A DNA stretch of 64,000 nucleotides from Arthrobacter sp. V1I9. GTDB lineage: Bacteria; Actinomycetota; Actinomycetes; Actinomycetales; Micrococcaceae. The DNA lies in assembly GCF_030817075.1 (NCBI RefSeq), contig NZ_JAUSYU010000001.1:992001-1056000 (forward strand), read 5' to 3'. Position 1 is the first letter of the stretch. Each line of letters begins with the position of its first letter. The position numbers and the translations under genes were made by a program. This document shows positions 1 through 64,000 of this stretch, piece after piece. Below the pieces are notes generated by a model. The model saw only the letters and a program-made list of their open reading frames with translations, made no database searches and was not told where the DNA came from.

Positions 1-1
1 G

Positions 2-313
2 CAGTTCGGTGCAGTGCTGGGCAGCGCCGCAATCGCCGTGCTGATCCAGTCCCGGCTCGCAGCCGAACTTCCCACGGGCGGACCCGGCGGGGCTGCCGGC
101 GAGGGAATGGCTTTGTCCGGCAGTTTGCCGGGGGCCCTCCACAGCGGCTTCTCGACGGCGATGGGGCAGTCCATCCTGCTGCCCGCCGGGGTAGTACTGG
201 TCGGGGCCGCCGTGGCACTTTTCTTTGCGAAGCCCCAGCCGGTTCAGGGCTGGGGCGGCAGCGGGGCCGTCCCTTCAGCCAAGGTGGACGCTGGTCTGGA
301 TTCCCCCGGCTGA
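2..313 (+). CDS. MFS transporter, DHA2-like, C-terminal fragment
   Basis: The reading frame is open from the left edge and ends at 313, so only about 103 C-terminal residues are visible. They begin QFGAVLGSAAIAVLI, which resembles the last transmembrane helices of DHA2 (14-helix, EmrB/QacA-like) drug-proton antiporters, and a second hydrophobic segment (ILLPAGVVLVGAAVALFFA) sits near the end, followed by a short polar tail. The true start lies outside the window. The gene runs tail to tail into the acetyltransferase at 275-991 with a 39-bp overlap of the two 3' ends. Substrate cannot be told from this fragment. Confidence 0.7.
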   Translation, partial: QFGAVLGSAAIAVLIQSRLAAELPTGGPGGAAGEGMALSGSLPGALHSGFSTAMGQSILLPAGVVLVGAAVALFFAKPQPVQGWGGSGAVPSAKVDAGLDSPG

Positions 314-991
314 CAGGCCGAGCTTCCGGGCCAGTGCCAGGGATCCGGTGTTGCTGACATCTGTCCGCCACTGCAGTGTGAGCCCTGCGGACAGCGCCTC
401 GTGGGCCGCGATGGACGCAGCGAGTGAACCCAGGCCCCGGCGCCGCCACTCCGGATCCACCAGGACACCCAGGTGCGCCAGCAGGCCCACCCACTCTGAG
501 TAGGCCCCGCAGGCCAGGGGTACGCGGCGGCCGTCAACCTCATGCACGATGGTGTAGCGGTTTTCGAGGTCAGAGAGGCCAACCTCATTGACGTCATCCG
601 GCGGGCAGCGGCCCTCCAATTCGATGGCCTCCGGGTTGCCGTGCGAAATGGTCATCTCTTCCGATGGCTGCTTCAGGGGCAGATCGTCGGCGAAGAACAA
701 CGCGGCAGCACCCAGGCCATGGCCGCCGTGGGACCGGGTCAGCGTCAGGAGCGTGACGTGCTGGGCCATCTCCTCATCCGGAATGCCCGCAGCGGCGTCA
801 ATGACCCACTGCGGACCCACGAGTGCCGAACTTCCAAAGAGCCGCACGAACTCCACGGTCCGCGCCGATTCGTCCGCCCGGACGATCCGTTCGCCGGAGG
901 CCAGGGCAGTTCCGAAGGCGTCGTCGTCGAGTCCCAGGCGCCGGGCCCAGGCAAGCTGGATGATGGCGGCAGAACCGGGGTCAAGTGTCAT
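275..991 (-). CDS. GNAT family N-acetyltransferase
   Basis: A 238-residue protein whose C-terminal half carries the acetyl-CoA-binding signature of the GNAT fold: VDPEWRRRGLGS (R/Q-x-x-G-x-G/A type loop), followed by a helix and a conserved NTGSLALARKLG segment typical of motif B. The N-terminal half (about residues 1-120) is less conserved and probably forms the acceptor-substrate side. GNAT enzymes move an acetyl group from acetyl-CoA to an amine; the acceptor here is unknown. The gene is transcribed toward the transporter fragment and stands alone, 63 bp downstream of pfkA in the same direction. Confidence 0.75.
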   Translation of the reverse strand: MTLDPGSAAIIQLAWARRLGLDDDAFGTALASGERIVRADESARTVEFVRLFGSSALVGPQWVIDAAAGIPDEEMAQHVTLLTLTRSHGGHGLGAAALFFADDLPLKQPSEEMTISHGNPEAIELEGRCPPDDVNEVGLSDLENRYTIVHEVDGRRVPLACGAYSEWVGLLAHLGVLVDPEWRRRGLGSLAASIAAHEALSAGLTLQWRTDVSNTGSLALARKLGLSAGGIQTSVHLG

Positions 992-1054
992 GCTCCCAGC
1001 CTAGGGCGGGCAGGGAGCCCAGCCGAACAGGACACCTTGGCTGTGCGAAACACC

Positions 1055-2080
<1,026 letters not shown>

Positions 2081-2141
2081 GTCTCTGGCTCAAATCCTGG
2101 GAGAAGGTATACAGGCAGAGCGCCACGCTGAGCTCACATAG

Positions 2142-2172
2142 AGTCTAGTGCGGGGTGTGCGGTACGACACAA
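2142..2172 (-). promoter_or_regulatory. candidate pfkA promoter
   Basis: On the minus strand a TAGACT -10-like hexamer (2147 down to 2142) is preceded by TTGTGT (2172 to 2167) with a 19-bp spacer. It would start transcription near 2135, about 55 bases before the pfkA ATG. The same -10 hexamer recurs before other genes in this window; the -35 match and spacing are mediocre. Confidence 0.35.
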
Positions 2173-2218
2173 ACTGGTTACATAAGGTCCCGCCGGGGGA
2201 CCGGGCCGCAACGCAAGA

Positions 2219-2250
2219 AAGCCCCCGCTCCAACAGGGAGCGGGGGCCTT
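2219..2250 (-). terminator. Rho-independent terminator after the PspC cluster
   Basis: A perfect 10-bp stem (gcccccgctc at 2221-2230 with gagcgggggc at 2238-2247, 7-base loop) is followed on the minus strand by GCTTTCTT. It lies 13 bases past the stop codon of the small PspC gene, so it ends the minus-strand transcript. Confidence 0.8.
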
Positions 2251-2262
2251 CTGCTGAAAGTC

Positions 2263-2520
2263 TCAGGGGCGGTCGATGGACCGACGGTCAAGGAACGTCT
2301 GGAGCGGGATGACGTTCCGCTGGTCCGGCAGGACCACCCAGGCCAGGAGGTAGAAAATGACGGCCGGGCCGGGCAGCAGGCAGAAGAGGAGGAAAGCGAT
2401 GCGGACAAAGGCCACATCCACGTTCAGCTTCGCTGCGATACCTCCCAGCACCCCTCCGAGCCAGCGCTCCGGTCCGCGTTTCAGGCCAAGGCCCCTGACG
2501 ATGCTGAAAAACTTGTCCAT
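2263..2520 (-). CDS. small PspC-domain protein
   Basis: An 85-residue protein made almost only of a PspC domain: the segment GPERWLGGVLGGIAAKLNVD is the typical RxxGGVxGGIA signature, followed by one hydrophobic helix (AFLLFCLLPGPAVIFYLLAWVVLP). PspC domains belong to phage-shock/envelope-stress proteins and anchor in the cytoplasmic membrane. It is the last gene of a three-gene minus-strand run (2804-4375, 2524-2802, this one) with gaps of only a few bases and is followed by a terminator, so the three are probably one operon. Its own role is not known; in related clusters such proteins modulate the adjacent sensor kinase. Confidence 0.8.
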   Translation of the reverse strand: MDKFFSIVRGLGLKRGPERWLGGVLGGIAAKLNVDVAFVRIAFLLFCLLPGPAVIFYLLAWVVLPDQRNVIPLQTFLDRRSIDRP

Positions 2521-2523
2521 GGT

Positions 2524-2802
2524 TCAAGACTTCCCTGTTGTCGGGCTGTTGTCACGTTTCCGGGCGGAGAGGAGGCCGCCGACCACCAGGGCCGCGCCGG
2601 CGCCGATCATCAGACCGATCAGGACGTAGGTCCCGTTGAGGGTGACGATTCCCAGCTGCGCGATGATGATCAGGGCGGCGAGGGCCAGGACAATCAGGCC
2701 CCACACCACGGTTCCCACCCGGGCCCCCGAGGGAGGGGCAGAATCAGTGCGTGCCGCCGTCGTACTTCCCGGAACGTACGGGTCCGGAGTTTGGCTGCTC
2801 AT
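2524..2802 (-). CDS. small two-helix membrane protein
   Basis: A 92-residue protein with a polar Pro/Ser/Thr-rich N-terminus (about residues 1-27), two hydrophobic segments (roughly VVWGLIVLALAALIIIAQLGI and VLIGLMIGAGAALVVGGLL) and a short basic tail (ARKRD). I do not recognise a named family. It sits between two PspC-domain genes, one base after the upstream gene's stop and 3 bases before the next, so it is almost certainly cotranscribed and likely part of the same envelope-stress module. Confidence 0.65.
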   Translation of the reverse strand: MSSQTPDPYVPGSTTAARTDSAPPSGARVGTVVWGLIVLALAALIIIAQLGIVTLNGTYVLIGLMIGAGAALVVGGLLSARKRDNSPTTGKS

Positions 2803-2803
2803 G

Positions 2804-4375
2804 TCAGTTACCTTCCTTGATGGTGACGTTGCTGACGGTGCCGTCGATCTGGATCACCAGGTGGCTGCCGGGCTTGTCGGTGTTGTAGCTGCTTTCCCGC
2901 GTGGTGGTTCCGCCGCGCTGGCTTCCGCCTTCGGTCAGGTTGCCGAGGGTCATGTCGGCCCGGATGTCCACGGGCACGGTGTCGGGAATTACCACCGTGA
3001 CGTTGCTCGCCGTAAAGTCCAGCGGGACCACGACGTCGGACTGTAGCGGGGTGGCAAGGGCGAGTTCGGTGAGGTCAACGGTGCCGCGGCCTGCCGTGAT
3101 GTTCAGTCCGTCGCTGGCCTGCCCGATGCTCGTGGGCGTCCAGTCAACCTGCTGGAAGCGGACCCGGTCGCCGTTGTTGCCCACCACGTTGAAGATTCCG
3201 CCGATGATCAGGGCAGCCACCGCGAAGAACGACAGGATGCCGGCGGTCCTGCCGCGCAGGCCCAGGATGAGGATCCCGAGGCCCAGGACGGCTGCTGCGC
3301 TGGCCCAGGCGATGGCGTTGGTGGAGTCGCCGAGGTCAATGATGTTCGTGACATCCAGCGCTTTCAGTCCCGCGCCCACCAGCAGGGCGCTGCCGGCAGC
3401 GATCGCGACGGCGGGGGTGCCGGGGCCCGCCGGGCGAACCTTGGGTGCAGGCGGGGGACCCTGCGGCTGGCGGGTGCCGCCGGCACCGCCGTTGTTCCAT
3501 CCGCCGCCGGACCCGGCGCCTCCGTAGGGGCTGCCGGTGAAAGGACCTGTGCCCGCAACGTCCGAGTAGGGGGGAGTGGTTCCAGCGGTAGCCGCTGCCG
3601 AGTAGGCGTTGGTGCCAGGGTAGGCCGTGCTGCCGGGGTAGGAGGCCATGCCTGGCCCTGCCGCGCTGGCCGGTGTTCCAACCGCTGCCTTGTTCCGCTG
3701 CGCGAGGTAGTAGATCAGGTAGATGGCGCCGCCAACCCAGAAGACGGTCCAGAGGAAGGCACCGAAGCCGCGGTCGCCCCAGCCCCAGAATCCGCCGCCC
3801 AGCCCGCTGAAGCCAAGGATGACCGCAATCAGGGAACCGGTCATGCCGCCGGTCCACCTGCCGGCCCCCGCCTCCTGGACATGGATCCTTCCGTCGGGCT
3901 CGGGCAGGAACGCCCACGCCAGGCCGTAGGCAAGCACACCGATGCCCGCGAAGAGGGTGAGGACGATGAAGACGCCGCGGACGATCAGCGGGTCAATGCC
4001 CAGGCGCTGGGCGATCCCGCTGGAGACACCGCCGATCCAGCGGTCCTGGCCTCGCGTGATTCCGTGGCTGCGGATCCATCCGAAGAAGTCAGTCTGTTGA
4101 CTGGGCATTTCCGTGTAGGCGTAGCTGCCGGTGCTCTGGCTTGAGGTGCCTTGGCTTGAGTAGGGTCCGGCCGACGGCCCGGCGGTGGGCCCGCCGGAGC
4201 TGTCCTGCGCCGCGTAGTCCTGGGTGGAGTCCTGTGTGGATTCCGGCTCCGGGTTCTGGTCCGACGCCGATGGGGAAGCAGGCGGCAGCAGGGGCTCCGT
4301 GAGGTGTTCGTTTTCCCGCTTGGGGAGGGGCTCCGTTGGCTGGCCGTCATCAGGGGTGGGGGTTTGCGAGTTCAT
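2804..4375 (-). CDS. PspC-domain membrane protein with LiaF-like C-terminus
   Basis: A 523-residue protein. Residues 1-95 are polar and rich in Pro, Ser, Gln and Thr. A PspC domain follows (GQDRWIGGVSSGIAQRLG plus a hydrophobic helix). More membrane helices come next, then a Gly/Pro/Tyr-rich linker, further helices (SALLVGAGL, AAAVLGLGILILGL, FFAVAALIIGGIFNVVG), and a C-terminal domain of about 120 residues with alternating beta-like stretches (VVVPLDFTASNVTVVIP, VPVDIRADMTLGNLTEG). That end resembles the LiaF/cell-wall-antibiotic-response or DUF4097-like domains. It is divergent from the sensor kinase at 4500, which has the same PspC domain, suggesting that it senses or relays envelope stress to that kinase. 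Confidence 0.75.
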   Translation of the reverse strand: MNSQTPTPDDGQPTEPLPKRENEHLTEPLLPPASPSASDQNPEPESTQDSTQDYAAQDSSGGPTAGPSAGPYSSQGTSSQSTGSYAYTEMPSQQTDFFGWIRSHGITRGQDRWIGGVSSGIAQRLGIDPLIVRGVFIVLTLFAGIGVLAYGLAWAFLPEPDGRIHVQEAGAGRWTGGMTGSLIAVILGFSGLGGGFWGWGDRGFGAFLWTVFWVGGAIYLIYYLAQRNKAAVGTPASAAGPGMASYPGSTAYPGTNAYSAAATAGTTPPYSDVAGTGPFTGSPYGGAGSGGGWNNGGAGGTRQPQGPPPAPKVRPAGPGTPAVAIAAGSALLVGAGLKALDVTNIIDLGDSTNAIAWASAAAVLGLGILILGLRGRTAGILSFFAVAALIIGGIFNVVGNNGDRVRFQQVDWTPTSIGQASDGLNITAGRGTVDLTELALATPLQSDVVVPLDFTASNVTVVIPDTVPVDIRADMTLGNLTEGGSQRGGTTTRESSYNTDKPGSHLVIQIDGTVSNVTIKEGN

Positions 4376-4499
4376 ACCTCGATCCTTCCGCCCACGGCGG
4401 TTTGGCTCTATTGGGGGACACCCTGAACGGTCCCTGACCGGCCCCCGGTTCCGGCCGGAATACGGTCCGGGCTACCCTGATCCGTGCTTGGATTGATCC

Positions 4500-5942
4500 A
4501 TGACAACCGTCCCCGTCCGCCCCCCGCTGGTCCGCCGCAGCGACCGCTTCCTCGCGGGTGTGTGCTCCGGCCTAGCCATCCATCTTGGTTGGCCGGTTAA
4601 GAACGTGCGGGTTGCGATGGTCCTGGCCTCGCTGGCCGGCGGGGCCGGCGTCGTTTTCTATGCCTGGCTGTGGATCATGGTGCCAACCGCGGACGAAAGC
4701 GCCCGCCGGCAGGCGCGCCGCCCGGCGTCGCCCATTGCCCCAACTGTGAGCCGCGAGCCCGTGCCCGCCTCCGTTCCCCGGGGAATGGCACCGGCCGGAA
4801 TTGGACCGTCCTTGCGTAGCCCTGGAGCGGTGCCGCCCGGAATGGCCGACGGCGGCCGTGGCGCGTCCGCCGACCCTCCCGGTGCCCGTGGTTACCTATC
4901 GGGCGGGCCGGCTCCCGGACATGCCTCGGAGGCTGGCCGGCCGCCCTTGTTCAGGTTCCGTGAGATGCGGTACGGCAAGGAGATCCTGCTGGGCGTCGGG
5001 CTGCTCCTGGTGGCGGGCATCCTCGTCGCCCAGCTCCTGGGCGTGGACGTTCCGCTGGGCACCCTGATACCGGCGGCTGCAGTTCTCGGCGGCGCCTCAA
5101 TTGCCTGGATGCAGCTGGATGAGACCCGGCGGGCCGGGCTGGTGGACAAGACCAAAGCGGACCAGGCCGGGGGTTGGGCCAGGCTAGCGGCAGGCCTGGC
5201 GCTGGTGGTGGCGGGCGTTCTCGTGATGGTGTCCGGATCGGGTTCGTGGGAACAGACCTGGCTGGCGCTGCTGGCTTCCGTGGCTGTCCTCGGCGGGGTG
5301 GTGCTGGTCCTGCTTCCATGGGCGCTGAAATTCTGGCGGGACCTGGAAGCGGAGCGGGCCGGCAGGATCCGGGAAACCGAGCGGGCCGAGATTGCAGCCC
5401 ACCTGCACGACTCCGTGCTCCAGACGCTGGCACTTATCCAGCGCCGCGCCGCCAATGAGCACGACGTCGTCCGGCTGGCCCGCGCGCAGGAGCGGGAGTT
5501 GCGGGGCTGGCTGTTCGAGGACCCGGGCAAGGACGCCGGGCAGCTGTCGGACCGGATCAAGGCCGCAGCTGCCGAAGTGGAAGACCTGTTAGGCAACGCG
5601 GTCGAGGTGGTCAGTGTGGGAGACACCGCCGTTAGCGAGGGGCATGAGGCGTTGATCCAGGCCAGCCGCGAGGCCATGCTGAACGCTTCCCGCCACGGCG
5701 GCGGGACCGTCTCGGTCTACCTGGAGGCATCCGACGGCCGCGCCGAGGTCTTCATCAAGGACCGGGGCCCCGGCTTCGATCTGCAGGACGTGCCGGAGGA
5801 CAGGCTCGGCGTCCGGGAGTCCATCATCGGCCGGATGAACCGCCACGGCGGCACGGCCACCATCGCCAGCACCAGTGAAGGCACGGAGGTGCGGCTGGGC
5901 TTCCCTGCCGCCCCGCAGGACAGCACGGAAGGCAAACCATGA
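4500..5942 (+). CDS. PspC-fused sensor histidine kinase
   Basis: A 480-residue membrane kinase. An N-terminal PspC domain (RRSDRFLAGVCSGLAIHLGW then a helix to about residue 62) is joined by a Pro/Gly-rich linker to four further hydrophobic segments (about 161-275). The kinase core follows: HisKA_3-type dimerisation motif ERAEIAAHLHDSVLQTL with His303 as expected phosphoacceptor, then an HATPase domain with the N-box NASRHGGG and the G-box DRGPGFD. NarL-family kinases of this build phosphorylate LuxR-type regulators, and one overlaps its 3' end by 4 bp (ATGA). The divergent PspC cluster at 2263-4375 suggests that it monitors membrane or cell-wall stress; the signal is not known. Confidence 0.88.
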   Translation: MTTVPVRPPLVRRSDRFLAGVCSGLAIHLGWPVKNVRVAMVLASLAGGAGVVFYAWLWIMVPTADESARRQARRPASPIAPTVSREPVPASVPRGMAPAGIGPSLRSPGAVPPGMADGGRGASADPPGARGYLSGGPAPGHASEAGRPPLFRFREMRYGKEILLGVGLLLVAGILVAQLLGVDVPLGTLIPAAAVLGGASIAWMQLDETRRAGLVDKTKADQAGGWARLAAGLALVVAGVLVMVSGSGSWEQTWLALLASVAVLGGVVLVLLPWALKFWRDLEAERAGRIRETERAEIAAHLHDSVLQTLALIQRRAANEHDVVRLARAQERELRGWLFEDPGKDAGQLSDRIKAAAAEVEDLLGNAVEVVSVGDTAVSEGHEALIQASREAMLNASRHGGGTVSVYLEASDGRAEVFIKDRGPGFDLQDVPEDRLGVRESIIGRMNRHGGTATIASTSEGTEVRLGFPAAPQDSTEGKP

Positions 5943-6628
5943 ATACAACGCAGGGACCCGGTACAGGACCCGTCCGGACCGCCAGGTCAGCAAGGGTGGT
6001 CATTGTGGACGACCACGCCATCTTCCGCTCAGGCCTGAAGGCCGACCTCGACCCCAGCATCCGCGTGGTGGGGGAGGCAGCGACGGTGGAGCAGGCCATT
6101 GCCGTCATTGGGCAGGAGCGCCCGGACGTGGTGCTGCTGGACGTCCACCTGCCCGGCGGCCTCGGCGGCGGGGGCCGCGAAGTCATTGCCGGTTCCGCTG
6201 CCCTGTTGTCCACCACCAAATTCCTCGCCCTCAGCGTTTCCGACGCGGCCGAGGACGTTGTGGCGGTGATCCGCGCTGGAGCGCGCGGTTACGTCACCAA
6301 AACCATCTCGGGGGCGGAAATCACCGATGCCGTGTACCGGGTTGCCGGCGGGGACGCCGTCTTCTCGCCGCGGCTTGCCGGTTTTGTCCTGGACGCCTTT
6401 GGCACAGCCCCCGCGGACATTGCGGACGACGAACTGGACAAACTTTCCGCCCGGGAGCTGGAGGTCATGCGCCTGATCGCCCGCGGCTACAGCTACAAGG
6501 AAGTGGCAAAGGAGCTCTTCATCAGCATCAAGACGGTGGAAACCCACGTGTCCGCCGTGCTCCGCAAGCTGCAGCTCTCCAGCCGGCACGAACTGACCAA
6601 GTGGGCCGCCGAGCGCCGCCTCCTCTAA
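5939..6628 (+). CDS. LuxR/NarL-type response regulator
   Basis: A 229-residue two-domain regulator. The receiver has acidic D24-D25, the phosphoacceptor D68 in VVLLDVHLPGG and the YVTK lysine. The C-terminal helix-turn-helix carries the LuxR signature LSARELEVMRLIARGYSYKE followed by IKTVETHVSAVLRKL. Its start codon overlaps the stop of the PspC-fused kinase (ATGA), so the two are translationally coupled and form one two-component system. Likely targets are its own operon and the divergent PspC genes, by analogy with LiaSR-type systems. The stop codon is followed after 4 bases by the mirrored repeat element. Confidence 0.9.
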   Translation: MNTTQGPGTGPVRTARSARVVIVDDHAIFRSGLKADLDPSIRVVGEAATVEQAIAVIGQERPDVVLLDVHLPGGLGGGGREVIAGSAALLSTTKFLALSVSDAAEDVVAVIRAGARGYVTKTISGAEITDAVYRVAGGDAVFSPRLAGFVLDAFGTAPADIADDELDKLSARELEVMRLIARGYSYKEVAKELFISIKTVETHVSAVLRKLQLSSRHELTKWAAERRLL

Positions 6629-6632
6629 CCCA

Positions 6633-6766
6633 ACGCTCTCTCACTTAACGCGCGTTTTTCCCCAACGCTCTATCACTTGATGCGGATTAACCCGGAACGC
6701 TCTCTCACTCTCCCTGAAGAAAGTGATAGAGCGTTCGGGTTTTTCCTGCAGGAAGTGAGAGAGCGT
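6633..6766. repeat. mirrored 32-bp-period repeat element, copy 1
   Basis: The 14-base core ACGCTCTCTCACTT or a one-base variant starts at 6633, 6665 and 6697, exactly 32 bp apart. After a 10-base centre (6711-6720) the inverse core AAGTGATAGAGCGT or AAGTGAGAGAGCGT starts at 6721 and 6753, again 32 bp apart. The two innermost copies can form a hairpin. The 18-base linkers are only loosely alike. The element fills the space between two convergent genes, from 4 bases after one stop to 2 bases before the other. The same unit recurs at 37038-37234. Confidence 0.9.
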
Positions 6767-6768
6767 GC

Positions 6769-7986
6769 TTACTGGGCCTTCCCGAGGAAGTCCTGCAGCC
6801 GCTGGACGCCGGTGGCCAGGTCCTCGTCGCCAAGCGCGTACGAAAGGCGCAGGTAGCCTGAGGGCCCGAAAGCCTCGCCCGGAACCACTGCCACCTCAAC
6901 CTCGTCCAGGATCAGGGCTGCGAGTTCGGCGGAGGTCTGCGGCGTGGCGGTGCCGGACGCCGTCGGGAATTCCTTGCCCAGCAGCGCGCGAACGTCCGCA
7001 TAGACGTAGAAGGCGCCCTTCGGCGTCGGGCATTCCACACCTTCAATGGCGTTGAGGCCGGCGACGATGGCCTTGCGGCGCCGGTTGAACGCGACTTTCA
7101 TCTCGTCCACGGCAGTCAGCGGCCCGGACACGGCGGCGAGGGCGGCCATCTGGGGGATGTTGGAGACGTTGGACGTGGCGTGGGACTGCAAGTTCGTGGC
7201 GGCCTTGATGACGTCGGCCGGGCCGATCATCCAGCCCACGCGCCAGCCGGTCATGGCATAGGTCTTGGCCACCCCGTTGAGGATGACAACCTTGTCGCCC
7301 AATTCGGGGGCTGCGGTAGCGATCGAGGTGAAGGGAACGCCGTCGTAGGTCAGGTGCTCGTAGATTTCATCGGTGACGACCCACAGGCCCTTGGCAGCGG
7401 CCCACTTGCCGATTTCCGCCACCTTCTCGGGTGAGTAGACGGATCCGGTGGGGTTCGACGGCGAGACGAACAGCAGGATCTTCGTCCTGTCAGTAACGGC
7501 TGCCTCGAGCTGCTCCACAGTCACCAGGTAGTCCTGCTCCGGGCCGGCAAACACCTCCACCGGCACGCCGCCGGCGAGGCGGATGGCCTCAGGATAGGTG
7601 GTCCAGAACGGGGTGGGAACTATAACTTCGTCGCCCGGATCAACCAAGGTGGCGAAGGTGTTGTAGACCGCCTGCTTGCCGCCGTTGGTCACCAGGACCT
7701 GGGAAGCGTCGACGGCGTAGCCCGAGTCCCGCAGGGTCTTCTCCGCAATGGCCTTCTTCAGCTCGGGCAGCCCGCCGGCGGGGGAGTAGCGGTGGTACTT
7801 CGGCTGGCTGGCCGCTTCGATGGCTGCCTGGACGATGTAGTCCGGGGTGGGAAAGTCGGGTTCACCTGCACCGAAACCAATAACCGGCCGGCCTGCTGCC
7901 TTCAGCGCCTTCGCCTTGGCATCAACGGCAAGGGTTGCGGATTCGGCAATAGCGGAAATGCGCTGGGAAACGCGGGCGGCAGACAT
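6769..7986 (-). CDS. aspartate-type aminotransferase (class I/II, PLP)
   Basis: A 405-residue PLP-dependent class I aminotransferase. It opens with [21 protein letters not shown] and the [10 protein letters not shown] segment typical of the Iγ aspartate aminotransferase subgroup. Other motifs are [10 protein letters not shown] (substrate-binding asparagine), TDEIYEHL (aspartate contacting the pyridine nitrogen), [16 protein letters not shown] with the Schiff-base lysine, and a C-terminal LRLSYA arginine for the substrate carboxylate. The reaction is most likely aspartate plus 2-oxoglutarate to oxaloacetate plus glutamate, but prephenate or kynurenine activity exists in close relatives. The gene is convergent with the response regulator and divergent from the tRNA-Trp/secE region. 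Confidence 0.88.
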
Positions 7987-8147
7987 GGCAGGTCCGTTCT
8001 TCGCTTGCAGCCCGGAGGCTGGAATGTGGGATTCGACGTGATCTACTCTATGCTGTTCACCGGACCCTCCGGGTTGCCCGTTTTGATTGTGACTGCCTGC
8101 CAGTCAAGGTCATCACTGGTCAGCGGGGAGGGCCGGAAACGGGCTGG

Positions 8148-8177
8148 TTCGACGAACGCGAAGTTGTTGCGTAGACT
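8148..8177 (+). promoter_or_regulatory. candidate promoter for tRNA-Trp (and secE-nusG)
   Basis: TTCGAC (8148-8153), an 18-bp spacer and TAGACT (8172-8177) lie about 87 bp before the tRNA. The hexamers and spacing resemble a housekeeping-sigma promoter, and TAGACT recurs at other promoters in this window. Confidence 0.5.
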
Positions 8178-8263
8178 GGTTCACCGGTGTTGAAAACACG
8201 GATGATGACGTGCGCCCCAGTGGAAACTGGTGGTTCATTGTCGAAGCGTGGAATTCACTCCAT

Positions 8264-8336
8264 AGGGTAGTGGCGCAATTGGTAGCGCAGCGGTCTCCAA
8301 AACCGCAGGTTGCAGGTTCGAGTCCTGTCTGCCCTG
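8264..8336 (+). tRNA. tRNA-Trp (CCA anticodon)
   Basis: A 73-base cloverleaf: acceptor AGGGTAG pairs with CTGCCCT (7 bp with one G-T), the D-loop holds AATTGGTA, the anticodon CCA is at 8297-8299 (position 34 of the tRNA), and the T arm contains GGTTCGAGTCC. The discriminator base is G at 8336; the 3' CCA is not encoded. It lies just upstream of secE, where tRNA-Trp is commonly found in bacteria. Confidence 0.96.
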
Positions 8337-8433
8337 CGCAAGCTGCCCCGGGCGAAAATCCGGGGCAAGCGCAGCAACCATGGTTCTGATCAGGGCCGGG
8401 TAATCCAACATTGCAAAGATGAGCGAGGACCAG

Positions 8434-8703
8434 GTGACCGAAACAGCTGCCAGCAGCTCCAAGGGCCGCCCAGCTAAGAAGGACGCCAAGGCAAACTTCT
8501 TCGCCCGCATTGCACTCTTCATCCGCCAGATCATCGGCGAACTGAAGAAGGTTGTTGCACCAACCCGCAAGGAACTGATCAACTACACGCTCGTGGTGCT
8601 GGTGTTCGTCGGCATCATGATGATCATCGTCAGCCTGCTGGACCTCGGTTTTGGAACCGCCGTCAGCTGGATCTTCGGCGGCAGCGTCCCCACGGACAAC
8701 TAG
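8434..8703 (+). CDS. secE: preprotein translocase subunit SecE
   Basis: An 89-residue protein (94 if the upstream ATG at 8419 is used). A polar Lys/Ala-rich N-terminus leads to the SecE signature FFARIALFIRQIIGELKKVVAPTR..., then a single transmembrane helix (YTLVVLVFVGIMMIIVSLLDLGF). SecE clamps SecY in the SecYEG channel of the cytoplasmic membrane. I prefer GTG at 8434, because GAGG sits 5 bases before it, whereas ATG 8419 has no clear ribosome-binding site. It is followed by nusG, the usual bacterial order. Confidence 0.9.
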   Translation: MTETAASSSKGRPAKKDAKANFFARIALFIRQIIGELKKVVAPTRKELINYTLVVLVFVGIMMIIVSLLDLGFGTAVSWIFGGSVPTDN

Positions 8704-8817
8704 GGCTGAACCGTCCGCAGGCCGAGTGCTCCATCCGGGAAACCGGACGGAAACACCGGTGTGCGGAATTGAGCCATTTAAATAGGCATGTTAGGCAATG
8801 AGGAAGCAGGAGACCAA

Positions 8818-9642
8818 GTGTCTGAGCAGGAGCTCGAGGTAACCGAGACTGAGCTGGAAGAGTCCGCGGACATCACGGCAGAAGCCGGTGACGAGTCTGA
8901 GGTCGATTCCTCCGCGCCCGAAGCCAGTGACGCCGAGTCTGATGAAGACGTTGAGTCTGACGAGGACGCTGAGGTGGACGACGCCGGCTCCGAGGAAGAG
9001 TCCGCCGACGCCCTCGCCGCTGCCGCCGCCAAGGCCGAGGTTGACCCCGCCGAGGAGTTCAAGGCCAAGCTGCGCCGCCAGGAAGGTGACTGGTACGTCA
9101 TCCACTCCTACGCCGGTTATGAAAACCGAGTGAAGGCTAACCTTGAAACCCGCATCCAGACCCTGGACATGGAAGATTACATCTTCGAGATCCAGGTGCC
9201 CATGGAAGAAGTCGTTGAGATCAAGAACGCTCAGCGCAAGGTCATCAACCGCGTCCGCATCCCCGGCTACGTCCTGGTCCGCATGGACCTGACCGACGCC
9301 TCGTGGGGCGCCGTCCGCCACACCCCCGGTGTCACCGGCTTCGTGGGCAACGCCCACAACCCCGTGCCCCTGCGCCTGGACGAGGTCTTCTCCATGCTCG
9401 CCCCCGTCTTCGAGGAAGAGCAGGCCGAGAAGGGCAAGCCGGTCAACAAGCAGCACCAGGCTCCCGTGGATGTCGACTTCGAAGTTGGCGAGTCCGTCAT
9501 TGTCAAGGAAGGCCCGTTCGAGACCCTTCCCGCCACGATCTCCGAGATCAAGGTCGAATCCCAGACCCTCGTGGTGCTGGTCTCCATCTTCGAGCGCGAA
9601 ACGCCCGTCACCCTGGCGTTCAACCAGGTCACCAAGATCTGA
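8818..9642 (+). CDS. nusG: transcription termination/antitermination factor NusG
   Basis: A NusG with an unusually long acidic N-terminus. The GTG start at 8818 follows GGAG with good spacing and gives 274 residues; an in-frame ATG at 8788 is possible but lacks a good site. Residues 1 to about 85 are mostly Glu, Asp, Ser and Ala. The conserved NGN domain starts at [19 protein letters not shown], with IPGYVLVRM and TPGVTGFVG, and the C-terminal KOW domain has [15 protein letters not shown]. NusG binds the RNA polymerase clamp and links it to Rho or to the ribosome. It lies between secE and rplK. Confidence 0.95.
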
Positions 9643-9771
9643 CATCCCAAGAATTCGTCCCGGGGCTGCCCGCTTTAGCAGCACCGGAACGGCCGGCCGC
9701 CTCGCCATGGCGGCCAAAAACCTGAGGCACGCTCCTGTGCCCCAGGACGTTATTGAGAGAAGGACCCTACA

Positions 9772-10203
9772 TTGGCTCCCAAGAAGAAGGTCACCGGCCT
9801 CATCAAGCTGCAGATCCAGGCAGGTGCCGCTAACCCGGCTCCGCCGATCGGTCCTGCGCTTGGCCAGCACGGTGTCAACATCATGGAATTCTGCAAGGCG
9901 TACAACGCTGCGACGGAAGCCCAGCGCGGAAACGTCATCCCCGTGGAAATCACGGTCTATGAAGACCGTTCCTTCACGTTCATCACCAAGACCCCGCCGG
10001 CTGCAGAGCTCATCAAGAAGGCTGCAGGCGTCGCCAAGGGTTCAGCGACCCCGCACACCGTCAAGGTTGCCAAGCTGACCCAGGCCCAGGTCAACGAGAT
10101 TGCTTCCACCAAGATGGAAGACCTCAACGCCACCAGCCTCGAAGGCGCAGCGAAGATCATCGCCGGCACCGCCCGCTCCATGGGTATCACCGTCGAGGGT
10201 TAA
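9772..10203 (+). CDS. rplK: 50S ribosomal protein L11
   Basis: A 143-residue L11 starting at TTG 9772, which is preceded by a GAGAGAAGGA ribosome-binding site; the start yields [14 protein letters not shown]. The proline-rich N-domain segment [19 protein letters not shown] and the C-terminal rRNA-binding helix region ([12 protein letters not shown]) are typical. L11 binds the GTPase-associated centre of 23S rRNA, where it meets EF-G and RelA. No other plausible start fits the family length. It precedes rplA, as usual. Confidence 0.96.
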
Positions 10204-10385
10204 TCCCCTCGCTGCCGGATGTCGGCTCGGGAAACCGATCACGACGACGGGCGGCACCGCCGGGAAACCGGCACCATCGAAATTGAAATGTTGGGAACCG
10301 GGCACGGATAACGAGCCCGCTCACCAACTGTGGCAGGGCCCAGCGCGGTCCGCAGACCACAACTGCACAAGGAGAAATAAGCAGC

Positions 10386-11093
10386 ATGGCAAAGCGCAGC
10401 AAAGCATATGAGGCAGCAGCCGCCAAGATCGACGCGGAAAAGTTTTACGCGCCGTTCGAGGCAGTGACCCTCGCCAAGGACACCAACCCGTCCAAGTTCG
10501 ACGCCACTGTTGAGGTTGCATTCCGCCTCGGCGTGGACCCCCGCAAGGCCGACCAGATGGTCCGCGGCACCGTCAACCTGCCCCACGGCACCGGTAAGAC
10601 TGCCCGCGTCCTGGTCTTCGCCACCGGTGACAAGGCTGAGGCAGCAATCGCTGCCGGCGCCGACTTCGTTGGTTCCGATGACCTGATCGAAAAGATCGCA
10701 GCAGGCTGGACCGACTTCGACGCCGCCGTCGCCACCCCTGACCTCATGGGCAAGGTTGGCCGCCTCGGTAAGGTCCTGGGTCCGCGTAACCTGATGCCGA
10801 ACCCGAAGACGGGCACCGTGACTCCCGACGTCACCAAGGCCGTCAACGACATCAAGGGTGGAAAGATCGACTTCCGCGTCGACAAGCACTCCAACCTGCA
10901 CTTCATCATCGGCAAGGTGTCCTTCGACGCCATCAAGCTGGCTGAGAACTACGCAGCAGCACTGGAAGAGGTGCTTCGCCTGAAGCCGTCCGCTTCCAAG
11001 GGCCGCTACATCCAGAAGGCCACCGTTGCCACCACGTTCGGTCCCGGCATTTCCGTTGACCCCAACGTCACCAAGGTTCTGACCGAGGCCTAA
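10386..11093 (+). CDS. rplA: 50S ribosomal protein L1
   Basis: A 235-residue L1 with the family signature [20 protein letters not shown] and a start site behind AAGGAG. L1 forms the mobile L1 stalk that helps release the E-site tRNA and, in many bacteria, represses its own operon. It lies 182 bp after rplK and is followed by a strong terminator, so rplK-rplA end a transcript here and rplJ-rplL, which usually follow directly, are separated by two acetyltransferase genes. Confidence 0.96.
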
Positions 11094-11133
11094 GTCCTCG
11101 TCTGAAGCTTCGCAGTGGATCCTTCCGCTGCAC

Positions 11134-11176
11134 AACCAAACCGCCCGGCGCCCGCGCCGGGCGGTTTGGTGTTTAA
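11134..11176 (+). terminator. terminator after rplA
   Basis: A long GC-rich stem (ACCAAACCGCCCGGCGC pairing with GCGCCGGGCGGTTTGGT, about 16 bp) is followed by GTTTAA. It lies 40 bases after the rplA stop. Confidence 0.8.
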
Positions 11177-11224
11177 GCCCAGGAACCACGCCCGGAGGGG
11201 CAGGTTCCTGCCTAAGCTGTAGAA

Positions 11225-12361
11225 ATGGCCGAACCGGATGTGGAACCCGACTTTGGAAAAACCGTTGAGCTGGCGATAACTGCCGTGGACGTCCAGCCGC
11301 GGGGCAACGAAACGCCCGCTGGTGCCGGTCCGGTTACCGCCCAATTCCAGGAGTGCCACGCCCTGCGGGTGGAGCACGAGCTCGCCGTCTGGGGCAACCT
11401 GGACCGCTGCGACACGCTGCAAGAGGCTGTGGAGTATTGGCGGGGCAATGAGTATGAGGAACGACGCCTGTACCTGGCGAAGCTCGGGGCGGTAACCGTG
11501 GGCATGTGCTCGGTGACGTTCCCCTTGCGTGAGAACACGCACACCGCTGGAATCCAGGTTCTGGTCGTCCCTGCATACCGTCGCCAGGGCCTGGGCCGTG
11601 CCCTTCTGGAGCACGCCGAAGCAGCCGCCCGCGAACGCGGCAGGACGTCCCTTGACGCCTACCACGAAGTGCCGTTGCAGGCTGCGGACGGAGCTGCCCT
11701 GCTGCCGGCGAAATCCGGAGCCGGCGGACTGCCGCTTGATGAACCGGCCGTGGCATTTGCCGTTGCCGCGGGCTATGAGCTGGAACAGGTGGAACGGTCC
11801 AGCCGCCTCGACCTGCCCGTTGCACCGGAACTGCTGGACCGGCTGGAGGCCGACGCCCCGGCCCGGGCAGCTGAGTACACCATCACCGGCTGGGACGACA
11901 CGTGCCCGGAGGACCTGGTGCATGCCTATGCCCGCCTCAAGTCCACGATGACCACGGACGTTCCCATCGCCGGGATGGATTGGGAAGGCGAGGACTGGGA
12001 CGCCGCCAGGGTCCGGGAAGAGGAGAACACGCTGATCCGGAGCGGGGTCCAGTCAGCTGTCACGGCCGCCCGGCACAGGGCCTCGGGGCAACTGGTGGCC
12101 TATACCGTCCTGAACTGGCGTGCCGGCGTGCCGAACTCCATCCTCCAGCAGGACACGTTGGTCATTTCGGAACACCGCGGCCGGCGCCTGGGCGTGCTGG
12201 CCAAAGTGGCAAACCTGCGGCGCGCCCAAACGAGGTGGCCGTCAGCGAAGTCGGTGCTGACATGGAATGCCAACGAAAACCAACATATGCTGGCCATAAA
12301 TATCGCGCTTGGATTCAAACCCGCAGGTTATGAAGGCGAGTGGCAGAAACGGCTGGGATGA
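11225..12361 (+). CDS. GNAT acetyltransferase, tandem copy 1
   Basis: A 378-residue protein with a clear N-terminal GNAT domain: IQVLVVPAYRRQGLGRALLEHAEAAA is the acetyl-CoA loop (R-R-Q-G-L-G-R). The C-terminal half (about 220-378) is a second, degenerate GNAT-like fold with EHRGRRLGVLAKVANL and a closing NIALGFKPAGY segment. The two-domain build resembles mycothiol-synthase-type enzymes, but the substrate is unknown. The ATG has no evident ribosome-binding site; TAAGCT lies 5 bases before it, so a leaderless transcript is possible. It is followed 7 bp later by a paralogue of the same architecture. Confidence 0.78.
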   Translation: MAEPDVEPDFGKTVELAITAVDVQPRGNETPAGAGPVTAQFQECHALRVEHELAVWGNLDRCDTLQEAVEYWRGNEYEERRLYLAKLGAVTVGMCSVTFPLRENTHTAGIQVLVVPAYRRQGLGRALLEHAEAAARERGRTSLDAYHEVPLQAADGAALLPAKSGAGGLPLDEPAVAFAVAAGYELEQVERSSRLDLPVAPELLDRLEADAPARAAEYTITGWDDTCPEDLVHAYARLKSTMTTDVPIAGMDWEGEDWDAARVREEENTLIRSGVQSAVTAARHRASGQLVAYTVLNWRAGVPNSILQQDTLVISEHRGRRLGVLAKVANLRRAQTRWPSAKSVLTWNANENQHMLAINIALGFKPAGYEGEWQKRLG

Positions 12362-12368
12362 TGCGCCT

Positions 12369-13487
12369 ATGGCTTTTGACGTAAAGATCGAGCAGCTTTG
12401 GATTCCCGACTCACTGGACGCGCCGGACGCAGCGGACTTCCTTGCCGCCGTCGAGGTGGGCCGGAAGGTCCGAATGCAGACGTGGGGGAGTGACGACCTC
12501 GCTTACGGCCCCTTGGAGAAGCTGCTTGAGTTCCAGGACCCGTACGAACGGCAGCTCATTCTTGTCGCCAAAGTGGACGGGGAGATTGTGGGGACGGTCG
12601 ACATCGCCCTTCCCCTCACGGACAACCTGGACCTGGCGGAGTTCACCCTCGACATCCTGCCGGAGTTCCAGCGCCAGGGCGTGGGCCGCCGCCTTCTCCA
12701 GGCCGCCGAGCAGTTTGCCCGCGGGGAAGGCCGCACCATGATCCTGGTGGACACGAACCACCCCGGGGCGTCCCTCCATGAGTTTGAACGCGCTCAACTG
12801 GTTCCCGGCACGGGGCAGGGCTTCGTGCCGTTGGAGAGCCGTGAAGTCGAGTTCGCACAGAAGACCGGCTACACGCTCCAGCACATCGAGCAGTTCAGCT
12901 CCTGCGCGCTGCCCTTGGACACGAAGCTGGTTGCAGACCTGCAGGCCGAGGCCGACGCCGCCAACAGCGGACGGTACCGCCTGCACCACTGGACGGATCG
13001 CTGTCCTGACGCTTGGCTGGAAGCTGTGGCCGCCCTTGAGAACCAGGCGGGGGCCGACGTCGACCCCTCCTTGGATCCGCCCGTTGAGCAGGACATGGTG
13101 CTCGACGGCGACATCCTCCGGGAAGCCGAGGAAGTCGCCATTGCGCAGGGCAGGCGGACGGTGGTCACCGCCGTCGAGCACCTCGCCTCGGGAGCGCTGG
13201 TAGGCCTGACCACCATCACGGTGCTGGCGCACCGCGCGGACGTTGTCTTCCAGGACGACACGCTGGTCCTGCAGGAGCACCGCGGGAACAAGCTGGGCCT
13301 GCTGATCAAGGTGGCCAACATGGAGCGGCTCACCGAGCAGTTCCCGGACGCGCGGATCATCTACACCTGGAACGCCCCAGAGAACCGGTACCTCCTCACC
13401 GTCAACCAGCAGCTGGGTTTCCAGACGGCAGGGGTGACGGGAATCTGGCAAAAGGAGCTCCCGCACCTGCACACCAGCACCAGCTGA
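12369..13487 (+). CDS. GNAT acetyltransferase, tandem copy 2
   Basis: A 372-residue paralogue of the gene before it. The N-terminal GNAT domain has LDILPEFQRQGVGRRLLQAAEQFA; the C-terminal half has QEHRGNKLGLLIKVANMER, a TWNAPENRYLL segment and QQLGFQTAGVTGIWQKEL, matching the first copy's SEHRGRRLG..., TWNANENQHML and GFKPAGYEGEWQKRL. I start it at ATG 12369 (MAFDVKIEQLWIPD); the frame extends upstream into the previous gene without support. The pair looks like a tandem duplication sitting between rplA and rplJ. Function and substrate are unknown. Confidence 0.78.
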   Translation: MAFDVKIEQLWIPDSLDAPDAADFLAAVEVGRKVRMQTWGSDDLAYGPLEKLLEFQDPYERQLILVAKVDGEIVGTVDIALPLTDNLDLAEFTLDILPEFQRQGVGRRLLQAAEQFARGEGRTMILVDTNHPGASLHEFERAQLVPGTGQGFVPLESREVEFAQKTGYTLQHIEQFSSCALPLDTKLVADLQAEADAANSGRYRLHHWTDRCPDAWLEAVAALENQAGADVDPSLDPPVEQDMVLDGDILREAEEVAIAQGRRTVVTAVEHLASGALVGLTTITVLAHRADVVFQDDTLVLQEHRGNKLGLLIKVANMERLTEQFPDARIIYTWNAPENRYLLTVNQQLGFQTAGVTGIWQKELPHLHTSTS

Positions 13488-13495
13488 GCCCCGAT

Positions 13496-13525
13496 TTGGC
13501 GCCAGTGGTGGCTCTCCCGTAGACT
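13496..13525 (+). promoter_or_regulatory. candidate rplJ-rplL promoter
   Basis: TTGGCG (13496-13501), an 18-bp spacer and TAGACT (13520-13525) lie just before the L10-type leader. Transcription would start near 13532, giving a leader of about 250 bases. Confidence 0.55.
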
Positions 13526-13530
13526 TGAAG

Positions 13531-13725
13531 GACCAAAGACCGTCGGTTGTTGGAAATCCACTCTCTCGAACATGGCTCAACTCTGCAGTTGTGCGCGGGG
13601 GAAGCAGTGGCTTTCTGGACGAAGGACCCTGAACGTAGGGCGGCCGGCGCAGGTGAACGAAGCCAAGTTCCACGGAAATCTCCGTGTTGAGCCAAGCCCC
13701 GTGCATCTGCGCGGGGCGTTTTTAG
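13531..13725 (+). promoter_or_regulatory. L10-type ribosomal protein leader
   Basis: The transcribed region before rplJ contains AAAGACCGTCGGTT and, further on, GGCCGGCGCAGGTGAACGAAG, which resemble conserved parts of actinobacterial L10 leaders that bind the L10(L12)4 complex for autoregulation. It ends in a terminator-like hairpin (13696-13725). Assignment is by resemblance; a covariance-model search would decide. Confidence 0.6.
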
Positions 13726-13726
13726 T
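13696..13726 (+). terminator. attenuator hairpin in the rplJ leader
   Basis: GCCCCGTG (13696-13703) pairs with CGCGGGGC (13710-13717) around a 6-base loop and is followed by GTTTTTAGTTTTA. It lies about 60 bases before rplJ, so it must be read through or prevented for rplJL expression, which fits attenuation by the L10-type leader. Confidence 0.7.
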
Positions 13727-13784
13727 TTTAGCTCACCTTGAGCGGGGACCGTCGCATACCGGCACTATCCCCGGAAGGAGGGTT

Positions 13785-14381
13785 ATGGCAACGCCTGCAA
13801 AGGTTTCAGCAGTAGCTGAGATCACTAACGATTTCAAGGAATCGAACGCCGCTGTCCTGACCGAATACCGTGGGCTCACAGTTGCACAGATCAAGCAGCT
13901 GCGTGTTTCTCTCGGCCAGGACACCAAGTTCTCGGTCGTCAAGAACACCCTGACCGCCATTGCAGCCAAGGAAGCCGGCGTCGAAGCATTCGACGGCCAG
14001 CTTGCCGGCCCCACTGCAATCGCGTTCATCAAGGGTGACGCAGTTGCCGCTGCCAAGAGCCTGACGGATTTCGCCAAGACCAACAAGCAGCTGGTTATCA
14101 AGACCGGTTACTTCGAGGGCAAGGCACTGAACGCCAGCGAGGTTGCCGCACTGGCAGCACTCGAGTCCCGTGAGCTGCAGCTCGCCAAGGTTGCAGGTGT
14201 CCTCAAGGCACCCGCCGCCGCAGCTGCACGCATCATTGACGCACTGCGCCTCAAGCTTGAAGAAGAGAACGGTGCACCGGCAGCTGCCGAGGCGCCTGCC
14301 GCTGAAGAATCTGCTGATGCTTCAGCCGAAGCAGTAGCCGAAGCTCCCGCAGCTGACGCTCCCGCAGCCGAAGAGAACTAG
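13785..14381 (+). CDS. rplJ: 50S ribosomal protein L10
   Basis: A 198-residue L10 that starts at ATG 13785 behind GGAAGGAGGG; the frame continues upstream through the leader but the family start ([13 protein letters not shown]) and the ribosome-binding site decide. The conserved [14 protein letters not shown] and FSVVKNTL segments form the 23S rRNA-binding domain; the C-terminal helix ([17 protein letters not shown]) carries L12 dimers, and an Ala/Glu-rich tail of about 30 residues follows. L10 is the base of the stalk and the likely ligand of its own leader. Confidence 0.95.
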
Positions 14382-14458
14382 TTCTCTTCACCCCACCAGA
14401 CTCCGGTGTGACGCGTGGCTCCCTGCCGCTGAACACCACAACAGGAAGGACGCCTACC

Positions 14459-14833
14459 ATGGCGAAGCTCAGCAACGAAGAGCTCATTGAAGCTTTCAAG
14501 GAACTGACCATCATCGAGCTCTCCGAGTTCGTCAAGCTCTTCGAAGAGACCTTCGAAGTTACCGCTGCTGCTGTAGCTGTTGCTGGCCCCGCCGGCGCTG
14601 CTGCAGAAGAGGTTGAAGAGAAGACCGACTTCGATGTCGTCCTCGAATCTGCCGGCGAAAAGAAGATCGCAGTGATCAAGGAAGTTCGCGCCATCACCTC
14701 CCTCGGCCTCAAGGAAGCCAAGGACCTGGTTGACAGCGCACCCAAGGCTGTTCTCGAAGGCGCCACCAAGGAAGCTGCCGAGAAGGCCAAGGAGCAGCTC
14801 GAGGCTGCAGGCGCCACCGTTACCCTCAAGTAA
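14459..14833 (+). CDS. rplL: 50S ribosomal protein L7/L12
   Basis: A 124-residue L12. The N-terminal dimerisation region ([21 protein letters not shown]) is followed by a flexible Ala/Gly hinge ([16 protein letters not shown]) and the globular C-terminal domain ([34 protein letters not shown]) that recruits translation factors. The start is ATG 14459 with ACAGGAAGGA before it. It follows rplJ by 77 bp and ends the rplJL unit; a terminator comes 17 bases after its stop. Confidence 0.97.
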
Positions 14834-14850
14834 CAGCGCCTTTTCCTTCG

Positions 14851-14886
14851 AAAGCCCCGTCCACGATTGTGGGCGGGGCTTTCTGC
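14851..14886 (+). terminator. terminator after rplL
   Basis: AAAGCCCCGTCCAC pairs with GTGGGCGGGGCTTT (one mispair, 4-base loop), followed by CTGCGTT. The A/T ends make it usable in both directions, so it may also end the convergent deacylase/thiolase transcript. Confidence 0.8.
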
Positions 14887-14918
14887 GTTCCAGCGCTACT
14901 TAGTTGGGGCGGGACGGA

Positions 14919-15425
14919 TCAGGCGGGGTCGCTGATATCCGCAACGACGGCGCGCAGCGCGCCCGTGAGGGCATCGGCGTCCACGAAGGCGCTGTAGCCA
15001 TGCGCCCCTGCGCCCATTGAAATCCGCCGGCCCGTGATGGTGGCATCGGCGTACACCGGCCACTCGTTGGTGCTGCCAAGCGGGGTGATGGTGCCGCGTT
15101 CATAGCCGGTTGCGCCCAGCGCCACGTCCGCGGTCGGCAGCGAAAGCTTGTTGACGCCCACAAGGTTCCGCAGCTTGGGCCAGGAAATCTGGCGGTCACC
15201 GGGGACCAGCGCAAAGAGGAACGAGCCGTCCTTGTGCTTGACCACCAGCGACTTCACGATGTCCGCGGGCGTGATGCCCAGGATGCCGGCCGCCTCTTCC
15301 AGGCTTTTCGCAGCCGGTCTTTCCACTACGTCCACCTGCAGTCCCCGGGCTGCGGCGTCGGCAAGGAACCTGTCCCTGCCGGAGCCGCCTTGAGGCAGAG
15401 TGCCGGCTCCGGTTTCGTCTCCCAT
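14919..15425 (-). CDS. YbaK/EbsC-type aminoacyl-tRNA deacylase-like protein
   Basis: A 168-residue protein of the YbaK/ProX editing-domain fold: SLEEAAGILGITPADIVKSLVVK carries the conserved lysine region, followed by FALVPGDRQISWPKLRNLVG and YERGTITPLG. Members hydrolyse mischarged Cys- or Ala-tRNA(Pro) in trans. The start ATG at 15425 shares one base with the thiolase stop (TGATG), so translation is coupled; the longer open frame upstream lies inside thiolase and is not supported. Pairing with a thiolase has no obvious functional logic. Exact specificity is unknown. Confidence 0.8.
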   Translation of the reverse strand: MGDETGAGTLPQGGSGRDRFLADAAARGLQVDVVERPAAKSLEEAAGILGITPADIVKSLVVKHKDGSFLFALVPGDRQISWPKLRNLVGVNKLSLPTADVALGATGYERGTITPLGSTNEWPVYADATITGRRISMGAGAHGYSAFVDADALTGALRAVVADISDPA

Positions 15426-16624
15426 CAGTCGCGGTACAGCAGGAGCGCTTCGCCCTGTCCGCCGCCGCCGCACAGGGACACTGCTGCCTTGCCCGTTCCG
15501 CGCCGCTTGAGTTCGTGTGCGGCGTGCGCTGCCAGGCGGGCGCCGGATGCGCCGATGGGATGGCCCAGTGCGATGGCACCGCCATGGATGTTGCACTTCT
15601 CCAGGGGGTAGTCCAGGTCCTGCAGCGACTGCACTGCCACGGATCCGAACGCTTCATTGATCTCGATGAAGTCCAGGTCCGCGGTGGTCCATCCCGCATG
15701 GCCAAGGGCGTTCATTATGGCGTTGGAGGGCTGGGAATGCAGCGAGTTGTCCGGCCCGGCAACTTGGCCCGGCTTGCCGACGACTGCCAGGTATTCCAGC
15801 CCGTGTTCCTCGGCAAAGGCTCGGGAAGCCAGGACCAGGGCGGCGGCGCCGTCGGACAGGGGAGAGGAGTTGCCGGCGGTAATGGTGCCGTCCGTGACGA
15901 AGGCAGCCCGCAGCCCGGCCAAGGACTCGACGGAGGCGTTGGGGCGGACCCCCTCGTCCGTGGAGACAACCAGCGGATCGCCCTTGCGCTGCTTCACGCT
16001 GAGGGGCACGATCTCGTCGTCGAACGTGCCGTTCTTGGCCGCCAGCGCCGCGCGCTGGTGCGACTGGGCGGCGACGTTGTCCTGGGACGTCCTGTCGATG
16101 CCCAGCGCAAGGTTACGGGTCTCGGTGGACAGACCCATTGACTGGCCGTCAAAGGCATCGGTGAGTCCATCGTGCGCAGCAACGTCCAAAGCCTGGATGG
16201 CGCCGTAGGTCCACCCCTGCCGCGACCCGGGCAGCAGATGCGGTGCCCGGGTCATGGACTCCTGACCGCCCGCCACCACCACGGACGCCTCCCCGCCGCG
16301 GATCATGCGGGCGGCGTCGATGACCGCAGTCAGCCCCGAGAGGCAGACCTTGTTCACGGTCACGGCCGGAACATTCCAGCCGATTCCGGCGCTGATGGAG
16401 CTTTGCCGTGCGGGGTTCTGCCCGGCGCCTGCCTGGAGCACCTGTCCCATGATGACGGCGTTCACCTGGCCTGCGTCCACACCGCTGGCCTCCAGCGCTG
16501 CCTTGATGGCGTGCGCGCCGAGATCGACGGCAGTAAAGCTCGCCAGCTGTCCGTTGATCCGGCCCTGCGGTGTACGGACTGCTGCAAGTATGACAACGTC
16601 AGTGTTGTCTGCGGAGTTGCCCAT
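15425..16624 (-). CDS. acetyl-CoA C-acyltransferase (thiolase)
   Basis: A 399-residue thiolase. The nucleophilic cysteine is in NKVCLSGLTAVIDAARMI, the histidine in GGAIALGHPIGASGARL and the second cysteine in SLCGGGGQGEALL. The full length and the NEAFGSVAVQSL motif fit the family. It either condenses two acetyl-CoA into acetoacetyl-CoA or cleaves 3-ketoacyl-CoA in beta-oxidation; sequence by eye does not separate these. A GGAAGAG site precedes its ATG. It is transcribed away from rpoB and coupled to the YbaK-like gene. Confidence 0.92.
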   Translation of the reverse strand: MGNSADNTDVVILAAVRTPQGRINGQLASFTAVDLGAHAIKAALEASGVDAGQVNAVIMGQVLQAGAGQNPARQSSISAGIGWNVPAVTVNKVCLSGLTAVIDAARMIRGGEASVVVAGGQESMTRAPHLLPGSRQGWTYGAIQALDVAAHDGLTDAFDGQSMGLSTETRNLALGIDRTSQDNVAAQSHQRAALAAKNGTFDDEIVPLSVKQRKGDPLVVSTDEGVRPNASVESLAGLRAAFVTDGTITAGNSSPLSDGAAALVLASRAFAEEHGLEYLAVVGKPGQVAGPDNSLHSQPSNAIMNALGHAGWTTADLDFIEINEAFGSVAVQSLQDLDYPLEKCNIHGGAIALGHPIGASGARLAAHAAHELKRRGTGKAAVSLCGGGGQGEALLLYRD

Positions 16625-16795
16625 GTGTATCTCTTCCGATCTGTTCCGTTGTAGGCCACCAAGGCTATCGTGACGCTCGTCACCTAACTATTCAAACGCC
16701 CCCGCTGCTATGTGCATTCCGGCAGGGTCCGGCTTCGCGGGACTGCGGGGAAGCCGCCTTGGAAGTCGCCGCGAGCCAGTCCGCAAAACCGGTGC

Positions 16796-16824
16796 TTGCA
16801 ATCGCGACGGATGTGGGGTAGACA
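16796..16824 (+). promoter_or_regulatory. candidate rpoB promoter
   Basis: TTGCAA (16796-16801), a 17-bp spacer and TAGACA (16819-16824). The -10 is one base from the TAGACT seen at other promoters in the window. Confidence 0.4.
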
Positions 16825-16881
16825 TGTAGGTTATTTTGCCGTATCGTAGATATTTGCGTCTTCCCTGTTTACCTTCAGCCT

Positions 16882-16892
16882 TCATATAGCGG
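16882..16892 (+). promoter_or_regulatory. TCATATAGCGG motif, copy 1 (rpoB leader)
   Basis: The 11-mer occurs here, at 16966-16976, and at 47566-47576 before rpoA. Its role is unknown. Confidence 0.3.
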
Positions 16893-16964
16893 TGGGCTTT
16901 CGCCTGGCAGCTGGCAATCAACGTGCCGTCAACAACGTCACAGCATAGTCAGCACCGGCCCCGG

Positions 16965-16977
16965 GTCATATAGCGGA
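16965..16977 (+). promoter_or_regulatory. GTCATATAGCGGA motif, copy 2 (rpoB leader)
   Basis: A 13-base match to the sequence 22 bases before rpoA (47565-47577). It lies 86 bases before the rpoB start. Confidence 0.35.
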
Positions 16978-17063
16978 ACCGGATGGTAGCACTGCGGAGC
17001 ATTCCGCAGGGTGCACAGCGGGGGAGATCTGAAAACGCCTGAAGGTCTGTGGAAGGATCCCTC

Positions 17064-20573
<3,510 letters not shown>

Positions 20574-20678
20574 CAGGGGACTTGGGACGGCGGGTTCGCA
20601 CCCGCCGTAGCAAGTCACCTCCCTCTTCCCGTAACCCAAGACTTCAGAATTTAGAGAACAAGAGAGAACAGGGACCAT

Positions 20679-24578
<3,900 letters not shown>

Positions 24579-24589
24579 GAGCCCGTAGG

Positions 24590-24638
24590 AAGGCCCCGTT
24601 TCCTCTGCTTTACTTCTGCAGGGGGACGGGGCCTTTCG
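24590..24638 (+). terminator. terminator after rpoC
   Basis: AAGGCCCCGT (24590-24599) pairs perfectly with ACGGGGCCTT (24626-24635); the 26-base loop has further pairing, and T-rich sequence follows. It lies 11 bases after the rpoC stop. Confidence 0.75.
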
Positions 24639-24673
24639 TATACACCCGATTAAGGCTTGGGATCAAGCCGTGT

Positions 24674-24679
24674 TAGACT
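24674..24679 (+). promoter_or_regulatory. candidate -10 of the rpsL-rpsG-fusA promoter
   Basis: TAGACT followed by a T-rich stretch. The only -35 candidate with fair spacing is TTAAGG (24650-24655, 18-bp spacer), which is weak. Confidence 0.35.
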
Positions 24680-24922
24680 TTTTGTAATTGTTCTATGTGG
24701 CAGTGGATGAAGGCCGCCGCAGCATCATTTTGGTTTTGTTCTCATGATGCTGGGTGTGAGCTTGTTTCCGGGTTGCGGGCTAAGTGCGCAACGAATGCCA
24801 CTTTTTTGCACGCCTAGGCACTGTTCGAGACGCCAGGGCTGCAGGGACAACGCCAAAACCGATGCAGTGACGGCTGACGCCTGAATGTTCCGGTAGAGAT
24901 CAAACCAACGGAGAACACGAGA

Positions 24923-25297
24923 GTGCCTACGATTAACCAGCTGGTCCGCAAGGGCCGCACGCCTAAGGTCTCCAAGACCAAGGCCCCCGCGCTTAAGGGC
25001 AGCCCCATGCGCCGCGGTGTTTGCACCCGCGTTTACACCACCACCCCGAAGAAGCCGAACTCGGCTCTGCGTAAGGTGGCACGTGTGCGCCTCAACGGCG
25101 GCGTGGAAGTAACCGCCTACATCCCCGGTGTGGGACACAACCTGCAGGAGCACTCCATTGTGCTCGTTCGCGGCGGTCGTGTGAAGGACCTCCCGGGTGT
25201 CCGCTACAAGATCGTCCGTGGCGCCCTCGATACCCAGGGTGTCAAGAACCGTAAGCAGGCACGCAGCCGCTACGGCGCAAAGATGGAGAAGAAGTAA
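24923..25297 (+). CDS. rpsL: 30S ribosomal protein S12
   Basis: A 124-residue S12 starting at GTG 24923 ([11 protein letters not shown]). The loop [16 protein letters not shown] and the [16 protein letters not shown] segment carry the lysines whose change gives streptomycin resistance; both are wild type here. S12 sits at the decoding centre. It leads the str cluster and rpsG follows after one base. Confidence 0.97.
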
Positions 25298-25298
25298 T

Positions 25299-25769
25299 AT
25301 GCCTCGCAAGGGTCCGGCCCCCAAGCGGCCGCTCGTACTAGATCCCGTTTACGGCTCCCCGCTGGTTACCCAGCTCATCAACAAGGTGCTCGTTGACGGT
25401 AAGAAGTCCACTGCAGAGCGCATCGTCTACGGTGCCCTCGAAGGCGCACGCGCCAAGTCCGGCGGCGACCCCGTAGCAGCCCTCAAGAAGGCCATGGACA
25501 ACGTCAAGCCTTCCCTCGAGGTCCGCTCACGCCGCGTCGGCGGCGCCACCTACCAGGTTCCGGTTGAGGTCAAGCCGGGCCGCTCCACCGCACTCGCCCT
25601 GCGCTGGCTGGTTGGCTACTCCAAGGCCCGCCGCGAAAAGACGATGACCGAGCGCCTCCAGAACGAAATCCTGGATGCCTCCAACGGTCTCGGTGCCGCT
25701 GTGAAGCGTCGCGAAGACACCCACAAGATGGCCGAGTCCAACAAGGCCTTCGCACACTACCGCTGGTAA
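25299..25769 (+). CDS. rpsG: 30S ribosomal protein S7
   Basis: A 156-residue S7 starting at ATG 25299, one base after the rpsL stop, so translation is coupled. The segments [19 protein letters not shown] and [17 protein letters not shown] are typical. S7 nucleates assembly of the 30S head and binds near the E site; in many bacteria it represses the str operon. A longer in-frame extension runs inside rpsL and is not used. Confidence 0.97.
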
Positions 25770-25838
25770 TACTTCCCGTACGCCGCCGGCCCTTCCAGGC
25801 TGGCGGCGAACGTGTAGTCCATCCGAAAGGGAGACACC

Positions 25839-27953
25839 GTGGCACAGGACGTGCTTACCGACCTTAGTAAGGTCCGCAACATCGGCATCATGGCCCACAT
25901 TGATGCCGGCAAGACCACCACCACCGAGCGCATCCTGTTCTACACGGGTGTGAACCACAAGATCGGCGAAACGCACGACGGCGCTTCGACCACTGACTGG
26001 ATGGAACAGGAAAAGGAACGCGGCATCACCATCACGTCTGCCGCCGTGACCTGCTTCTGGGAAAACAACCAGATCAACATCATCGACACCCCCGGCCACG
26101 TTGACTTCACCGTTGAGGTTGAGCGCTCCCTGCGCGTCCTCGACGGCGCCGTCGCCGTCTTCGATGGCAAGGAAGGCGTTGAGCCGCAGTCAGAGACCGT
26201 TTGGCGCCAGGCTGACAAGTACAACGTTCCGCGTATCTGCTTCGTCAACAAGATGGACAAGCTCGGTGCCGACTTCTACTTCACCGTAGACACCATCATC
26301 AGCCGCCTGGGCGCCAAGCCGCTCGTTATGCAGCTGCCCATCGGTGCCGAGAACGACTTCATCGGCGTCGTGGACCTGCTCTACATGCGCGCACTGGTGT
26401 GGCCCGGCGATGCCAAGGGTGACGTCACCATGGGTGCGAAGTACGAGATCCGCGAGATCCCGGCTGACCTCCAGGAAAAGGCCGAAGAGTACCGCGCAAA
26501 CCTCGTTGAGACGGTTGCAGAGTCCTCCGAGGAACTCATGGAGAAGTACCTCGAGGGTGAAGAAATCTCGATCGACGAGCTCAAGGTCGGCATCCGCAAG
26601 ATGACGATCAACTCCGAGCTCTACCCGATCTTCTGCGGTTCCGCCTTCAAGAACCGCGGCGTTCAGCCCATGCTCGATGCAGTTGTGGACTACCTGCCGA
26701 ACCCGCTCGACGTCCCCCCGATGGTCGGCCACGATCCTCGCGACGAAGAGAAGGAACTGACCCGCAAGCCTTCCTCCGAAGAGCCGTTCTCCGCACTGGC
26801 CTTCAAGATTGCTGCGCACCCGTTCTTCGGCCAGCTCACCTTCATCCGCGTGTACTCCGGTCACGTGGAAGCAGGCGCGCAGGTGGTTAACTCCACCAAG
26901 GGCAAGAAGGAGCGCATCGGCAAGCTGTTCCAGATGCACGCCAACAAGGAAATGCCTGTTGAGGGCGCAACCGCCGGCCACATCTACGCAGCGATCGGTC
27001 TGAAGGACACCACCACGGGTGACACCCTGTGCGATTCCAGCAACCAGATCGTTCTCGAGTCCATGAGCTTCCCGGAGCCCGTGATCTCGGTTGCCATCGA
27101 GCCGAACACCAAGGGTGACCAGGAGAAGCTCTCCACAGCCATCCAGAAGCTCTCCGCTGAGGACCCCACCTTCCAGGTGTCCCTCAACGAAGACACCGGC
27201 CAGACCATCATCGCCGGCATGGGCGAGCTCCACCTGGACATCCTGGTGGACCGCATGCGCCGCGAATTCAAGGTCGAGGCAAACGTGGGCAAGCCCCAGG
27301 TTGCTTACCGCGAAACCATCAAGCGCGCCGTCGAACGCCACGACTACACGCACAAGAAGCAGACCGGTGGTTCGGGTCAGTTCGCAAAGATCCAGATCGC
27401 CATCGAGCCGATGGACACGTCCGAAGGCGAACTGTACGAGTTCGAGAACAAGGTCACTGGTGGCCGCGTTCCCCGCGAGTACATCCCGTCTGTCGACGCT
27501 GGCATCCAGGATGCGCTGAACGACGGCGTCCTGGCCGGTTACCCGGTCGTGGGCATCAAGGCCACGCTGATTGACGGCGCGTACCACGATGTTGACTCGT
27601 CAGAAATGGCGTTCAAGATCGCCGGCCGTATGGCTTTCAAGGAAGCTGCACGCAAGGCGAACCCGGTTCTGCTCGAACCGCTGATGGATGTAGAGGTCCG
27701 CACCCCTGAGGAATACATGGGTGAAGTTATCGGTGACCTCAACTCCCGCCGTGGCCAGATGCAGTCCATGGAAGATGCACAGGGCGTCAAGGTCATCCGT
27801 GCGCACGTTCCGCTGTCCGGCATGTTCGGCTACATCGGTGACCTGCGTTCGAAGACCCAGGGCCGCGCTGTGTACTCCATGACGTTCAACAGCTACGCCG
27901 AGGTCCCGAAGGCAGTTGCCGACGAGATCATCCAGAAAACCCGCGGCGAATAG
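25839..27953 (+). CDS. fusA: elongation factor G
   Basis: A 704-residue EF-G. The G domain has the P-loop [19 protein letters not shown], the DTPGHVDF motif and [10 protein letters not shown]; domains II to V follow, including the [11 protein letters not shown] and [10 protein letters not shown] segments of domain IV. EF-G moves tRNA and mRNA through the ribosome with GTP hydrolysis. The GTG start has AAAGGGAGA before it. It lies between rpsG and tuf. Confidence 0.98.
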
Positions 27954-28115
27954 TCTTCTGACGCTCGCAGCGAACAAACTCGGGTGTGCTTCCGGTCCAC
28001 GGAGGCCCGCCTGGTGCAGGTGGCCGGGTACGGCCGGATTCATCCGGACAAGCCGGATTCCGGCCATCTGCACGAACAGGCTCGAGGGACTAGTATTAGT
28101 TCCTGAATCTGCAAT

Positions 28116-28145
28116 TTCACCAATCCAAAGCCCCCCAAGTAGACT
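28116..28145 (+). promoter_or_regulatory. candidate tuf promoter
   Basis: TTCACC (28116-28121), an 18-bp spacer and TAGACT (28140-28145), 70 bases before the tuf start. It fits the 261-bp gap between fusA and tuf and suggests that tuf also has its own transcript. Confidence 0.5.
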
Positions 28146-28214
28146 TACCTGAGTTTCCGCCGCGACAAGCGCGGCTGAAGGGTATGTCATTTGAAAACGT
28201 TCTAGGAGGAACCT

Positions 28215-29405
28215 GTGGCAAAGGCAAAGTTCGAGCGGACTAAGCCGCACGTTAACATCGGCACCATTGGTCACGTTGACCACGGTAAGACGACGTTGAC
28301 GGCCGCCATTTCCAAGGTGCTGTACGACAAGTACCCGACCCTCAACGAGAAGCGTGACTTCGCGTCGATTGACTCTGCTCCCGAAGAGCGTCAGCGCGGC
28401 ATTACCATCAACATCTCGCACGTTGAGTACCAGACCGAAAAGCGCCACTACGCACACGTAGACGCTCCCGGTCACGCTGACTACATCAAGAACATGATCA
28501 CCGGCGCTGCTCAGATGGACGGTGCAATCCTCGTGGTTGCCGCCACTGACGGCCCGATGGCTCAGACCCGCGAGCACGTTCTGCTCGCCCGCCAGGTTGG
28601 CGTTCCCTACCTGCTGGTCGCGCTGAACAAGTCCGACATGGTTGACGATGAGGAACTGCTGGACCTCGTTGAAATGGAAGTTCGTGAGCTGCTCAGCTCG
28701 CAGGGCTTCGATGGCGACGAAGCACCGGTTGTCCGCGTTTCCGGCCTGAAGGCACTGGAAGGCGACCCGGAGTGGGTCAAGTCCGTTGAGGACCTGATGG
28801 CTGCTGTTGACGAGTCCGTTCCGGACCCCGTACGTGACCGTGACAAGCCGTTCCTCATGCCTATCGAGGACGTCTTCACCATCACCGGCCGTGGCACCGT
28901 TGTTACGGGCCGCGCCGAGCGTGGAACCCTCGCCATCAACTCGGAGGTCGAGATCGTCGGCATCCGCCCGGTCCAGAAGACCACGGTTACCGGTATCGAG
29001 ATGTTCCACAAGCAGCTCGACGAAGCATGGGCCGGCGAGAACTGTGGCCTCCTGCTCCGCGGTTTGAAGCGCGATGACGTAGAGCGTGGCCAGGTTGTCG
29101 TCAAGCCGGGTTCCATCACCCCGCACACCGACTTCGAGGCTAACGTCTACATCCTCTCCAAGGACGAAGGCGGACGTCACAACCCGTTCTACTCCAACTA
29201 CCGCCCGCAGTTCTACTTCCGTACCACGGACGTAACCGGCGTTATCACCCTGCCCGAGGGCACGGAAATGGTTATGCCTGGCGACAACACTGAGATGACC
29301 GTTGCGCTCATCCAGCCCATCGCCATGGAAGAGGGCCTCGGCTTCGCAATCCGCGAAGGCGGCCGCACCGTTGGTTCAGGACGCGTTACCAAGATCAACA
29401 AGTAA
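28215..29405 (+). CDS. tuf: elongation factor Tu
   Basis: A 396-residue EF-Tu starting at GTG 28215 behind CTAGGAGGA. The P-loop [14 protein letters not shown], the DAPGHADY motif, NKSDMVDD and the domain II/III segments ([14 protein letters not shown], the C-terminal [13 protein letters not shown]) are intact. EF-Tu delivers aminoacyl-tRNA to the ribosome. Only one tuf gene is visible. It ends the str cluster and is followed by a very strong terminator. Confidence 0.98.
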
Positions 29406-29420
29406 TTCCGGTTGAACTGA

Positions 29421-29463
29421 AGAACAGCCCCGCTGCTACTGCAGCGGGGCTGTTCTTTTTGGT
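29421..29463 (+). terminator. terminator after tuf
   Basis: AGAACAGCCCCGCTGC pairs perfectly with GCAGCGGGGCTGTTCT around a 4-base loop and runs into a T tract, 15 bases after the stop. It is one of the strongest terminators in the window. Confidence 0.93.
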
Positions 29464-29506
29464 TAACCCCTCCCTGATACTGTTGCTGGACCGAAAGGAG
29501 TTCATC

Positions 29507-29632
29507 ATGGGATGGCTTATTTTTTTGATCATCGCGGTTGTTGTGGTGGCCGGTGTGTTCTGGGCCAAGAAGCACTTCCGCAACGAGATTGACCGCGCCA
29601 AGCGGATTAACCGGGCAAACAAAAACCAGTAG
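29507..29632 (+). CDS. 41-residue single-helix membrane peptide
   Basis: A short frame with ATG at 29507 and AAAGGAG 6 bases before it. The peptide is a membrane helix (MGWLIFLIIAVVVVAGVFW) followed by a basic tail with KKHFRNEIDRAKRINRANKNQ-like content, i.e. one transmembrane segment with a positive cytoplasmic end. It is unrelated to any family I recognise. It lies between the tuf terminator and the convergent beta-glucosidase gene; GATACT at 29476-29481 could be its -10. The ribosome-binding site and hydrophobic/basic layout make chance less likely, but it is short. Confidence 0.6.
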   Translation: MGWLIFLIIAVVVVAGVFWAKKHFRNEIDRAKRINRANKNQ

Positions 29633-29648
29633 TGGCGCGGGGCGATGG

Positions 29649-31100
29649 CTAGCCTGCCAGGGCCTTCCGTGCCTTGCTGAGCGACTGGTACCAGTAGAAG
29701 GACTGTTTGGGCGTACGCTCCAGCGTTTCAAAGTCCACATGCACCAGGCCGAAGCGCTGCGAGTAGCCTGCCGCCCACTCGAAATTGTCCATCAGGGTCC
29801 ACACGTAATAGCCGCGCAGGTCCACGCCCGAGGCCGCCCCGCCGGGGGAGGTGGCCTCCAGCGCCGCACGCAGGTGCGAAGCGATGTAGTTCATCCGCTC
29901 CTCGTCCTGGACAGGACCGGAGACCTGGTCAGGCTCTGGGAAACTGGCTCCGCCTTCGGTGATGTAGACCGGCGGGAGCGCGTCACCGTACCGGTCCTGC
30001 AGTTCCTTCAGCTGGACACCCAAATGGTCAGGAGCCACGGGCCAGCCGAATCCGGTGCTGTCGTACTCCGGGTAGCCCACCTCGTGGAAGGGGAGCCTGG
30101 CTACAGCCTTGTGTGTATTGGCCGGAATGGGCGTCACGCCGCGGCCGATGGCAACCTTCACCGGGAAGTAGTAGTTGAGCCCGTAGAAATCGAGCGGCTG
30201 ATGGATGGTCCGCATGTCGGCGTCGGAGATCCTGCCTATTGAGCGCAGCCACGGCCGGGCATACAGCGGCAGGCTGGGGTAGCGGCCCAGCAGGACCGGA
30301 TCGGCGTAGATCCTGTTCATGAGCAGGTCGTACAGCTTCGCCACCAGCCTGTCCCCGACCTTCCGGCTGGCAGGCCGGACTGGTGAGTGGAGGTTGGTGA
30401 CACCAACATCTCCTTTGACCCCGGCAGCCCGCAGGGCCTGGGCGCCGAGGCCGTGGGCCAGGAGTTGGTGGTGGATGGCCGGCAGGGCGTCGAACATCAG
30501 CGTGTGGCCTGGAGCATGGACCCCAAGGGCGTAACCGTTCAGGGTCACCGACAGCGGTTCGTTCAGCGTGACCCACTGCGCTACCCGGTCGCCATAGCGT
30601 TCGCCGGCGGCAGCGGCGTAGTCGCCGAACCGCTCAGCTGTCTCACGGTTCATCCAGCCCCCGCCCTGTTCAAGCGGCAGCGGGGTATCCCAGTGGTAGA
30701 GGGTGGCCATGGGGGAGATGCCGGCAGCGAGCAGCTGGTCGATCAGCCGGTCATAGAAGTCCAGCCCCTCCGCGTTCAGGTTTCCCCGGCCGTCGGGCTG
30801 GATCCTCGGCCAGGACAGGGAGAAGCGGTAGGAGTCCACGCCGAGCTCCTGGAGAAGGGCGATGTCCTCCGGCAGGCGGTTATAGTGGTCGCAGGCCACA
30901 GCGGGGGAGTGCCCGTCCATGATGCTGCCGGGCTTCTCGGCGAAGGCGTCCCAGCCGGAAGGGCCCCGTCCTCCCTGGGTAAGGGCTCCCTCGATCTGGA
31001 AGGCTGCGGCCGCCACACCCAGGGTGAACGACGGCGGCATGCGGCTTGCCAGTTCTGTCACGGATTCGGTGCTCTCCAGCGTCATGCCCCTATCATCCAT
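29649..31100 (-). CDS. GH1 family beta-glucosidase
   Basis: A 483-residue glycoside hydrolase family 1 enzyme. The acid/base glutamate is in WVTLNEP (E181) and the nucleophile in VYITEGG (E382); the N-terminal FTLGVAAAAFQIEGA and the YHWDTPLPL segments belong to the sugar-binding (beta/alpha)8 barrel. It hydrolyses beta-glucosides such as cellobiose, with no signal peptide, so it is cytoplasmic. ATG 31100 and ATG 31085 are both possible starts. It interrupts the usual tuf-rpsJ neighbourhood and is divergent from rpsJ; no sugar transporter or regulator is adjacent. Confidence 0.92.
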   Translation of the reverse strand: MDDRGMTLESTESVTELASRMPPSFTLGVAAAAFQIEGALTQGGRGPSGWDAFAEKPGSIMDGHSPAVACDHYNRLPEDIALLQELGVDSYRFSLSWPRIQPDGRGNLNAEGLDFYDRLIDQLLAAGISPMATLYHWDTPLPLEQGGGWMNRETAERFGDYAAAAGERYGDRVAQWVTLNEPLSVTLNGYALGVHAPGHTLMFDALPAIHHQLLAHGLGAQALRAAGVKGDVGVTNLHSPVRPASRKVGDRLVAKLYDLLMNRIYADPVLLGRYPSLPLYARPWLRSIGRISDADMRTIHQPLDFYGLNYYFPVKVAIGRGVTPIPANTHKAVARLPFHEVGYPEYDSTGFGWPVAPDHLGVQLKELQDRYGDALPPVYITEGGASFPEPDQVSGPVQDEERMNYIASHLRAALEATSPGGAASGVDLRGYYVWTLMDNFEWAAGYSQRFGLVHVDFETLERTPKQSFYWYQSLSKARKALAG

Positions 31101-31486
31101 TCGGGCGTACCCGTTGGCAATGACCCGGCCACGGCGCCGGTGGAAAGGGCCAATTCGCTTCTGGCGCTAAATTCCGGCATACTAGTTGAGTTGTTCAAGC
31201 GCTCTTTCGCGTCCCGATCCGGATAATGCCGGGTGCCAGGGTCCAAGTAGGAGCCCAAACATAACCCACTCCCCATGGAATTGCGGACGAGTACGCGCGG
31301 AAAGCGCGACACGCCCGACCGCGGGGGTCGGTTGCGCCGGCAGGTTGAGGAACCCGGATTCATCCGGATTCAGCTTGTGCGGCGGGTGGTAGTTACGACT
31401 TCAAATGCTTCGGCAGCCGCACAACACGTAAGTGAACAGGGCAGCCCTAATCAGGGGAAGCACAGACTGAAAGAGAGTCAGGCGAC
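31101..31486 (+). other. divergent intergenic region upstream of rpsJ
   Basis: About 390 bp without a convincing gene, between the divergent beta-glucosidase gene and rpsJ. CATACT (31178-31183) and GATAAT (31222-31227) are possible -10 elements for the S10 cluster but lack good -35 partners; either would give a leader of 250-300 bases. I see no clear operator for the beta-glucosidase. Confidence 0.5.
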
Positions 31487-31795
31487 ATGGCGGGACAAAA
31501 AATCCGCATCCGGCTGAAGTCATACGACCACGAGGTCATTGACGTTTCAGCACGGAAGATCGTTGAGACGGTCACGCGCGCAGGCGCAACTGTAGTTGGC
31601 CCCGTGCCGCTGCCGACGGAGAAGAACGTTTACTGCGTAATCCGCTCTCCGCACAAGTACAAGGACAGCCGCGAGCACTTTGAAATGCGCACGCACAAGC
31701 GTCTTATCGACATCATCGATCCCACGCCGAAGGCTGTTGACTCGCTTATGCGTCTCGACCTGCCGGCCGACGTGAACATCGAAATCAAGCTGTAG
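31487..31795 (+). CDS. rpsJ: 30S ribosomal protein S10
   Basis: A 102-residue S10 with the typical [19 protein letters not shown] start, [20 protein letters not shown] and [12 protein letters not shown] segments. It is part of the 30S head and, as NusE, of antitermination complexes. It is the first gene of the S10 cluster, which runs without strong interruptions to rpsQ; rplC follows after 17 bases. Confidence 0.97.
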
Positions 31796-31812
31796 GGAGG
31801 TGCTGAGAGACT

Positions 31813-32463
31813 ATGACCGCAACCCGTAACGTAAAGGGCCTGCTGGGCACGAAGCTCGGCATGACCCAGGTCTGGGACGAGAACAACAAGCTCATCCCCG
31901 TCACTGTGGTCCAGGCAGATTCGAACGTCATCACCCAGCTGCGCAACGCAGAAGCTGATGGCTACGTAGCCGTTCAGATCGGCTACGGCCAGATCGATCC
32001 CCGCAAGGTCACCAAGCCGCTGGCTGGTCACTTTGAAAAGGCAGGCGTCACGCCTCGCCGCCACGTCGTCGAACTCCGTACCGCAGATGCTGCTGAGTAC
32101 GAGCTGGGCCAGGAGCTCTCTGTAGAGGTCTTCGAAGCCGGCCAGAAGATCGACGTCATCGGCACCACCAAGGGTAAGGGCTTCGCCGGTGTTATGAAGC
32201 GTCACGGCTTCCACGGCGTTGGAGCTTCCCACGGTGCCCACAAGAACCACCGTAAGCCCGGTTCAATCGGTGGCGCATCCACCCCGAGCCGCGTCTTCAA
32301 GGGCATGAAAATGGCCGGCCGCATGGGCGCCGTTCGTCACACCACGCTGAACCTCACGGTCCACGCGGTTGACGTCGAGAAGTCGCTGCTCCTTATCAAG
32401 GGTGCCGTTCCCGGCGCCCGCGGCCAGGTCGTACTCGTACGCACCGCCGTGAAGGGAGCCTAG
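31813..32463 (+). CDS. rplC: 50S ribosomal protein L3
   Basis: A 216-residue L3. The start [18 protein letters not shown], the extended loop region ([21 protein letters not shown]) that reaches the peptidyl-transferase centre, and the [12 protein letters not shown] segment are typical. It is one of the early assembly proteins of the 50S subunit. A GGGAGG site lies before the ATG; rplD follows after 4 bases. Confidence 0.97.
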
Positions 32464-32467
32464 TCCA

Positions 32468-33091
32468 ATGGCTAACACTGTCCAGGTTGACCTGCCCGCA
32501 GAGATCTTCGACGTTCAGACCAACGTGCCGCTGCTGCACCAGGTTGTCGTTGCCCAGCTCGCTGCTGCTCGCCAGGGTACCCACAAGACCAAGACCCGCG
32601 CTGAAGTTTCCGGTGCAGGACGCAAGCCGTTCAAGCAGAAGGGTACCGGCCGCGCCCGTCAGGGTTCCATCCGTGCTCCTCACATGACCGGCGGTGGCGT
32701 TGTCCACGGTCCCACACCGCGTGACTACAGCCAGCGCACCCCCAAGAAGATGATTGCTGCTGCACTGCGCGGCGCTCTGTCTGACCGGGCGCGTAACGGA
32801 CGCATCCACGTTGTTGCCGAACTGGTTGAGGGCGCCAAGCCTTCCGCCAAGACTGCACTTGCAACGCTGCGCGGCGTTTCCGACCGCAAGAACCTGCTGG
32901 TTGTCATCGAGCGCGCCAACGATGTTGCAGCACTGTCCGTGCGCAACCTCGCCGGTGTTCACGTTCTGTACGCAGACCAGCTGAACACCTACGACGTTCT
33001 CGTGTCTGATGACGTTGTCTTCACCAAGGCTGCCTACGAAGCATTCGTTGCCGGCAAGGCAGTGGCAAAGAACGAGGAGGATGCCAAGTGA
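32468..33091 (+). CDS. rplD: 50S ribosomal protein L4
   Basis: A 207-residue L4. The conserved extended loop ([20 protein letters not shown]) lines the exit tunnel near the macrolide site, and the C-terminal NAYDVL-like segment appears as [18 protein letters not shown]. In E. coli L4 also regulates the S10 operon. Its stop overlaps the rplW start by 4 bases, indicating coupled translation. Confidence 0.97.
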
Positions 33092-33393
33092 GTGCAGCCA
33101 CCATCAAGGATCCCCGCGACGTCGTGCTTGCGCCCGTCGTGTCGGAAAAGAGCTACGGCCTGATCGACGAGGGCAAGTACACCTTCCTGGTGGACCCCCG
33201 GTCGAACAAGACCGAGATCAAGCTGGCCGTGGAGAAAATTTTCTCCGTCAAGGTCGAATCGATCAACACCATCAACCGTGCCGGTAAGCGCAAGCGCACC
33301 AAATTCGGATGGGGTACCCGCAAGAACACCAAGCGTGCGATTGTCACCCTCAAAGAAGGCACTATCGACATCTTCGGCGGTCCGCTCGCGTAG
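33088..33393 (+). CDS. rplW: 50S ribosomal protein L23
   Basis: A 101-residue L23 starting at GTG 33088, overlapping rplD by GTGA. The segments [20 protein letters not shown] and [24 protein letters not shown] are typical. L23 lies at the tunnel exit and is the docking site for trigger factor and SRP. It is followed by rplB after 29 bases. Confidence 0.96.
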
Positions 33394-33422
33394 CGGAGAC
33401 CACTTTAACGAGGAAATAAATT

Positions 33423-34262
33423 ATGGGAATCCGTAAATACAAGCCGACTACCCCGGGCCGTCGTGGCTCGAGCGTAGCGGACTTCATCGAAATCACGCGG
33501 TCGACGCCGGAAAAGTCGTTGGTACGTCCGCTGCCCAAAAAGGGCGGCCGTAACAACACCGGTAAGATCACCACCCGTCACAAGGGTGGCGGACACAAGC
33601 GCCAGTACCGTCTGATCGACTTCCGTCGCCACGACAAGGACGGCGTTGACGCCCGCGTTGCTGAAATTGAGTACGATCCGAACCGTACGGCTCGCATCGC
33701 CCTCCTGCACTACGTTGATGGCACCAAGCGTTACATCATCGCTCCGAACAAGCTGTCCCAGGGTGACTTCGTAGAGGCAGGTGCCAACGCTGACATCAAG
33801 CCTGGCAACAACCTGCCCCTGCGCAACATCCCCGTGGGTACCGTTATCCACGCAGTTGAACTGCGTCCGGGTGGCGGCGCCAAGATGGGCCGCTCCGCCG
33901 GTGCATCCATCCAGCTCGTTGCCAAGGAAGGCCGTTTCGCCCAGCTGCGTCTGCCTTCCGGTGAAATCCGCAACGTTGACGTGCGCTGCCGCGCAACCGT
34001 CGGCGAGGTGGGCAACGCCGAGCAGTCGAACATCAACTGGGGCAAGGCCGGCCGTATGCGCTGGAAGGGCGTCCGCCCGACCGTCCGTGGTGTCGCCATG
34101 AACCCGGTTGACCACCCGCACGGTGGTGGCGAGGGCAAGACGTCCGGTGGACGTAACCCCGTCAACCCGAACGGTAAGCGGGAAGGCCGCACGCGCCGCC
34201 CGAACAAAGAGAGCGACAAGCTTATTGTGCGTCGCCGTCGTACTGGCAAGAACAAGCGATAG
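33423..34262 (+). CDS. rplB: 50S ribosomal protein L2
   Basis: A 279-residue L2 of usual length. The RNA-binding segments ([30 protein letters not shown]) and the C-terminal peptidyl-transferase region ([17 protein letters not shown] with the conserved histidine) are present. L2 binds domain IV of 23S rRNA and is needed for subunit association. rpsS follows 12 bases later. Confidence 0.97.
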
Positions 34263-34274
34263 GAGCCTGGACAC

Positions 34275-34556
34275 ATGCCACGCAGCCTGAAAAAAGGTCC
34301 TTTCGTTGACCAGCACCTCTTTGTGAAGGTAGCCAGGGAAAACGAAAAGGGCACCAAGAACGTCATCAAGACCTGGTCCCGCCGTTCGATGATCATCCCC
34401 GACATGCTCGGGCACACGATCGCCGTACACGACGGACGCAAGCACATTCCGGTGTTTGTCACTGAGTCGATGGTCGGGCACAAGCTCGGCGAATTCGCTC
34501 CCACGCGGACATTCCGCGGCCATGTCAAGGACGACCGTAAGGGCAAGCGCCGCTAG
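34275..34556 (+). CDS. rpsS: 30S ribosomal protein S19
   Basis: A 93-residue S19: [19 protein letters not shown] at the start and [23 protein letters not shown] in the middle are family hallmarks. S19 forms a head-side complex with S13. It follows rplB with a normal ribosome-binding site (GATAGGAG). Confidence 0.97.
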
Positions 34557-34594
34557 GCGCCTGCACTTACGTCAAAGACGAGAGAAGGAAAGCA

Positions 34595-34960
34595 ATGGAA
34601 GCCAAGGCAATTGCGCGCCACATCCGCGTAACGCCTATGAAGGCCCGGCGCGTCGTCAACCTTGTTCGTGGTTTGCAAGCGAATGAGGCTCTGGCAATTC
34701 TGAAGTTTGCCCCGCAGGCAGCTTCGGAGCCGGTATTCAAGGTAGTTCAGTCGGCAATCTCCAACGCCCGGGTCCTCGCGGACCGTGACGGCGTTGCGTT
34801 TGACGAAGGCGACCTCATCATCAGCGAAGCGTTTGTTGATGAAGGCCCGACCATGAAGCGGTTCCAGCCGCGTGCCCAGGGTCGTGCATTTCAGATCAAG
34901 AAGCGCACCAGCCACATCACCGTGGTAGTCGCTACCCCGGAGAAAGAGGAGGCTCGCTAA
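34595..34960 (+). CDS. rplV: 50S ribosomal protein L22
   Basis: A 121-residue L22. The globular part ([19 protein letters not shown]) and the long beta-hairpin ([20 protein letters not shown]) that reaches into the exit tunnel are present. The stop is directly followed by the GTG of rpsC, so the two are coupled. AAGGAAAGCA lies before its ATG. Confidence 0.97.
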
Positions 34961-35797
34961 GTGGGACAGAAAGTAAACCCGCACGGGTTCCGACTCGGCA
35001 TCACCACCGATCACGTATCGCACTGGTTCGCTGACAGCACCAAGGCCGGCCAGCGGTACAAGGACTTCGTTCGCGAAGACATCCGCATCCGCCAGCTCAT
35101 GTCCACGGGCATGGAGCGCGCCGGTATCGCCAAGGTTGAGATCGAGCGCACCCGTGACCGTGTCCGCGTGGACATCCACACGGCCCGCCCGGGCATCGTC
35201 ATCGGCCGCCGTGGAGCAGAAGCAGACCGCATCCGCGGCGAGCTCGAAAAGCTCACCGGCAAGCAGGTTCAGCTGAACATCCTCGAGGTCAAGAACCCCG
35301 AGATGGAAGCACAGCTTGTTGCCCAGGGCGTTGCTGAGCAGCTGACTTCACGTGTGGCTTTCCGCCGCGCGATGAAGAAGGCCATGCAGTCCGCACAGCG
35401 TGCAGGTGCCAAGGGCATCCGTATCGCCTGCTCCGGTCGACTGGGTGGCGCTGAAATGTCCCGCTCGGAGTTCTACCGCGAAGGCCGTGTGCCCCTGCAC
35501 ACCCTCCGCGCGAACATCGACTACGGCTTCTACGAAGCCAAGACCACCTTCGGCCGCATCGGCGTGAAGGTCTGGATCTACAAGGGTGACGTCACCGCCA
35601 AGGAACTGGCCCAGCAGGCCGCTTCCGCCCCGTCCCGCGGCCGCGGTCCCAGCGACCGTCCGGGCCGTCCGGGTGGCGCTGACCGTGGTGACCGCCGCCG
35701 TCGCAACGACCGCCCGGCCGCTGACGCAGCTCCTGCTGCTGAAGCACCGGCAGTTGAGGCTGCACCTGCTGCAGCAGTAGAAGGAGGACAGGCCTAA
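34961..35797 (+). CDS. rpsC: 30S ribosomal protein S3
   Basis: A 278-residue S3, longer than the 233 residues of E. coli. It starts at GTG 34961 with no gap after rplV. The KH domain carries the [11 protein letters not shown] loop; the second domain has [17 protein letters not shown]. The extra C-terminal tail (about 60 residues) is rich in Arg, Gly, Ala and Pro ([21 protein letters not shown] type). S3 sits at the mRNA entry of the 30S subunit. Its TAA lies against the rplP ATG. Confidence 0.96.
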
Positions 35798-36214
35798 ATG
35801 CTTATCCCACGTCGAGTCAAGCACCGTAAGCAGCACCACCCGGGTCGTTCCGGCGCTGCTACGGGCGGCACCAAGGTCTCCTTCGGTGAGTACGGCATCC
35901 AGGCCCTGAGCCCGGCATACGTCACCAACCGTCAGATCGAGTCTGCACGTATCGCGATGACCCGCCACATCAAGCGTGGCGGTAAGGTCTGGATCAACAT
36001 TTACCCGGACCGTCCCCTCACCAAGAAGCCTGCCGAAACCCGCATGGGTTCCGGTAAGGGTTCACCGGAATGGTGGGTCGCAAACGTCAAGCCGGGTCGG
36101 GTTCTCTTCGAGATCTCCGGCGTCGAAGAATCGGTAGCACGCGAGGCCCTGCGCCTGGCAATCCACAAGCTCCCGTTGAAGGCACGCATTCTGCGTCGCG
36201 AAGGTGGTGAATAG
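35798..36214 (+). CDS. rplP: 50S ribosomal protein L16
   Basis: A 138-residue L16. The start [19 protein letters not shown], the [20 protein letters not shown] segment and [18 protein letters not shown] are hallmarks. L16 helps place the A-site tRNA and is needed for late 50S assembly. It begins at ATG 35798 directly after the rpsC stop, with AGAAGGAGG inside the end of rpsC. Confidence 0.97.
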
Positions 36215-36216
36215 AA

Positions 36217-36546
36217 ATGGCAGTAGGATCCAAGGATCTGGCTCCCGCACAGCTGGACGGTTTCGACAACGAGCGTCTCGTTGAAGAACTCCGCAAGGCC
36301 AAGGAAGAGCTGTTCAACCTGCGTTTCCAGTCCGCCACCGGACAGCTGGAGAACCACGGTCGGCTGCGCGCGGTAAAGAAGGACATCGCCCGCATCTACA
36401 CCGTTCTCCGTGAGCGCGAGCTGGGCATTCGTGCCGAGGTTGCCGCACCGGTTGTGGAAGCCAAGGAAGAAAAGAAGTCCAAGAAGGCAGCAACCAAGAA
36501 GGCCGAAAAGGCTGAAACGGTTGAGACCGAGGAGGATGCCAAGTGA
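36217..36546 (+). CDS. rpmC: 50S ribosomal protein L29 with basic/acidic tail
   Basis: A 109-residue L29; the conserved part ([40 protein letters not shown]) ends near residue 70 and an additional tail of about 40 residues rich in Lys, Glu and Ala follows ([17 protein letters not shown]). Most L29 proteins stop at 60-70 residues. L29 lies at the tunnel exit. Its last bases overlap the rpsQ GTG by 4. Confidence 0.94.
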
Positions 36547-36848
36547 GTGAAAAGGACGAGAACGTGACCGAAACTGCTACCGCAGCAACGGCTGAGCAGC
36601 GCGGTTACCGCAAAACGCGTCGCGGCTACGTGGTCTCTGACAAGATGGAAAAGACCATCGTTGTTCAGGTTGAAGACCGCGTGAAGCACGCCCTGTACGG
36701 CAAGGTCATCCGCCGTACCTCCAAGGTCAAGGCACACGACGAAGAGAACACCGCCGGCATCGGCGACCTCGTTGTCATCGCCGAGACCCGTCCGCTGTCC
36801 GCCACCAAGAACTGGCGGCTAGTGGAAATCCTCGAGAAGGCCAAGTAG
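36543..36848 (+). CDS. rpsQ: 30S ribosomal protein S17
   Basis: A 101-residue S17 starting at GTG 36543, overlapping rpmC by GTGA. About 20 extra N-terminal residues ([20 protein letters not shown]) precede the conserved [20 protein letters not shown] core; [14 protein letters not shown] is also typical. S17 binds the 5' domain of 16S rRNA. It is the last gene of the S10 cluster and a hairpin terminator follows. Confidence 0.96.
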
Positions 36849-36868
36849 CACCTGCTGCTTCGGTATCC

Positions 36869-36906
36869 GGAAACCCCTGCTCCCTTTGGGAGCGGGGGTT
36901 TCCGCG
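36869..36906 (+). terminator. terminator after rpsQ
   Basis: GGAAACCCCTGCTCCC (36869-36884) pairs with GGGAGCGGGGGTTTCC (36888-36903), one G-T pair, 3-base loop. The T tract is short, so strength is uncertain. It separates the S10 and spc clusters. Confidence 0.75.
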
Positions 36907-36949
36907 TTAACGGCGGGCCGTCACCCCGATCATGCCCTGGTGAGCGCAC

Positions 36950-37031
36950 GACGGCGACGGGCGCCCTTCTGGGGGATTGGCAGGCAGAGTGGGCCCGAGA
37001 GGCTGCCGTGCGTAATGCCGTCGTCCGTCTT
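36950..37031. repeat. 82-bp direct repeat, left copy
   Basis: It matches 37269-37349 with six mismatches and one gap by hand alignment. Its ends (GACGGCGACGG and CCGTCGTCCGTC) are imperfect inverted repeats. The copies lie on both sides of the 32-bp-period array. Confidence 0.85.
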
Positions 37032-37037
37032 CCTTCG

Positions 37038-37234
37038 ACGCTCTCTCACTTAACGCAGGTTTCTGGCGGACGCTCTCTCACTTTCCTTGAGAAAGTGAGA
37101 GGGCGTCGGCCGAAACGGCGCATCAAGTGAGAGGGCGTCGGCCGAAACGGCGCTACAAGTGAGAGAGCGTCGGCCGAAACGGTGCATCAAGTGAGAGAGC
37201 GTCGGCCGAAACGGTGCATCAAGTGAGAGAGCGT
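37038..37234. repeat. mirrored 32-bp-period repeat array, copy 2
   Basis: ACGCTCTCTCACTT starts at 37038 and 37070; after a 9-base centre the inverse core AAGTGAGAGNGCGT starts at 37093, 37125, 37157, 37189 and 37221, all exactly 32 bp apart. The 18-base linkers of the right arm (CGGCCGAAACGG plus six bases) are nearly identical. The central pair can form a 16-bp stem with a 5-base loop. It has the same core and period as the element at 6633-6766. Confidence 0.92.
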
Positions 37235-37268
37235 TGCTGGAGACCTCACAGGAGCTGATAGGGCGTCC

Positions 37269-37349
37269 GACGGCGGCAGGCGCCCTTCTGGGGGAGTGGC
37301 AGGCAGGGTGGGCCGAGAGGCCGCCGTGCGTAACGCCGTCGTCCGTCTT
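37269..37349. repeat. 82-bp direct repeat, right copy
   Basis: Same orientation as 36950-37031 and about 91% identical by hand alignment; one base shorter. Confidence 0.85.
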
Positions 37350-37394
37350 GCGGGGGAGCGCCGGCGGTGATATGGGGATGAGCGGAAAACGTGC

Positions 37395-37400
37395 TAAGAT
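37395..37400 (+). promoter_or_regulatory. candidate -10 for the spc cluster
   Basis: TAAGAT, about 250 bases before rplN. No good -35 hexamer is seen at the expected spacing, so this is weak. Confidence 0.25.
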
Positions 37401-37647
37401 TTTGAGTTTGTATGGCGCCTTTCGTGCGCCGACATCAAACCTCGTAAACAAGCGTGCCACAGCATAGTGCCCCCTTGCGCCCAGGATCTCCTGGACCGGA
37501 TGGGAGCAACTGCTTCTGGCACGGGAGTTTAGGCCTGGTCTGGCAAAATCCAGGCAGGTCAAGAGACACCCCGATCAACCGTTCCGCAAGGCTCATTCCG
37601 TAGGAAGATTTTCGGTCTGAGAACCGGCGCGACGCAAGGAGTAGATA

Positions 37648-38016
37648 GTGATTCAGCAGGAGTCGCGACTCAAGGTCGCCGACAACACGGGTGCTAAGGA
37701 AATCCTTACCATTCGCGTTCTCGGTGGATCTGGCCGTCGCTACGCAGGCATTGGCGACGTCATTGTCGCAACCGTCAAGGATGCAATCCCCGGCGGCAAC
37801 GTAAAGAAGGGCGATGTTGTCAAGGCAGTCATCGTCCGTACCAAGAAGGAACGCCGCCGTGCGGATGGTTCCTACATCAAGTTTGACGAGAACGCAGCTG
37901 TGATCCTGAAGGCTGACGGTGACCCCCGCGGTACCCGTATCTTCGGACCGGTTGGTCGTGAACTGCGTGACAAGAAGTTCATGAAGATCGTTTCTCTGGC
38001 TCCGGAGGTGCTCTAG
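37648..38016 (+). CDS. rplN: 50S ribosomal protein L14
   Basis: A 122-residue L14 starting at GTG 37648 behind CAAGGAG. The [18 protein letters not shown] start and the [19 protein letters not shown] segment are hallmarks. L14 lies at the subunit interface. It begins the spc cluster, 800 bp after rpsQ, so it must have its own promoter or rely on read-through. Confidence 0.97.
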
Positions 38017-38019
38017 TCC

Positions 38020-38379
38020 ATGGCTAAGATCAAGAAGGGTGACCTCGTTCAGGTCATCACTGGCGCCAAGGCTGAGCGCGGCGGCGACCGCGGCAAGCAG
38101 GGCAAGGTCCTGCGCGTGTTCCCCGAGACCAACCGCGTGCTGGTCGAAGGCATCAACCGCGTAACCAAGCACACCAAGGTCGGTCAGTCGCAGCGCGGCA
38201 CCAAGACCGGTGGCATCGAGGTTGTTGAAGCTTCGATCCACATCTCCAACGTGGCTCTGGTTGACCCGTCCACCAAGAAGCCCACCCGCGTTGGCTTCCG
38301 CACCGAGACCGTTGAGCGCAATGGCGTTCAGCGCGAAGTGCGCGTCCGCGTGGCCAAGAGCTCAGGGAAGGACATCTAA
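38020..38379 (+). CDS. rplX: 50S ribosomal protein L24
   Basis: A 119-residue L24. The KOW motif is in [26 protein letters not shown], followed by [11 protein letters not shown] and [18 protein letters not shown]24 is an early assembly initiator near the tunnel exit. It follows rplN by 3 bases and its stop shares one base with the rplE ATG (TAATG). Confidence 0.97.
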
Positions 38380-38960
38380 TGACTGAGACTCTCGAGACTC
38401 CGGCAACGAAGATCGTTCCTCGTCTGAAGACCAAGTACGCCGAATCCATCAAGAGCACGCTCATTGAGGAATTCAAGTACGAAAACGTCAACCAGGTTCC
38501 GCGCCTCGTGAAGGTCGTTGTGAACATGGGTGTTGGAGATGCCGCCAAGGACTCCAAGCTGATCGACGGCGCTGTCCGCGACCTCACCCAGATCACCGGC
38601 CAGAAGCCGCAGGTAACCAAGGCCCGCAAGTCCATCGCACAGTTCAAGCTGCGCGAAGGCATGCCCATCGGTGCACACGCTACCCTGCGTGGCGACCGCA
38701 TGTGGGAATTCCTGGACCGTCTGGTCAGCCTCGCACTGCCCCGTATCAGGGACTTCCGTGGTCTCTCCGGCAAGCAGTTCGACGGTAACGGCAACTACAC
38801 CTTCGGTCTGACCGAGCAGGTTATGTTCCACGAGATCGACCAGGACAAGATCGACCGCGTCCGCGGTATGGACATCACGGTTGTCACCACTGCCAAGACC
38901 GATGACGAAGGCCGCGCGCTGCTTAAGGCGCTTGGTTTCCCGTTCAAGGCCGAAGACTAA
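38379..38960 (+). CDS. rplE: 50S ribosomal protein L5
   Basis: A 193-residue L5. Typical segments are [37 protein letters not shown] and [17 protein letters not shown]5 binds 5S rRNA in the central protuberance. Next in most bacteria would be rpsN (S14), but the 94 bases to rpsH hold no gene. Confidence 0.97.
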
Positions 38961-39054
38961 TCTAACTACGTAAAAGGTCCGGCGGCACGGCTCCTGGCTC
39001 TGTTCAGGAAGCAAGTACCGCGGAAACCGTTATGAGGAAGGGCAAGAGCCCACC

Positions 39055-39453
39055 ATGACAATGACAGATCCTGTCGCAGACATGCTTACGCGTCTGCGCA
39101 ATGCAAACTCGGCATACCACGATTCCGTGTCCATGCCGTACAGCAAGCTCAAGGCACGCGTTGCTGACATCCTCAAGGCCGAAGGCTTCATCGCCGGCTG
39201 GAAGGAAGAAGACGCTGAGGTTGGCAAGAAGCTGACCATCGAGCTCAAGTTCGGACCGAACCGCGAGCGTTCAATCGCTGGTGTTCGTCGTATTTCCAAG
39301 CCGGGCCTGCGTGTTTACGCAAAGTCCACCAACCTGCCGCACGTGCTCGGTGGCCTGGGTGTCGCAATCCTGTCCACCTCTTCCGGCCTCCTGACTGACA
39401 AGCAGGCCGGCAAGAAGGGCGTGGGCGGCGAAGTCCTCGCTTACGTCTGGTAA
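39055..39453 (+). CDS. rpsH: 30S ribosomal protein S8
   Basis: A 132-residue S8; [19 protein letters not shown] and the C-terminal [26 protein letters not shown] are hallmarks. S8 binds the central domain of 16S rRNA and represses the spc operon in E. coli. ATG 39055 and ATG 39061 are both possible; GGAAGGG precedes the first at fair distance. Confidence 0.97.
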
Positions 39454-39471
39454 CGGGAAAGGAAGAGAATA

Positions 39472-40008
39472 ATGTCACGTATTGGACGTCTCCCCATCAC
39501 CGTTCCTGCCGGCGTTGAGGTCAAGGTTGACGGCTCTGTCGTCAGCGTCAAGGGTTCCAAAGGCGAGCTGAACCACACTGTGGCCAGCCCGATCGAGGTT
39601 TCCCTGGAAGCAGACACCCTGACTGTCGCCCGCCCGAACGACGAGCGCGCCTCCCGTTCACTCCACGGCCTGACCCGCACCCTGATCTCCAACATGATCG
39701 AGGGCGTCACCAAGGGCTACGAGAAGAAGCTTGAAATCGTTGGTACCGGTTACCGCGTTCAGGCCAAGGGATCTGACCTTGAGTTCGCTCTGGGTTACAG
39801 CCACCCGGTCAATGTCTCCGCACCGGACGGCATCACCTTTGCAGTTGAGACCCCGACCAAGCTCTCTGTTTCAGGTATCAACAAGCAGCAGGTCGGCGAG
39901 GTTGCTGCCAACATTCGCAAGCTGCGGAAGCCGGACCCCTATAAGGGCAAGGGCATTCGTTACGCCGGCGAAGTCATCCGCCGCAAGGTCGGAAAGGCTG
40001 GTAAGTAA
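39472..40008 (+). CDS. rplF: 50S ribosomal protein L6
   Basis: A 178-residue L6 with two related domains; [17 protein letters not shown] opens it and the C-terminal [22 protein letters not shown] is the usual signature. L6 lies near the factor-binding site. It is preceded by GGAAAGGAAGAG and followed 2 bases later by rplR. Confidence 0.97.
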
Positions 40009-40010
40009 CC

Positions 40011-40394
40011 ATGGCCATCTCAATTAACAAGAAGCGTACGAACAAGAGCAAGTCTGCTTCGCGCAGCCGCCGCCAGCTTCGTATCCGTAAGCGCATCTCC
40101 GGTACGGCTGTACGTCCTCGTCTGGTCGTCAACCGTTCCGCACGCCACGTATTCGTCCAGGTTGTCGATGACACCAAGGGCCTGACCGTAGCGAGCGCCT
40201 CCACTCTGGAAGCCGACCTTCGTGCATTCGACGGCGACAAGACTGCCAAGGCCAAGCGCGTTGGCGAACTCGTCGCAGAGCGTGCCAAGGCTGCCGGTAT
40301 CGAAGCTGTTGTCTTCGACCGCGGTGGTAACAAGTACCACGGCCGGATCGCCGCCGTCGCTGACGGTGCACGTGAAGGTGGGCTGTCACTGTGA
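40011..40394 (+). CDS. rplR: 50S ribosomal protein L18
   Basis: A 127-residue L18. The basic N-terminus ([20 protein letters not shown]) binds 5S r[23 protein letters not shown] and [20 protein letters not shown] are typical. The stop overlaps the rpsE GTG (GTGA). Confidence 0.97.
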
Positions 40395-41113
40395 CGGAAG
40401 CAAACAAGGAAAAGGACACTGTGTCTGCAGATCAGAAGGCTACTGAAGCCGTAGCTGCCACTGAGACCACTGCTCCCGCAGCTGCCGACGACCGCCGTGG
40501 CGGCGCTCGTCGCGGCGAGCGTGGCGACCGTGGCCAGGGCCGCGGCGACCGTGGTGGCCGTGGTGGCCGCGACGGCGGCCGTGAAGCCGAGAAGAGCCAG
40601 TTCGTAGAGCGCGTCGTCACCATCAACCGCGTCTCCAAGGTGGTCAAGGGTGGTCGTCGCTTCAGCTTCACCGCACTGGTCGTCGTCGGTGACGGTAACG
40701 GCATGGTCGGCGTTGGCTACGGCAAGGCTAAGGAAGTTCCTGCCGCAATCGCGAAGGGCGTAGAAGAGGCCAAGAAGTCCTTCTTCCGCGTTCCCCGCGT
40801 TGGCAACACCATCCCGCACCGCGTTCAGGGTGAGGCTGCTGCAGGCGTCGTTATGCTGCGTCCGGCTTCCGCCGGTACCGGTGTTATCGCTGGCGGCCCG
40901 GTCCGTGCAGTACTGGAGTGCGTGGGCATCCACGACATCCTCTCCAAGTCGCTCGGTTCCTCCAACGCCATCAACATCGTTCACGCGACCGTTGATGCCC
41001 TGAAGCGCCTCGAAGAGCCGGCAGCAGTGGCAGCACGCCGCGGCCTGCCCCTCGACGAGATTGCTCCGCCGGCACTGGTGAAGGCTCTCCTGAATTCGAA
41101 GGCAGGTGTCTAG
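40391..41113 (+). CDS. rpsE: 30S ribosomal protein S5 with RG-rich N-terminus
   Basis: A 240-residue S5, about 70 residues longer than E. coli S5. The GTG at 40391 overlaps rplR; a GTG at 40421 would shorten it by ten residues. Residues 1-35 are Ala/Thr/Glu-rich and residues about 35-65 are a run of Arg, Gly and Asp ([19 protein letters not shown]). The conserved core begins at [20 protein letters not shown] and includes [13 protein letters not shown]5 acts in mRNA entry and decoding accuracy. rpmD follows 2 bases later. Confidence 0.96.
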
Positions 41114-41115
41114 TT

Positions 41116-41322
41116 ATGGCTAAAAACCTGATTCCCTCCGACACCCAGTTGGAGATCACTCAGATCAAGTCCGCCATTGGCGGCAAGCAGAACCAGCGCG
41201 ACACCCTGCGGTCCCTCGGCCTGAAGCGGATTGGACACACCGTTGTCCGCACCGCCGATGCCGTCACCGTGGGAATGCTCAACACGGTTCCGCACCTGGT
41301 AAAGGTAGAGGAGGCGAAGTAA
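41116..41322 (+). CDS. rpmD: 50S ribosomal protein L30
   Basis: A 68-residue L30, usual length: [20 protein letters not shown] and [21 protein letters not shown]. It lies between rpsE and rplO with no spare bases, the usual order. The TAA is followed directly by the rplO ATG. Confidence 0.97.
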
Positions 41323-41814
41323 ATGGCAGAGAACACTGCTGACAAGGCTCAGAGCGCCGCTGCTGAGAAGCAGAACGCCCTGAAGGTTCACCACCTGCGT
41401 CCCGCCCCGGGTGCCAAGACCGCCAAGACCCGCGTTGGTCGTGGTGAGGGTTCCAAGGGTAAGACCGCCGGTCGTGGCACGAAGGGTACTGCAGCCCGCT
41501 ACCAGGTCAAGGCTGGCTTTGCCGGCGGCCAGTTGCCGCTGCACATGCGCCTGCCGAAGCTGCGCGGCTTCAAGAACCCGTTCCGGGTGGAGTTCCAGGT
41601 TGTAAACCTGGACAAGCTCAACGAGCTGTTCCCGGAAGGTGGCACAGTCACCGTGGAGAACCTGGTCGAAAAGGGCGCCGTTCGCAAGAACCAGCCCGTC
41701 AAGGTGCTGGGCACCGGCGACATCACCGTCAAGGTTGACGTCACCGCCCACGCATTCTCGGCCAGCGCCGCTGAAAAGATTGCTGCAGCAGGCGGAAGCA
41801 CCACCGCTCTCTAG
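41323..41814 (+). CDS. rplO: 50S ribosomal protein L15
   Basis: A 163-residue L15. About 20 extra N-terminal residues ([18 protein letters not shown]) come before the conserved [42 protein letters not shown] is also typical. L15 stabilises the 50S core. A terminator follows and separates it from secY. Confidence 0.97.
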
Positions 41815-41841
41815 AGCCGGTGGGCGCCAAGCCCGTTGTTG

Positions 41842-41885
41842 ACTCCCGGTTTCCGGGGCTTAGGCCCTGGAGACCGGGAGTTTTT
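41842..41885 (+). terminator. terminator between rplO and secY
   Basis: ACTCCCGGT (41842-41850) pairs with ACCGGGAGT (41873-41881), with more pairing inside (GGGGC/GGCCC), followed by TTTTC. Together with the promoter-like site at 41943-41970 it suggests that secY-adk-map is a separate transcript. Confidence 0.82.
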
Positions 41886-41942
41886 CACATCCGCCGGGCG
41901 TTTCTTTCCCGCCGCTCATCGCCTTCGCGCTTCCGAGGATTG

Positions 41943-41970
41943 TTCGCATGGCGCATCCAACCGTTAGACT
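41943..41970 (+). promoter_or_regulatory. candidate secY promoter
   Basis: TTCGCA (41943-41948), a 16-bp spacer and TAGACT (41965-41970), 60 bases before secY and just after the rplO terminator. Confidence 0.45.
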
Positions 41971-42029
41971 CGGGTGTTGGGATCCATAGATCCGCATCAC
42001 ACCATTCTTATTTACCACCAGGAGGACGC

Positions 42030-43340
42030 TTGCTTAGCGCATTTGGCCGGGCCTTTCGCACGCCTGATCTGCGACGCAAGTTGTTGTTCACGCTGGGAAT
42101 CATCACCATCTTCCGCTTGGGTGCCTTCATCCCCTCGCCTGGTGTGGACTACCAGAATGTCCAGCAATGCTTGCAGAACGGTCAGACCGCAGGTGGCCTG
42201 TACCAGCTCGTTAACCTGTTCAGCGGCGGCGCGTTGCTCCAGGTGTCCATCTTCGCGCTGGGCATCATGCCGTACATCACGGCAAGCATCATCGTCCAGC
42301 TGCTCCGGGTGGTCATTCCCCGGTTCCAGCAGCTTTACGAAGAGGGCGCGTCCGGTCAGTCGAAACTGACCCAGTACACGCGGTACCTCACCATCGCCCT
42401 GGGCCTGCTGAACGCCACCACGCTGGTATCCCTGGCGCGATCCGGGCAGCTCCTGCCCGGCTGCAACCTGCCGATCATCCCGGACAGCAGCGTCATCACC
42501 ACCATCCTGATCATCATCACCCTGACGGCCGGCACCGGCCTGATCATGTGGATGGGCGAGCTCGTCACCGAGAAGGGTGTGGGCAACGGTATGTCCTTGC
42601 TCATCTTCACCTCCATCGCGGCCACGTTCCCCACCTCCCTTGGCGCCATCTGGAGCTCGCAGGGTCCCGGAACGTTCTTTATGGTCCTCGCCGTTGGCCT
42701 GCTGACCGTGGCCCTCGTCGTCTTCGTTGAGCAGTCGCAGCGCCGCGTGCCGGTGCAGTACGCCAAGCGGATGATTGGCCGCCGCACCGTGGGTGGTACC
42801 AGCACGTACATCCCCATCAAGGTCAACATGGCCGGCGTTATCCCGGTGATCTTCGCTTCCTCCATGCTCTACCTGCCGGGCCTGATCTCGCAGTTCAACC
42901 AGCCGCGGCAGGGGGAACAGATCCAGCCGTGGGTTGAATGGATCAACAACAACCTGGTCCGCGGCGACCAGCCGATCTACATGGTGCTTTACTTCGCCAT
43001 GATCGTGTTCTTCACATACTTCTACGTTGCGATCACCTTCAACCCTGAAGAGGTCTCGGACAACATGAAGAAGTACGGCGGCTTCATCCCAGGTATTCGT
43101 GCGGGCAAACCGACCGCCGACTACCTGCAGTACGTGCTTTCCCGGATCACGCTGCCCGGCGCCCTCTACCTGGGCTTCGTGGCGCTGATTCCGCTGGTGG
43201 CACTGGTACTGATCAACGCAAACCAGAACTTCCCGTTCGGTGGCACCTCGATCCTGATCATGGTGGGCGTTGGCCTGGAAACCGTCAAGCAAATTGATGC
43301 GCAGCTACAACAACGTCACTACGAAGGGCTTTTGCGATGA
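42030..43340 (+). CDS. secY: preprotein translocase subunit SecY
   Basis: A 436-residue SecY with ten expected transmembrane segments. TTG 42030 is the start: GGAGGA lies 4-5 bases before it and the protein begins LSAFGRAFRTPDLRRKLLFT, as in the family. Motifs include FSGGALLQVSIFALGIMPYI and the cytoplasmic loop RRTVGGTSTYIPIKVNMAGV. It is the channel of the Sec system, with SecE from 8.4 kb. The stop overlaps adk by ATGA. Confidence 0.96.
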   Translation: MLSAFGRAFRTPDLRRKLLFTLGIITIFRLGAFIPSPGVDYQNVQQCLQNGQTAGGLYQLVNLFSGGALLQVSIFALGIMPYITASIIVQLLRVVIPRFQQLYEEGASGQSKLTQYTRYLTIALGLLNATTLVSLARSGQLLPGCNLPIIPDSSVITTILIIITLTAGTGLIMWMGELVTEKGVGNGMSLLIFTSIAATFPTSLGAIWSSQGPGTFFMVLAVGLLTVALVVFVEQSQRRVPVQYAKRMIGRRTVGGTSTYIPIKVNMAGVIPVIFASSMLYLPGLISQFNQPRQGEQIQPWVEWINNNLVRGDQPIYMVLYFAMIVFFTYFYVAITFNPEEVSDNMKKYGGFIPGIRAGKPTADYLQYVLSRITLPGALYLGFVALIPLVALVLINANQNFPFGGTSILIMVGVGLETVKQIDAQLQQRHYEGLLR

Positions 43341-43915
43341 CGAGAATGCTGATTATTGGACCTCCCGGTTCCGGAAAAGGAACGCAGGCGGAGCGGATCT
43401 CGGAGCGCCTCGGCGTTGTGGCGATCTCCACCGGCGATATCTTCCGTGCAAACGTAAAGGGCGAGACGCCCCTTGGCATTGAAGCCAAGAAGTACATGGA
43501 CGCCGGGGACTTTGTTCCGGACAGCGTCACGAACAAGATGGTGCGCGACCGGCTCGGCGAGTCCGACGTCGAAAGCGGCTTCCTGCTGGACGGCTACCCC
43601 CGCACCACAGCCCAAGTGGACTACCTCGACGACATCCTCGCCCAGGGCGAAGAGAAGCTCGACGTCGTCCTTCAGCTGACTGCCGATGATGAGGAACTGG
43701 TTTCCCGCCTGCTGGGCCGGGCCAAGGAGACGGGCCGGAGCGACGACAACGAAGCCGTCATCCGACACCGCTTGGACCTCTACCATGAGCAAACCGAAGC
43801 TGTGGTGGCCAAGTACGCCGAACGCGGCATCCTCACCCAGGTGGACGGCATCGGCCCCATCGACCAGGTCACAGACCGCGTGATGCAGGCCATCAAGGCC
43901 GCCCAGGCAGCCTGA
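43337..43915 (+). CDS. adk: adenylate kinase
   Basis: A 192-residue adenylate kinase of the short-lid type. P-loop IIGPPGSGKGTQAERI, AMP-binding ISTGDIFRANVK, GFLLDGYPRTTAQVDYLD and the lid segment RAKETGRSDDNE, which lacks zinc-binding cysteines. It converts ATP and AMP to two ADP. ATG 43337 overlaps secY. A perfect hairpin follows before map. Confidence 0.96.
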   Translation: MTRMLIIGPPGSGKGTQAERISERLGVVAISTGDIFRANVKGETPLGIEAKKYMDAGDFVPDSVTNKMVRDRLGESDVESGFLLDGYPRTTAQVDYLDDILAQGEEKLDVVLQLTADDEELVSRLLGRAKETGRSDDNEAVIRHRLDLYHEQTEAVVAKYAERGILTQVDGIGPIDQVTDRVMQAIKAAQAA

Positions 43916-43933
43916 TTTAGGCAAAGCTTTTCC

Positions 43934-43964
43934 GAGGCTCCTCCCGGTAAACGGGAGGAGCCTC
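43934..43964 (+). terminator. hairpin between adk and map
   Basis: GAGGCTCCTCCCG and CGGGAGGAGCCTC form a perfect 13-bp stem around GTAAA. There is no T tract, so it may be a partial terminator or an RNA-stability hairpin. It lies 21 bases before the map start. Confidence 0.55.
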
Positions 43965-43985
43965 AGCCATTTGAAAGGAAACACC

Positions 43986-44813
43986 ATGGCCTTTGGCCAG
44001 CCCCGCATCGAATACAAGACCAACACCCAGATGCGCACCATGCATGAAGCAGGCCTGGTTCTTAGCCGCGCCCTGGACGCCGCCGTTGCAGCAGCCGTCC
44101 CCGGAGTCACCACCAAGCATCTGGACGACGTCTTCGCTGCCGTCCTCAACGAAGCCGGCGCAAAGTCCAACTTCCTCGGCTACCACGGCTTCCCGGCCAC
44201 CATCTGCACCTCGGTGAACGAGGAAGTGGTGCACGGCATCCCCGGCAGCCGGGTGCTCCGCGACGGTGACATCATCTCGATCGACGGCGGCGCGATCGTC
44301 AACGGCTGGCACTCCGATTCTGCCAGGACCGTCATCGTGGGCACCGCTGACCCCGAGGACCAGCGCCTCTCGGACGTTACCCGGGCGGCTATGTGGCGGG
44401 GTATTGCGGCACTGGCCGCCGGCAAGCACGTGGGCGACATCGGCGCGGCCATCGACGACTACGTATCCTCCGTGCCGGGCAAGCCGCTGGGCATCCTCGA
44501 GGACTACGTGGGCCACGGCATCGGCTCGGAAATGCACATGCCGCCGGACGTGCTGAACTACCGCACCAGCCACCGCGGCCCCAAGATCAGGCCGGGCCTG
44601 TGCCTGGCGATCGAGCCCATGCTGGTCCGGGGCAGCATCGACACCGCCGTGCTGGAAGACGACTGGACCGTAGTCACCACGGACGGCCAGCGCTCCTGCC
44701 AGTGGGAGCACTCCGTTGCGGTCCACGACAAGGGCATCTGGGTGCTTTCAGCGCCCGACGGCGGCGCGGAGCACCTCGTGCCCCTCGGCGTCACCCCCGT
44801 CCCCATCCCGTAG
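43986..44813 (+). CDS. map: methionine aminopeptidase, type I
   Basis: A 275-residue type I methionine aminopeptidase. The five metal ligands are in ISIDGGAIVNGWHSDSART (two Asp), YVGHGIGSEMH (His), LAIEPML (Glu) and WEHSVAV (Glu). It removes the first methionine of new proteins. ATG 43986 has GAAAGGAA before it; an in-frame TTG 15 bases earlier is less likely. It follows adk as usual and is followed by a repeat element 1 base after the stop. Confidence 0.95.
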   Translation: MAFGQPRIEYKTNTQMRTMHEAGLVLSRALDAAVAAAVPGVTTKHLDDVFAAVLNEAGAKSNFLGYHGFPATICTSVNEEVVHGIPGSRVLRDGDIISIDGGAIVNGWHSDSARTVIVGTADPEDQRLSDVTRAAMWRGIAALAAGKHVGDIGAAIDDYVSSVPGKPLGILEDYVGHGIGSEMHMPPDVLNYRTSHRGPKIRPGLCLAIEPMLVRGSIDTAVLEDDWTVVTTDGQRSCQWEHSVAVHDKGIWVLSAPDGGAEHLVPLGVTPVPIP

Positions 44814-44814
44814 C

Positions 44815-44910
44815 GACGCGCGATTTCCCCTGCGGCGCGCAAAATCCCTGGCGACACCCGAAAATGGGTGTCGCCAGGGATTTTCTGCGTCGATAGAGAT
44901 TTTCCGCGTC
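44815..44910. repeat. mirrored 19-bp-period repeat element
   Basis: Two 19-bp units (44815-44833, 44834-44852) are followed by a central 20-base palindrome (44853-44872, GACACCC/GGGTGTC) and two inverted 19-bp units (44873-44891, 44892-44910). The inner units match as inverse copies, giving a perfect 19-bp stem (44841-44859 with 44866-44884) and a 6-base loop. The unit has the form GACGCNNAAAATCCCTGGC. The element could act as a terminator for map, but its flanking units go beyond that. Confidence 0.85.
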
Positions 44911-44931
44911 GCCAAGAAGGGGAAGGGCAGA

Positions 44932-45882
44932 ATGGAGCCTATGGGAGCCATTACTGACGTGCCGGGGATCCGGGTGGGGCACACGCAGAAGTCCGACGAC
45001 GGCTGGCTCACCGGAGTGACGGTGGTCCTGCCGCCGCCGGGCACCGTTGGTTCAGTGGACGTCCAGGGCGGCGGCCCGGCCACCCACGAAACCGATGCGC
45101 TCGACCCCACCACCCTGGTCAGCGCGGTGGACGCCGTGGTGCTCACCGGCGGTAGCGCCTACGGCCTGGCAGCTGCCTCCGGTGCCCAGCGCTGGTGCGA
45201 GGAAAATGAACGGGGCTTCGCCGTTCCAGGGGGAGTAGTACCTATCGTCCCGGCAGCTGCAATCTTCGACCTCGGCCGCGGCGGTGACTTCTCGGCGCGT
45301 CCGACGGCGGACATGGGCTACGCGGCGATTGCCTCCGCGGCTGCGCAACAGGAGGGGCACGACGTCGAACGCGGCAACGTTGGAGCCGGCACCGGAGCGC
45401 TAATCGCCAGGGTCTATAAAGGGGGAGTAGGTACTGCTTCCGTCACCCTGGACAACGGGGTCGTAGTCGGGGCACTGGCCGTGGTGAACGCGCTGGGACT
45501 GCCGTTCGACACAACGACCCACAGGGCTTCGGCTGTTAGGGCGGAAGCCAGCAACGGGGCGCCGCTCAACACCACGCTTGTCGTCGTCGGCACCAATGCG
45601 ATCCTGGACGTGGCCGAGTGCAGGCGGACAGCCTCTGCTGCCCACGCTGGAATTGCCCGGGCTCTAGCTCCCAGCCACACTCTGGCCGATGGGGACACCG
45701 TCTTTTGCCTCGCGACGGGTTCAGTTCACCTGGACCGCACGGACGAAGCTGCCCGGCAGATGAGCCTCATTACGCTGCAGAGTGCGGCAGCCGACGTCGT
45801 ACGTCTGGCCATCATGGATGGAGTGGCCAGTGCTCAAGCCGTGAGCACTCCAGCCGGGGAATATGGTGCGTACGGCGCCTAG
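44932..45882 (+). CDS. P1 (DmpA-like) family peptidase
   Basis: A 316-residue protein of the DmpA/P1 aminopeptidase (N-terminal nucleophile) family: GAITDVPGIRVGHTQ at the start, VVLTGGSAYGLAAASGAQRW, VGAGTGALIARVYKGG and GAPLNTTLVVVGTNA, the last of which probably contains the self-cleavage site that frees the nucleophilic Thr or Ser. Members cleave N-terminal D- or beta-amino acids or small peptides; the substrate is unknown. ATG 44932 has GGGGAAGGG before it; ATG 44941 is also possible. It is inserted between map and infA, usually adjacent genes. Confidence 0.85.
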   Translation: MEPMGAITDVPGIRVGHTQKSDDGWLTGVTVVLPPPGTVGSVDVQGGGPATHETDALDPTTLVSAVDAVVLTGGSAYGLAAASGAQRWCEENERGFAVPGGVVPIVPAAAIFDLGRGGDFSARPTADMGYAAIASAAAQQEGHDVERGNVGAGTGALIARVYKGGVGTASVTLDNGVVVGALAVVNALGLPFDTTTHRASAVRAEASNGAPLNTTLVVVGTNAILDVAECRRTASAAHAGIARALAPSHTLADGDTVFCLATGSVHLDRTDEAARQMSLITLQSAAADVVRLAIMDGVASAQAVSTPAGEYGAYGA

Positions 45883-46057
45883 TACGTTACTATGGCCGAT
45901 TTAACTTTTACGGCGATACAGAGTAGTGTTGCTTGTTGGTTGTCTGGACTGCCACGCCCTTTTGGGGCCTGGAGCTGACAATCGATCCAACAAAAACGTT
46001 CGTGGTCATGCCCGGTGCAATCCGGCGGGACTGCGGCAACAACAGTTAGCGGAGGGT

Positions 46058-46279
46058 ATGGCCAAGAAGGACGGGGTCATTGAGATCGAAGGCGTTGTGA
46101 CCGAGGCGCTGCCTAACGCGATGTTTCGCGTTGAGCTCACCAACAAGCACATCGTACTGGCACACATCTCTGGGAAGATGCGTCAGCACTACATCAGGAT
46201 CCTCCCGGAGGACCGCGTAGTGGTGGAGCTGAGCCCGTACGACCTCACCCGTGGTCGCATCGTCTACCGCTACAAGTAA
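46058..46279 (+). CDS. infA: translation initiation factor IF-1
   Basis: A 73-residue IF-1 (OB fold) starting at ATG 46058: [40 protein letters not shown] and the ending RGRIVYRYK. It blocks the A site during initiation. GGAGGG lies only 1-2 bases from the ATG, an unusually short spacing. The frame extends upstream without support. It opens the alpha cluster. Confidence 0.96.
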
Positions 46280-46347
46280 ATTGCTGGGCGGCGTCAGTGC
46301 GAGCTGAGCCGCTCCAGTTGACCAACTGTTACACGCAAAGGAATGCC

Positions 46348-46461
46348 ATGAAGGTCAAGCCGAGCGTCAAGCAGATCTGCGAAAAGTGCAAAGTGATCCG
46401 CCGTAATGGCCGGGTCATGGTGATCTGCGAGAACCCGCGCCACAAGCAGCGCCAGGGCTAA
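46348..46461 (+). CDS. rpmJ: 50S ribosomal protein L36
   Basis: A 37-residue L36 starting at ATG 46348 behind [28 protein letters not shown] and [12 protein letters not shown] contain the three cysteines and the histidine of the zinc-binding form. It lies between infA and rpsM as usual. Confidence 0.97.
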
Positions 46462-46482
46462 TTTCCTTCTTTGAAGGAAATC
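46461..46482 (+). terminator. hairpin after rpmJ
   Basis: ATTTCCTTC and GAAGGAAAT form a perfect 9-bp stem with a 3-base loop, starting in the rpmJ stop codon. AT-rich, with no T tract; a second hairpin (CCCCGGTC/GCCGGGG, about 46556-46577) lies before rpsM. Likely RNA-processing or weak attenuation structures. Confidence 0.4.
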
Positions 46483-46638
46483 CTGGGTTGCTAACCCACG
46501 CAAGTAAATAAAAGGCAGCACAAGCTGAATTGGGACGTATGAGCCCGGACAGCTAACCCCCGGTCGGAGGCCGGGGCCGCACAGAACGTGCGGGTGTACT
46601 GCTTACGACCTCCGGTTTATTCAAGGAGCACTGCCACT

Positions 46639-47013
46639 ATGGCTCGTCTCGCTGGCGTAGACATTCCCCGCGAAAAGCGGCTGGAAATTGCGCTTACTTA
46701 CATCTACGGCGTGGGCAAGACCCGTGCACACGAAACCCTGGCTGCCACGGGCATCAGCGCTGACGTTCGCGTCAAGGACCTGACTGATGCTCAGCTGGTT
46801 GAGCTGCGTGACTACATTGAAGGCAACTACAAGGTTGAGGGTGACCTTCGCCGCGAAGTAGCAGCAGATATCCGCCGCAAGGTTGAAATCGGCAGCTACG
46901 AAGGCCTGCGCCACCGCAAGGGCCTGCCCGTACGCGGACAGCGTACGAAGACCAACGCCCGTACCCGCAAGGGCCCGAAGCGCACCGTCGCCGGCAAGAA
47001 GAAGGCCCGTTAA
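46639..47013 (+). CDS. rpsM: 30S ribosomal protein S13
   Basis: A 124-residue S13 starting at ATG 46639 behind CAAGGAGCA; upstream in-frame codons are not used. [20 protein letters not shown] at the start and [20 protein letters not shown] at the end are hallmarks. It contacts the P-site tRNA and bridges to the 50S. Confidence 0.97.
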
Positions 47014-47067
47014 AATCCCGTCCGGGATTAACGGTACTTTCCCCAATAACTTTCTGTAGGAGAAATA

Positions 47068-47469
47068 ATGCCCCCGAAGACTCGTGGCGCGGTTCGCAAG
47101 CCGCGTAAGAAGGACAAAAAGAATATCGCGCTGGGCCAGGCGCACATCAAGAGCACGTTTAACAACACCATCGTTTCCATCACGGATCCGAACGGCGCTG
47201 TTATCTCTTGGGCTTCCTCAGGTGAGGTCGGCTTCAAGGGCTCACGCAAGTCCACCCCGTTCGCAGCCCAGATGGCTGCCGAAGCTGCTGCCAAGCGTGC
47301 CCAGGAGCACGGCATGCGCAAGGTTGACGTCTTCGTCAAGGGACCGGGTTCAGGACGCGAAACCGCGATCCGTTCGCTGCAGGCCGCAGGCCTCGAGGTT
47401 GGCTCCATCCAGGACGTCACCCCCGCTGCGCACAACGGCTGCCGCCCGCCGAAGCGCCGCCGCGTCTAA
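47068..47469 (+). CDS. rpsK: 30S ribosomal protein S11
   Basis: A 133-residue S11: [40 protein letters not shown] and the C-terminal [18 protein letters not shown] are typical. S11 sits on the platform of the 30S subunit. rpsD, which follows in many bacteria, is absent; rpoA comes next. Confidence 0.97.
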
Positions 47470-47487
47470 GGCTTTTCCGCCGCATGA

Positions 47488-47519
47488 GCTTGCCCGGGCC
47501 GTTGATGGTCCGGGCAAGC
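47488..47519 (+). terminator. hairpin between rpsK and rpoA
   Basis: GCTTGCCCGGGCC pairs with GGTCCGGGCAAGC (one G-T) around GTTGAT; no T tract. Position suggests a partial terminator or RNA-processing site between ribosomal and polymerase genes. Confidence 0.5.
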
Positions 47520-47564
47520 CCAGCGCGTTAAGTCTTCAGACCGAATTTCCACCACCTGTGTTGC

Positions 47565-47577
47565 GTCATATAGCGGA
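47565..47577 (+). promoter_or_regulatory. GTCATATAGCGGA motif, rpoA copy
   Basis: Identical 13-mer to the one at 16965-16977 in the rpoB leader. It lies 22 bases before the rpoA start and after the rpsK-rpoA hairpin. Confidence 0.35.
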
Positions 47578-47599
47578 TGCTCGCCGAAAGGAAACCTAA

Positions 47600-48610
47600 G
47601 TGCTCATTGCACAGCGCCCCACCCTCTCCGAAGAGGTAGTCTCCGAAAACCGTTCGCGTTTCATCATTGAACCGCTGGAACCGGGCTTCGGTTACACCCT
47701 CGGAAACTCCCTCCGCCGTACCCTGCTCTCCTCCATCCCCGGTGCTGCTGTAACCAGCATCCGGATCGATGGCGTGCTGCACGAGTTCACCACGGTTCCG
47801 GGTGTCAAGGAAGATGTCACTGAGATCATCCTGAACATCAAGAGCCTGTCGGTCTCCTCCGAGCACGATGAGCCGGTTGTCGCTTACCTGCGCAAGCAGG
47901 GCCCCGGAGTCGTCACCGCCGCGGACATCGCTCCGCCGGCCGGCGTCGAATTCCACAACCCGGATCTGCACATCGCCACGCTGAACTCGAAGGGCAAGTT
48001 CGAACTCGAACTGACCATCGAGCGCGGCCGCGGCTACGTTTCGGCAGCTCAGAACAAGTCCGGCGATGCTGAGATCGGCCGAATCCCGGTCGACTCCATC
48101 TACTCCCCGGTACTGAAGGTTACTTTCCGCGTGGAAGCAACCCGTGTTGAGCAGCGCACCGACTTCGACAAGCTGATTGTCGACGTCGAGACCAAGCAGG
48201 CCATCGCCCCGCGCGATGCTGTCGCTTCCGCAGGCACCACCCTGGTGGAGCTCTTCGGTCTGGCACGTGAGCTGAACACCGCAGCTGAAGGTATCGAGAT
48301 CGGCCCGTCGCCCACCGACGCTGCCCTGGCAGCCGACATGGCCCTGCCGATCGAGGATCTGGACCTTACCGTCCGTTCCTACAACTGCCTCAAGCGTGAG
48401 GGCATCCACACCGTGGGTGAACTCGTTGCCCGCTCCGAGGCTGACCTGATGGACATCCGCAACTTCGGTGCCAAGTCCATTGACGAGGTCAAGGCAAAGC
48501 TGGTTGAACTGGGCCTGTCCCTCAAGGACTCGCCTCCCGGTTTTGACCTCGCAGCACGCGCCGCAGCAATCGAAGAGGACGACGCCGCCTTCGGCGACGA
48601 CGAACTCTAA
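47600..48610 (+). CDS. rpoA: RNA polymerase alpha subunit
   Basis: A 336-residue alpha subunit starting at GTG 47600 behind GAAAGGAAACC. The N-terminal assembly domain has [19 protein letters not shown] and [19 protein letters not shown]; the C-terminal domain (from about residue 245) has [21 protein letters not shown] and [15 protein letters not shown], which bind UP elements and activators. The tail is acidic. rplQ follows after 71 bp. Confidence 0.97.
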
Positions 48611-48681
48611 ACCAGACCTTGGCCGCGGGCCGGGCACCATGGTGTGCACAGCCCACGGCTTCCATTTGAGGAGAAACAATT

Positions 48682-49269
48682 ATGCCTACCCCCACTAAGG
48701 GTCCGCGCCTCGGAGGCGGCCCGGCTCACGAGCGCCTCATGCTCGCGAACCTGGCAGCAGCACTGTTCGAGCACAAGCGGATCACCACCACGGTGACCAA
48801 GGCCAAGCGCCTGAAGCCGTACGCAGAGCGCCTGGTGACCTTCGCCAAGCGTGGCGACCTCGCTTCCCGCCGCCGCGTGCTCGGCCTGATCAGCAACAAG
48901 GGCGTCGTCCACGAGCTGTTCACCGACATCGCCCAGGCTGTGGAGAACCGCGACGGCGGCTACACCCGCATCACCAAGATCGGCAACCGCAAGGGCGACA
49001 ACGCTCCCATGGCTGTCATCGAGCTCGTCCTTGAGCCCGTTTCCGCCAAGCAGGCCGTTGTAGCCGAGGCTACTGCTGCTGCCAAGCGCGATGCAGACAA
49101 GGCTGCTCCGGCTGCCGAGGAAGCTCCTGAGGCTGAGGTTGCCGAGACCGAAGCTGCTGAGGCTCCCGTTGCTGAGGAAGCTGCAACTGAAGAAGCTGCA
49201 ACCGAAGAGGCTCCGGCCGCTGAGGAAGCTCCCGAAGCTCCGGCTGCTGAAGAGAAGGACGCGAAGTAA
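48682..49269 (+). CDS. rplQ: 50S ribosomal protein L17 with Ala/Glu tail
   Basis: A 195-residue L17. The conserved part ([40 protein letters not shown]) ends near residue 125, close to the E. coli length; about 70 more residues are almost only Ala, Glu, Pro, Val and Thr ([21 protein letters not shown] type). L17 lies near the tunnel exit. The gene ends 32 bases before the truA ATG. Confidence 0.95.
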
Positions 49270-49288
49270 TTCGCTGATTTCCTTCGCA

Positions 49289-49294
49289 TAGACT
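49289..49294 (+). promoter_or_regulatory. candidate -10 for a leaderless truA transcript
   Basis: TAGACT ends 7 bases before ATG 49302, so transcription would begin at or next to the start codon. No clear -35 hexamer is seen at 16-18 bp. Confidence 0.35.
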
Positions 49295-49301
49295 TGGGTC
49301 T

Positions 49302-50195
49302 ATGAACCACCAAAAACCCGCTGCCCCCGTTATGGGGGGCGGCGGGTTTTTGCGTATCCGGCTTGATGTGTCCTACGACGGCGGGCCCTTCAGCGGGTGG
49401 GCACTGCAACCCGGGCGCCTCACAGTCCAGGGCGTCCTCGAGGAGGCGCTGCATATGCTGGTCCGGCGTCCCGTCCGGGTGACGGTGGCCGGCCGCACCG
49501 ACGCCGGCGTGCATGCCCGCGGCCAGGTGGTCCACCTGGACCTCACCGAAGCCGAGTGGCTGGGACTTCCGCGGGGGCACGAGCTCGATCCCGCCGTCGC
49601 CATGCTCCGCAGGATGCGCGGCGCACTGAGCCGGGTGCTCGGCGACCTCACCGGGGCAATAGAGGTCCACCGGATCTCACTGGCGCCCCCCGGCTTCGAC
49701 GCCCGGTTCTCCGCCCTGTGGCGGCGCTACAGCTACCGCATCGCCGACGGCCCCGCCCTGTGGGACCCGCTGGGCCGGTACTCCACGCTGTGGCACAAGA
49801 ACCCGCTAAATGTTTCCTTGCTGAACGAAGGCGCCGCCAAGCTCCTGGGGCTGCAGAACTTCCTGTCCTTCTGCAAGCCCCGGGAGGGAGCCACCACCGT
49901 CCGCGAGCTGCAGCGCTTCGAGTTCGTCCGGGCGGAAGACGGCGTCATTGCGGCCACCGTCCAGGCCGACGCGTTCTGCCACAACATGGTGCGCGCCCTG
50001 ATCGGCTCCGCGCTGTACGTGGGGGAGGGAGTGGAGGAGCCGGGCTGGCTGCACGAGCGGCTGCTGGCGAAGAAGCGCGACGCCAAGTCCGTGCTGGCGG
50101 CGCCGCACCCGCTGGTCCTCGAGGAAGTGGCTTACCCGTCCGACGACGAGCTCCTTGCCCGCGCGGAGCTCACCCGGGCCCGGCGGGAGCACTGA
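49302..50195 (+). CDS. truA: tRNA pseudouridine synthase A
   Basis: A 297-residue TruA from ATG 49302. The catalytic aspartate is in AGRTDAGVHARGQV (D67); LRIRLDVSYDGGPFSGWA and AFCHNMVRALIGSAL are also typical. It makes pseudouridine at positions 38-40 of tRNA anticodon arms. The first 16 codons overlap the rplQ terminator hairpin; ATG 49332 or TTG 49350 are alternative starts, since conservation begins at FLRIRLDV. A TAGACT before the first ATG suits a leaderless message. Confidence 0.92.
   Translation: MNHQKPAAPVMGGGGFLRIRLDVSYDGGPFSGWALQPGRLTVQGVLEEALHMLVRRPVRVTVAGRTDAGVHARGQVVHLDLTEAEWLGLPRGHELDPAVAMLRRMRGALSRVLGDLTGAIEVHRISLAPPGFDARFSALWRRYSYRIADGPALWDPLGRYSTLWHKNPLNVSLLNEGAAKLLGLQNFLSFCKPREGATTVRELQRFEFVRAEDGVIAATVQADAFCHNMVRALIGSALYVGEGVEEPGWLHERLLAKKRDAKSVLAAPHPLVLEEVAYPSDDELLARAELTRARREH
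49311..49352 (+). terminator. terminator after rplQ, inside the truA 5' end
   Basis: CAAAAACCCGC (49311-49321) pairs with GCGGGTTTTTG (49342-49352), with CCCCC/GGGGG inside. The T run sits at the 3' side of the stem. It lies 41 bases after the rplQ stop and within truA if ATG 49302 is used. Confidence 0.8.
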
Positions 50196-50217
50196 ACCAA
50201 TCGGTTGCTCCGTGGCA

Positions 50218-51885
50218 CTAGAACGACGGCGGCGGACCCTCGGCCGGCAGGGTCAGGGTGAATGTGCTCCCTTGCCCCTGACCGCTGGCGCACGTGATTT
50301 TCCCGCCGTGACGCTCCACGATCATCTTGGTGATGGACAGGCCCAAACCGGCCCCAGCGATGGACGCGCCCTTGGCGGACTCTGTGCGGTAAAAGCGGTT
50401 AAAGACCCTGGTGGTGTCCTCGCCACTGATTCCCATCCCGGTGTCGCTGACGCTGAGCTGCACCCACTCCTTGGTGCTGTGGGCGCTGATGCTGATGCTC
50501 CCGCCGTCGGGAGAGTACTTGATGGCGTTGGACACAAGGTTGTCCAGGGCCTGCCCGATCCGCAGCGGGTCCGCGTAGGCCCACAGGGGCGAGGGAACGT
50601 CGGCGGTGAGGAGGATGTTCGCGTGCTCCGCCTGTGCCTGCGCGGAACCGATGCTGGTCTCCACCAGGCTGGCGAGGTCCGTGCGCTTGGGATGGACGTT
50701 GAGAGCGGTGGACGCCGAAGCTGACAGGTCCGCCACAAGCGCCAGCAGCCGCTCGGCGTTGCGCTCAACCACCAGCAGGCGCTGTGCCACCTGCGGCGGC
50801 AAGGCGGCAACGTCGTCGAGCACCAGGTCCACGTTGCCGATGATGGAGTTCAGGGGCGTCTTGAACTCGTGCGTCACGTTGGAGACAAGCTCCTGGTTGG
50901 CCGCCAGAGCCTCCACCCAGCCGGTGACGTCACTGTAAACCACTACGGCACCAGTCAGTTGGCCGTCCTCGCTGACCAGCGGCCGGGCCGCCGTCGTCAC
51001 GGCCCGCTGCTCCGCTCCCTCTCCAGCCCATACGAGGTAGTCCGCGAAGGACTCGCCAGCGATGGCGCGGCTGATCGGGCGTTTGTCCGGCGGGAGGAGG
51101 GTCCGCCTGTCCTGCCCAAAGATCAGCTGATGGCCCTGGCCGGGGACGGCGTCGTCGGCATGGGTCGCCTGGCGGAAGTTCCGTTGCCGGTTGTTGGACA
51201 CCAGGAGGTGGCCGGAACGGTCGACGGCGGCAATTCCGACGTCGGTGGCGTCGAGGACCGTCATGAGCAGCTTTTCACGCTCCCTGCTCTCGCGGAGCAG
51301 CTTCCGGAGCTCCTTGTCCTTCTCCGCCAGCTCGCGCTGCTGCAGCCGGACGTGCACGCTGGCAAACCGGATCGCCAGGGACACGGAGAGCATCATGAGG
51401 GGAAAGAGGAAAGTGGTGGTGACGTCCGAGGCCGTCAGGTTGGGGAAGCGTCCCACCAAGGAGGGAACCATGATCAGCATGGGGCCAAAGAAGCTCAGGA
51501 CCAGGCTGCTCCGGGTGAGCATGCCGGAAGCCGAGAGCCAGATGACCGGGAACACCGCCAGCACTGCCAGGCCCGGGAGAAGGGGAGCTGCCCCGTTTCG
51601 CAGCAGCCCGATCGCGACGAAGTCCAGGATGGGGATCAGCAGGTAGGGGCGGTGCATCAGCCGCTCCCACGGAACTACGAGGCAGCCGAGGAAAAGGGCG
51701 CCGGACAGCAGGATCCCGGCCAGAAAGAGGGGACTGTTCAACAGCGTTGGCCAGGCGAACGGAGTCGCCACGGCAAGGGCTGCCACGATTAAGGTCAGGG
51801 GCAGCTGGCACAGGGCAACCTGGGAACGCGGCCCGAGCCGCTGGAAAAAGCGGGTGGGCGCGCGAGGGAAAAGGCGCTCAGCCAT
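50218..51885 (-). CDS. membrane sensor histidine kinase with PAS-like domain
   Basis: A 555-residue kinase. About six hydrophobic segments fill residues 20-180, then a coiled stretch (about 180-205, LQQRELAEKDKELRKLLRE), a PAS-like domain (about 205-325, ending in VVVYSDVTGW), the H-box VSNVTHEFKTPLNSI with phosphoacceptor H339, and an HATPase domain with N-box NLVSNAIKYSPDGG, DTGMGIS and GAGLGLSI. The class fits OmpR-family partners. The gene is divergent from the regulator at 52141, which is its likely partner. GGAGC lies before its ATG. The signal is unknown. Confidence 0.9.
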   Translation of the reverse strand: MAERLFPRAPTRFFQRLGPRSQVALCQLPLTLIVAALAVATPFAWPTLLNSPLFLAGILLSGALFLGCLVVPWERLMHRPYLLIPILDFVAIGLLRNGAAPLLPGLAVLAVFPVIWLSASGMLTRSSLVLSFFGPMLIMVPSLVGRFPNLTASDVTTTFLFPLMMLSVSLAIRFASVHVRLQQRELAEKDKELRKLLRESREREKLLMTVLDATDVGIAAVDRSGHLLVSNNRQRNFRQATHADDAVPGQGHQLIFGQDRRTLLPPDKRPISRAIAGESFADYLVWAGEGAEQRAVTTAARPLVSEDGQLTGAVVVYSDVTGWVEALAANQELVSNVTHEFKTPLNSIIGNVDLVLDDVAALPPQVAQRLLVVERNAERLLALVADLSASASTALNVHPKRTDLASLVETSIGSAQAQAEHANILLTADVPSPLWAYADPLRIGQALDNLVSNAIKYSPDGGSISISAHSTKEWVQLSVSDTGMGISGEDTTRVFNRFYRTESAKGASIAGAGLGLSITKMIVERHGGKITCASGQGQGSTFTLTLPAEGPPPSF

Positions 51886-52140
51886 GGATCATGCTCCGGC
51901 CGAGCGGGGACGTCGATTCGAATCGGGCCGCGTCTGCGTACGTGTTCCTGTAGGGCAACCTGGCACGCGTCCTCTCCGGCTCGTAATCTACATGCCTTGT
52001 CATAATAATTGACTTTTCAAATGCATGGTTGAAAGAGATGTCATCAGCTTGGCTTATCTGTAGCGTATAAAGGGTTGGAGCGGTTATGGCATTGGCGCTG
52101 GGCTGATGGGGGGTCATAACTGCCTGGCGCAGGGATATCA

Positions 52141-52935
52141 ATGGACGATCTTGGTGTGGCTGTAGTAATCGAAGACGACGCCGATGTGCGCAACCTCCTC
52201 GAGGGAGTGTTGAGCCAGGCGGGCTTCGAGGTGCATACAGCGGTTGACGGGCGGGCCGGAGTTGAAGTGGTCCGCGACAAGCAGGCCAACGTGGTGACGC
52301 TGGACATCGGGCTGCCGGACATCGACGGTTTCGAGGTGCTGCGGCGGATCCGCAACTTCAGCAACGCCTATGTGGTGATGTTGACGGGCAGGACTGAGGA
52401 ACCGGATCTGCTGTCCGCCCTCAACGCCGGCGCCGATGACTACATTGCCAAGCCCTTCCGGCCCCGCGAGCTCAGGGCCCGCGTTGCAGCCATGATGCGC
52501 AGGCCCCGGCACGAGATCAGCGGGCAGAAGCCGGAGACGCCCGCCTGGGGAGCGGCGCCTGCTGCGGCAGTTGCGGCCGCCCCGCCTGCGGACTCCGCCG
52601 TCCTGCACCACAACGGCCTGGCGCTGAACCACCGGACCCGCACGGTGGAAGTCAAAGGGGAGCCGCTGGGACTCACCAGAAGCGAATTCGATCTGCTGCA
52701 CGTCCTCCTGCGCGGCGGCGGGGCTGTCTGCACCCGGGCCGATCTGGTCCGGGCCGTCCGCGGTGAGTACTACGACGAGGATACCTACATTAGTGAGGCC
52801 GACGAACGCGCCGTCGAGGTCCACATCGGCAACCTGCGGCGGAAGCTGAAGGAAGATTCGGTCTCGCCCCGCTGGCTGCAGACCGTGCGCGGTGTTGGAT
52901 ACCGGCTCGCGCCCGGCAGGCCGGACGCTGGATAG
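52141..52935 (+). CDS. OmpR-family response regulator
   Basis: A 264-residue regulator: receiver with E11-D12-D13 acidic patch, phosphoacceptor D55 in VVTLDIGLPD and K104 in YIAKPFRP; an Ala/Pro-rich linker (about 130-155) and a winged-helix DNA-binding domain with LTRSEFDLLHVLLR and AVEVHIGNLRRKLKED...VRGVGYRL. It is divergent from the kinase at 50218-51885, with 255 bp between them that probably hold both promoters. The Hpt-like gene and Tad locus beyond it may be targets; that is inference from position. Confidence 0.92.
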   Translation: MDDLGVAVVIEDDADVRNLLEGVLSQAGFEVHTAVDGRAGVEVVRDKQANVVTLDIGLPDIDGFEVLRRIRNFSNAYVVMLTGRTEEPDLLSALNAGADDYIAKPFRPRELRARVAAMMRRPRHEISGQKPETPAWGAAPAAAVAAAPPADSAVLHHNGLALNHRTRTVEVKGEPLGLTRSEFDLLHVLLRGGGAVCTRADLVRAVRGEYYDEDTYISEADERAVEVHIGNLRRKLKEDSVSPRWLQTVRGVGYRLAPGRPDAG

Positions 52936-52979
52936 GCGCCGCGGGTAGGCACCTTGACCGGGCGCCGAAGGCCGAAGAG

Positions 52980-53444
52980 CTAGCCGTTTTTGAGGATGTA
53001 CGTGGACTGGAGCTCTGAAACCGTCTGGCCGCCGTCGTGGGCAACCCGCTTCATGAGGACCTGCCCCTGGCCAAAGTCTCCCCGGCGGATGAGCACTTCC
53101 AGCAGCTCAGCCAGCTTGGCCAGGCGCAAGCCGCCCACCATGGCCGAGCTGATCTTCAGGCTGATGGCCGCGTCCAGGGCTGAGTCGCTGTCCTGGCTGT
53201 CCACCGCAGCGGCAAGCCGGGAGCAGCGAAGGTCCCACATGGCTGCGTAATCGCGGGCGAACCGCTGGGCGAGTCCGGAGCCGGCAAGCTCGTCCTCCAG
53301 CTCCTCCAGCACTGCCGCGTCAACGAGCGGCAAGAGCCCGGCCGCTTCCTGTGAAATATCCGAGGCGGTAACCGTTGTGATCCCGGGCTGCGGTGGAAAC
53401 GCAGCTGCGCTCCTGTCGCTGGAGCCGGGATCTGGACTGTGCAT
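52980..53444 (-). CDS. Hpt-like protein without the phosphoacceptor histidine
   Basis: A 154-residue protein. Residues about 40-130 look like a histidine phosphotransfer (Hpt) helix bundle: the usual A-H-x-L-K-G-S-S pattern reads DAAISLKISSAMVGG, so isoleucine (I94, codon ATC) stands where the histidine is expected; GLRLAKLAELLEVL matches the next Hpt helix. Such proteins cannot carry phosphate and may act as docking or inhibitory partners. It lies between the OmpR-type regulator (convergent) and the Tad locus (same direction). The Hpt reading is by eye. Confidence 0.6.
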   Translation of the reverse strand: MHSPDPGSSDRSAAAFPPQPGITTVTASDISQEAAGLLPLVDAAVLEELEDELAGSGLAQRFARDYAAMWDLRCSRLAAAVDSQDSDSALDAAISLKISSAMVGGLRLAKLAELLEVLIRRGDFGQGQVLMKRVAHDGGQTVSELQSTYILKNG

Positions 53445-53536
53445 TCTTCAAGGCTACTTCCTGGAATTAGTTGGCTGGCCTATTTCGGGTGATCCTGTGT
53501 AAAACTTGAGGCATTTTTGCAGCCTCGCTGCGGGGC

Positions 53537-54421
53537 TTATTGCCCGCTGAATGTCACCACCGCGTTGATGACGGCCGGCCCGAGAATTGCGATGAAGAGG
53601 ACCGGAAAAATGAAGAACAACAGCGGAAACAGAATCATCACTGGCAGTTTCATGGCCTTTTCCTCGGCGCGTTGGCGGCGCTTTACACGCATCACTTTCG
53701 CCTGGACGCGGAGCACCCGGCTGATGGCGATGCCGTACGTATCCGCCTGGACCACGGCCTGGACAAAACTGCGCAGCTCCGGAATGTTGGTCCTTTCGGC
53801 CAGCGCAACGTAGGACTCCCGGCGGCTGCGGCCTACCTGCATGTCCTGCAGAGTGCGGACAAGCTCTTCCGCCAGCGGTCCTTTGCCGTTATCGCCGGCG
53901 CGGGCCATGGCCCCTTCGAAGCCCAGGCCGGCCTCCACGGAGATCAGCATCTGGTCCAGCGTGTTGGCCAGTTCCAGCTGCATCACTTTCTGGCGTTCCT
54001 GCCCTTTGCTGTAGAGCAGGAGGTCGGGGATGAAATACCCGAGGACGAGCAGAAACAGGCCCGCGAGCTTCATCAGGGGAGTGCTTCCGATGGAGGTTAG
54101 GTAGATGCCGGCGGTGGCGCCCGCCAGGCCCAACCCCAGCTTGGAGCCCAGGACTTTGCCCAGCGGCATCGTGGCGGGCCGGCCCGCGAGGGCGAGCAGG
54201 CGGTCCAGGAACGAGACGTACGACGGCGGTGTGAGGCGCCGGCCGATACCCTCGAGCAGGCCGGGCTTTGCGGCTTCAACGACTGTGAGTGGGGCGGCCC
54301 CGCGGGACAGGAGATCATTGACGGCGAGGCGGCCCTGCTTGTCCACGGTGAGGACGGACCAGGCCAGCCCGGCGACGGGGATACAAACCAGCAGGATGGA
54401 GAGGAGAACTATCAGGTTCAT
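53537..54421 (-). CDS. TadC-like pilus platform protein, copy 1
   Basis: A 294-residue type II secretion F-domain protein. A hydrophobic N-terminus (NLIVLLSILLVCIPVAGLAW), two mid helices (about 90-140) and a C-terminal pair (about 245-294) surround the cytoplasmic T2SSF domain with NTLDQMLISVEAGLGFEGAMA. It is expected to form the inner-membrane platform of the Tad pilus with TadB. It is 7 bp after tadB copy 1 and last in that run. The second copy (60752-61654) shares the NTLDQMLISVEAGLGFE segment. Confidence 0.88.
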   Translation of the reverse strand: MNLIVLLSILLVCIPVAGLAWSVLTVDKQGRLAVNDLLSRGAAPLTVVEAAKPGLLEGIGRRLTPPSYVSFLDRLLALAGRPATMPLGKVLGSKLGLGLAGATAGIYLTSIGSTPLMKLAGLFLLVLGYFIPDLLLYSKGQERQKVMQLELANTLDQMLISVEAGLGFEGAMARAGDNGKGPLAEELVRTLQDMQVGRSRRESYVALAERTNIPELRSFVQAVVQADTYGIAISRVLRVQAKVMRVKRRQRAEEKAMKLPVMILFPLLFFIFPVLFIAILGPAVINAVVTFSGQ

Positions 54422-54428
54422 GGCTTCC

Positions 54429-55361
54429 TCAGAACTTCAGGTCGATGATCTTGCGCATCCACAGCGCACCGATGGTCATGAGGACAAACGAGGCGCCGAT
54501 CATGATCCAGCCCAGGGGGTGGGTGAACATCGAGTTCATGTAGGTGGGGCTGACGGCCAGCAGCATGGCCACGATGCCGAAGGGCATGGCGATGAGGATG
54601 TAGGCAGAGAACTTGCCCTCCGCCGCCAGGGCTTTGATGTGTCCCTTGATTTCGGCGCGCTCGCGGATGGTCTCGTTCACCTGGTCCAGGACGTCGGCCA
54701 GGTTGCCGCCCACTTCGCGGTTGATCTGAATGGCCTGTGAGATCCAGACAAAGTCCTCGTTTTTCATCCGCTCGGCGGTGTCGTTGAGGGCGGCCAGTAG
54801 GTCACGGCCCAGGCTGGTCTCGGTGATCACCCGGCGCATCTCCTCCGACGTCGGCTTCTGCGATTCGCTTGCTGCAGCATCGATGGCGCGCAGGATGCTG
54901 TGGCCGGCACGGAGGCCGCCGGAGAGCAGTTGGAGGGTATCGCCGAGCTGGCTGTCGAAGGTGGCGCGGCGTTTTCCGGCCAGGAATCCCAGGACCAGTT
55001 TCCCCACGAACGGCGCGAGGATGGCCAGCAGGATTCCCATCAGCGGTCCTACCGTGACAACACCCACGAGCATTCCGATGCCGGCCCCGATGCCCACCAG
55101 GAGGAAGAACTCGGCCTGGCTTAGGCGGAGCCCGGCGTTTTCGAGTTCCGGCCGGGAGAACAGGGAGACGTGGCGTCCGTGCAGGAGACGTTCGAAGGAC
55201 CGCACGGCGGAGAGCGCCAGGCGGGCGATTGACGACGGCGGCTCGGGCTCAAAGGGGCGACGGCGGTCCAGCGGCACCTCTGGCGCGCTCGGCAAAAGCA
55301 CCGCCACGCCCAGCAGGCTGACGGCCACAAGCAGGACGACTGCTCCAACAGCAAGAATCAT
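54429..55361 (-). CDS. TadB-like pilus platform protein, copy 1
   Basis: A 310-residue T2SSF-domain membrane protein. One N-terminal helix, a mid helix pair (about 95-135, GIGAGIGMLVGVVTVGPLMG) and two C-terminal helices (about 250-300) enclose a domain with DTLQLLSGGLRAGHSILRAID and LADVLDQVNETIRERAEIKG. With TadC it forms the platform driven by the TadA ATPase. It lies 8 bp after tadA copy 1 and 7 bp before tadC copy 1. Confidence 0.88.
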   Translation of the reverse strand: MILAVGAVVLLVAVSLLGVAVLLPSAPEVPLDRRRPFEPEPPSSIARLALSAVRSFERLLHGRHVSLFSRPELENAGLRLSQAEFFLLVGIGAGIGMLVGVVTVGPLMGILLAILAPFVGKLVLGFLAGKRRATFDSQLGDTLQLLSGGLRAGHSILRAIDAAASESQKPTSEEMRRVITETSLGRDLLAALNDTAERMKNEDFVWISQAIQINREVGGNLADVLDQVNETIRERAEIKGHIKALAAEGKFSAYILIAMPFGIVAMLLAVSPTYMNSMFTHPLGWIMIGASFVLMTIGALWMRKIIDLKF

Positions 55362-55369
55362 TGCCGTGC

Positions 55370-56872
55370 CTATCTTCCGGGGGTGGTTTGGGTTGCGGGG
55401 GCCTGGGGACCGGAAAAGACTGCGGGCGAGACATGGATGCCCAGGTCCTCGAACCGGTCGATGAACCGTGGCCTGATGCCGGTGGCAACAGGCTTGCCCA
55501 TGAAGCGTCCCTGGGCGTCGACGCCGGCGGAGTAGTCGAAGACGAATGCGTCCTGGAGGGTCACGATGTCTCCTTCCATGCCCTGGACTTCGGTGACGTG
55601 GGTGATGCGGCGGGAGCCGTCGCGCAGGCGGGATATCTGGACGATGAGGTTGACGGCGGAGGCAATCTGTTCACGGATGGCCCGCAGCGGCAGGTCCATG
55701 CCGGCCATCAGCACCAAGGTCTCGAGTCGGGCCACGGCGTCGCGGGGGGAGTTGGAGTGAACGGTGGAAAGGGAACCGTCGTGGCCGGTATTCATGGCCT
55801 GGAGCATGTCCAGCGATTCCCCGCCGCGGACCTCACCCACCACAATCCGGTCAGGGCGCATACGCAGCGAGTTCCGGAGCAGTTCGCGGATGGTGACTTC
55901 ACCCTTGCCCTCGGTGTTGGGAGGCCGGCTTTCGAGCCGGACCACGTGCTGCTGCTGGATTTGCAGTTCCACGGCATCCTCAATGGTGACGATCCGTTCG
56001 TCGGACGGGAGGAAGGAGGACAGCACGTTGAGCAGCGTGGTCTTGCCGGTGCCTGTACCGCCGGAGACGATGATGTTGAGCTTGGCTTTGACGCAGGCGT
56101 TGAGCAGCTCGGCCATCTCCGGCGTCAGGGTTCCGAAATCGATCAGGTTCTGGACCGTTAACGGAGTTTTGCTGAACTTACGGATGGTGAGTGAGGAACC
56201 GCCCACGGCAAGCGGCGGGATGACGGCGTTCACACGGGAACCGTCCTCAAGCCGGGCGTCCACCAGGGGGGAGGACTCGTCGATGCGGCGCCCCACCTTG
56301 GAGACGATCCGCTCAATGACCTTGCGCAGGTGTTCTTCGGAACTGAAACGGGACTCGCTGAGGGTCAGTTTGCCCTTCCGCTCCACGTAGATCTGGTCCA
56401 TCCGGTTGACCATGATTTCGGTAACGGCCGGGTCGTCCAGCAGGCGCTGGAGGGGGCCGTAGCCCAGGACGTCGTCGGCAACGTCCCGGACCAGCCGGGT
56501 GCGTTCGTCGGCGCTGAGCGGGACCTGTTCGGCGTCGATGATCCGGGTCAGCTCTTCCTTGGCGGTGGCCCGGAGTTCCTGCTCGGTGACGGCGGCGTCG
56601 TTGAAGCGGGAGCCCATCCGCTCGAAAAGGGCGGTGGCTGCCCGGTGCTTCATGGCTGCGAAGACGTCCACCTTGGGCGCGGTGGGCACCAACTGCGCGC
56701 CGGTCTCGGGCGCAGGCACGACGGCGGGGCGCGCGGAAAGGTGCCCCTCCGCCGTCGGGATGGCCGAGGGCGCGGCAGGAGCAGCGGGGCGCGGCGCTTC
56801 GACCACGGCGACGTTGCTGCCGGGCGCCTGGTTGCGGTCCTGGACCGCGCTGATCCGCTCGGAGAGCTTCAT
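55370..56872 (-). CDS. TadA/CpaF secretion ATPase, copy 1
   Basis: A 500-residue type II/IV secretion ATPase. A Pro/Ala-rich N-terminus (about 1-70) precedes the CpaF core: GPLQRLLDDPAVTEIMVN, IDESSPLVDARLEDGSRVNA, Walker A GGTGTGKTTL (K277), ERIVTIEDAVELQ and RPDRIVVGEVRGGESLDMLQ. It powers pilus assembly. Its ATG shares one base with the CpaE stop (TGATG). The copy at the right edge is very similar in the core but differs in its N-terminal tail. Confidence 0.92.
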   Translation of the reverse strand: MKLSERISAVQDRNQAPGSNVAVVEAPRPAAPAAPSAIPTAEGHLSARPAVVPAPETGAQLVPTAPKVDVFAAMKHRAATALFERMGSRFNDAAVTEQELRATAKEELTRIIDAEQVPLSADERTRLVRDVADDVLGYGPLQRLLDDPAVTEIMVNRMDQIYVERKGKLTLSESRFSSEEHLRKVIERIVSKVGRRIDESSPLVDARLEDGSRVNAVIPPLAVGGSSLTIRKFSKTPLTVQNLIDFGTLTPEMAELLNACVKAKLNIIVSGGTGTGKTTLLNVLSSFLPSDERIVTIEDAVELQIQQQHVVRLESRPPNTEGKGEVTIRELLRNSLRMRPDRIVVGEVRGGESLDMLQAMNTGHDGSLSTVHSNSPRDAVARLETLVLMAGMDLPLRAIREQIASAVNLIVQISRLRDGSRRITHVTEVQGMEGDIVTLQDAFVFDYSAGVDAQGRFMGKPVATGIRPRFIDRFEDLGIHVSPAVFSGPQAPATQTTPGR

Positions 56873-58065
56873 CAGATGACCACCCTTCGGTGAAGTTTGC
56901 GCTGGGCCTGGGCACGCCAGGCCGGGTTGAACCGCTCGACGAGTTGGCGGAGGCTCTTAACGGCGGGGTCCTTTTTGGATTCCTGGAGGACGGGGATGCC
57001 GCGGTTGGTGGAGAGCGCCACGGCGCGGGACCGGGGGATGCTGACGTCCACGGGCGCGCCGATGGTGGATTCGACGTCGCGGACGTCGAGCCCGGACTTG
57101 GCGTCGGCCATGTTCAGGACAACATGGCGGGATTCGGGCATGATTTCCAGCTGCCGGAGCACCTCGAGGCCGGAGCGCAGGCCGCGCAGGCTGGGGATGT
57201 CCATCGCGCTGACCCAGACGACGTCTGTGCACTGTTCCATGGCGGCGAGGCCGATTTCGGGCATGCCGGGGGCAGTGTCGAGGACCACGTACTGGAATTC
57301 CTGGGCCAGTTGCTCGAGCAGCCTGGTGATCTGTTCGGGCGTGATGTGGTCCGCGTCCACCGGGTTGGGCGGCGCGCAGAGGGCGTAGATGCCGGCCGGG
57401 TGCACGGTGAGGAAGGCCTTGAGAACTAGGGAGTCCTGGGCTGCTGCTGGCGAGACGGCGTCCGTGACGGTGTGCTCGGGGTTGAGGTACAGGCCCGAGG
57501 CGACGTCGCCGAACTGCAGGTCCAGGTCCACGATGACAACGCTCATGGGAGCGATCTGGCCCAGGCCGATGGCGATATTGGTGGCGAGGGTTGTTTTGCC
57601 GACTCCGCCCTTGGGGGAGAAGACACCGATCACCAGGCCCTTGCCGCCGTTTTCAGCCTGTGTTTCTGGGCCGCGGTGCCGGGTGGCGAAGGACTGGCAG
57701 GCGCGCTCCAGGAGCACCCGGATTTCAGCCGCGTCCGCCTGTGGGCTGAGGATGTCCCGGATGCCGGCGCGCATGGCGTGCAGGAGGAAGGACTGGTCCA
57801 CGTCGCTGACCAGCACCAGGCTGAGCCCGGGAAGCTGGACGTCGAAGACCTTGGCGAACCGCAGTGCCTCTTCGTAAGGGACGTCGGGTCCGATGACCAG
57901 AACTTCCGGCTGCTCCTGGTTGAGGAGGGAGAACAGCTCCTGCGGGCCGGCAGGGAGGATGTCCGAGGCGATGGTCTGGACGGAGCCGCGGAGGCCGTTC
58001 GCGACGGCGGCGCGCAGCTTCTGGTCGAACTCGCCGTTGGGGGAGAGGAGGACGAAGCGGCTCAC
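56872..58065 (-). CDS. CpaE/TadZ-like localisation ATPase
   Basis: A 397-residue protein. Residues 1-125 are receiver-like without a clear phosphorylation site; from about 145 a MinD/ParA-type ATPase begins with the deviant Walker A SPKGGVGKTT, then VVIVDLDLQFGDVAS and VVLDTAPGMPEIGLA. TadZ/CpaE proteins place the Tad machine in the cell. It starts at GTG 58065 overlapping cpaB (GTGA) and ends in the TadA start, so the run is translationally coupled. Confidence 0.9.
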   Translation of the reverse strand: MSRFVLLSPNGEFDQKLRAAVANGLRGSVQTIASDILPAGPQELFSLLNQEQPEVLVIGPDVPYEEALRFAKVFDVQLPGLSLVLVSDVDQSFLLHAMRAGIRDILSPQADAAEIRVLLERACQSFATRHRGPETQAENGGKGLVIGVFSPKGGVGKTTLATNIAIGLGQIAPMSVVIVDLDLQFGDVASGLYLNPEHTVTDAVSPAAAQDSLVLKAFLTVHPAGIYALCAPPNPVDADHITPEQITRLLEQLAQEFQYVVLDTAPGMPEIGLAAMEQCTDVVWVSAMDIPSLRGLRSGLEVLRQLEIMPESRHVVLNMADAKSGLDVRDVESTIGAPVDVSIPRSRAVALSTNRGIPVLQESKKDPAVKSLRQLVERFNPAWRAQAQRKLHRRVVI

Positions 58066-58820
58066 TTGTACACCACGTCCTTTCGTTCGATCCTGGGTCC
58101 GTTGTCCTTGGCGTTCAGGGGTTCCTTGGTGAGCCAGAGGGTGCCATTGATTGAGGTGAAGATAATCCTGCTGGCATCCACGTCGGTGACCGCTACGGTC
58201 AGCATGAGGGAGCCTTCGGGGAGGGTGGTGTCTGCCGGGTCCGCTTCGCCCTGGGCGGGTGTCTCGGCGCTCGCTGTCTGGGGTGCGCGCTGGACGGCAG
58301 TAACCAGGACCTTGCGGAGGGTGAGCTGGGTGGTGGCATCACCGGCGGCGGCCTTGTCGGTGCCGTTCTCAAAGTTCAGAGAGATGCCCACATGGTCACC
58401 CACGTTGATCCGGCCGCCCACTACGCGCTGGGGCTCCAGCTGGAAGGAGACTTCCTGCATGCCTGCGGGCACCTCGACGGCGCCTTCAGCTTTGACGTCT
58501 GCGGGGGCGACAAGCCGCTCGGCCAGGAGCTGTTCGCCGGGGACCAGGTCAACGGCGGCGACTGTGCCGGCTTTGTTGTCCAAGGTGCTGAGGGCGGAAT
58601 CGGACACTCCGGCGGCCGGTACCTTCTCGACTACGAGTGAGGCAGTCATGTCATTGACCGGAGTGCCGGCGGGGATTGCGGTCTTGACCACAAGGACTTC
58701 CACGGGTTCCGTTGATGCCAGTGCCCGCTGGTCCGCGCCGTTCGCGTAGACGAAGATGAGGATGGCTCCCACGAGCGCCAGGGCAACCGCGGCCGTTCCG
58801 GCGAGCAGGCGAGACTTCAC
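58062..58820 (-). CDS. CpaB/RcpC-like pilus protein with SAF domain
   Basis: A 252-residue protein from GTG 58820, which has GGAG 6 bases before it; a TTG two codons earlier sits against that site. One N-terminal membrane helix (AAVALALVGAILIFVYA) is followed by a SAF-type region (VLVVKTAIPAGTPVNDM, DLVPGEQLLAERLV) and a C-terminal domain (GGRINVGDHVGISLNF). CpaB/RcpC proteins are thought to work outside the membrane with the pilus or outer channel. It follows tadG by 30 bp. Confidence 0.88.
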   Translation of the reverse strand: MKSRLLAGTAAVALALVGAILIFVYANGADQRALASTEPVEVLVVKTAIPAGTPVNDMTASLVVEKVPAAGVSDSALSTLDNKAGTVAAVDLVPGEQLLAERLVAPADVKAEGAVEVPAGMQEVSFQLEPQRVVGGRINVGDHVGISLNFENGTDKAAAGDATTQLTLRKVLVTAVQRAPQTASAETPAQGEADPADTTLPEGSLMLTVAVTDVDASRIIFTSINGTLWLTKEPLNAKDNGPRIERKDVVYK

Positions 58821-58850
58821 TTTCAACTCCGTGGTTTCTTGATGTTGTGG

Positions 58851-59816
58851 TCAGAGGGTGAGGCGGGCGATGGACGCCCCATAGTCTGTGGTGTTGCCGA
58901 GTTCGAAACCTTGGGCCAGCGAAACGTACTTTACGAAGTAGCCACGAATGGCCTTGTTATCCACTTTCGATCCCGCAGTCCAGCTGATGCTGGCGAAGTG
59001 GTAGCCCGTGACATGGAACGCGGCGAAGCCCTTGATGTAGTACTTGCCCGAGGAACCGGTTCCTGTCGCTATGTCGTACAAGGGCAGGAGGACTGTCTGG
59101 TTGTTCATCTGCGTAAAGTCGGCGGCGGTGCACGCGGAAGGCACACTTGCGCCGGTGTCGCTGGAGAACCAGATGCCGGAACTGTTGGACGCGCCAGCTG
59201 TTGCCGTTATGGCGCATTTTGTGGAAGTCGTCTGTATCCAGCCGAACCCGCCTGGGATACCGCCGCATCCATTGACGGACTGCTCCAGCAGTTGTTCCGT
59301 ACCCTGCGTTCCGCCGGCCGGGATGTTCAGTTTGCAGTGGGCAATTGCCAGCGGAAGGATAACCGGACCTTTGGAAGGGCTTCCCCACACCGCGGATGAT
59401 TTGGCGCCGACTTCTTTGGTGGGGATGCCGAGGGCGTTGGCGAAGAAGAGGGAGACAGAGTTGTCCACGCCCCTGGTTTCCTTCGCGCTGGTGGTGACTG
59501 AGACGGTCCGAGCGGTCTTGTCGAGCTGTATGCCGTATACCGTGCTCATGCCGTCCAAGGCGTTCTGGTTGGCGAGGCTGGCGGCTAGCTCGGACGTCGT
59601 TGAACAGGCTGGATCGTTGAGGTTCTTGGCACATTTCTGCGCCATTGCGATGGCGGAGGCGTCCGCCCCGCTTTGCAGTTGTGCGCGTTCCGAGTAGATG
59701 ACTCCGACGTCAACGGCGATCGCCACGAAGCCGAGCAGGGTCACCAGGAGGATGGCAACGATGACCGAGATGGCGCCGCGTTCGTTTGTTGCTCCGTTCT
59801 GGGTCAGCCGCCGCAC
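58851..59816 (-). CDS. TadG-like pilus protein
   Basis: A 321-residue protein from GTG 59816, with AGGAG 7 bases before it, overlapping the tadE 3' end by 13 bp. The N-terminus NERGAISVIVAILLVTLLGF followed by AIAVDVGVIYSERAQLQSGA is the Tad-like (TadG) helix that precedes ADASAIAMAQ; the rest, with four or more cysteines, is expected outside the membrane. It lacks the glutamate at +5 seen in TadE. Its role is minor-pilin-like or structural for the Tad pilus. Confidence 0.82.
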   Translation of the reverse strand: MRRLTQNGATNERGAISVIVAILLVTLLGFVAIAVDVGVIYSERAQLQSGADASAIAMAQKCAKNLNDPACSTTSELAASLANQNALDGMSTVYGIQLDKTARTVSVTTSAKETRGVDNSVSLFFANALGIPTKEVGAKSSAVWGSPSKGPVILPLAIAHCKLNIPAGGTQGTEQLLEQSVNGCGGIPGGFGWIQTTSTKCAITATAGASNSSGIWFSSDTGASVPSACTAADFTQMNNQTVLLPLYDIATGTGSSGKYYIKGFAAFHVTGYHFASISWTAGSKVDNKAIRGYFVKYVSLAQGFELGNTTDYGASIARLTL

Positions 59817-60175
59817 AGCATGACTCCTTTGCCCGTCATGGGGAACGGTCCTGCAATGCCTGTAATGGTGGACAGGTTGTACTTGATGGTGAGCGTCACT
59901 TGGGCACCCTCCGAGCACACTTCGGTACTCAGCTTGATGTCCGAGGTGGGGATGGTACTGACCGACGCGGCCGCAGCCTGGGCTTTCTTCTTGGCTTCGG
60001 CCGGATCCTTCACGATGGCCATGTAGCGTACGCCGTCTCGGGCTGCATTGGTGAGGGTGATCTGGGCGTTGTAGGCCCGTCCGAACTCGATGGTTCCCAG
60101 CACCAGCATCAAGAGGAGGGGCAGCAGGATCGCGAATTCGACGGCGGCTGCTCCGCGCTCCGAATCGTGTGACAC
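59804..60175 (-). CDS. TadE-like pseudopilin
   Basis: A 123-residue pseudopilin. I start it at GTG 60175 because AGGAGG lies 8 bases before it; GTG 60184 touches that site. The N-terminus SERGAAAVEFAILLPLLLML is the processing site of TadE proteins: cleavage after Gly8 and glutamate at +5, followed by the hydrophobic helix and the GTIEFGRAYNAQITLTNAAR motif. It is made with the Flp pilin and processed by a prepilin peptidase that is not in this window. Confidence 0.88.
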   Translation of the reverse strand: MSHDSERGAAAVEFAILLPLLLMLVLGTIEFGRAYNAQITLTNAARDGVRYMAIVKDPAEAKKKAQAAAASVSTIPTSDIKLSTEVCSEGAQVTLTIKYNLSTITGIAGPFPMTGKGVMLCGG

Positions 60176-60231
60176 CTGCTGCACCTCCTCTTGAGTGACT
60201 CGTATTCTGGGCCCTGCTGCGCGAGGCGGTG

Positions 60232-60257
60232 CGGTTCCGATATGGGGTCCGGAACCG
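60232..60257 (-). terminator. hairpin between flp and tadE
   Basis: CGGTTCCG (60232-60239) pairs with CGGAACCG (60250-60257) around a 10-base loop. No T tract; it may set the higher level of flp mRNA over the downstream genes, which is inference. Confidence 0.45.
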
Positions 60258-60270
60258 AACGGGCTACTTC

Positions 60271-60489
60271 TTAGCCCCCGGTGCCGGTGCCTGCTGCGGG
60301 AGCGGCCGGGGCCCCGGGGATCTTGCCTTCGACGTTTTCGAAGAGGCCGGAAAGCGTGCCACCGAGGGTACTGACGGCAATAATGATGGCGACGGCAATT
60401 AGAGCGACCATAATGCCGTATTCAACGGCGGTAGCGCCCTTTTCGTCGTTGCGTAGACGGATCATGAGGTTAGTGTAGAGAGAAAGCAT
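60271..60489 (-). CDS. Flp family type IVb pilin
   Basis: A 72-residue Flp pilin. Leader MLSLYTNLMIRLRNDEKG ends in Gly18; the mature protein begins ATAVEYGIMVALIAVAIII with glutamate at +5, the Flp motif. The C-terminus is rich in Ala, Pro and Gly (GAPAAPAAGTGTGG). ATG 60489 has AGGAG at 7 bases. It is the only major pilin gene in the window and stands between the second TadABC set and the rest of the locus. Confidence 0.93.
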   Translation of the reverse strand: MLSLYTNLMIRLRNDEKGATAVEYGIMVALIAVAIIIAVSTLGGTLSGLFENVEGKIPGAPAAPAAGTGTGG

Positions 60490-60751
60490 TGTGTACTCCT
60501 GAGCGAGTCGGATGGCTGGCCCTGCACCAGCACTGATATGAAGTTAGCAACCAAAAAGGGGCCGAAATCGGTATCTTGGGACATCCTGCGCAAACGCTTT
60601 CAGTCCCGTGCTTTTCCTGCGCTTTTGCTTGCTTCCGGCTGCGCTAACGCTGGTTTTGAACATGCCTTGAGACATAGAGGACCCCCTCGGTTCTGGGTGC
60701 CGAGGGGGTCCGGTTCTTGGGGCGCCTTAGATGCGTGGAGATCAGCAGGAC
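60490..60751 (-). other. intergenic region upstream of flp
   Basis: 262 bp between tadC copy 2 and flp. It holds a 12-bp hairpin (60679-60711) and must hold the flp promoter; I cannot identify a convincing -35/-10 pair. Confidence 0.5.
60679..60711 (-). terminator. terminator-like hairpin after tadC copy 2
   Basis: GGACCCCCTCGG (60679-60690) pairs perfectly with CCGAGGGGGTCC (60700-60711) around a 9-base loop; TCTATGTCT follows on the minus strand. It lies 40 bases after the tadC stop and before flp, so it likely ends the upstream TadABC transcript. Confidence 0.7.
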
Positions 60752-61654
60752 CTAAAGGTTCCCTGCGAAACTAGCCATCACATTGATGACAGCCGGGCCG
60801 ATGATCACGATAAAGAGCACGGGCAGGATGCAGAACATCAGCGGGAACAGCACCTTGATGGGCAGTTTCATGGCTTTCTCCTCAGCCCGCTGCCGACGCT
60901 TCACACGCATCTGCTTTGCCTGGATCCGGAGAACGCCGGCGATGGCGACGCCGTAGACATCGGCCTGGACCACTGCCCGAACGAATGTCCGGAGGTCCGG
61001 TACGTCCGTCCGCGAGGCCAAAGCCAGGTACGCGTCCCGGCGGCTCCTGCCAACTTGCATGTCCTGGAGAGTACGTGTCAGTTCGAAGGCCAGCGGTCCC
61101 TTCCCGTTTTGTGCGGCCCGGGCCATCGCTGATTCGAATCCGAGGCCGGCTTCCACGGAGATGAGCATCTGGTCCAGCGTGTTGGGCAGTTCCAGTTCCA
61201 TGGCTTTCTGCCGTTCCGCGCCGCGCCCGTGGATCAGGATGTCTGGGATGAAGTAGGCCAAAGCAGCTGCAAGCGCCACGAACGTTACTGCAGGTGCTGT
61301 CAGGTTCTTGCTGATCATCAGGATGCCCAGGATGCAGGCGATAAGCGCGAGGGCAGGTTTGGCGATCAACAGCCTGTCGAGGGGCAGCTGCGCCGGCCGG
61401 CCTGCGCGGGCAAGCAGCCCGTCGAGCCAGGCCGCGTAGCGGCTGGGGGTGAGGCGCAAGCCAAGGTCGGATGGACCGGTTGCGTCCGTCCGCGGTGTCT
61501 GCGAACCGTCAAGGCCAGCACCGCCGAAACGACCCCGGCTAAGGTTCGACTGGACCGCCGCAAACCCACGCCGGTCTACGGCAACGAGCACCCAGGCCAT
61601 AAAGCCAATGGGAAGAACGATCAGACCAATAAAAAGCCACGCCATGGGTGTCAT
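60752..61654 (-). CDS. TadC-like pilus platform protein, copy 2
   Basis: A 300-residue T2SSF-domain protein from ATG 61654 behind AGGAGG. N-terminal helix (AWLFIGLIVLPIGFMAWVLV), mid helices (about 100-140) and NTLDQMLISVEAGLGFESAMA, then TDVPDLRTFVRAVVQADVYG, nearly the same as copy 1. The linker after the first helix differs. It ends the first half of the locus; a hairpin follows. Confidence 0.88.
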   Translation of the reverse strand: MTPMAWLFIGLIVLPIGFMAWVLVAVDRRGFAAVQSNLSRGRFGGAGLDGSQTPRTDATGPSDLGLRLTPSRYAAWLDGLLARAGRPAQLPLDRLLIAKPALALIACILGILMISKNLTAPAVTFVALAAALAYFIPDILIHGRGAERQKAMELELPNTLDQMLISVEAGLGFESAMARAAQNGKGPLAFELTRTLQDMQVGRSRRDAYLALASRTDVPDLRTFVRAVVQADVYGVAIAGVLRIQAKQMRVKRRQRAEEKAMKLPIKVLFPLMFCILPVLFIVIIGPAVINVMASFAGNL

Positions 61655-61663
61655 GGTCGCCTC

Positions 61664-62611
61664 CTAGAACTTGATCTTGACGACACGGCTAAGCCAGAAG
61701 GATCCGACTGCCAAAAGGACCAGCGCCACTCCGAGTAAGACCCATCCGATGACAGAGGTATAGAGAGTGGAAATGTAGGCGCTACCTGCTACCGACATGT
61801 ACAGGAACATGCCCACGGGCAAGGCGATCAGGACATAGGCAGAAAGGCGGCCTTCTGCGCTGAGCGCCTTGACTTGACCCTTGATCTGGCTTCGCTCCCG
61901 GATGGTCTCACCAACCTGGTCCAGGACCTCGGCAAGGTCTCCGCCAACCTCCCGGTGAATCTCGATGGCCTGCCCGATCCAACTGAAGTCCTCGCTCCGC
62001 ATGCGGACCGCAGCATCCTGCATGGACTCCTGCAGGTCACGACCCAGCCGGGACTCGTTCACGAGCCGCGCGAATTCCTCGGAAGTAGGCGCATCGGCTT
62101 CCTGGGCGACCGCATCCACGCAGCGCATCAGGCTGTGCCCCGCACGGAGGCCCCCGGCCAGCATCTGTAAGGTGTCGCCGAGTTGGACGTCGAACCGGGT
62201 CCGCCGGCGACCTGAAAGGACGTTGAGGGTCAGCCTTGCCACCAACGGAGTGGCTGCAGACAATAGGAGCGCGGCCAGGAAGCCATACAAAATGAAGCCT
62301 ATGACTCCGGCTGTAACAGCGATGCAGGCCACCAGAAGGATGAAGTCGGCCTGGCGCATCTTGAGGCCGGCCTGTTCCAGGGAAGCCCTGCTGCCGAACG
62401 CAGCATTCCGGCTGACGTTTCGTTCCAGGTAGGCGGTGGCGGAATCCGTGGCGCGCGTGAGGAGGGACGGACCCGCCACCACCCCTGGCCGGCGCCGGGA
62501 TAACGCGATCTGTCCCGTGCTGCTTCCAAAGGTTATGAGCAGGAGCACCGCGACCGCACCGAAACAGAGGGCAAGTCCGGCCGCCAGGAACAGGGGATGG
62601 GTGACCGTCAC
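61664..62611 (-). CDS. TadB-like pilus platform protein, copy 2
   Basis: A 315-residue T2SSF-domain protein from GTG 62611, overlapping tadA copy 2 by GTGA. Helix at residues about 6-30, mid helices with FILLVACIAVTAGVIGFIL, GDTLQMLAGGLRAGHSLMRCVD and AEVLDQVGETIRERSQIKGQ, and two C-terminal helices. It is clearly a paralogue of copy 1. It lies 9 bp before tadC copy 2. Confidence 0.88.
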   Translation of the reverse strand: MTVTHPLFLAAGLALCFGAVAVLLLITFGSSTGQIALSRRRPGVVAGPSLLTRATDSATAYLERNVSRNAAFGSRASLEQAGLKMRQADFILLVACIAVTAGVIGFILYGFLAALLLSAATPLVARLTLNVLSGRRRTRFDVQLGDTLQMLAGGLRAGHSLMRCVDAVAQEADAPTSEEFARLVNESRLGRDLQESMQDAAVRMRSEDFSWIGQAIEIHREVGGDLAEVLDQVGETIRERSQIKGQVKALSAEGRLSAYVLIALPVGMFLYMSVAGSAYISTLYTSVIGWVLLGVALVLLAVGSFWLSRVVKIKF

Positions 62612-63999
62612 CGGAATCCACCTCCGGTGGGCGCAGCGCCGAATACCGCTGGCGAGATGGGGATGCCGAGTTCAGCGAAATGGTCGACGAACCGGGGGCG
62701 GACCCCTGTTGGTTTCGCCCGACCAAGGAACCTGCCGTCGGCGTCAACCCCCGCGCTGTAGTCAAAAGTGAAGGCATCCTGGAGGGTAACGACGTCGCCC
62801 TCCATTCCCTGCACTTCGGTGACGTGCGTGACGCGGCGGGTCCCGTCGCGAAGCCGGGAGATATGGACGATGACGTTTATGGCCGAGGCAATTTGCTCGC
62901 GGATGGCCCGCAACGGGAGGTCCATGCCTGCCATCAGGACCAGCGTTTCCAAACGTGAAATGGCATCCCTTGGCGAGTTGGCGTGGACTGTAGAAATGGA
63001 GCCGTCGTGGCCCGTGTTCATGGCCTGCAGCATGTCCAGGGACTCACCGCCACGAACTTCGCCGATGACTATACGGTCCGGGCGCATCCGCAACGAGTTC
63101 CGTACCAGATCCCGAATGGTAATCTCGCCCTTGCCTTCGATATTCCGTGGCCTGCTTTCTAGCCGGATCACGTGGTCTTGCTGAAGTTGAAGTTCAACTG
63201 CGTCCTCAATGGTCACGATTCGTTCATCGGACGGCAGGAACGACGAGAGCACATTAAGCATGGTGGTCTTCCCGGTACCGGTGCCTCCGGAAACAATAAT
63301 GTTGAGCCGTGCTCGCACGCATGCCTGCAGGAGTTCGGCCATTTCCGGGGACATAGATCCGAGGGAGATGAGGTTGTTGACTGTGAGCGGTACCTGGCCG
63401 AACTTGCGGATGGTTAATGATGAACCGCTCACGGCCAGGGGCGGAATGATCGCGTTGACGCGCGATCCATCGCTGAGGCGTGCGTCCACCAGCGGCGATG
63501 ACTCGTCAATCCGGCGACCAACTTTGGTAACAATCCGCTCGATCACACGCCGAAGGTGCTCTTCACCGGTAAAGCGGGACCCGGTGAGTGTTAGTTTTCC
63601 CTTACGTTCGACATAGATCCTTTCGGGCCCATTCACCATGATTTCGGTGATGTCGCTGTCGCTGAGGAGCTTCTCAAGGGGACCCAGCCCAAGGACGTCA
63701 TCGATAATCTCCTGCACCAGGCGTCCGCGCTCAGAGAGCGTGAGCGGGATCTCTTCTTCCTCGATGATTTTCCGGAGCTCATCTTTTACGTACTGCTGGA
63801 GTTCTGAATCCTCCAAGGAGCTGTCTGTGATTCGGCTGCCCATCCGCTCGTAAAGTGCCACACCGGCCCGGTCCTTCACGGAAGCCAACGCTTCGTTCGA
63901 CTCATTGCTGTGGTTATGGGCTTCCTGCGAGGCCGTTGGATATCCTGACGGCTCCAGACTCGCCGAAGCCCAAGGGATGGCCGGCGCTTGTGCGCCCGT
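62608..63999 (-). CDS. TadA/CpaF secretion ATPase, copy 2 (5' end outside)
   Basis: The frame is open to the right edge, giving 463 visible residues; the start lies beyond 64000. A TTG at 63888 exists in frame, but codons upstream continue (Ala/Pro/Ser-rich, like the tail of copy 1), so it is probably not the start. The core matches copy 1: GPLEKLLSDSDITEIMVNGP, SPLVDARLSDGSRVNA, Walker A GGTGTGKTTM, ERIVTIEDAVELQLQ and RPDRIVIGEVRGGESLDMLQ. It leads the second TadABC set. Confidence 0.9.
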   Translation of the reverse strand, partial: TGAQAPAIPWASASLEPSGYPTASQEAHNHSNESNEALASVKDRAGVALYERMGSRITDSSLEDSELQQYVKDELRKIIEEEEIPLTLSERGRLVQEIIDDVLGLGPLEKLLSDSDITEIMVNGPERIYVERKGKLTLTGSRFTGEEHLRRVIERIVTKVGRRIDESSPLVDARLSDGSRVNAIIPPLAVSGSSLTIRKFGQVPLTVNNLISLGSMSPEMAELLQACVRARLNIIVSGGTGTGKTTMLNVLSSFLPSDERIVTIEDAVELQLQQDHVIRLESRPRNIEGKGEITIRDLVRNSLRMRPDRIVIGEVRGGESLDMLQAMNTGHDGSISTVHANSPRDAISRLETLVLMAGMDLPLRAIREQIASAINVIVHISRLRDGTRRVTHVTEVQGMEGDVVTLQDAFTFDYSAGVDADGRFLGRAKPTGVRPRFVDHFAELGIPISPAVFGAAPTGGGFR

Positions 64000-64000
64000 C

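Follow-up and report, generated by a model that had tools for sequence, protein, structure and literature searches.

The closest described systems are the REP repeats and their RAYT enzymes. Within the portions of two accounts drawn on here, REP sequences are dispersed intergenic repeats that occur in inverted pairs, and a conserved, low-copy enzyme gene is flanked by matching repeats; the repeat types follow the enzyme, and a genome sometimes holds more than one such pair (PMC3116915, PMC3733652). The available part of RepRanger (PMC12306157) includes one Arthrobacter species in a count table and describes no family of the kind presented below, and a search of the open PMC literature for Arthrobacter palindromic repeats, or for DUF559 proteins with repeats, found no description. 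The arrays analyzed here suggest an unrecognised enzyme-plus-repeat system in the Arthrobacter group, which we read, with somewhat better than even confidence, as a nuclease-coupled dispersed repeat system.

Mirrored arrays in the window and the host genome

The window, meaning the whole 64,000-nucleotide stretch of Arthrobacter sp. V1I9 DNA analyzed here, contains two arrays of a 14-mer core. A preliminary description had reported mirrored cores with a 32-bp period at two places, three plus two copies at one and two plus five at the other, with orientation flipping at a hairpin. Inspection of the core positions verifies both arrays, each arm of which advances in 32-bp steps. Array 1 (6633-6766; two exact cores and three with one mismatch) comprises a plus-strand arm (6633..6710) with three cores of ACGCTCTMTCACTY at 6633, 6665 and 6697, and a minus-strand arm (6721..6766) with two cores at 6721 and 6753. 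Orientation flips at a central hairpin (6695..6736), where the cores stand 24 bp apart, start to start, and which folds on both strands. To the left lies the ORF of a LuxR-family response regulator (5939..6628, plus strand; Pfam GerE and Response_reg), whose stop codon precedes the first core by 4 bp. To the right, a convergent class I/II aminotransferase ORF (6769..7986, minus strand; Pfam Aminotran_1_2) has its stop codon 2 bp from the last core, and array 1 fills the gap between the two genes.

Array 2 (37038-37234; five exact cores and two with one mismatch) lies between genes identified by Pfam as rpsQ (ribosomal protein S17; 36543..36848, plus strand) and rplN (ribosomal protein L14; 37648..38016, plus strand). 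Its plus-strand arm (37038..37083) carries cores at 37038 and 37070, its minus-strand arm (37093..37234) carries five at 37093, 37125, 37157, 37189 and 37221, and a sixth, degenerate minus-strand core with four mismatches (37253..37266) keeps the 32-bp step. The central hairpin (37069..37107), where the core starts lie 23 bp from one another, also folds. Hairpins at the array centres fold on either strand, and both window arrays fold strongly, with a value of -67.2 kcal/mol (z -9.1) for the whole of array 1. Core pairs with at most one mismatch and exactly 32 bp apart number eight in the window and zero in each of 30 rough dinucleotide shuffles. An Rfam scan of window positions 6000-38000 returned a single tRNA and nothing else. 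A scan of positions 6500-6900 for intrinsic terminators (a GC hairpin followed by a T run) returned none; this simple scan, which covered the first locus, lends no support to the terminator role that had been suggested and leaves that role some probability. Array 2 is also flanked by an ~88-bp direct repeat (ACGACGGC...GCCGTCGT) at 36944-37031 and 37263-37349, the two copies being ~90% alike. By eye, two copies of this repeat occur in the array-bearing loci L142 and L148 and one in the array-less L150. It could be an insertion scar or belong to another repeat family.

Across the host genome (4.05 Mb, single contig), the 14-mer with at most one mismatch occurs 41 times, against zero for the reversed-pattern control, and two degenerate cores 32 bp apart occur 28 times, again with a control of zero. 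At least two cores are found at 19 loci, corresponding to 19 of the 20 regions fetched; the remaining region, L032, has one core. Same-strand neighbours less than 100 bp apart are spaced by 32 bp in 31 of 33 cases, with one at 96 and one at 22 bp, among 100 of the 102 matches listed, and this list was built by core with spacing ignored, such that it carries no spacing bias. A second figure, 141 of 150 steps at 32 bp, is biased because the loci of G058 and G020 on which spacing and context were assessed had been selected with the 32-bp-step pattern.

In 65 fetched regions from four genomes, 72 arrays were scored, 47 of them mirrored and 25 single-direction. According to a home-made gene caller, 32 arrays lie between convergent genes, 30 between co-directional and 8 between divergent ones, with one intragenic and one undetermined. 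The array scanner used for this scoring is more lenient at mirrored positions and at 32-bp steps. The arrays are intergenic and often sit between convergent genes (32 of 72), in line with the gene context raised by the preliminary description. Under thresholds lacking the positional relaxation, the mirror centre is 23 bp in 27 of 44 arrays, and no plus core follows a minus core within 100 bp. The arrays, their period and their mirror polarity are established. The core consensus, ACGCNCNNTCAC, is not self-complementary and lacks GTAG; hairpins form at the mirror centre. A CRISPR reading was discarded on the grounds that the repeat covers 14 bp of each 32-bp step and that the arms are mirror images of one another. 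As a separate observation, a palindrome of ~61 bp (TGAACTGGTCCCCGG...CCGGGGACCAGTTCA) occupies the centre of the L046 array (G000:C1:3558815-3558876), and L044 (G000:C1:3110349-3110394) holds a shorter, related piece. The palindrome looks like another small element inserting at array centres.

An endonuclease gene between the array arms

At L047 (G000:3609700-3613000) the arms are separated by 1.1 kb that encloses a 316-aa gene with only DUF559/MTES_1575 Pfam matches, and no recognisable transposase was found between the arms at this locus. The ~316-aa protein joins an N-terminal winged-helix-like part to a C-terminal Vsr/EDxHD-type nuclease domain, and it shares the Vsr-like nuclease-domain fold of EDxHD homing endonucleases. 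Its Pfam matches are weak, at or below cut-off, and public records name close relatives as DUF559, endonuclease domain-containing or hypothetical proteins. Residue 250 is Q in place of E. The host genome holds two copies, both outside the window, at 3.61 Mb by purU and at 1.08 Mb by fhs, and the cores of the two copies differ.

Relatives of the endonuclease (E <= 1e-5, distant paralogues included) are present in 61 of 61 genus genomes, and a close homologue is missing from 81 of 197 genomes of the family. Flanks were analyzed for 80 relatives, the best of 128 in named genomes; these represent Arthrobacter, Pseudarthrobacter, Paenarthrobacter and one record labelled Sporosarcina; the named and G-numbered genomes overlap and are not independent sets. 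A lag test, which seeks an 11-mer repeated at lag 32 with one mismatch allowed in 450-bp flanks and assumes no core, detected repeats in at least one flank at 80 of 80 loci and in both flanks at 71, with 0 of 80 in the gene body. Beyond 450 bp from the gene, the rate drops to 1-10 of 74-79 per interval. Bracketing of the gene is established in all 80 loci examined. The lag method also identified arrays with the core ACCCTTCCTCAC on the contig of L112 (L219, L253), a locus that looked exceptional with a fixed core matrix and not with the lag method. Nine less similar homologues (L122, L123, L133-L139; 36-59% identity) gave no repeats in the lag-32 test. Besides lags 32 and 64, the flanks of the 80 loci (L171-L250) contain lag 27 at 19 loci upstream and 15 downstream, and lag 60 at 11 downstream. 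A separate hairpin, similar in sequence to GACGCTCCCTCACC/GGTGAGGGAGCGTC, stands directly 3' of the endonuclease gene at several loci, for example at ~L047:1055-1089, and stays largely unchanged even where the array cores have diverged. This hairpin may be the terminator of the gene or a mark of the mobile unit.

Upstream of the gene, CTGTGGATAAC occurs exactly in 76 of the 80 regions (L171-L250) and with at most one mismatch in 79. Its commonest place is 48-52 nt ahead of the matched start, and a search of 699,820 strand-bases of outer flanks found no copy. The other strand of CTGTGGATAAC contains TTATCCACA, which we take to be a DnaA box, and this DnaA-box-like site may confer replication-linked expression on the endonuclease gene. 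Among plasmids, array 1 had no match and the protein matched five records, all below 60% identity, and among phages a single protein match was found, at 31.8%.

The endonuclease gene is under strong purifying selection and is mostly inherited vertically. The median dN/dS is 0.115 over 121 pairs (equal length, 80-98% identity, dS under 2), and the frame is open in 78 of 80 genes, the two with inner stops being excluded from the dN/dS calculation and the tree. Gene neighbourhoods form several classes, and on a tree of 83 proteins the seven labels (one being the hairpin outgroup) need six changes, the minimum. Copies at purU form one clade (100/99) nested in fhs-site copies, which places one old purU insertion on the tree, and arrays stay on both sides of the gene. 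The tree and the purU clade indicate that the gene moved few times and was otherwise inherited. One move was apparently into a gap that bears arrays in related genomes: downstream of purU, 7 of 30 genomes carry the gene between two arrays, 4 a mirrored array alone and 19 neither, and the next gene past the gap appears by eye to be the same PucR-type regulator in four gene-less and five full forms. Among the fetched loci, gene-bearing copies number one or two per genome. Among the 80, L237 (NZ_JADHDY010000002.1), whose record names Sporosarcina beigongshangi (Bacillota), has a copy of Arthrobacter type together with arrays and falls inside Arthrobacter in the tree; it may represent a mislabelled record, contamination or transfer.

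Array distribution, spacing and core variation among relatives

Degenerate core pairs with a 32-bp step occur in 36 of the 61 genus genomes, against a single match in total for the reversed control. A looser two-core pattern matched 28 of 28 genus genomes, chosen for their known gene-flanking arrays, with 7 to 337 matches each and zero for the control. The gap between rpsQ and rplN holds an array in 14 of 29 scored genomes, where it measures 549-802 bp, and lacks one in the other 15, where it measures 362-518 bp (L147 was unscorable). The alignment of these gaps is too poor at their edges to resolve target-site duplications or exact empty sites. In G003 (L161, L128), the rpsQ-rplN gap contains a 32-bp array of class CCCCATC while the closest gene homologue is hairpin-flanked, making this an orphan array. 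Presence and absence of arrays at orthologous gaps is established. The preliminary description had set against its own reading the outcome of only two loci with no conservation in sister species; this outcome does not apply because the scan of the genome and its relatives reveals many loci, with conservation among sister species.

Other relatives use different spacings. In genus g24, all 9 loci (L258-L266) have lag-32 repeats next to the homologue, 6 of them on both sides and the others on one. Among seven loci of the sister genus g7, arrays have steps of 22 bp (L275), 21 bp (L276, L277, L280) or 19/38 bp (L279), L271 and L274 have single hairpins, and the arrays mirror across the gene. Pairs of GRGGGGTCA with a 21-bp step are scattered through all 7 of the g7 genomes searched (3 to 44 matches), and G000 and G058 contain none. 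The lowest counts include those of G234 and G163, in which the gene copies fetched show other steps. Further relatives have one ~60-bp hairpin per side of the gene, and one hairpin class, searched in five genomes, has one or more copies away from the gene in four and none in G003.

In B-DNA, 21 bp corresponds to two helical turns and 32 bp to three. Cores spaced by whole turns lie on one helix face, a placement to be expected if proteins bind next to one another, and several protein copies could therefore bind along each arm. The helical phasing noticed earlier for the window thus extends from 32 bp here to 21-22 bp at several sister-genus loci, and the suggestion that these are protein-binding arrays is supported and probable.

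Core sequences vary by clade, with classes that include ACGC-TCTC-TCAC, ACGC-CCGC-TCAC, ACGC-CCGG-TCAC, ACGC-GCCA-TCAC, ACCC-TCCC-TCAC and others, each with its own favoured 3' extension. Dispersed arrays share the class of the gene flanks in the same genome, for example ACGCGCGCTCAC in G055, ACGCCCGGTCAC in G051 and ACCCTCCCTCACCTTTCG in G049. When dispersed and gene-flanking cores were compared in 27 genomes, most of them represented by one dispersed locus, similarity within a genome came to 7.04 of 11 variable positions, versus 5.37 for different-genome pairs, and the best of 20,000 permutations reached 6.47, below the within-genome value. This comparison left out gene loci L325 and L335 and the spare second loci L349 and L350, and G015 had no scorable flank. 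The own flanks rank first in 8 and within the top three in 17 of the 27 genomes. Counter-cases are G000 (27th), where the sole scorable copy is that at fhs, which carries another core, G031 (23rd), G001 (11th), and G030 and G040 (both 10th). The linked variation of the cores is established.

Proposed mechanism, rival explanations and known systems

From these patterns we infer mobility of the arrays and the gene. That the endonuclease binds the core is quite probable, and that its cutting drives array spread is slightly favoured. A resident, conserved ~316-aa nuclease would recognise a clade-specific core, and its copies would load on each arm, face inward and come together at the mirrored centre. 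Nicking or cutting by the nuclease would follow at or near the hairpin centre, and repair copying another array would carry arrays to new intergenic sites and keep the cores alike within a genome. Rarely, repair would carry the gene into a gap already holding an array; template repair from another array would account for gene-less and gene-bearing forms at one site. A fuller version is more tentative, at somewhat short of even confidence: the Micrococcaceae may have arrived on their own at an equivalent of REP/RAYT. There, a Vsr-like nuclease, its gene preceded by a DnaA-box-like site, would assemble on phased, mirrored arrays, cut the centre during replication, and spread and homogenise its target repeats, with an enzyme-core pair and a two- or three-turn spacing private to each lineage.

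The main rival is a host function without cutting. Under this account, the same protein would bind the cores cooperatively for the host as a domesticated architectural or regulatory array, with nuclease activity lost or incidental and the arrays spread by ordinary recombination. Chromosome organisation, insulation of convergent genes, control of the protein's own gene and perhaps a replication link through the DnaA-box-like site are possible roles. Strong purifying selection with mostly vertical inheritance, helical phasing, convergent gaps at 32 of 72 arrays, CTGTGGATAAC in 76 of 80 upstream regions and the replacement of E by Q at residue 250 are all consistent with domestication. We nevertheless regard both the account and these roles as rather unlikely: patchy presence at rpsQ-rplN (14 of 29) and purU (11 of 30) resembles spreading DNA more than fixed host sites, and copy number varies widely, from 7 to 337 matches in 28 genomes.

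Mirrored ends, gene-less copies and the occurrence at purU of arrays with and without the gene also resemble an ordinary MITE family of an unknown or lost insertion sequence, in which the endonuclease gene would be a passenger caught in one copy and inherited. This is improbable: bracketing in 80 of 80 loci, at several chromosomal sites and by cores that track the clade of the gene, is hardly expected of a passenger, nor are 21-bp arrays or hairpins in other genera, and unsystematic inspection met no classical transposase between the arms. In a further account the arrays would be bidirectional terminators, or hairpins that stabilise mRNA at the 3' ends of genes, with the 32-bp period and gene link secondary. 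It would fit the strong folding of both window arrays and the position of arrays shortly after stop codons, often in convergent gaps, but is hardly credible given that 25 of 72 arrays are single-direction and so have no mirrored centre, that the scan of the first locus was empty, that RNA folding leaves steps of exactly 32 or 21 bp unaccounted for, and that rpsQ has its own hairpin ahead of array 2.

Returning to the nuclease-coupled reading, enzyme-tied genomic repeats are known with HUH transposases, and a second, unrelated enzyme class with this genomic logic would, if true, show such partnerships to be a general means by which DNA maintains itself in bacterial genomes. The reading suggests a role for part of DUF559, a common family of unknown function, and would provide many natural enzyme-site pairs for studies of DNA recognition. 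It predicts one protein, one core and whole-turn spacing.

Some MITEs and insertion sequences have multiple transposase-binding sites at their ends. The present elements share with them mirrored end arrays and both gene-bearing and gene-less copies; in contrast, no known transposase was found between the arms at L047, and gene copies are mostly inherited in place. Actinobacterial DUF559/REase_MTES_1575 proteins have weak Pfam matches and public-record names in common with the endonuclease, whereas nine of the less similar homologues lack lag-32 repeats. EDxHD (Vsr-like) homing endonucleases such as I-Bth0305I have a similar nuclease-domain fold, and the gene here likewise appears to be inserted in a region carrying its presumed target. 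They differ in that no intron or intein is seen here, the N-terminal part is winged-helix-like, and the presumed target takes the form of multi-copy arrays, which persist on either side of the gene.

The closest likeness is to REP/REPIN elements and RAYTs, the REPtrons. As far as the cited portions of those accounts extend, dispersed intergenic location, inverted arrangement, a conserved, low-copy enzyme gene bracketed by matching repeats, repeat types that track the enzyme and multiple pairs in some genomes are shared, and the present arrays are likewise mainly extragenic (1 of 72 inside a gene called by our home-made caller). The RAYT hypothesis itself was rejected: Y1_Tnp (PF01797), the tyrosine transposase domain, matched in 0 of 10 genus genomes, with the control matching in 5 of 14 known genomes. 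Of the preliminary proposal of a REP-like element spread by a transposase, the REP-like spread stands and the tyrosine REP-associated transposase does not. The enzyme here is a Vsr-like nuclease, whereas a RAYT is a REP-associated tyrosine transposase; a REP unit is palindromic, short and marked by GTAG at its foot, whereas the present core is not a palindrome and has no GTAG; and the cores here form arrays spaced by whole helix turns. That is to say, the system is best read as REP/RAYT-like logic built on an unrelated nuclease, rather than as a member of the REP/RAYT family.
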